DNA from: a virus | Virus record (IMG/VR): IMGVR_UViG_3300025840_004406 | Coordinates: 1 to 20,568 of that record | DNA length: 20,568 nucleotides | Reading direction: 5' to 3' (one strand) | Shown here: positions 1 to 20,568 of the stretch, piece after piece | How positions within the stretch are numbered: position 1 is the first letter of the stretch | How the letters are laid out: the number at the start of each line of letters is the position of its first letter | Notes under the pieces: model-generated | Seen by the model: the letters and a program-made list of their open reading frames with translations, nothing else | Database searches by the model: none | Told to the model about the DNA's origin: nothing | Position numbers and translations under genes: made by a program

Positions 1-4
1 CTCA

Positions 5-373
5 TTAATCTCTCTGTTTGCGGTAAACATCACCAACTACTTCGGCAACATTTAATGTATTAGGTTTATCATCAGATACTGCTAAACAGCCTTTTGGGTC
101 TACTTTCCATACTTCTGCTTGGTTGTCATCACTTTCAAATCTGTCGTCTTTCAACTTCATTGCCTCAGTCCAACGTCCATATTCAACATACACCCATTGT
201 CCTGGTGTTATCCAATCTATGTCTGGACCTACTTCAAATACTTTGAACCATCTAGGAACAATACCTTCCTCTTTGCCACTAGTGTTTTGAATAATGATTC
301 CACCCTGGGTAACTTGCTCACCAAAGTCGCCGTCAACACAAAGTATGTTATCGTTAATTGCTCTTATTTTCAT
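5..373 (-). CDS. GroES-like co-chaperonin (T4 gp31 analogue)
   Basis: This 122-aa protein has the length and layout of a Cpn10/GroES subunit. An N-terminal strand (MKIRAINDNILCV) is followed by a mobile-loop-like stretch around residues 18-35 (FGEQVTQGGIIIQNTSGKEE). A V-x-EVGP turn and a 'PGQWVYVEYGRWTEAM' strand pair come next, where GroES has 'VGD.V.F..GYG...'. T4 replaces host GroES with gp31 for capsid-protein folding, and marine T4-like phages carry short GroES-like proteins, so a role with host GroEL is likely. The C-terminal 35 residues have no counterpart in GroES. The ATG has AGGAT upstream at about 7 nt. The start overlaps the preceding gene by 20 nt, so it is probably the last gene visible of this operon. 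Confidence 0.7.
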   Translation of the reverse strand: MKIRAINDNILCVDGDFGEQVTQGGIIIQNTSGKEEGIVPRWFKVFEVGPDIDWITPGQWVYVEYGRWTEAMKLKDDRFESDDNQAEVWKVDPKGCLAVSDDKPNTLNVAEVVGDVYRKQRD

Positions 374-728
374 TCTTTATCCTGTTAAGTGCCATTTGTG
401 ATTTGAGAACATCTTTAAGATCTTCATCATTCTCAAATATATCTAGCACTGCAAGAACTTTTTCAATAGTTTTTTCGGTCAACTCATACTTGCCTATTTT
501 AACTGGCAAGTCTTCAAATAAGTTGTCGGTATTGATATTAATGTCCTTGTAAGAAAATCCTAATGGGTCAAATGAATCATTAGTGGTTGTAACTGTGATA
601 TTGTCTCCGGTGCTGTACGAATAATATTCGCTGTCGCACATATCGATAGGTGTACTGATTGTGAAGGTATCTTCATAATCGGTAATAGTGATAGGGTTTT
701 CAAATTCTAAGTCTAGTTGTTTGCTCAA
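354..728 (-). CDS. conserved-looking phage protein, unknown function
   Basis: I do not recognise this 124-aa acidic protein. The N-terminal two thirds is rich in Thr, Ser, Asp and aromatic residues, with alternating beta-type patterns. The last 50 residues look helical (LTEKTIEKVLAVLDIFENDEDL). The start appears to be TTG, overlapping the previous stop as TTGA; the next in-frame Met is residue 28, inside the beta-like region. It sits between two genes with which it overlaps, so it is co-translated with the GroES-like protein. No membrane segment or cysteine cluster is present. Confidence 0.65.
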   Translation of the reverse strand: MSKQLDLEFENPITITDYEDTFTISTPIDMCDSEYYSYSTGDNITVTTTNDSFDPLGFSYKDININTDNLFEDLPVKIGKYELTEKTIEKVLAVLDIFENDEDLKDVLKSQMALNRIKNENKSN

Positions 729-1249
729 GGTGCGTCTTCCTCTCGGTAGTAAGGAACCATTTCTATGTCACCGTTAGGTAATTCTACTTCCTTATAACCC
801 AGAGGTTGTTGCTCGTCGAAGTCCTCGCCTTCAGGTGGAGTTGGTTCATCAAATGATTCTGTGTCATGTTCATCTTTGTTGTCAAAACCTGCACTGGCAT
901 CGTTGAATACTTCTTGAACTGTTTCTGTAACAGATGGCTCAGTAGAAGTACGAACATTTTCTGATGCTGTTTTTGCAGTTTTAACATCATTCATTGCTGG
1001 ATCAGTATCAGGTGATAGTTTTTTAGACTCTCCCTTTAGACTGACTTTGTCACTACTAACAGTTTCTGTTTTAGCATAAGTTGAACGCACTCTATCTTCA
1101 GCAGATTGAACTATCTGATTTCTGTCGCCTAACTTATCACCTTTGGCATTCACACCCATGTTACCTAATGCTCGGCTACTTGGGTTTTGTTGTGCCATAA
1201 GTGCATCAAAGTCAATTGGTGCACCTCTGTTAGTTTTTCTTGTTACCAT
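725..1249 (-). CDS. acidic, largely disordered phage protein
   Basis: This 174-aa protein opens with a basic conserved-looking segment (KTNRGAPIDFDALMAQQNP, then GNMGVNAKGDKLG). It continues into a long Ser/Thr/Glu/Asp-rich low-complexity tract (about residues 50-150) and ends in a short ordered tail (YKEVELPNGDIEMVPYYRE). I recall similar N-termini in marine T4-like phages, but no function is known to me. The disordered middle and ordered ends suggest a linker or assembly partner. Its ATG overlaps the upstream stop by one base (TAATG). Confidence 0.65.
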   Translation of the reverse strand: MVTRKTNRGAPIDFDALMAQQNPSSRALGNMGVNAKGDKLGDRNQIVQSAEDRVRSTYAKTETVSSDKVSLKGESKKLSPDTDPAMNDVKTAKTASENVRTSTEPSVTETVQEVFNDASAGFDNKDEHDTESFDEPTPPEGEDFDEQQPLGYKEVELPNGDIEMVPYYREEDAP

Positions 1250-1719
1250 TATTTCAAAAACTCTCTTAAATCTAAGTTATATTTTATACTGTCTACTTTA
1301 TGTATACCTAGTAAAAACAGCACATAACTTGCAACACTACTGCCTCTGCCAACACCCCAAACAAGGTTGTTCTTACGCATTGTGTCTATAATATATATCA
1401 AAAGTTGCAGTACAGGATATAGGTTCCTGGCCTTAAATTCACCTAATTCCATATCTACTCTGGCGGTTATGATTTTTAAGTCTTGTCCTGACTCTGGAAT
1501 CAAGTTCTTTATATGTTGTTCTATGTCTAACTCTTTATAGTAACTAGGAATGTTAAACTCTTTACTCCAATTGCCATCTTTGCTAATTGGCATGATGTTA
1601 AGTTCTTCGCAGATACTGTTATAATTATTTACAACATCTTCTAAAAAAGGAACTTCTTGTATAGATTTACTTCTATACAATAATTCAATACCTACTTGTT
1701 CTTCATTTAGAATATGCAT
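1249..1719 (-). CDS. DNA polymerase III alpha (C-family)-like fragment, no catalytic Asp motif
   Basis: The C-terminal 45 residues of this 156-aa protein match the phosphate-binding part of bacterial replicative polymerases (DnaE/PolC). A helix, a 'WGVGRGSSVASYVLFLLG' stretch and 'HKVDSIKYNLDLREFL' line up with the family's G-P-GRGS-x-GS-L-YxLGIT-x-xDP-xxY-L-FERFL. In full-length enzymes (about 1,100 aa) this is followed by the PDFDID catalytic aspartates. Here the protein stops exactly before them, so it cannot be a polymerase. The first 100 residues are unassigned but could be a remnant of the preceding region. It may be a domesticated nucleotide-binding piece or an inhibitor or adaptor of the host clamp/polymerase; both are inference. 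A sigma70-like promoter ends 6 nt before the ATG and no Shine-Dalgarno is visible. Confidence 0.6.
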   Translation of the reverse strand: MHILNEEQVGIELLYRSKSIQEVPFLEDVVNNYNSICEELNIMPISKDGNWSKEFNIPSYYKELDIEQHIKNLIPESGQDLKIITARVDMELGEFKARNLYPVLQLLIYIIDTMRKNNLVWGVGRGSSVASYVLFLLGIHKVDSIKYNLDLREFLK

Positions 1720-1725
1720 AATGTT

Positions 1726-1754
1726 ATTTTAACTTAAAAATTTATTTTTGTCAA
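1726..1754 (-). promoter_or_regulatory. sigma70-like promoter for the Pol III-like gene
   Basis: On the minus strand TTGACA (1749-1754) is followed after exactly 17 bp by TAAAAT (1726-1731), a 6/6 and 5/6 match to the bacterial consensus. The -35 box overlaps the stop codon region of the preceding gene. Only six bases separate the -10 box from the ATG at 1719, so transcription would begin at or next to the A of ATG. Confidence 0.65.
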
Positions 1755-2488
1755 ACATTTTTTTCAGGTTTTTTCTTGCTAAAATCAACTTTGATTAATT
1801 CACCTGGTTCTGACTTGGATACTTTTTGCCAAGCCTCTAAAATTTCTATTTCTATCTCTCTGAATGTTTCAGTGTTACGTTTTTCAACCTCATCAAATTT
1901 TTCTTGCCACTCTTTGTATTCCTCATCAGTTTCTGCAATTTTGTCAGCAGTACTAATGTCATTTCTAAACCACCAAGGAACTTGCCAGTAACTTTTATCT
2001 GTTACCCATTCATTGATAGCCGGCAACTCCATGTATGCCTCTTTGTTATCATGATTATACTCATACATCATGTTCTCATTGATGTCTTCTAATTTGACCG
2101 TTTCAATTACAGTATCAGTACCAGTAATTGTGTTTAGTTTACAGTGTAACATTGCACACAATGTTTGCTCTGATGTATCTGGTAATGCTATAAAATTGTT
2201 TTCTATGCCTTTGAATATTTTATCAACATCTAATTTATTATCCTTCATTACGTAAATAACACTTTTGTTAAGAACGCCTTCTAATAATGTTAATGCTTTT
2301 GCAAAACTAACGTTTTGTTGCTTTTGTGCAAACAATACACTTTCATCGTCCATGTTGTTCACACCTGTATACATTGTGAATGAAAAATTGTATTCATTTA
2401 TTTCAAATGTTTTTGTTAAATCGTCTAATAGTATAAACTTCAGTGGTGTTGTTTTTTGTAATGTGAATCTATTTTCCATTGGTATCAT
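1751..2488 (-). CDS. phage protein of unknown function, 245 aa
   Basis: I do not recognise this protein. The N-terminal half is beta-rich (FTLQKTTPLKFILLDDL, then YNFSFTMYTGV). The C-terminal half is helical and strongly charged, with 'YKEWQEKFDEVEKRNTE' typical of a coiled coil, and ends in a Lys-rich tail. Two starts are possible. ATG at 2488 has AGG five bases upstream; ATG at 2479 (MENRF) places GGAAAGG about nine bases upstream. It overlaps the previous gene by about 20 nt. Confidence 0.6.
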   Translation of the reverse strand: MIPMENRFTLQKTTPLKFILLDDLTKTFEINEYNFSFTMYTGVNNMDDESVLFAQKQQNVSFAKALTLLEGVLNKSVIYVMKDNKLDVDKIFKGIENNFIALPDTSEQTLCAMLHCKLNTITGTDTVIETVKLEDINENMMYEYNHDNKEAYMELPAINEWVTDKSYWQVPWWFRNDISTADKIAETDEEYKEWQEKFDEVEKRNTETFREIEIEILEAWQKVSKSEPGELIKVDFSKKKPEKNV

Positions 2489-2783
2489 CCTTTCCTAAGT
2501 AAGATCTCACAATTTCTATCATTAGTTCATCTTTACTGTATTCATCAGGAATGTAATCAACACTTTCCATTTCGCCAATGTCTATAACAGTATCTTCCTT
2601 CTTTACTCTTGATTTGAAAAGGGAATCTTGGTATGCTTGGTTAGCCAAATCTAGCATACCTTGTAGTTGTCCTGCAACTGGAGATGTAGGTGATGTACTT
2701 AGCAAACGTTTTGTTATTTTATCAATTTCTGTTACTAACTTATCTTCTGATAATTTGTTAACGTAATCATAATAATCAAACAT
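2469..2783 (-). CDS. small phage protein, mostly helical, unknown function
   Basis: This 104-aa protein starts with a helical Lys/Glu-rich region (SEDKLVTEIDKITKRLL). It has a Ser/Thr/Pro-containing loop, another helix (GQLQGMLDLANQAYQ) and an acidic C-terminal part ending in a helix (SKDELMIEIVRSYLG). I have an impression of similar proteins in marine T4-like phages but no function. It overlaps both neighbours (8 nt upstream, about 20 nt downstream), so it is part of the same translational chain. Confidence 0.6.
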   Translation of the reverse strand: MFDYYDYVNKLSEDKLVTEIDKITKRLLSTSPTSPVAGQLQGMLDLANQAYQDSLFKSRVKKEDTVIDIGEMESVDYIPDEYSKDELMIEIVRSYLGKDDTNGK

Positions 2784-3099
2784 CTTTTATATAATCCTTT
2801 GCAATACTTAACTTACTTATCGCCGCCATGTCGGATGAACGAAAGCGAATCTGGCCGCTTTTTAATTGAAAGTCCCACAAATCTTGTAATCCATAGTCCA
2901 GCAAAATTTTTCTTAATTCTCTGTCAGACTTTCCTCTGATTAACATATACTTGTTTGGCCGCCATTGAATCCAGCATTCTGCAAAGTATGCTGTGCGTTC
3001 TGTGAGAGTAGGATTAAGTTTTCCAAAAGCCTCTAACATCTTATCGTCAGAGAACATACGGTTATATGTTGAACTGCGTTTAAGTTTAGTTTCGCTCAT
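2776..3099 (-). CDS. small basic phage protein, unknown function
   Basis: This 107-aa protein is basic and helical, with many Arg and Lys residues (TKLKRSSTYNRMF, RGKSDRELRKILLDYGL, KSGQIRFRSSDM). The composition would suit nucleic-acid binding, but no named domain is visible. It starts with ATG inside the end of the VOC-like gene (14-nt overlap) and runs into the next gene with an 8-nt overlap. Confidence 0.6.
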   Translation of the reverse strand: MSETKLKRSSTYNRMFSDDKMLEAFGKLNPTLTERTAYFAECWIQWRPNKYMLIRGKSDRELRKILLDYGLQDLWDFQLKSGQIRFRSSDMAAISKLSIAKDYIKDV

Positions 3100-3934
3100 A
3101 GTGAGTTAAAATTGTGTTTTCAAGTATGTGTATAGTTTGTTTTCTCTGTCTAAATATCACGTCTAAATTTGGCAATGGTTTAACAACTTTATTTTCAATA
3201 CTGTAAGAGTTCTCATTACCAAACGCCAAGCAGTTATAAGAATTAATTTTGTAATTCATATTACCAAAGTTATCAACTTGTGCATTTTTATAATCTTTTA
3301 GATCAAGACTGTTAACAATAAAACTAGCAGTTGAAGAAAAAACATCGTTAGTATCAAGAATTATTGCAGGAACTTCATTGTCAACTTTTAATCTATCAAT
3401 CATGATGCTAAATCTATTATTGTTGCTTACCAAAGTATTATATGCTTCTCCCTGTTTGGTAAACTTGAAGCCTATGTCTTGATAGTGATCCATTACCTGT
3501 CTGTGATGTTGATTATACACAATGCCTGTTATGCGTTGTAACTCAGGTTTAGAAAAAGAAGGTAAGTCATATACTTTATGTCTTGACAATATATTTCTGA
3601 TTTTTGTATATTCTTCCTCATCAACAAACAGACTTCTAAATCCTGTTGAATTATCGAGGATATACATTGCTAAATCATCGTCATATTTGACAGGTAAGTG
3701 TTTGATATCATCTAATGTGGTAACAAAGCCTATACCAGAAATACCATCCTTTTCTGCGTTATCTGATCTACTTAACAGTATGATTGCATTTTTTTGAGTC
3801 CACAGTTGAGCATTATTTGTCTCACTTGAGGTACGCATACGAAAACCTAAAGCGGCAAGTTGCTCTCCTATATATTCATCTGAATATCTATTAGGATTAT
3901 AAGTGTATTCTAAAAATGCGTATTCTGATGTCAT
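3086..3934 (-). CDS. VOC-fold-like (4-HPPD-like) protein, tentative
   Basis: The first 80 of 282 residues read like the N-terminal module of the vicinal oxygen chelate/4-hydroxyphenylpyruvate dioxygenase superfamily. They show 'FLEYTYNP', an alpha-helix ending in 'LAALGFRMR', then 'AQLWTQKNAIILLS' and 'GISGIGFVT'. The family pattern is FxEFx..., LGF, S/N-xxLWrQGxInxVL and G-xG-xxFxV. A second, weaker copy of the order appears at about residues 145-215 (a D-x-GF-x-F motif, then 'NRFSIMIDRL', 'VPAIILDTND'), as expected for tandem modules. The metal ligands (two His and a Glu in HPPD) cannot be assigned by eye, so it may be non-enzymatic. Its ATG overlaps the A-type carrier stop (ATGA). It could instead be an unrelated phage protein. 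Confidence 0.4.
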   Translation of the reverse strand: MTSEYAFLEYTYNPNRYSDEYIGEQLAALGFRMRTSSETNNAQLWTQKNAIILLSRSDNAEKDGISGIGFVTTLDDIKHLPVKYDDDLAMYILDNSTGFRSLFVDEEEYTKIRNILSRHKVYDLPSFSKPELQRITGIVYNQHHRQVMDHYQDIGFKFTKQGEAYNTLVSNNNRFSIMIDRLKVDNEVPAIILDTNDVFSSTASFIVNSLDLKDYKNAQVDNFGNMNYKINSYNCLAFGNENSYSIENKVVKPLPNLDVIFRQRKQTIHILENTILTHYERN

Positions 3935-4296
3935 ATCTTAAATGTTACTGATTCACCACAACCACATGCACTGTCCGCAAGTGGAGCCTTTATTTCTATG
4001 TGTTGTCCAGCAATGCCAGTAACCAATTCAATGGTACTACCTGCTAGATATTCTTTGCTCAAAGTATCTAGATAAAATGTCCAACCAGTGTATTCTTTGC
4101 TGTAGTCAGTTAAATTTATATCAGATATGTCTTTGACTAACTTCCAGTCATACATAAATCCTGCACAACCGCCACCAGTTAAACTTAACTTAATACCTAT
4201 AGCATCTGCTTCTTCAGTTTGAATAAGAAAATGTCGCTGGGCACTTTCTGTTAAGGTTACAAGATCTTGCTTTGGGTTAAATGTTTTCACTTCCAT
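3931..4296 (-). CDS. A-type iron-sulfur carrier (IscA/SufA/HesB family)
   Basis: A-type carriers receive Fe-S clusters from scaffolds and pass them to apo-proteins. From the ATG at 4296 the protein is 121 aa and has all three family cysteines: C44 in 'LTGGGCAGFMYDW', and C111 and C113 in 'DSACGCGESVTF'. The family is normally about 105-120 aa. The frame stays open 24 codons further upstream to a TTG inside clpP, but those residues are not family-like, so I take the ATG; its ribosome-binding site is weak. It lies directly downstream of clpP and close to a SufE-like gene, so they probably share a transcript. It would act in the host cytoplasm, most likely maturing host or phage Fe-S enzymes during infection. 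Confidence 0.9.
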   Translation of the reverse strand: MEVKTFNPKQDLVTLTESAQRHFLIQTEEADAIGIKLSLTGGGCAGFMYDWKLVKDISDINLTDYSKEYTGWTFYLDTLSKEYLAGSTIELVTGIAGQHIEIKAPLADSACGCGESVTFKI

Positions 4297-4342
4297 ACTA
4301 CTATTTAACCAAATAAATGCATTGTTTAAGTAGTATGTGATA

Positions 4343-4930
4343 TCAACGACTTGTGATAATTTCGTCAACTAAGCCAAAGTCTAATGCCTCTTGAGCATTC
4401 ATAAAGTTATCACGATCCATTGCTGATTCGAACTCTTCGTATGTTTTTCCCTTGGTATTGTGTTTAACGTATGCTTCTGTGAGCTCACGTTTAATACGCA
4501 TAATTTCATTTGCACGAATTTGGATGTCGCTGGCTTGTCCTTGAGCACCACCTAGTGGTTGATGAATCATGTGTCTTGCTCCTGGCAACATAAAACGTTT
4601 ACCTGGTGCACCTGCGTTAGCAAGAAATGAACCCATGCTGGCCGCTTGTCCCATTACAATAGTTGATACTTCTGGCTTGATGTATTGCATTGTGTCGTAC
4701 ATGGCCATGCCTGCTGTTACAACACCTCCTGGTGAGTTGATATAAAAGTTAATATCAGTATCAGGGTCATCTGCTTCTAGGAAAAGTAACTGAGCACAAA
4801 TGCTATTTGACACTGCGTCATTAACTTCTCCATTTAAGAAAACAATTCTTTCTTTTAATAGACGACTGTAGATATCATAACTACGTTCGCCTGCCGATGT
4901 TTTTTCGATTACGTATGGAACAAAATTCAT
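4343..4930 (-). CDS. clpP: ClpP-type ATP-dependent protease subunit
   Basis: At 195 aa this is a full-length ClpP serine peptidase. The catalytic triad is intact: Ser98 in 'GQAASMGSF', His123 in 'MIHQPLGG' and Asp174 in 'MDRDNFMN'. The oxyanion-loop sequence '[19 protein letters not shown]' is canonical. The N-terminus ('[23 protein letters not shown]') carries the family's axial-loop and processing region, so the product should form or join a tetradecamer with ClpX/ClpA-type unfoldases. No phage unfoldase is visible, so use of the host ATPase is likely. A sigma70-like promoter lies just upstream and the ATG has ACAGG at about 9 nt. Confidence 0.95.
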
Positions 4931-4956
4931 TTATATTACCTGTGTGTTAAATGTTA

Positions 4957-4985
4957 ATTGTATAACAGTTTATTAATTATGTCAA
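4957..4985 (-). promoter_or_regulatory. sigma70-like promoter for clpP
   Basis: On the minus strand TTGACA (4980-4985) and TACAAT (4957-4962) are separated by 17 bp, which is consensus -35 and 5/6 -10 with optimal spacing. The -35 box overlaps the end of the SufE-like gene. The predicted start near 4950 leaves about 20 nt of leader containing ACAGG before the clpP ATG. Confidence 0.65.
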
Positions 4986-5374
4986 GAACTTAATGCAATA
5001 CTGTAAATCTTATTAATAAATTTTTGAAATGATCTTTTTCTTTCAAATAATAAAAATTTTGTTACGTGTTCAAAATCTCTAAACTTTATTTGTAAGACTT
5101 CTTCTTTGGTTTTATTGCTATAGACATCAGTAAGTATCTTACCTAGGCCTCTCACAAATCTACTGTCACAGGCAAATGTAAATTCCAATTTCCTGTCAGC
5201 ATTTAAGTTACCTGCTATCCATACAGGCGCACTGCACCCTGCTACAAATGCAGTATCAACTCTTTCTTCTGATAATACTCTTGTATCAGGAGCAATTGAA
5301 TTGAGCCATTCTACGTATTCAGTAGGATTAGTAATTGGCATTGCTTGTTTTGTGTATTCTTGTAAGTCTGACAT
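4982..5374 (-). CDS. SufE-like sulfur acceptor protein
   Basis: SufE takes persulfide sulfur from the cysteine desulfurase SufS and passes it to the SufBCD scaffold. This 130-aa protein has the SufE core. The active cysteine is Cys47 in 'VAGCSAPVWIAG' (family pattern V-x-GC-x-S-x-VW). It is followed by a beta strand and 'DSRFVRGLGKILTDVYSNKT', matching the D-S-D-A-x-x-V-x-G-L-x-A-x-L...Y...TP motif, and then by C-terminal helices. It is slightly shorter than cellular SufE (about 138 aa), mainly at the N-terminus. No SufS or SufBCD is in the window, so it would have to plug into host enzymes. A TATAAATA late-type box lies 5 nt before the ATG. Confidence 0.85.
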   Translation of the reverse strand: MSDLQEYTKQAMPITNPTEYVEWLNSIAPDTRVLSEERVDTAFVAGCSAPVWIAGNLNADRKLEFTFACDSRFVRGLGKILTDVYSNKTKEEVLQIKFRDFEHVTKFLLFERKRSFQKFINKIYSIALSS

Positions 5375-5379
5375 ACTGA

Positions 5380-5387
5380 TATTTATA
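5380..5387 (-). promoter_or_regulatory. T4-type late promoter box TATAAATA
   Basis: An exact TATAAATA on the minus strand lies five bases upstream of the SufE-like ATG and just after a hairpin. T4-type late promoters consist of essentially this box about 10 bp before the transcription start, which would put the start at the ATG. Confidence 0.6.
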
Positions 5388-5400
5388 TCCTACATAAGGA

Positions 5401-5424
5401 TGAGGCCCACTAATGTGAGCCTCA
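5401..5424. terminator. perfect-stem hairpin between the small membrane ORF and the SufE-like gene
   Basis: TGAGGC-c-CAC-TAAT-GTG-a-GCCTCA forms a 9-bp stem with a single mismatch and a 4-nt loop. It is the last element before the late box of the next gene on the minus strand, suggesting termination or 3'-end protection of the upstream transcript. The minus-strand U-tract is poor (TCCTTATG); the plus-strand side has TCTTTT a few bases later. Confidence 0.5.
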
Positions 5425-5431
5425 GTGTCTT

Positions 5432-5593
5432 TTAGATTAGCGGTTGCATTGCCACCACCATCATCCACACTGTTACAGCAGAAAGAAAAGCCATTGCAAG
5501 GTCGTCACAAAATTGTCCATCGTTGCAGATGCGTTCTTTAATAGTGTTCACAGAGTCGAAGAGTGATGAAGCAACCTTGGTTAAGGTCGTCAT
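5432..5593 (-). CDS. 53-aa single-span membrane peptide
   Basis: A complete ORF: ATG at 5593 with GGAG seven bases upstream, TAA at 5432-5434. The N-terminal half is polar (KVASSLFDSVNTIKERI) with two cysteines at residues 23 and 29. The C-terminal half, about residues 32-52 (LAMAFLSAVTVWMMVVAMQP), is a convincing transmembrane helix. It is followed directly by the 5401-5424 hairpin. I do not recognise it. Small phage membrane peptides of this kind can act in lysis timing, superinfection exclusion or host-pump inhibition, but nothing here chooses among these. Confidence 0.6.
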   Translation of the reverse strand: MTTLTKVASSLFDSVNTIKERICNDGQFCDDLAMAFLSAVTVWMMVVAMQPLI

Positions 5594-5662
5594 GTGTATT
5601 CTCCAGTCCTAAATTAAATTTAGCAACTTCGTTCACTGCCTCTTACGAGCACAGCTCAGTGT

Positions 5663-5683
5663 AAAAAAAGTTCCTTAACTTTT
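5663..5683 (-). terminator. A/T-rich hairpin with U-tract in the leader
   Basis: On the minus strand AAAAGTT-AAGG-AACTTTT is a perfect 7-bp stem with a 4-nt loop and three further T residues, the layout of a weak rho-independent terminator. It lies upstream of the 53-aa ORF, so it would end a short RNA or attenuate that gene. Confidence 0.45.
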
Positions 5684-5748
5684 GTTGACCTTCATACACA
5701 TACATAGTGTAGGCTCAAGGGCCCGAAGCATCAGCATTTACATTGTTG

Positions 5749-5773
5749 TGGAAGGGAAGTGCCCTACCTTCCA
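5749..5773. other. 7-bp inverted repeat downstream of the radical SAM gene
   Basis: TGGAAGG at 5749-5755 pairs perfectly with CCTTCCA at 5767-5773 around an 11-nt loop. It begins about 30 nt after the radical SAM stop on the minus strand and has no U-tract, so it is more likely an RNA structural element than a terminator. Confidence 0.45.
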
Positions 5774-5778
5774 ATGGA

Positions 5779-5786
5779 TATTTATC
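5779..5786 (-). promoter_or_regulatory. late-type box GATAAATA
   Basis: NATAAATA-type box on the minus strand about 20 nt after the radical SAM stop. It could start a late transcript through the structured leader into the 53-aa ORF. Confidence 0.45.
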
Positions 5787-5803
5787 AATAGTTAAAACAT
5801 CAG

Positions 5804-7270
5804 TTAAGTTTTATGGTAATTTTTGAACCATTCAGTTTTTTTATCAATGTAGTCCCTTCTGACTTTAGTAGCAACTGTGATAGATCTTGTTTCAATAATT
5901 TTGTGTGATGCCAGATACTCAGGTACATTGGTTGTTATTCCGTGTGCCATAAAGTTGAGATACTCGAATGCACTTATCATAGGAACATGGTGTGCTGTCA
6001 TGTATGCTTGAGCTCTGTCTCTGATTTTGAATGCACTGTTAAAATCAGTCCAATTATTTTTCCAATGCAGTAATTCCATACTGCCTCTGTATATTTCTGA
6101 ACCTATGATCTCATAACCATACTTCTCAGGATTAGCACTCAATGCACTAATATAGTTGTCATCATATACATCGCTGTTGGGTTTATCTAGTTGCAGTATG
6201 CTGAGGAACATACCGTCTAATAACTTTTCATCTACAATTCTTCTAATGTTGGTTTGAAAGGTGGCTTCGGTTTCGCCTTGCAAGCCAACAATAATGCCAC
6301 TGGTGATCAGTGTGTTAGGTGACAGTTTTTTTAATTTTTTCAGTATGTCTACAGTTTTCTCAGTGTTGCCACTTTTGTTTGCAAACTTAGAACTAGAACT
6401 TTCTAGTGTTTCTATGCCAAAACTCACGCCCGATATCTTTAATTGTTCCCATAGTTCTTGTTGCTCTTGCATACCAAACAACTCAACTCTAAAAAAGCCT
6501 GCCATCTTTGGATCAAAGTCAACAGCATTTTGTGCATCTAGTAGTATTTGTAATTTTTTTGTGTCTTCATTACACGTATCGTCAGCAAGATAAAAATGTT
6601 CTGTGCCATATTTTTTGTTCATGTGTTCCATAAACTGTGCAATGTATTTTGATTCTTGCAATAATGGATTTTTGGTATTGCGTAAATCAAAACTGCAAAA
6701 ACTGCAATTAAACTTACAGCCTAATCCTATTTCAAAACCCACAATATCTTTACTGGTAATAAAGTCACTGTCTCTGAAATAGCCTATCACAGGCTTTTCT
6801 ATGTTTACATCTACATTGCGATTTAAGAATACATTAGGGTATTTGGTAGCATACTTTATCATGTCACCACCATCTAACCACGTTTCAAATATCTCCATAC
6901 TGCGTCCAATAAAAAAGTAATCTACAACATTTGAGAGTCCTTTTTCAAAGAATCTATTACCACCTAGTATGGTTTTGACATATGGTAATTCTTGCTTAAC
7001 TTGCAATAAAACGTCCTCAATTTCATATGTAACGTTGTTACTAAATGGCGTACTAATTGCAATAATTGGGTCTTTAGAATCCTTAAGGTAAGATATTATA
7101 CATTCTAGCAGTGTATCATGTGGCCATCTACTGAACCAATCGATAATTGTGTTTTCTATGCCACGTTGATCGAGACGTCTTGCAACATCTGTGGCACCTA
7201 TATTTCTATAAGTGTTACTTACATACAGGCCTTCGCCTACAGTGTTTTCACTGAGTATTAATACTTTCAC
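5804..7270 (-). CDS. radical SAM protein (B12-binding-like N-terminus), unknown substrate
   Basis: This 488-aa protein has the radical SAM cluster motif C-x3-C-x2-C at Cys185, Cys189 and Cys192 in 'GLGCKFNCSFCSFDLR'. Typical downstream elements follow: 'FYLADDTCNED', 'GVSFGIETLESSS' and 'ITSGIIVGLQGETEATF'. Residues 1-130 look like the Rossmann-type domain found before many radical SAM cores ('IAISTPFSNN', 'VKTILGGNRFF'), but the cobalamin-binding D-x-H-x-x-G is absent. It would use a [4Fe-4S] cluster and SAM to modify an unknown substrate. The start is GTG at 7270: no earlier start fits, no Shine-Dalgarno is seen, and a TATAAGTA box lies five bases upstream. It is a possible client of the Fe-S proteins encoded nearby. 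Confidence 0.85.
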   Translation of the reverse strand: MKVLILSENTVGEGLYVSNTYRNIGATDVARRLDQRGIENTIIDWFSRWPHDTLLECIISYLKDSKDPIIAISTPFSNNVTYEIEDVLLQVKQELPYVKTILGGNRFFEKGLSNVVDYFFIGRSMEIFETWLDGGDMIKYATKYPNVFLNRNVDVNIEKPVIGYFRDSDFITSKDIVGFEIGLGCKFNCSFCSFDLRNTKNPLLQESKYIAQFMEHMNKKYGTEHFYLADDTCNEDTKKLQILLDAQNAVDFDPKMAGFFRVELFGMQEQQELWEQLKISGVSFGIETLESSSSKFANKSGNTEKTVDILKKLKKLSPNTLITSGIIVGLQGETEATFQTNIRRIVDEKLLDGMFLSILQLDKPNSDVYDDNYISALSANPEKYGYEIIGSEIYRGSMELLHWKNNWTDFNSAFKIRDRAQAYMTAHHVPMISAFEYLNFMAHGITTNVPEYLASHKIIETRSITVATKVRRDYIDKKTEWFKNYHKT

Positions 7271-7271
7271 A

Positions 7272-7285
7272 CGTATACTTATATT
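7272..7285 (-). promoter_or_regulatory. TATAAGTA box next to the radical SAM start
   Basis: The minus-strand 14-mer AATATAAGTATACG sits between the upstream terminator and the GTG. The TATAAGTA core (7276-7283) has the same 5-nt distance to its start codon as the boxes before the SufE-like gene and the 72-aa coiled-coil gene. Confidence 0.5.
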
Positions 7286-7294
7286 AGAAAATAA

Positions 7295-7317
7295 AAAGCC
7301 AGCACATAGGCTGGCTT
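7295..7317 (-). terminator. rho-independent terminator after the EF-hand gene
   Basis: On the minus strand AAGCCAGC-6 nt-GCTGGCTT forms an 8-bp perfect stem followed by TTTATTTTC. It lies 24 nt after the stop of the EF-hand gene and directly before the promoter of the radical SAM gene, so it closes the long 12281-7341 transcription unit. Confidence 0.85.
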
Positions 7318-7340
7318 CTTATGTTTGCAAACAAAAGAAT

Positions 7341-7652
7341 TTACTTCTTCTGAGATTTGATGCCTTTTTTAAGATCGGCAATCATTGTATCTTTGTTTTT
7401 TCTCTTATCGAGTTCAACACCAAACTCTCTGCCTAACTCTTCGAGTTGTGCTTTGGTTTGTGCTTTTAATTTAGCAAGTGAAGGAAGTTTTTTAATTTCT
7501 TCTTTAACACCTGCTTTAGCATTGTCAACTGCTTCTTTAATATCTTTAACATCAACCTTGCCGTCATTGTTAACGTCAAGACCTTTGTCTTTATTAAAGT
7601 ACCAAACAACGCCACCCAATACTAAGAGACCAATAATGAATACAATTTCCAT
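7341..7652 (-). CDS. membrane-anchored EF-hand protein with HeH/SAP-like C-terminus
   Basis: The 103-aa protein has three recognisable parts. Residues 3-19 are a transmembrane helix (FIIGLLVLGGVVWYF). Residues 26-37 form a dockerin/EF-hand calcium loop (DVNNDGKVDVKD) with all oxygen ligands at the standard spacing. Residues 58-98 (LKAQTKAQLEELGREFGVEL, then K-x-T-M-I-A-D-L) resemble the HeH/LEM or SAP/Rho-N helical fold, often a nucleic-acid-binding extension in phage proteins. An AGGAG lies about 8 nt before the ATG, and it begins 4 nt after nadE. The combination suggests a calcium-stabilised membrane tether; its partner is unknown. Confidence 0.65.
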   Translation of the reverse strand: MEIVFIIGLLVLGGVVWYFNKDKGLDVNNDGKVDVKDIKEAVDNAKAGVKEEIKKLPSLAKLKAQTKAQLEELGREFGVELDKRKNKDTMIADLKKGIKSQKK

Positions 7653-7655
7653 AAT

Positions 7656-8564
7656 TTAACTCCTAAGATATATATCTAATTGTTCTAGGTCCTCATAACG
7701 TGAACCATCGAACGGGTGTACAAGATTGAAAGGATTTGCTCGTTTGTAAGTAGTACTCCTCACTCTGTCAGCGACAGCCTGAACAATCGCTTTATCTTGC
7801 TCATTTAGTTTTTCCATATTAACACCGCCTCTCATAAGAGTGAACAGTGCAATATCGAACTCCAAGTAACTGAAACCAAATTGGTCTTCGTCACCATTGG
7901 CAATACCTAAACCGTCTGTAGGCACCGCCTCCACAATTGATTGTGGTACATTGAGATATTCTGCTAATGCAGGAATCTCCCAACTTTTTGTCATTGCTTG
8001 GATAGGTGAGACGTCACCAACGTCACCATGCAATGTCCAAAAACCTGCGGCAAGTTCACTAAAGTTATCTGTGCTGGCTACAAGGCCACCTTTAGCACTT
8101 GCTAAATCATATAGGGTAATCATTCTCAGTCTTGCCCTGATATTACCTAGTCTAATCTTGTCGTCTTCTCCAAAGTTGTAAATATTATTGCTTACATAAT
8201 CAAAAATTTCTGTGAGATCTTTTTCTAAATGATTGATACCTAATGCTTCACAAAGTTCTTTTCCTCTGGCAGTTTCTTCCGGGTTTTGGTGTATAGGCAT
8301 CAATACGCCTGTTACAGTCCAACCTGCATTCTTGAAAAGTGCGGCAGTAACAGCACTGTCAATACCACCGCTGATACCGATAACAACATTTTCAATATTG
8401 TATTTTAGTTTGTATTTTGCAAGTTCGCTAACAATTGATCTGCTGAGTTCAGCGATATTGTTATGATAGACTCCGAAAGAAATTAATTCTGTAAGTTTGT
8501 CTTGAAACCAAGGTGATAATTCAGGTTGCCTGTTATACCTTAATATATTTTCTTGTATGCTCAT
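7656..8564 (-). CDS. nadE: NH3-dependent NAD+ synthetase
   Basis: NadE makes NAD+ from nicotinic acid adenine dinucleotide with ATP and ammonia. This 302-aa protein has the N-type ATP pyrophosphatase P-loop SGGIDS at residues 65-70. It also has the family segment 'STDNFSELAAGFWTLHGDVGDVSPI' in pieces that match GTDN-x-SE-x-x-x-G-x-x-T-x-x-GD and D-x-x-P. The glutamine-amidotransferase domain of long NadE forms is absent. It would raise NAD supply during infection. It is preceded by two AATAAATA boxes and followed at 4 nt by the EF-hand gene. Confidence 0.93.
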   Translation of the reverse strand: MSIQENILRYNRQPELSPWFQDKLTELISFGVYHNNIAELSRSIVSELAKYKLKYNIENVVIGISGGIDSAVTAALFKNAGWTVTGVLMPIHQNPEETARGKELCEALGINHLEKDLTEIFDYVSNNIYNFGEDDKIRLGNIRARLRMITLYDLASAKGGLVASTDNFSELAAGFWTLHGDVGDVSPIQAMTKSWEIPALAEYLNVPQSIVEAVPTDGLGIANGDEDQFGFSYLEFDIALFTLMRGGVNMEKLNEQDKAIVQAVADRVRSTTYKRANPFNLVHPFDGSRYEDLEQLDIYLRS

Positions 8565-8574
8565 AATTTAATTA

Positions 8575-8582
8575 TATTTATT
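8575..8582 (-). promoter_or_regulatory. late-type box AATAAATA upstream of nadE
   Basis: NATAAATA match on the minus strand 10 nt before the nadE ATG, in the short gap after guaC. In such A/T-rich DNA it may be chance, but a second copy lies 15 bp upstream. Confidence 0.4.
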
Positions 8583-8589
8583 AAAACAG

Positions 8590-8597
8590 TATTTATT
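8590..8597 (-). promoter_or_regulatory. second late-type box AATAAATA overlapping the guaC stop
   Basis: This box covers the TAA stop of guaC on the minus strand, 25 nt from the nadE start, a better distance for a late promoter with a short leader than the nearer copy. Confidence 0.4.
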
Positions 8598-9711
8598 CAC
8601 CTACAGTAAATGGTTCGTAAGTTGTATTAAACTGCTTTCCGTTATTAACCTGCACAAAAGTTGTGCGTTTACTTAATTCTTTTAGACTCTTTGCACCAAC
8701 ATAAGTACAAGTACTGCGGAGACCACCAAGTATGTCTCCGATAACGGGTTCAATAGGACCTTTGTAAGGTACTCGTACAACTCTACCTTCACTTGCTCTG
8801 TACTCTTTTGTTCCACCATGTTTCTCCTGTGCTGATGTAGAACTCATGCCATAGAATTCTACAAAACTTTTTTCTACGGTTTGTCTGCTACCACTTGCCG
8901 CACCGGTATTTTTCTCATCAGTGTAATAATATTTAGTGGTAACTTTGCCTCCGCCTTCATCTGTACCTGCTAACATACCACCCAGCATTACAAAATCGGC
9001 ACCTGCTCCAAATGCTTTGGCTACATCTCCAGGACTACTACAACCGCCATCAGCAATGATGTGTCCACCAAGACCGTGAGCGGCGTCAGCACACTCAATG
9101 ACTGCGGATAACTGCGGGTACCCAACACCAGTCTTAATCCTAGTAGTACAAACACTGCCAGGCCCAATACCAACTTTAACGATATCTGCTCCATTTAGTA
9201 TCAACTCCTCTGTGATATCAGGTGTTACAACATTACCTGCAATAATTGTTACGTTTGGATTATTTTCTCTAAACTTTTTAACAAAGTCTATGAACCTTTC
9301 CGAATATCCATTTGCTACATCAATGCAAACAAAGTCAATGCTTCTGCTTAATTTAAGTGTTTTTGTTACACGTTCTAAATCAAAGTCTGTGATACCAGTG
9401 CTTACAGCAATAGTTTTACATAGATCATCTTTGTATGGATTGTTGTTTAGCCAATCCCAAATGTCTGCTGGGTCATAACTTTTTGCTAAACAAGTAAACA
9501 TACCTTTTTTTGCAAGTGGTAGTGCCATTTCAAATGTGCCAACACCATCCATGTTAGCGGCCATGATAGGTACACCACTGTATGTTTTACCACTGTTTCT
9601 AAAAGTGTATGTTCGATGTAAATCAACATCTTTGCGACTGCCAATTTCGCTACGTTTAGGTCTAAACAGCACATCACTGTAATCTAATTTTACATCACGT
9701 TCAATCCGCAT
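8593..9711 (-). CDS. guaC: GMP reductase
   Basis: GuaC reduces GMP to IMP with NADPH. The 372-aa protein matches the E. coli/animal-type enzyme along its length: '[20 protein letters not shown]', '[13 protein letters not shown]', '[13 protein letters not shown]' and '[20 protein letters not shown]', with catalytic Cys188. '[13 protein letters not shown]', 'FYGMSS' and '[12 protein letters not shown]' follow. CBS domains of IMP dehydrogenase are absent. It is about 25 residues longer than E. coli GuaC (347 aa), mostly from an insertion at about 255-275 before FYGMSS. It would feed guanine nucleotides, for example from degraded host nucleic acid, back to IMP and adenine nucleotides. It starts 11 nt inside the SGNH gene. 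Confidence 0.93.
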
Positions 9712-10732
9712 AATGCTTATTGCTCCATTCTGCTGAGTTATAATAACTCCATTTTTTTGGACTGCTCATAAATTTACCCTCATGATACAAATCTACAATC
9801 AAACTTCCACCATGCTTAGGATCAACTTCATTTAAGTGTGAAAACATGTCTATGATAGTTTGTGCTACCAAACAGTTGTTATCTACATTCATATGGCACA
9901 AACGAAGATCTCTGTTTGCATCTTCACTAGCCCAATTAGGATTTCTAGCATCTTTATAAGAGCCCTGCCACGTGTCATGGAAATCATTTCTATGTAGATA
10001 TCTACTTGGAGAACCTGATTCTGCAAAACATACATTTTGCAAACCTGATATCACAGGACCTGCTCTCTCAGAAACATCCACTATAGGTACATCTGGTAGA
10101 CCTGGTATAGTACCTCCAGAATTTCTAAATGGCATAATGTTTATCAATTTGAATTTATGTTTTCTAGCCAAGTCTTGTACAGTATCAAACACCATTTGTC
10201 CAAACATATCATTAAGTAGTTCATCGTGACTGTACTTGTAATATAAATTTACAAACTGTTGTAGTTCGTCTGAATCTTGTTTGGCGTCACTTAATTCTTC
10301 TTCCAGTGCTGAAAAATCTGGACTAAGAAAAGCCTTGGTTTCATCAGGTTCTAACAGAGAAAGAATTCTTTGAGGATTTGTGTGGACAAAAACAACATTT
10401 TCAATTGATTTAGAAGCATTAATATCACTGACAAGATTTTTCAATGACCACCATAAGTTTGTGCCGCCACGACCTTTGATTTCAACAGGACCTTTATGTA
10501 AGTGGCCCCTCAGTAAATCTTCATGACCTTGTTCACTAAGTATTTCTCCGCTTAGGGATAAGAAATATTCTGCTACTAATGAAGGCCATGGTTCGTGCCC
10601 TATGTGGTCTGGATCGCACATTTCTGTGTTTGTTGGATCAGCAAAACTGTCTCCATATATACACAGTTTTAATTTGTCTTTGTTGTGATTTACTTGTATT
10701 GTGTCTAAAACTTTTTGTGCTTTACTAAGCAT
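9701..10732 (-). CDS. SGNH/GDSL-hydrolase-like protein
   Basis: The 343-aa product has the block order of SGNH hydrolases: Ser29 in '[10 protein letters not shown]' (block I), Gly90 in '[12 protein letters not shown]' (block II), Asn119 in '[11 protein letters not shown]' (block III) and a late His280 in '[11 protein letters not shown]' (block V). Such enzymes are esterases, and phage versions often act on acetylated sugars, but the substrate cannot be told here. There is no signal peptide. The ATG at 10732 overlaps the previous TGA (TGATG), preceded by ACAGG; a TTG one codon earlier is less likely. It belongs to the guaC operon. Confidence 0.65.
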
Positions 10733-10992
10733 CAATCTTTACCTGTTAATTTGCGTTCTATTATGTTTTCTATGGTTTCGTATTGAATAGTGTCAAATGC
10801 CTTTGGTGGAAACTGTGGTGGCGTCCACTCTACTATCCTGTGTCTCTTGTATACGTATTTAAGCCATACTGTTTCGCCACCTAGAGTTTTAATGGGTCGC
10901 CAAGCAAATTTCTTTTTCCACTTGGTATACTTGGCATCTGTTGGTCCTGGTTTCAAATGTGGGTACCTGGTGTAAGCCGGATGGCCGTACAT
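10732..10992 (-). CDS. small basic phage protein, unknown function
   Basis: This 86-aa protein is rich in Lys, Arg, Trp, Tyr and Pro ('HLKPGPTDAKYTKWKKKF', 'VYKRHRIVEWTPPQFPP'). It has no named domain I can see. The aromatic and basic composition could suit a structural or nucleic-acid-contacting role. I chose the ATG at 10992; a GTG at 11001 overlapping the previous stop (GTGA) would add three residues. It links by TGATG to the SGNH gene. Confidence 0.6.
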   Translation of the reverse strand: MYGHPAYTRYPHLKPGPTDAKYTKWKKKFAWRPIKTLGGETVWLKYVYKRHRIVEWTPPQFPPKAFDTIQYETIENIIERKLTGKD

Positions 10993-10997
10993 TGACG

Positions 10998-11690
10998 TCA
11001 CTCGTCAAAGTATCCATCTTCTTCTAATTGCTCAACAGTGTAATAACTCAATTGGTCATGCCACTTTCTATTGACGTAACCAACACGAGCATAGTATGCC
11101 TTGCCTGTTGTGTCGTTGTAATCATAGTTTGATTCAAGTTCTTCTTTACCGTAGTAAACAGTTTCAACAAGATCAGCAAGATCACTTTCGCAACTGCCAA
11201 ATCTCAATTTCTCTGCATCAAACTCTTCATCAGTATCTAAAAACCAACATGCAAATGAACCTTTCTCTGAACTGTGGAATGCTAACACAGGTACAGTTTG
11301 ATCCTCATACTCTTCATCGATCTCATCTGAACTATAACATTCTCTACTGTACATGTGTGTTGGTTCAACTTCAAACGAATCATCGTATGCCCAATCATCA
11401 GAACCGTCTGCTGGAACAGGTGTAATAGTCCAACTGCCATCTGCATAACAACCGTTTTGGTGTTCGAGATCATCAATGTCGTGCCAGTAACTGTCTAACA
11501 TTGGTGGTGCATCAGGATCTTCTAATGCATCTTCTGGATCATCACTGTAATCATCAAATGATACTACTTGGTCAATGAGGTCTTCTTGTTCCTCATGTTT
11601 CCAATACTCTACAAAGTCTGCAGATACTTCACCGATAGTGAGTTCACCACCGTAGTTACCTGCCTCAATTCTATATCTAAATTTAGCCAT
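10998..11690 (-). CDS. very acidic phage protein, unknown function
   Basis: This 230-aa protein starts with a conserved-looking beta segment (AKFRYRIEAGNYGGELTIGE) and is otherwise extremely rich in Asp, Glu, Tyr and Trp, with several acidic runs ('DDYSDDPEDALEDPDAPP', 'SSDEIDEEYEDQ'). Such a charge could indicate DNA mimicry or cation binding, but that is speculation. The ATG at 11690 overlaps the upstream TAA (TAATG), with GGAG and GGAA upstream; a GTG three codons earlier is possible. Confidence 0.6.
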   Translation of the reverse strand: MAKFRYRIEAGNYGGELTIGEVSADFVEYWKHEEQEDLIDQVVSFDDYSDDPEDALEDPDAPPMLDSYWHDIDDLEHQNGCYADGSWTITPVPADGSDDWAYDDSFEVEPTHMYSRECYSSDEIDEEYEDQTVPVLAFHSSEKGSFACWFLDTDEEFDAEKLRFGSCESDLADLVETVYYGKEELESNYDYNDTTGKAYYARVGYVNRKWHDQLSYYTVEQLEEDGYFDE

Positions 11691-12076
11691 TAATTCCACT
11701 CCTTGGTATCGCCGTCTGCTTCTACTTCAGTATAACGATAAGTTTCTATCTGTACTTTATCTATAAAGTATACCCATGCTTGTATTTTTGCTGAAGCAAC
11801 ATTAACAGAAATAACTTTCCTATTATAAAAATTAGGGTATCCTTCTATGGCATCAAGGTATTCAGCAGTTTCTTCATCAACTTCATATACCTCGCCTTTG
11901 ATTTTGAATTTACCCTGAGTCACAGCAGGGAAAGAACCTAAGTCAACAATGTCAAACAAGTTGTCAGATGTTACAGCATCACCAAGAAATTCTGCACCTT
12001 CGAAATATTGCATTCCTCTAGTTTTGTTTCCTGATTTTAATGTGCCGTATACAAATACTTTGTTAGGTTTTCTCAC
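11690..12076 (-). CDS. gamma-glutamylcyclotransferase-like (AIG2/GGCT fold) protein
   Basis: The 128-aa protein has the family's N-terminal substrate loop 'VFVYGTLKSGN' (residues 7-17), a 'GEVYEVDEETAEYLD' segment and the catalytic acid Glu78 in 'LDAIEGYPNFYNR'. These match YGTLRxG and LDxxEGxPxxYxR. Cellular members release 5-oxoproline from gamma-glutamyl peptides or amines; the phage substrate is unknown. It overlaps its neighbours by 14 nt and 1 nt, so it is firmly in the operon. Confidence 0.85.
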   Translation of the reverse strand: MRKPNKVFVYGTLKSGNKTRGMQYFEGAEFLGDAVTSDNLFDIVDLGSFPAVTQGKFKIKGEVYEVDEETAEYLDAIEGYPNFYNRKVISVNVASAKIQAWVYFIDKVQIETYRYTEVEADGDTKEWN

Positions 12077-12281
12077 TGATCTGTTCCTCTAATGCTTGAA
12101 TACGTTGGTTCATCAACGTGAGCATGTTACTTGCTTCTGCATCCATAGGAACTGCCTGACTACTAATAGCCATTGCTTCTAACTCATCAATACGATCGTT
12201 GAGCTCTGCTATAATAATGTCTTTGTTTTTGATAGTTTCTATCAATTCTGACTTAGTCATTTGAGTAGTGCTTTTCTTCAT
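12063..12281 (-). CDS. 72-aa coiled-coil protein, operon leader gene
   Basis: The sequence is mostly heptad-patterned: 'ELIETIKNKDIIIAELNDRI', then 'NQRIQALEEQI', with a short Ala/Ser/Pro break between. It has no other motif. It is the first gene behind a consensus sigma70 promoter, and its ATG lies five bases after a TATAAGTA box with no Shine-Dalgarno. Confidence 0.65.
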   Translation of the reverse strand: MKKSTTQMTKSELIETIKNKDIIIAELNDRIDELEAMAISSQAVPMDAEASNMLTLMNQRIQALEEQISEKT

Positions 12282-12282
12282 A

Positions 12283-12296
12283 CAGATACTTATATT
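12283..12296 (-). promoter_or_regulatory. TATAAGTA box at the start of the 12281 operon
   Basis: The minus-strand AATATAAGTATCTG lies directly before the ATG at 12281. It differs from the 14-mer before the radical SAM gene at two positions and has the same 5-nt spacing. It is nested downstream of the sigma70 promoter, in that transcript's leader. Confidence 0.5.
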
Positions 12297-12307
12297 AATA
12301 AAACATC

Positions 12308-12335
12308 ATTATAACATTTTTTTGGTACTTGTCAA
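12308..12335 (-). promoter_or_regulatory. consensus sigma70 promoter (TTGACA-16-TATAAT)
   Basis: TTGACA (12330-12335) and TATAAT (12308-12313) on the minus strand are both perfect, with a 16-bp spacer containing seven consecutive A residues. The predicted start is about 12301, giving a leader of about 20 nt for the 12281-7341 operon. This is the best promoter in the window and is likely used by unmodified host RNA polymerase early in infection. Confidence 0.85.
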
Positions 12336-12370
12336 CCATTCAGTAATCTGTTAATAAACAGTCTGTTAAA

Positions 12371-12378
12371 GATAAATA
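12371..12378 (+). promoter_or_regulatory. late-type box GATAAATA of the plus-strand island
   Basis: One of only two NATAAATA matches I found on the plus strand; the other precedes the other plus-strand gene. It would give a leader of about 100 nt for the secreted-protein gene. Confidence 0.5.
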
Positions 12379-12381
12379 AAA

Positions 12382-12420
12382 TTGTAACACGATTGTAACA
12401 TTAATGTTGCATTTGTAACA
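12382..12420. repeat. three direct repeats of TTGTAACA
   Basis: TTGTAACA occurs at 12382-12389, 12393-12400 and 12413-12420, with start-to-start distances of 11 and 20 bp, about one and two helical turns. The array lies just downstream of the plus-strand late box. The spacing suggests a protein-binding array on one DNA face, but this is inference. Confidence 0.5.
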
Positions 12421-12486
12421 GTACTCATTGGAGTTGAGGTTACAGATATTGATGTGCAATCTGTTTATACAATACAGGAGAATACT

Positions 12487-12789
12487 ATGGTGAAGCCATT
12501 AGGCGTAGTAGCCATGCTAACTCTACTCATTAGTGGACCGGCATTGGCTGACGATCACATCTCAAAAGATGATGTGAAGCAAATTACATTTACAAAAAAA
12601 TCTATCTTTTTTCGCATGAATGATGACACCTATTATAGAGGTGACTACATCAGACCTCATGCATGTGATATACAAAAAGGTCAAAGATATGCTTTCAGAA
12701 ATCCAAACAGGATTAGTAATGAATTCGTGATTATACATCGTGAAGGATTTAGGAATTGCAGATTTTCTGACGTTGAGAGAATAGCATGA
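12487..12789 (+). CDS. secreted 100-aa protein with signal peptide
   Basis: The ATG at 12487 has AGGAG seven bases upstream. The N-terminus is a classic Sec signal: one Lys, a hydrophobic core (PLGVVAMLTLLISG) and a PALA-DD cleavage site near residue 22. The mature part of about 78 residues is basic and beta-like ('ITFTKKSIFFRMNDDTYY'). It has two cysteines ('HACDIQ', 'RNCRF') that could form a periplasmic disulfide. I do not recognise the family. A minority-strand phage gene for an exported protein fits a role in host-envelope alteration or immunity, but this is inference. Its stop overlaps the next ATG (ATGA). Confidence 0.75.
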   Translation: MVKPLGVVAMLTLLISGPALADDHISKDDVKQITFTKKSIFFRMNDDTYYRGDYIRPHACDIQKGQRYAFRNPNRISNEFVIIHREGFRNCRFSDVERIA

Positions 12790-12866
12790 AGAAAGCATGG
12801 AAGAAATTTGATCGGCTAATGAAGTCCGGTAGACTTAACAAGGTTGCTAATTTAGTCTTGAATTAA
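12786..12866 (+). CDS. 26-aa basic peptide coupled to the secreted protein
   Basis: The ATG overlaps the preceding TGA as ATGA, a coupling layout seen throughout this window. The peptide is Lys/Arg-rich with bulky hydrophobic residues (MKKAWKKFDRLMKS, then NLVLN), consistent with an amphipathic helix. Its TAA shares TTAA with the stop of nfuA on the other strand. The ORF is short enough to be chance; the coupling and basic composition argue for it. Confidence 0.4.
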   Translation: MKKAWKKFDRLMKSGRLNKVANLVLN

Positions 12867-13444
12867 CGATAATAGGCGTTACTGGTATCTGTGTGATCAG
12901 TAATATCTTTAACGCCTTTAATCTCAGGCACTGCTTTCATAATAGTGTCTTCAACAACATGCTTTAATGTTGCATCAACAGCACTACATCCTTGACACCC
13001 GCCACCAAAACTGATAATGGCAACATCTTCATCTGTGATTTCAACAAGTGAAACTTCGCCGCCATGCATCTTTACCATTTCGTTTACATCATTGTATAGT
13101 ACATAATTAACTTTATCTGATAAAGTTGCATCAGGACCTACTTGAGGTAGTTTACTGTTAGGTGCTTTGATAGTAAGAGTACCACCTGCAAAGTCTTCAT
13201 CATAATTAATCAGTGCATCTTCTAAGTATTTTACACTATCAACCACTGCATATACATCAAGTGGACCAAACGACTCTTTTACATCTGTTTCTTTCACTGT
13301 GGATTCTTTAGCATAAGTTAATAATGTTTCGGCACGTGGTGTACCAGGCTTGTCCACAAACAATCTCACACCAATGGCTTCACTATTCTTGCTTAACAAA
13401 TTGCTGAGATATTCTCTTGCTGATTCTGTTACTGTTATATTCAT
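12863..13444 (-). CDS. nfuA: Fe/S biogenesis protein NfuA
   Basis: NfuA carries [4Fe-4S] clusters to target enzymes. This 193-aa protein has both E. coli-type domains. Residues 1-95 are a degenerate A-type domain without its cysteines ('GVRLFVDKPGTPRAE', 'TLTIKAPNS'). Residues 105-193 are an Nfu domain with C150 and C153 in 'ISFGGGCQGCSAVDATL', followed by 'VPEIKGVKDITDHTD'. Length and both motifs agree closely with the 191-aa E. coli protein, whose cysteines are at almost the same positions. The ATG overlaps the dCMP deaminase stop (ATGA). It is the last gene of the 15424-12863 unit. Confidence 0.95.
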   Translation of the reverse strand: MNITVTESAREYLSNLLSKNSEAIGVRLFVDKPGTPRAETLLTYAKESTVKETDVKESFGPLDVYAVVDSVKYLEDALINYDEDFAGGTLTIKAPNSKLPQVGPDATLSDKVNYVLYNDVNEMVKMHGGEVSLVEITDEDVAIISFGGGCQGCSAVDATLKHVVEDTIMKAVPEIKGVKDITDHTDTSNAYYR

Positions 13445-13848
13445 ACTTTTATTACCTCAATGCCACTGTCTATTAAAAATTGTTTGCCTGTGCCTTTTGC
13501 GGCTTGATATTCTTCTCGGTAGTACACAGTGACTATACCACTTTGATGAATAAGTTTAGCACATTCTATACACGGCAAATGTGTACAGAAGATTTCCGAA
13601 CCTCTGCTACTTTCATTGCTTTGTGCTACTTTAGCAATGGCATTTGTTTCTGCATGTAATACTTCAGGCTTGGTTTTACCGTCATGTTCACAATCGTTGT
13701 CCCATCCTGAGGGCATTCCATTATATCCTATACTTATGATACGTTTGTCTTTTACAATGATTGCCCCTACTTTAGCACGTTGAGCAGAACTCAGTCGTGC
13801 AAAACGTTCTGCAACATCCATAAATGCATTTATGAATTTATCTTTCAA
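13441..13848 (-). CDS. dCMP deaminase
   Basis: The enzyme converts dCMP to dUMP for thymidylate synthesis, as in T4 (gene cd). The 135-aa protein has the zinc site of the family: His65 and Glu67 in 'VLHAETNAI' and Cys93 and Cys96 in 'HLPCIECAK'. It also has the typical 'KVGAIIVKDKRIISIGYNGMP' opening, here in an uninterrupted match. The start is a TTG overlapping the upstream TGA (TTGA). The first Met codon at residue 10 would remove part of the conserved N-terminal helix. It sits between the APS-kinase-like fusion and nfuA. Confidence 0.93.
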   Translation of the reverse strand: MKDKFINAFMDVAERFARLSSAQRAKVGAIIVKDKRIISIGYNGMPSGWDNDCEHDGKTKPEVLHAETNAIAKVAQSNESSRGSEIFCTHLPCIECAKLIHQSGIVTVYYREEYQAAKGTGKQFLIDSGIEVIKV

Positions 13849-14627
13849 AGGTCGCCGTCCTTCCTCATTTGTTCTCTAATTTTTGTTGCACTAATTTCGT
13901 GTGTAGCATCATCAAACACTTCTTGTTCAATTTTATAACCAACACCACGACCATATGTAATGTTCATGATATTTGGCACAATGCTAATTTTAACTTTACC
14001 AGCAAATTTTACCAACTGCTCTTTTAGATTACTAACAACTGCCGCTTGATCAAACGGATTGCTATCATCTTTTGGCATGTCTCTGACCATTAGCCAAACT
14101 TGTCCATGTTTTGCTATTGCTCTATCAAACAGTGCTTGGTGTCCATCATGCCATGGTTGCCATCTGCCTAACATTTGTGTAGTTGGTGCTTTGTTGTCCC
14201 AAATAAATTTTTCGCCAATAATCCATGCAATCTTTTTAGCATCAACATCACCACGTTGACTTCTCACAATGTAACTGCAATCACCTACGTTGGGTCTTTC
14301 AAACACTTTGTTAGTGTCTTCAAACCTGCCTTCGGCAATGGTGTCTACCCATATGGTATAATCTGCACCAAATTCTTCACGAGCTTTATCAAAAGGACAA
14401 ACAAAATCTGCGATTGCAATTTTGCCTTCTTCTTCTGCACCTTCACAGAGCAGTTGCATTCTCTGTTTTTGTCTTAGTCTACCTTCGTCTGAAAAGTCCC
14501 AATCATTTGCATCACTGCGAACTTGATCAGCATTAAACCAAGCAACTTGATCTCCTAATATATTTACTAGTTCTTTTGCTAGGTACGTTTTGCCACTCCC
14601 TGGCAACCCAAATATTAATATTTTCAT
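13845..14627 (-). CDS. APS-kinase-like P-loop domain fused to a nucleotidyltransferase domain
   Basis: Two domains are visible in 260 aa. Residues 1-145 are an adenylylsulfate-kinase-like P-loop kinase with Walker A GLPGSGKT (7-14) and 'WFNADQVRSDANDWDFS' in the position of the APS kinase D-G-D-N-x-R segment. Residues 150-260 are an NMNAT/cytidylyltransferase-type domain with H160-D-G-H163 in 'LGRWQPWHDGHQALF' and the C-terminal 'ISATKIREQM' (I-S-x-T-x-I-R) motif. Similar fusions occur in marine phages as I recall. The product may be an activated sulfate, sugar or nicotinamide nucleotide; the substrate is unknown. It neighbours a DUF2061 gene, a family found near sulfate-activation genes. Confidence 0.75.
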   Translation of the reverse strand: MKILIFGLPGSGKTYLAKELVNILGDQVAWFNADQVRSDANDWDFSDEGRLRQKQRMQLLCEGAEEEGKIAIADFVCPFDKAREEFGADYTIWVDTIAEGRFEDTNKVFERPNVGDCSYIVRSQRGDVDAKKIAWIIGEKFIWDNKAPTTQMLGRWQPWHDGHQALFDRAIAKHGQVWLMVRDMPKDDSNPFDQAAVVSNLKEQLVKFAGKVKISIVPNIMNITYGRGVGYKIEQEVFDDATHEISATKIREQMRKDGDL

Positions 14628-14662
14628 TTTTTCTCTATTTTAATGTTTGTTCCTGGGTAGTA

Positions 14663-14776
14663 TCATTCCTTGACCCATTCCAAACATTTACCACAATTAG
14701 TACCAATCTTATTTACTAATTCTGGATTATCTTTGAGCATTGACTCTGTTATTCCATTACATATACAAATATACAT
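14663..14776 (-). CDS. 37-aa Bfd-like [2Fe-2S] mini-ferredoxin
   Basis: A complete short ORF begins three bases after the DUF2061 stop, with ATG at 14776 and TGA at 14663-14665. Its sequence matches bacterioferritin-associated ferredoxin. 'MYICICNGIT' gives the C-x-C at residues 4 and 6, and 'GTNCGKCLEWV' gives the C-x2-C at 28 and 31, the four Bfd cluster ligands. Cellular Bfd is about 60-65 aa; here the helical part between the two cysteine pairs is shortened and there is almost no C-terminal tail. Bfd normally reduces iron in bacterioferritin, so a phage version could mobilise stored host iron. It is too short for routine gene finding. Confidence 0.75.
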   Translation of the reverse strand: MYICICNGITESMLKDNPELVNKIGTNCGKCLEWVKE

Positions 14777-14778
14777 AA

Positions 14779-14991
14779 TTATTTCTTTACACCAAACCTA
14801 ATATGATTATACCAAAGTCTTTCGTGTGCATAATACAGCACAAATTTTATAACTAAGTCTGCAATAAAAACACCTCCAACTGCTTTAGGTGGTAGTCCAA
14901 AACCATAAGCAATTATTGCAGTTGTGATACTAGCAATAATTCTCCATGTGACTGCTTTTGCTAAGTGTCTAGACTTGGAAACATCTGTCAT
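14779..14991 (-). CDS. DUF2061 membrane protein
   Basis: This 70-aa protein fits DUF2061: 'SRHLAKAVTWRIIASITT' (K-A-x-T-W-R-x-x-x-x-x-x-T), a hydrophobic span, a second span around 'VGGVFIADLVIKFVLYY' and the terminal 'YYAHERLWYNHIRFG' (Y-Y-x-H-E-R-x-W). Two transmembrane segments are likely. The function is unknown; family members occur near sulfate-activation genes, and the APS-kinase-like fusion gene is two genes downstream. AAGGAT precedes the ATG, embedded in the cupin stop. Confidence 0.85.
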   Translation of the reverse strand: MTDVSKSRHLAKAVTWRIIASITTAIIAYGFGLPPKAVGGVFIADLVIKFVLYYAHERLWYNHIRFGVKK

Positions 14992-14992
14992 T

Positions 14993-15424
14993 TTATCCTT
15001 TGTATCGCTCGGTTAAATATTGTTCGTGCTGTTTCCATTCACCGTTATCTACAAATCCCCATTCTCTTAATTGGGGGCCTGGAATAAAAAGAGTCCAGCA
15101 ATCAACGCCAGGTTCCAACTCAATACGGTGTAGGCTACGACTGCCAGCAATGCGTCCTTGACCAGGGGACCTCCATTTTCGCTCGCCAGTCGCAAGGTGC
15201 TCCCAATAGCCACCTTTAAGGATAATAGTGCAATAAGGCCAAGGGTGATCATGTAAATCATCTGGGTCTCCTTTGTGAAAGTTGTGTAAGAAAATGTTAA
15301 ACGGAAACCATTTACGTTCTTTTAGAAACAAATAGTATCTCGTCAAGTAAGGTTCATTATCAAGTCTATCCATGATAACTCTCTTACGTCCTAATTTTTC
15401 CAGAAGTCTGAGTATAAAATTCAT
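14993..15424 (-). CDS. cupin-fold phage protein
   Basis: The 143-aa product has cupin motif 1 as 'GDPDDLHDHPWPYCTIILKG' (G-x5-H-x-H...G) and a later His in 'SRSLHRIELEPG' in the position of motif 2. The family glutamate of motif 1 is not evident. Similar short cupins, with an N-terminal basic helix followed by 'NEPYLTRYYLFLKER', are common in phages, and no reaction is known to me. The first ATG is preferred because this N-terminal segment is typical. A sigma70-like promoter lies six bases upstream and no Shine-Dalgarno is present. Confidence 0.75.
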   Translation of the reverse strand: MNFILRLLEKLGRKRVIMDRLDNEPYLTRYYLFLKERKWFPFNIFLHNFHKGDPDDLHDHPWPYCTIILKGGYWEHLATGERKWRSPGQGRIAGSRSLHRIELEPGVDCWTLFIPGPQLREWGFVDNGEWKQHEQYLTERYKG

Positions 15425-15430
15425 AATATA

Positions 15431-15458
15431 AGTATACGCTCTTTTAGTGTGATGTCAA
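15431..15458 (-). promoter_or_regulatory. sigma70-like promoter for the cupin operon
   Basis: TTGACA (15453-15458) and TATACT (15431-15436) on the minus strand with a 16-bp spacer. The promoter overlaps the last codons of the DUF6580 gene and its -10 box ends six bases before the ATG at 15424, so the transcript should be leaderless. Confidence 0.65.
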
Positions 15459-15914
15459 GTGTTTGCTGTTTGCAAATAATATCCTTACACTATCAAACAA
15501 TGCTAGGAACAGCATTGTGCTAACTAGCAATCTTACATCAAATAACATTGCTTCTGCTGTAAATGGTGCAAAACCATGCCCTGTAACGTACACAGATGCG
15601 TTTACAGCAACGTGCCAAATCAGTACACTCAATGCACCAGACACATAAATGTTCTTGTTAAAACTGCTTATAATAGGTGCTAGACCCATACACAAGTATA
15701 CAATAGGCATTACATCGTAGAATCCTAACACAATATCAGATAAGAACAATATTGATAAAGGAAAAAGTACTTGCGTCAACCTGTTTGTTATTAATTGAGG
15801 AATAAAAATGGCTGACGCAAGTATGGGTGTAAAATTATCGGGTAACCCGATAAACCTACTCACCAAAATTGCACCAAATAATAGTGCAAAACTACTTAGA
15901 TAATTGTACAACAT
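15444..15914 (-). CDS. DUF6580-family membrane protein (putative transporter)
   Basis: This protein is almost entirely hydrophobic, with five or six transmembrane segments over 156 aa. It has the family's signature 'SRFIGLPDNFTPILASAIF' (R-x-x-x-x-P-x-NFTPI-x-A-x-A-x-F) and 'FLSDIVLGFYDVMPIVY' (LSD-x-x-LG-x-x-x-x-x-P-x-VY). NCBI calls this family a putative transport protein, and its topology recalls ECF-transporter S components. I chose the ATG at 15914, preceded by AAGGAG; a GTG at 15947 would add 11 polar residues. It overlaps the cytidylyltransferase gene by about 20 nt. Confidence 0.7.
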   Translation of the reverse strand: MLYNYLSSFALLFGAILVSRFIGLPDNFTPILASAIFIPQLITNRLTQVLFPLSILFLSDIVLGFYDVMPIVYLCMGLAPIISSFNKNIYVSGALSVLIWHVAVNASVYVTGHGFAPFTAEAMLFDVRLLVSTMLFLALFDSVRILFANSKHLTSH

Positions 15915-16362
15915 CACTCCTTGTGTTTTCTTCTGCTTCAGCAACACGTCTTCTCAAACTGGTGCTACTAAAACTGTGGTCTCTACCATTGTAAATAATT
16001 TTGCTACCACGTTGTTTAGCAATGTCTTTACCGGTAAAGTCTTTATTCTTGTATTCGTCACCAAGTATACGAACATCAATAGGTAATGTGAGAAGCAAAT
16101 CAATGAGATCTTGTTCTGTTGAATAGATAACAATCTCATCTACGTATTTCACAGCACTTAATTGTATCTGTCTTTCAACAATGGTTTGCACAGGTTTGTT
16201 TTTACCTGCCCTATCTAGTGTAGGATCAGTCTGCAAACCCACAATCAAGTAATCACAATGTCTTTTTGCTTCTTCTAGCATAGTGATATGACCTGCATGT
16301 AGCAAATCAAATGTGCTACATGTAAATCCTATTGTGCCTACGCCTTTATAATCCAGTTTCAT
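15892..16362 (-). CDS. cytidylyltransferase (TagD/RfaE-C-like)
   Basis: The 156-aa protein has the nucleotidyltransferase fold of glycerol-3-phosphate and heptose nucleotidyltransferases. 'GFTCSTFDLLHAGHITMLEE' carries H-x-G-H at residues 22-25, followed by 'DYLIVGLQTD' and a late 'RDHSFSSTSLRRRV' at the position of the R-T-x-G-I-S-T-T-x-I signature. It would activate a sugar or polyol phosphate as a CDP (or ADP) derivative. The ATG at 16362 fits the domain start. The frame is open further upstream, but those residues lie inside the preceding gene. It overlaps that gene by 17 nt, which suggests a joint carbohydrate pathway. Confidence 0.88.
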   Translation of the reverse strand: MKLDYKGVGTIGFTCSTFDLLHAGHITMLEEAKRHCDYLIVGLQTDPTLDRAGKNKPVQTIVERQIQLSAVKYVDEIVIYSTEQDLIDLLLTLPIDVRILGDEYKNKDFTGKDIAKQRGSKIIYNGRDHSFSSTSLRRRVAEAEENTRSDVVQLSK

Positions 16363-17491
16363 TTTCAATACCCAATGTAATGTTTGGATTGGTGTTCTCA
16401 TTGACAAAATCAAACACATGTTGTACATGCTTGATGTCATCTTCATTTACAACTCTGGTTACTTCGTTTGCAAAGTGTAATTCAACACCGTTGTCAACTG
16501 CAAGTTTCAGCAACTCATACCTTCTAAATGGATTGTCTGGTAAACAATAGATACTGCATAACACAATACCTTCAACACCGTATCCAGTAATCATTTTTTC
16601 TAAGCCTGGGAACCAATTGAGATATTCATTTTCAAATTGATAGTCATTTATTTCAATGCCAAACTTATTTGTATATTGTGCAATTATAGCACGTTGCATC
16701 GGTAAGGGCAAGTGTTCACTCCACTTGCTGTTCCAACCTGCATAAGTGATCCATTTTTTAGTGGTGTCTATTTCACGTTTGTCATCACGTTCTCCAACAA
16801 ACCTAAAATAACCACCGGGTAGTTTTCTGTGATAATGTTGTCCTTTAGGAAGAATTCTGCCATCCATGCTCCAACGTGTGATCTCTGTGTCATTGTTGAA
16901 GTTACCGTGAATGTGATGTTGTTGAAACAAGTGTGCTTGTCCTGGATCTAGTGTTACAGGATAAACATGCTTACTGCATTCATCTTGAATCTTATCATAA
17001 TCCCATTGTTCTCTGTATGCATTTGCTGTGAGCTCATCAGATGTTTCCCAATCCATAATTTGCATACTGTTATTGCCATAGCATTTTGTAAATGGTGTCC
17101 AAATTGTTCTAAGACCTAAGCCATTACCTACCCATATACCTTGATGGAATGCCAGTAGTCTACCTACTTTTGCTTGATTAGGTATAACAATTCTCACAGT
17201 AAAGAATCGTTGCAACATCCAATCATCTTCATCTATAAGTCCAGGTACATAATCCCCAAAATATGAATCAATTCTAGATTGTAGTTCTTCTGTGTCAAAC
17301 TGCATTTGGCAATGTTTGCCCAGTTCGCTAATCTCTCTTGGTGAAAGAATTTCGTGTATTGTTTCTAGTTGTTCTATTTGAGGGAATTTGTCCTGTGCAA
17401 CGGACAGCCAATATGCAGGCCAATTGTGTTTTTCGAGATCGTAGTTGAGAGTTTGATTATCCCATCTACTATCTAATTGATTAATGCTCAT
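16346..17491 (-). CDS. 2OG-Fe(II) oxygenase fused to sporadic-carbohydrate-cluster (LIC12192-like) domain
   Basis: The 381-aa protein appears to join two families. Residues about 35-240 resemble PhyH-type 2OG-Fe(II) oxygenases: 'LAFHQGIWVGNGLGLRTIWT', 'NNSMQIMDWETS', 'GQAHLFQQHHIHGNFNN' with distal His195, and 'ITRWSMDGRI' with the 2OG-binding Arg206. The usual H-x-D is H116-Q-G here. Residues about 245-365 resemble the LIC12192 'sporadic carbohydrate cluster' family: 'WSEHLPLPMQRAIIAQYTNK', 'YQFENEYLN', 'VEGIVLCSIYCLPDN', 'GVELHFANE'. The two families are neighbours in bacterial clusters as I recall. The ATG at 17491 is preceded by GAGGA. It probably modifies a surface sugar. The oxygenase half is more certain than the second half. 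Confidence 0.7.
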   Translation of the reverse strand: MSINQLDSRWDNQTLNYDLEKHNWPAYWLSVAQDKFPQIEQLETIHEILSPREISELGKHCQMQFDTEELQSRIDSYFGDYVPGLIDEDDWMLQRFFTVRIVIPNQAKVGRLLAFHQGIWVGNGLGLRTIWTPFTKCYGNNSMQIMDWETSDELTANAYREQWDYDKIQDECSKHVYPVTLDPGQAHLFQQHHIHGNFNNDTEITRWSMDGRILPKGQHYHRKLPGGYFRFVGERDDKREIDTTKKWITYAGWNSKWSEHLPLPMQRAIIAQYTNKFGIEINDYQFENEYLNWFPGLEKMITGYGVEGIVLCSIYCLPDNPFRRYELLKLAVDNGVELHFANEVTRVVNEDDIKHVQHVFDFVNENTNPNITLGIENETGL

Positions 17492-17510
17492 ATTATAATT
17501 CCTCAATAAT

Positions 17511-17518
17511 GATAAATA
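17511..17518 (+). promoter_or_regulatory. late-type box GATAAATA before the PKD fibre gene
   Basis: Plus-strand NATAAATA in the 60-bp divergent gap, 33 nt before the ATG, followed by a GGAG at about 9 nt from the start. Location and spacing fit a late promoter for a virion structural gene. Confidence 0.55.
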
Positions 17519-17551
17519 CTTATTGTAAAATATCCGTTGGAGTAGAAATAA

Positions 17552-20500
17552 ATGGCACAGCATAAGGACTATGGTTTAATTGGTGCAGGTAGAAATCTGC
17601 AACTTGGTAAACTAGGACCCAAATTAGAAGGTAATGCAGATTCAGGTGCAATCACTGTGAGTTCTGCAGGTGGCACATTGTCTGTTATGCGAGGTGCTAA
17701 TGCAGAAAATTCTACAGATTTTGTAACCAAAGCACAACTTGATATAGTATCAAGTTCATCAGCAACAGACGGATTTAGTCTACAATTAGGCAACGTTGAT
17801 GCAAGTGGTGACGGCGATTGGCATATCACACCTAATCAAGGTGACTATGATGGCAACAGCAGTGTGCTTAGACAGGGTGCAATAACATCATTTACCAACA
17901 CTCACAATGTCTCAGAAGCAATTGACAAACTGAACGAAGCAGTTCTAAACGTATATAATAATACATTTGTGCGTGATTTAGATTTCACAGTTGATACTGA
18001 CACGGGCGGTAGCCCATTAGTCAGCACATTAACTATTACTGCCACAGGTAATGCTAATAGATACACAATTGATTGGGGTGATGGCAGTTCAACAACTGCT
18101 ACAACAGATAGCACTCCAACGCATACTTATACTGATAACACTAACTCACCATTTGATGTACAAGTTACAGCATTTAATAATTCAGGTGCTGGTGAGGGTA
18201 GTTCAGCAAGTTTAACAAAACAAGATTTCATTACATTATATACTGCTAACCCAGTTGCTGACTTTGACTTTTATGCGGCGGCAAGTGGTGGTTCAGCAGT
18301 GACATTTGTTGATGATGGTACAGCATTGTATTTTGAAAATACAACTACTAACATCGGCGATGCAACTGTACAATATACAATCGACTGGGGCGACAGTGAA
18401 GCAAACAGCACTATCACAAATGACAGTTTCCCAGGCGGTACAGCAGGTAGTAGACTTGCTCATACATTTACAACGTCAACAGAACAAGAGCAAAGTTATA
18501 CAGTATTACTGAGTTTAGACAGTCACAGTACTGCCGACCCAGCAGTAATACCTTCTACTACTACATCAACAATTAAAGTTTATGATACGCATACTCCAGA
18601 AGTGTCATTAGATGATAACAGTGGTATTAACGAACAAGCAACATCAGGACATGTTGTTACCTTCACAAACAACACTGAGAACACAATTGGTAGTTATGCA
18701 GATTACGGAATTCAATACAGATACAACTGGGGGGATGGCACCACAACTACAGTGAATGTAGGTAGCGGTAGTGATGGCGATACAGGTGACACAATCAGTC
18801 ACACTTATGATCTATCAGGTGCTCAACAAGCGGCAGGCACAGCAGTTGACTTTACAGGTAACTTGGAAGTTATCTCAAATCACAGCAGTTCACCATTTAA
18901 GAGTTCAGACTTCACTGTACACGTTGAACCAGATGTGAGAGCAACCATCACAGGTTCAAGTACAACTGCAAGCCTCAAGTCAAGCAATGACAGTGTAAGA
19001 ACTGTGTACAAAGGCACAGACTTGTCAGGAGACAACCGTGCTGTTCTTACTGTAGATAATACTACACAAAATGGTGATAGTTACGAATATGATTTTGGTG
19101 ATGGCAGTGCAAATGTCACTGTCACAGAAGCAAGTAGTGGTGCAGGTAGTGTAGCAGGTGCTAACATCACACACGATTACAGCAGTGCTTCAACAGGTAG
19201 CAAAACAGTCACAATGACTGCAAGTGGTACACCAGATCTTACTGCACAATCTGACAGTGATAGTTTCACAGTTGTTGTAGAAGATGTACCGGCCGCACCA
19301 GCAGGATTAAGTTCAAAAAGTATTACATGGAATACCTCAGCACAAGGTACTTCACCAAAACTGGCATCAGGATATAATGATGCAGGTTCAACAAGTTTAA
19401 CAGCAGGTGACAGTCTAAACACTTCGACTGTTATCAGAAGAGACAGCACTGTGGCAATTGACACATCAACTGTGGCAGATGCATATAACAGTGCAACTGG
19501 TACATTGAGTGCATTGTGGGATGGTAGCACAGATGGTAGCAAAGCATTCAGTACAGCAACTGGTGAAACAGGCACATTTGATAGCCTTGTTATCACATCA
19601 GAAGGTGATGCATACAGTGAGATAAGTTCAACAACTTATCCGCAAAACTTCTATCAAGTGTTTAGTGCTAAGATTTCAAACAGCATGGCAGATCAAGACT
19701 ATGGTGCTCACAAAGCCAAGTTAAGTCACGACGCAACAGGTGACACTAACGAAGTATTTGTGGTATACGATAACCTAACAACTACTCCAACAGTTGATAT
19801 CAGTGGTGCTTCTCTTGTAGAAGAAACACAAGGAACCTATCGTTATATTTCAGGCATACCATATTACAACACAGGTAGCCCACAGGTCAAAGTTGTGGGT
19901 GCCACAGTCACTAACTGGATAGGACAGGCTTACAGAGATACTGTACAAGTTTGGTTTAACAGTGATGGTACCAACTATGAGAGTACATCACAAGCGGCTA
20001 TCCAAGAAGAATACAGAAGTTATGCAGATATCAACGGTGCAGTAAGCATGTTGGCATCTGGTGTACCTACAGCAAACGTTGGTATTAGTTCAGCATACGC
20101 ATTAGGCAATGTCACAGTTGATATCACAACAAACAGCAACGTTAAATCAGTTGAAACAATCAAGTTCCAAATGCAAAACGTTAATGGTGCAGGTGCAATG
20201 AGTTCAGAAACTTCTGAGAAAATACAAGTTTATACAGCAACACCAACAGGATTAGATGCAGAAGAAATTGCAGTAAGCGACAGTCTTGGTGCTACATTTG
20301 ATGATGATGGTGTGAGAGTTACAGGATTTGGTGATGCATCAGATACTCCAGCATTTGATAACAGTGTGAACAACTACACTGCAAACGTTTGGAGTGGTGC
20401 AGAAACCATTGCAGGCACAAGTGAAGCAGTATGTAGATTTGGTAACCTTGTACATTATGATGTAGATCACAGTTCAGATTGGTTACCAGTAGGTCCAGAC

Positions 20501-20568
20501 TTAGCAACAGGCAGAAGTGGTGCTCAATACTTTACTTTTGCATTTAGAAGAACCACAATGAGTAACTT
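17552..20568 (+). CDS. large PKD-repeat tail fibre/structural protein, 3' end outside the window
   Basis: The frame is open from ATG 17552 (GGAG upstream) to the window end, giving at least 1,005 residues. Residues 1-65 ('YGLIGAGRNLQLGKLGPKLE', then 'DFVTKAQLD') and 120-145 ('VSEAIDKLNEAVLNVYNN') resemble segments of marine T4-like phage tail or fibre proteins. At least four PKD-type domains follow, marked by D/N-W/F-GDG/S at residues 174-178, 278-282, 392-396 and 514-518, each followed by a (T/S)H-x-Y/F-type strand. The remainder is Ser/Thr/Asp/Gly-rich and beta-like. PKD domains are Ig-like spacers or carbohydrate binders, so a host-receptor or capsid-decoration role is likely. It is the only long plus-strand gene. 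Confidence 0.8.
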   Translation, partial: MAQHKDYGLIGAGRNLQLGKLGPKLEGNADSGAITVSSAGGTLSVMRGANAENSTDFVTKAQLDIVSSSSATDGFSLQLGNVDASGDGDWHITPNQGDYDGNSSVLRQGAITSFTNTHNVSEAIDKLNEAVLNVYNNTFVRDLDFTVDTDTGGSPLVSTLTITATGNANRYTIDWGDGSSTTATTDSTPTHTYTDNTNSPFDVQVTAFNNSGAGEGSSASLTKQDFITLYTANPVADFDFYAAASGGSAVTFVDDGTALYFENTTTNIGDATVQYTIDWGDSEANSTITNDSFPGGTAGSRLAHTFTTSTEQEQSYTVLLSLDSHSTADPAVIPSTTTSTIKVYDTHTPEVSLDDNSGINEQATSGHVVTFTNNTENTIGSYADYGIQYRYNWGDGTTTTVNVGSGSDGDTGDTISHTYDLSGAQQAAGTAVDFTGNLEVISNHSSSPFKSSDFTVHVEPDVRATITGSSTTASLKSSNDSVRTVYKGTDLSGDNRAVLTVDNTTQNGDSYEYDFGDGSANVTVTEASSGAGSVAGANITHDYSSASTGSKTVTMTASGTPDLTAQSDSDSFTVVVEDVPAAPAGLSSKSITWNTSAQGTSPKLASGYNDAGSTSLTAGDSLNTSTVIRRDSTVAIDTSTVADAYNSATGTLSALWDGSTDGSKAFSTATGETGTFDSLVITSEGDAYSEISSTTYPQNFYQVFSAKISNSMADQDYGAHKAKLSHDATGDTNEVFVVYDNLTTTPTVDISGASLVEETQGTYRYISGIPYYNTGSPQVKVVGATVTNWIGQAYRDTVQVWFNSDGTNYESTSQAAIQEEYRSYADINGAVSMLASGVPTANVGISSAYALGNVTVDITTNSNVKSVETIKFQMQNVNGAGAMSSETSEKIQVYTATPTGLDAEEIAVSDSLGATFDDDGVRVTGFGDASDTPAFDNSVNNYTANVWSGAETIAGTSEAVCRFGNLVHYDVDHSSDWLPVGPDLATGRSGAQYFTFAFRRTTMSN

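Follow-up and report, generated by a model that had tools for sequence, protein, structure and literature searches.

The mini-Bfd gene of the window

An open reading frame (ORF) in the short gap between a DUF2061 gene and a kinase-like gene of a viral genome raises the questions of whether it is a gene and what its product might do. The gap was studied in the window, which denotes the whole stretch of 20,568 nucleotides of viral DNA that was analysed, and in related viral loci. The original prediction was that the gap held a Bfd-like ferredoxin of 37 residues, with two cysteines near the N-terminus and two in a later Gly-Lys-containing motif. The gap spanned 151 bp (14628–14778), exactly as had been proposed. 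The ORF was located on the minus strand (14776–14663), and the plus strand across the same positions was closed. Its start lay 2 nt past the stop codon of DUF2061 (14779–14781), and it encoded the product MYICICNGITESMLKDNPELVNKIGTNCGKCLEWVKE, in which the predicted cysteine pattern was present as C4-x-C6-x21-C28-G-K-C31. The ORF, here called mini-Bfd, was confirmed as a genuine gene; a chance ORF was excluded by its recurrence, its cysteine spacing and the selection acting on it. The features of the locus are listed in Table 1.

Table 1. Features of the mini-Bfd locus and Fe-S-related genes of the window
Feature	Position	Strand	Remarks
DUF2061 membrane protein, upstream neighbour	14779–14991	−	Pfam 48.5 bits
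mini-Bfd ORF	14663–14776	−	37 codons and TGA; Pfam Fer2_BFD 26.0 bits, equal to the gathering score
Conserved 31-residue core, M1–C31, with C4, C6, C28 and C31	14684–14776	−	conserved across 135 further viral loci
Premature in-frame TGA, codon 38	14663–14665	−	Asn at codon 38 in L081, L101 and L145
Remnant tail YYPGTNIKIEKK and stop	14624–14662	−	homologous to NKYPGTDIKIE of L081
P-loop kinase and nucleotidyltransferase (NMNAT-like) protein, downstream neighbour	13845–14627	−
dCMP/cytidine deaminase	13441–13848	−	conserved, and follows mini-Bfd in L081, L101 and L145 as well
NfuA-type Fe-S carrier (A-type domain and NifU domain)	12863–13444	−	TIGR03341 238 bits
A-type Fe-S carrier (ErpA/IscA/SufA-like)	3931–4368	−	TIGR00049 62.6 bits
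Radical SAM enzyme	5804–7270		same contig as the window mini-Bfd

Two further features of the window were observed. An NAD+ synthase gene (NadE, 7656–8564) was found in the same contig as the gene of the kinase and NMN-adenylyltransferase-like protein, which suggests viral NAD synthesis or salvage. At 17552–20566 on the plus strand, an open frame of at least 1005 aa ran off the contig end; repeated Ig/PKD-like segments were seen in it by eye, and its product probably serves in virion structure or adhesion.

The premature stop codon and the tail of the gene

Beyond the TGA, 12 further sense codons continued in the same frame, and the encoded tail, YYPGTNIKIEKK, was aligned without gaps to the tails of the syntenic relatives L081 and L145. 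The equivalent tail was NKYPGTDIKIE or NKYPGTEIKI in these two relatives and NKVPGT in L101. The stop codon after the tail overlapped the start codon of the kinase gene in the sequence ATGA (14627–14624). The DNA of L081 matched positions 14620–14777 at 75% identity, and the surrounding synteny showed 79–88% identity. Because the conserved tail lies in frame and ends in the ATGA overlap, the intergenic gap is the 3′ portion of a gene cut short by the TGA; the ancestral gene had 50 codons and no gap before the kinase gene. The 37 residues, first taken as the natural length of the protein, are thus set by a premature TGA, the orthologues having 53–63 aa, and the supposed intergenic location gave way to a frame that runs on to the kinase gene. 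Genome-wide recoding of TGA was excluded, since TGA terminates many other genes of the window.

The TGA in the window contig would have cost the protein its short tail and left the cluster core untouched. It could also mark early loss of function in a decaying allele, or reflect a sequencing or assembly error, with the family functional elsewhere. The in-frame homology past the TGA up to the kinase overlap is consistent with such a reading, as is the tail of L081, which was modelled with fair confidence (mean pLDDT 80, residues 41–50). A pattern search with the tail motif matched only the four known relatives, and all four (4/4) read through the TGA position with a sense codon. However, the 31-residue core of the window was intact and constrained, with a dN/dS of about 0.14 against L081 (dN 0.16, dS 1.18), and the shortest members of the family stop at 34–36 residues, so that the tail is dispensable within the family. 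Decay or error in the window copy was considered unlikely.

DUF2061 was also found upstream of mini-Bfd in L101 and, as judged from its C-terminal sequence, in L145. In L081, the kinase gene was missing at the corresponding place and DUF2061 was missing around mini-Bfd, so the flanks form the variable part of the locus. A tie between the position of mini-Bfd and the kinase gene was rejected, as mini-Bfd was present in 0 of 80 kinase loci and 0 of 37 long kinase contigs, the latter being a set without an internal positive control, searched with a profile that does find the window.

Distribution and conservation of the mini-Bfd family

At least 119 viral contigs matched a degenerate DNA pattern that represents the cysteine frame, and the same minimal architecture was collected from at least 135 viral contigs besides the window. 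With the window included, 136 loci formed 34 lineages when clustered at 80% core identity. A genome search with PF04324 missed the ORF of the window itself and was left out of the counting. Three cysteine spacings were present among the mini forms collected: x21 (92 bp span), x17 (80 bp) and a single x19. Pattern scans of viral contigs gave 0 matches for tighter spacings and 5 matches for the full-length cellular-type spacing.

All collected forms, like that of the window, had C4, C6, C28 and C31, four cysteines that the search patterns demanded. Two scans without the Tyr2 requirement added forms with Ile or Leu at position 2, which excluded Tyr2 as an absolute requirement. Residue Ile9 was found in 53/53 and Gly25 in 52/53 of the x21 forms, and neither was imposed by the pattern. 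The median dN/dS was 0.33 for the x21 forms and 0.13 for the x17 forms; on these codon comparisons, the core is under purifying selection. Relatives without the four cysteines or with a stop codon in the core, which would have spoken against the gene, were looked for, and L081, L101, L145 and L158 all kept the four cysteines and an uninterrupted 31-residue core.

When the cysteine-frame pattern was run over cellular genomes (257 Gb, 84,980 species), 37 matches were obtained by a scan that demanded Tyr2 and Asn7, so that divergent cellular forms may escape it. Among these, 36 were full-length cellular Bfds caught through other base matches. The sole in-frame mini form, L311, was rejected as a cellular mini-Bfd because it was 99.5% identical over its full length to the viral contig L114, which marks it as a misbinned viral contig. 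In isolate phages, tblastn searches with five mini forms returned no mini form, only cellular-type Bfds or chance matches; as these searches reached cellular-type Bfds at about 32% identity, moderately similar mini forms were expected to be visible. No family matching mini-Bfd was found in PHROGs. On the sequences compared, mini-Bfd is a shrunken Bfd specific to viruses, with about 10 residues fewer between the helices than in cellular Bfd.

Relationship of mini-Bfd to Bfd

The score of the window against Fer2_BFD (PF04324) was borderline, reaching the gathering score of 26 bits, and the same profile matched 39 of the 51 aligned members (three full-length) at E ≤ 0.1, several of them under the cut-off. 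Against the Bfd equivalog NF007803, the window scored 25 bits, well below the cut-off of 75. When a profile built from mini forms alone was run against the PDB, it matched four Bfd sequences of P. aeruginosa with E values of 2e-5 to 5e-5, and no other entry below E 0.09. Bfd was the sole convincing profile match of mini-Bfd as well as its best PDB fold match. The alignment with three full-length viral forms was continuous, and in it the mini forms lacked 10 residues from helix 1 to the GTxCGKC motif. The distance between the CxC and CxxC pairs, about 31–33 residues in Fer2_BFD, was x21 in the window and x17 or x19 in other members.

The AlphaFold2 model of the window form (pLDDT 79, pTM 0.48) consisted of a strand-loop and three short helices (E2-4, H11-16, H18-23, H30-36). 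The model of the tailed orthologue L081 was better (pLDDT 87, pTM 0.62), and its five best PDB matches in Foldseek were all Bfd (best E 0.047, probability 0.92, TM 0.54). The 37-aa window model also matched only Bfd, weakly (E 0.6), and gave no VIA-align match with Z ≥ 2. The fold match is for this last reason suggestive rather than proven. The mini-form profile and the Foldseek result for L081 both led to Bfd, which bears out the idea that the ORF encodes a minimal, Bfd-derived unit with a predicted [2Fe-2S] cluster.

Like Bfd (4e6k, 6e6q/r/s; PF04324), mini-Bfd has the CxC...CxxC ligands, the MYxCxC start, a Thr at helix 1 and the GTxCGKC motif. Unlike Bfd, it lacks about 10 (x21 forms) or 14 (x17 forms) residues from helix 1 to the second cysteine pair, and it is restricted to viruses, with no bfr gene nearby. 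From its homology to Bfd we infer that mini-Bfd binds a [2Fe-2S] cluster. Residues C4, C6, C28 and C31 are predicted to hold one such cluster, the first cysteine pair in an N-terminal loop and the second, beyond two short helices, in the CGKC loop; the roughly 10 residues by which the inter-helix segment is longer in cellular Bfd are missing. The core of 27–31 residues would perhaps place mini-Bfd as the smallest of the natural [2Fe-2S] ferredoxins.

As first proposed for the ORF, mini-Bfd might be a working miniature Bfd, docking on host bacterioferritin (Bfr), reducing its heme and freeing stored iron for the virus. The nearest solved relative is the P. aeruginosa Bfd, in which Tyr at residue 2 and the hydrophobic residue 5 sit in the Bfr cleft (PMC13136788). 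Most mini forms kept these contact residues. The window has Tyr2 and Ile5, the latter corresponding to Leu in the P. aeruginosa protein; position 2 was Tyr in 120/136 loci (35/44 in the scan unbiased for Tyr) and Ile or Leu in the rest, and position 5 was Ile, Val or Leu, though a T-centred codon was imposed there by the patterns. Against this function stand the equivalog score given above, the presence of ferritin genes in just 1/50 mini-Bfd contigs and neighbourhoods that favour assembly genes, and a working miniature Bfd was judged rather unlikely. Viral Fe-S assembly might in that case be the consumer of the freed iron, and the two roles could act in series.

Association with Fe-S assembly genes

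Genes of Fe-S cluster assembly were found close to mini-Bfd in several arrangements. NfuA was located downstream of mini-Bfd in the relatives L081, L101 and L145, as in the window. In L198 and L146, the genes of IscU, an A-type carrier and mini-Bfd formed an operon with abutting or overlapping ends. These two contigs are related, and their three-gene viral isc mini-operon (mini-Bfd at L198:7509-7589; minus strand in L146) was also seen in the near-duplicates L157 and L152. IscU directly abutted mini-Bfd in L135, L142 and L178 and was close upstream in L169. The order was IscU, glutaredoxin, MazG-like protein and mini-Bfd in L168, and IscU, nuclease and mini-Bfd in L111, the glutaredoxin, MazG and nuclease labels being a reading of the sequence. 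The glutaredoxin-like gene of L168 (CNSC) directly followed IscU, at 456 to 237 bases ahead of mini-Bfd. In a 19-member lineage, IscU was upstream of mini-Bfd, about 1 kb away in 15 loci.

IscU, an A-type carrier or Nfu was encoded on the strand of mini-Bfd at a distance of up to 2.1 kb in 9/34 lineages, compared with 3/80 control loci (Fisher p 9e-4), and IscU alone in 5/34 compared with 0/80 (p 0.002); the controls were kinase-centred loci of one neighbourhood type, and the lineages were partly non-independent. In the other 25/34 lineages, many of whose loci are fragments, a Fe-S assembly gene was absent within this distance. Among whole contigs, IscU was present in 18/50 with mini-Bfd (about 9 lineages) and in 3/37 controls. 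The reverse test gave a weak result, as mini-Bfd was found in 1/80 of the viral IscU loci nearest the query, some of which are perhaps bacterial DNA. No bfr gene was seen as a neighbour of mini-Bfd in the neighbourhoods examined. The contig of L101 carried a ferritin-family gene (G011:30295-30693) and also encoded IscU, NfuA and mini-Bfd.

The link of mini-Bfd with Fe-S assembly genes was thus significant but not universal, and the gene linkage expected of a Fe-S assembly ferredoxin was found, in the group of the window as well. Because mini-Bfd often lies beside viral Fe-S assembly genes, a ferredoxin of Fe-S assembly is more likely than an iron-releasing Bfd.

Fusions to DNA enzymes

In several viruses the mini-Bfd core was the N-terminal part of a longer frame. 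In L097, L110, L123 and L190 it was fused in frame to a UvsW helicase (531 aa in total), as it was in L182, whose frame has 529 aa. In-frame fusions to an exonuclease reached about 650 aa in L092, L131, L147 and L176 but ended near 250 aa in L148, L161 and L171. This exonuclease, which we take to be of the PD-(D/E)XK fold class, had its best isolate cyanophage matches beginning after the N-terminal mini-Bfd module. Translation may also start inside the fusion ORFs.

The continuous ORFs, and the module left uncovered by the isolate exonucleases, would suit a small structural or redox-sensing cluster, or a zinc knuckle, through which DNA enzymes of the virus are regulated or stabilised. The fusions were, however, a minority, and most forms, including that of the window, stand alone. 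The cysteine spacing and nearby residues resembled Bfd and not a zinc ribbon, and zinc-ribbon matches were weak (6/51 members, best E 0.01). A structural or regulatory role of this kind was considered quite improbable.

Comparison with known systems and proposed function

Several known systems resemble parts of this arrangement. The NifU protein consists of an IscU domain, a Bfd-like [2Fe-2S] domain and an Nfu domain, in that order. In the viral loci, the same order was seen, the Bfd-like unit having IscU on its upstream side and Nfu on its downstream side, although as separate small proteins instead of one chain, and the three were never close together in one locus here. The motif residues Tyr2, Ile5 and Asn7 of mini-Bfd are presumably those of Bfd proper when compared with NifU. 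The ferredoxin Fdx of the isc operon, with roughly 110 residues, has an adrenodoxin-type fold and no relationship to Bfd; mini-Bfd is like it in sharing an operon with IscU and IscA (L146, L198). Cyanophages encode plant-type [2Fe-2S] ferredoxins (petF-like) of about 95 residues, with a fold unlike that of mini-Bfd. Viral IscU and A-type carrier genes have been described in marine phages (PMC5332604); mini-Bfd occurs in the same gene company and also in marine viruses, and the text of that report makes no mention of ferredoxin or bacterioferritin. In the literature search, which covered neither subscription papers nor preprints, viral IscU and A-type carriers came up, whereas a viral mini-Bfd was not mentioned in any paper found.

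In the preferred model, given about an even chance, mini-Bfd is a small [2Fe-2S] ferredoxin serving virus-directed Fe-S assembly. The reality of the gene, its family, conservation, restriction to viruses and neighbourhoods are observed here, and its redox role and assembly partners are inferred; the position of IscU upstream of mini-Bfd in close pairs, which corresponds to the domain order of NifU, was counted in favour of the assembly role. Mini-Bfd would act as a one-electron ferredoxin in place of the Fdx of the isc operon or of the central Bfd-like domain of NifU. The IscU scaffold and the A-type and NfuA carriers, which are encoded by many of these viruses and of which the window itself has NfuA and an A-type carrier, would receive electrons, or a cluster, from it. 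The outcome would be the maturation of Fe-S enzymes used in infection, such as radical SAM enzymes. Several observations count against the assembly model: the 25/34 lineages without a nearby assembly gene, the reverse test, the fusions to UvsW helicase and exonuclease, which it leaves unexplained, and the Bfr-contact residues, which are mostly kept, as a real Bfd would require. A wider proposal, in which tiny virus-only [2Fe-2S] ferredoxins serve viral ISC mini-operons and also form a Fe-S module on the UvsW helicase or exonuclease, is tentative and was rated somewhat below an even chance.

Since the family was missed by PHROGs, many copies of mini-Bfd are probably unannotated gaps in viral genomes. 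If the cluster is bound, the core of about 30 residues (27 in x17 forms) would rank with the smallest [2Fe-2S] proteins in nature, and mini-Bfd would be useful for asking how little protein is needed around a redox cluster. The electron source for viral Fe-S assembly genes was not addressed in the literature found. Cluster binding would also show that viruses bring along a ferredoxin component to go with the Fe-S assembly genes they encode, and virus infection would be tied to iron-sulfur supply.

Follow-up and report, generated by a model that had tools for sequence, protein, structure and literature searches.

A two-domain protein was found in a virus record (G000), in which a PhyH-fold Fe(II)/2-oxoglutarate (2OG) enzyme with the iron motif HxG in place of HxD is fused to a C-terminal TIGR04323 domain. 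The reading preferred here, to which a probability of about 0.4 is given, is that the protein may modify an activated sugar in a phage-encoded surface-glycan pathway by halogen transfer. The window (the whole stretch of DNA that was analysed, 20,568 nucleotides) also encodes a head-maturation protease at positions 4343-4930. The features of the fused gene and of the genes around it are listed in Table 1.

Table 1. Coordinates and supporting data for the fused gene, its functional sites, and neighbouring genes.
Feature	Position	Strand	Data
Fused protein, 381 aa: N-terminal PhyH-fold Fe(II)/2OG enzyme and C-terminal TIGR04323 domain	16346..17491	(-)	AF2 pLDDT 88.9, pTM 0.87
TIGR04324 match, residues 39-230	16802..17377	(-)	E 1.3e-21; Foldseek neighbours PtlH, CurA halogenase, SyrB2
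TIGR04323 match, residues 259-360; resolvase-like fold	16412..16717	(-)	NCBIfam match; domain modelled separately and Foldseek
Iron-ligand motif H116-Q117-G118, HxG replacing HxD	17138..17146	(-)	Alignments, codon survey
H195, distal iron ligand	16907..16909	(-)	Invariant in alignments A1 and A3
R206, predicted 2-oxoglutarate-binding Arg, H+11	16874..16876	(-)	Invariant in A1 and A3; role inferred from PhyH family
RfaE-domain-II/HldE-like nucleotidyltransferase, overlaps fusion by 17 nt	15892..16362	(-)	TIGR02199 E 2.9e-24; phrog_7878 E 8e-35
DUF6580 membrane protein, third gene of the run	15444..15947	(-)	PF20221 E 7.7e-14, above cut-off
Cupin-like protein (PHROG 'cysteine dioxygenase'), fourth gene	14993..15424	(-)	phrog_4786 E 1e-36
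Fibre-like structural ORF, divergent, 60 bp from fusion	17552..20566	(+)	phrog_8578, unknown function

Domain Organization and Separate Homologues

The fusion ORF was present where the preliminary description had located it, with an ATG start at 17491. Mechanically, the open frame extends to 17563; its relatives start at the MSINQL-type methionine, which corresponds to position 17491. The NCBIfam profiles TIGR04324 (profile positions 39-231 of 248) and TIGR04323 (positions 14-116 of 122, near full length; E 1.2e-11) both matched within one stop-free open frame, and the two families named in the preliminary description are truly fused. The scores were 77.3 bits against a curated cut-off of 150 for TIGR04324 and 44.6 bits against 55 for TIGR04323; because neither cut-off is reached, the two domains are treated as homologues and not as certified family members. 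The fused protein was unrecognised in the Pfam and PHROGs profile searches.

A precedent for this gene order exists in bacteria. Among the 398 genomes surveyed, a TIGR04324 gene above the cut-off was detected in six proteobacterial genomes, and in all six it is immediately followed by a separate TIGR04323 gene, in the same order as in the fusion and with 31 nt between the match ends. The earlier claim that the two families are neighbours in bacterial carbohydrate clusters is thus borne out in every surveyed genome with a true TIGR04324. The order of the bacterial clusters was also observed in two phage-like contigs (L169 and L170, positions 3312-7006), which carry unfused genes for a split transketolase, TIGR04324 (HGD motif), TIGR04323 (found with the original C-domain profile), and a methyltransferase, as well as an ORF resembling an HNH/AP2 homing endonuclease.

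The C-domain modelled alone had a pLDDT of 82.7, and its 18 best PDB matches in Foldseek were all N-domains of serine recombinases (3guv, E 3.4e-4; also 3bvp and 2rsl). The resolvase fold was thus assigned by structure comparison; a PDB sequence search with the domain gave a chance dynein match only. The catalytic serine and the key arginines of recombinases were not found in the aligned register, the profile alignment being weak, non-significant, and made with two approximate resolvase sequences. The domain is probably a repurposed resolvase fold and no recombinase. An objection raised in the preliminary description, that the C-terminal part is no more than the natural end of a longer oxygenase, is scarcely credible. 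Fused members lacking this part were seen only as truncated copies, as such a tail would predict; on the other hand, the region is matched by TIGR04323 and, in the model, folds alone as a resolvase-like domain, and it was on the TIGR04323 genes standing alone downstream in bacteria and in L169/L170 that the native-tail reading was rejected.

Occurrence of the Fusion

The phyletic survey revealed the fusion to be recurrent in uncultivated viral contigs, in more than 100 loci and down to ~42% identity. The first IMG/VR scan, with patterns avoiding the iron motif, yielded 42 loci, and the second, profile-based scan yielded 198 stretches with relatives, of which 80 were retained. The second scan used an HQG-containing pattern, which biases its motif tally; the first, motif-free scan agrees with it. 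Both domains were present in 117 of the 125 matching open frames from viral loci (73 distinct sequences, as some contigs are present twice). The remaining eight frames were truncated, mostly at contig ends, and included the broken copy in L039. An assembly chimera was ruled out by the many independent contigs and the prevalence of two-domain frames.

The fused query gave zero matches in 50,697 deposited phage records (INPHARED) and 72,556 plasmids, and the bacterial-type query gave zero matches in the plasmid collection. A scan of 84,980 prokaryote species, which relies on two short patterns and may therefore have missed members, recovered two fused copies. One copy is located on a chromosome contig of a Roseivirga MAG, and the other on a viral-looking contig in a Pelagibacter MAG.

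In loci L003-L009 and L039, another fused gene stands in tandem upstream of the fusion, and its product has ~40% identity with the window protein; HQG is kept in this second copy, and its C-domain has diverged (NYIDMET vs TYAGWNS). The tandem copies could possibly be partners working together.

Iron Site and Its Reversal

The full-length AF2 model matched PhyH-type 2OG enzymes (double-stranded beta-helix) in the PDB, with PtlH, the CurA halogenase domain, and SyrB2 among the best Foldseek matches. Sequence profile matches of the N-domain had E-values of 5.4e-6 for PtlH, 0.02 for CytC3, and 0.78 for SyrB2. The first iron motif is H-S-D or H-A-D in bacterial TIGR04324 proteins and H-V-D in a SAR11-like relative that is more distant; in gap-free alignment with the bacterial proteins, the fused proteins have H-Q-G. 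All unfused relatives with a readable motif, near and distant, carry HxD, once HxE. Of the 70 distinct fused genes, 68 have glycine at this position, and each of the four Gly codons occurs there. Residues H116, W131, P133, G184, F189, H195, N200, R206, S208, and R212 are invariant and common to the fused and bacterial TIGR04324 proteins. The two His ligands, the Arg for 2OG, and the residues beside them stay invariant amid many synonymous changes; the dS estimate was saturated in three of five pairs. The iron site is not decaying, because H116, H195, and R206 are invariant, and, as judged from the aligned genes, Gly118 is kept by strong purifying selection and does not reflect decay.

Of the features expected of Fe(II)/2OG halogenases, the 2OG fold, the HxG motif, both histidines, and the predicted 2OG Arg are present in the fusion. 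An HxG in a PhyH fold would be read as a Fe/2OG-halogenase signature, yet it is no proof. The preliminary description overlooked this site: with HQG for HxD, the iron-binding carboxylate is absent, and plain 'oxygenase' may be the wrong reaction class.

An H-K-D motif was found in L030, L031, and the broken second copy of L039, which is split into two frames (L039:2024-3150). In the tree, the HKD clade is nested in the HQG clade with support of 97/88, and because of this nesting, parsimony gives one basal D-to-G change and one G-to-D return. The bacterial outgroup stands very far from the rest of the tree, on long branches that are unreliable; the deep placement is unsure, and the HKD nesting is independent of that placement. 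Among positions conserved at 90% or more, the HKD clade departs from the HQG group only at 117, 118, 119, and 121 and, conservatively, at 130. The differences at conserved sites thus lie almost all in the metal loop, and the change was focused there.

Genomic Context

As the preliminary description had it, the fusion is followed by an overlapping nucleotidyltransferase gene and then by a membrane protein gene. The nucleotidyltransferase most likely starts at 16362, which gives the 17 nt overlap. Its score of 85.5 bits against the TIGR02199 equivalog cut-off of 181.5 permits a family-level assignment only, and the HldE-like protein of the bacterial clusters (83 bits) belongs to the same RfaE-domain-II family.

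The bacterial clusters contain genes for SDRs, a split transketolase, DegT/PseC-like aminotransferases, and a methyltransferase or radical SAM protein, together with an HldE-like adenylyltransferase-kinase and a GmhA-like isomerase. The Roseivirga copy (L044) is located in a polysaccharide locus with an ABC-2 exporter, glycosyltransferases, GDP-mannose dehydratase, and a sulfotransferase. An SDR gene adjoins the fusion in many phage relatives, some of which have DHQ-synthase-like cyclase, DegT, and radical SAM genes nearby, and a phosphorylase-superfamily (PNP/MTAN-type) gene is found close downstream of the fusion in several. The surface-sugar role suggested earlier fits the bacterial HldE/GmhA/PseC-like clusters, the Roseivirga polysaccharide locus, and the phage sugar-gene islands. 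A sugar explanation does not account for the freshwater-type loci L119-L124 and L145-L150, in which the fusion was observed beside ClpX-, Hsp20-, and ClpS-like genes (identified by eye) with no evident sugar genes.

Islands of up to 6 kb around the fusion were observed in L125, L126, L128, L131, L133, L139, and L142. They include a DHQ-synthase-like sugar-phosphate cyclase, a DegT-type fragment, radical SAM genes, an SDR, and an amidinotransferase-like protein (by eye; no Pfam match), and they may encode a phage pathway leading to a compound that resembles an aminocyclitol.

Further genes observed in the window encode an Fe-S biogenesis NfuA-like protein (12863-13444), a two-part protein with an APS-kinase-like P-loop domain ahead of a nucleotidyltransferase-like one (13845-14627; phrog_10255), and NAD-synthetase-like (7656-8564) and dehydrogenase-like (8593-9711) phage proteins. 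In related contigs, cysteine desulfurase-like and SufT-like genes were observed near the fusion.

The fibre-like ORF does start 60 bp away on the opposite strand, as had been noted. The special link to fibres proposed with it did not hold up across the relatives: a fibre-like gene is the immediate neighbour of the fusion in only 9 of ~90 mapped loci and is absent from most others. An obligate fibre partner was therefore unsupported, and decoration of fibres by the fused enzyme is but weakly suggested.

Proposed Function and Alternative Explanations

We infer that the fused enzyme probably acts on a sugar substrate. Its reaction is tentatively put down as halogenation (or transfer of another anion), which ranks first, ahead of carboxylate-free hydroxylation. 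The substrate would be an activated sugar, either a sugar phosphate or a nucleotide sugar. The iron of the N-domain would be held by two histidines, H116 and H195, and Gly118 would leave vacant the iron position usually taken by a carboxylate, into which chloride or bromide could enter. With 2OG and O2, a haloferryl would be formed, which would abstract hydrogen from the sugar and transfer the halogen to it. For the C-terminal TIGR04323 domain, a serine-recombinase fold apparently without the catalytic residues, we propose a role in binding or positioning the substrate or its carrier. Somewhat more doubtful is a wider proposal, according to which the fused proteins may form an aquatic-phage clade of Fe/2OG halogenases chlorinating or brominating an activated sugar, with a single origin from a bacterial-type HxD carbohydrate oxygenase that was fused to its partner, and with one lineage having gone back to HxD.

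A carboxylate-free hydroxylase resembling AspH seems a rather unlikely, if serious, competitor. In such an enzyme, two histidines and water would be bound to the iron, a similar sugar would be hydroxylated, desaturated, or epimerised, and HxG would alter the kinetics and not the reaction class. The HxD of the unfused relatives and the hydroxylase activity of PtlH, the nearest solved relative, agree with it, and, to judge from the HKD clade, proteins with D and with G may be able to fill related roles. AspH belongs to a different branch of the superfamily. Human AspH, with its HXG...H motif, nevertheless provides a precedent (PMC10947486), whereas the HxG/A examples with a PhyH-like fold named in the cited literature are halogenases, and the Gly is under strong purifying selection, which also speaks against this competitor.

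That the target is not a sugar, being instead a nucleotide, a protein residue (e.g., of the fibre), or a lipid, is improbable: sugar genes surround both parent families, the Roseivirga copy, and the cassettes in which bacteria and phages carry the two genes unfused, and the fibre gene is no neighbour in most relatives, although it lies close by in the window, a PNP/MTAN-type gene follows in several relatives, and nucleotide halogenases are among the known HxG enzymes (PMC11186838). Very unlikely is a non-catalytic scaffold, in which the N-domain would be reduced to a pseudoenzyme with binding of 2OG, metal, or a glycan as its sole function. The canonical ligand is indeed lost in nearly all fused members; however, neither the two His nor the 2OG Arg nor the residues around them vary despite many synonymous changes, the loop was changed in concert in the HKD clade, and Gly is present at 100% in the HQG group, which is unexpected under decay.

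No mention of TIGR04323 or TIGR04324 was found in the open-access papers searched, and, as far as searches show, the fusion and the phage HxG variant are undescribed, while their parts are of known kinds. The fusion links TIGR04323 and TIGR04324 to one substrate or reaction, and the HxG site offers a concrete and inexpensive way of testing whether phages have a new reaction class. Should the protein prove to halogenate, it would be a radical halogenase encoded by viruses, from which halogenated surface sugars of aquatic microbes might arise; to our knowledge, it would then be the first virus-encoded Fe/2OG halogenase. If the proposal is true, the fused proteins would contain a natural two-way hydroxylase/halogenase switch. 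The HQG and HKD viral lineages are a natural system for learning what beyond the Asp-to-Gly change decides between halogenation and hydroxylation.

Comparison with Known Systems

Bacterial TIGR04324 proteins are homologous to the fused protein over residues 39-230; they are unfused and have HxD where the fusion has HxG. TIGR04323 (the LIC12192 family) is homologous over residues 259-360 and occupies the same place after TIGR04324, but its bacterial genes are separate and encode ~130 aa. The C-domain has its fold in common with the N-domain of serine recombinases, and the fusion is without their DNA-binding part.

Halogenases have Gly/Ala at the Asp/Glu position of HxD/E, which lets halide bind the iron (PMC12346261, PMC8407142, PMC4019311). 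SyrB2, CytC3, and CurA Hal share with the fusion the PhyH-like fold (by Foldseek), Gly/Ala for the carboxylate, and the two retained histidines; the sequence similarity to SyrB2 and CytC3 is weak (E-values given above). SyrB2-type enzymes use carrier-bound substrates, and SyrB2 with the carboxylate restored lost halogenation and did not gain hydroxylation (PMC4019311). Nucleotide halogenases of the AdeV/AdaV type have HXG like the fusion and chlorinate the sugar moiety of a nucleotide (PMC8407142, PMC11186838); those of the cited papers are non-viral. An HXG/A filter applied within one family led to assay-confirmed nucleotide halogenases acting on deoxyribose (PMC11186838), while a preprint warns that calls made on the HXA/G motif only give false positives (PMC12871659).

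Human AspH has the same two-His HXG...H iron site as the fusion but hydroxylates Asp/Asn residues and is of a different family, and FIH with the Asp changed to Gly retains some activity (PMC10947486). VirX1, the flavin-dependent halogenase of cyanophage Syn10, which was named the first viral halogenase, is encoded by an aquatic phage, as is the fusion (PMC8407142); its flavin chemistry is directed at aromatics, and its fold and mechanism are unrelated to those of the fused protein.
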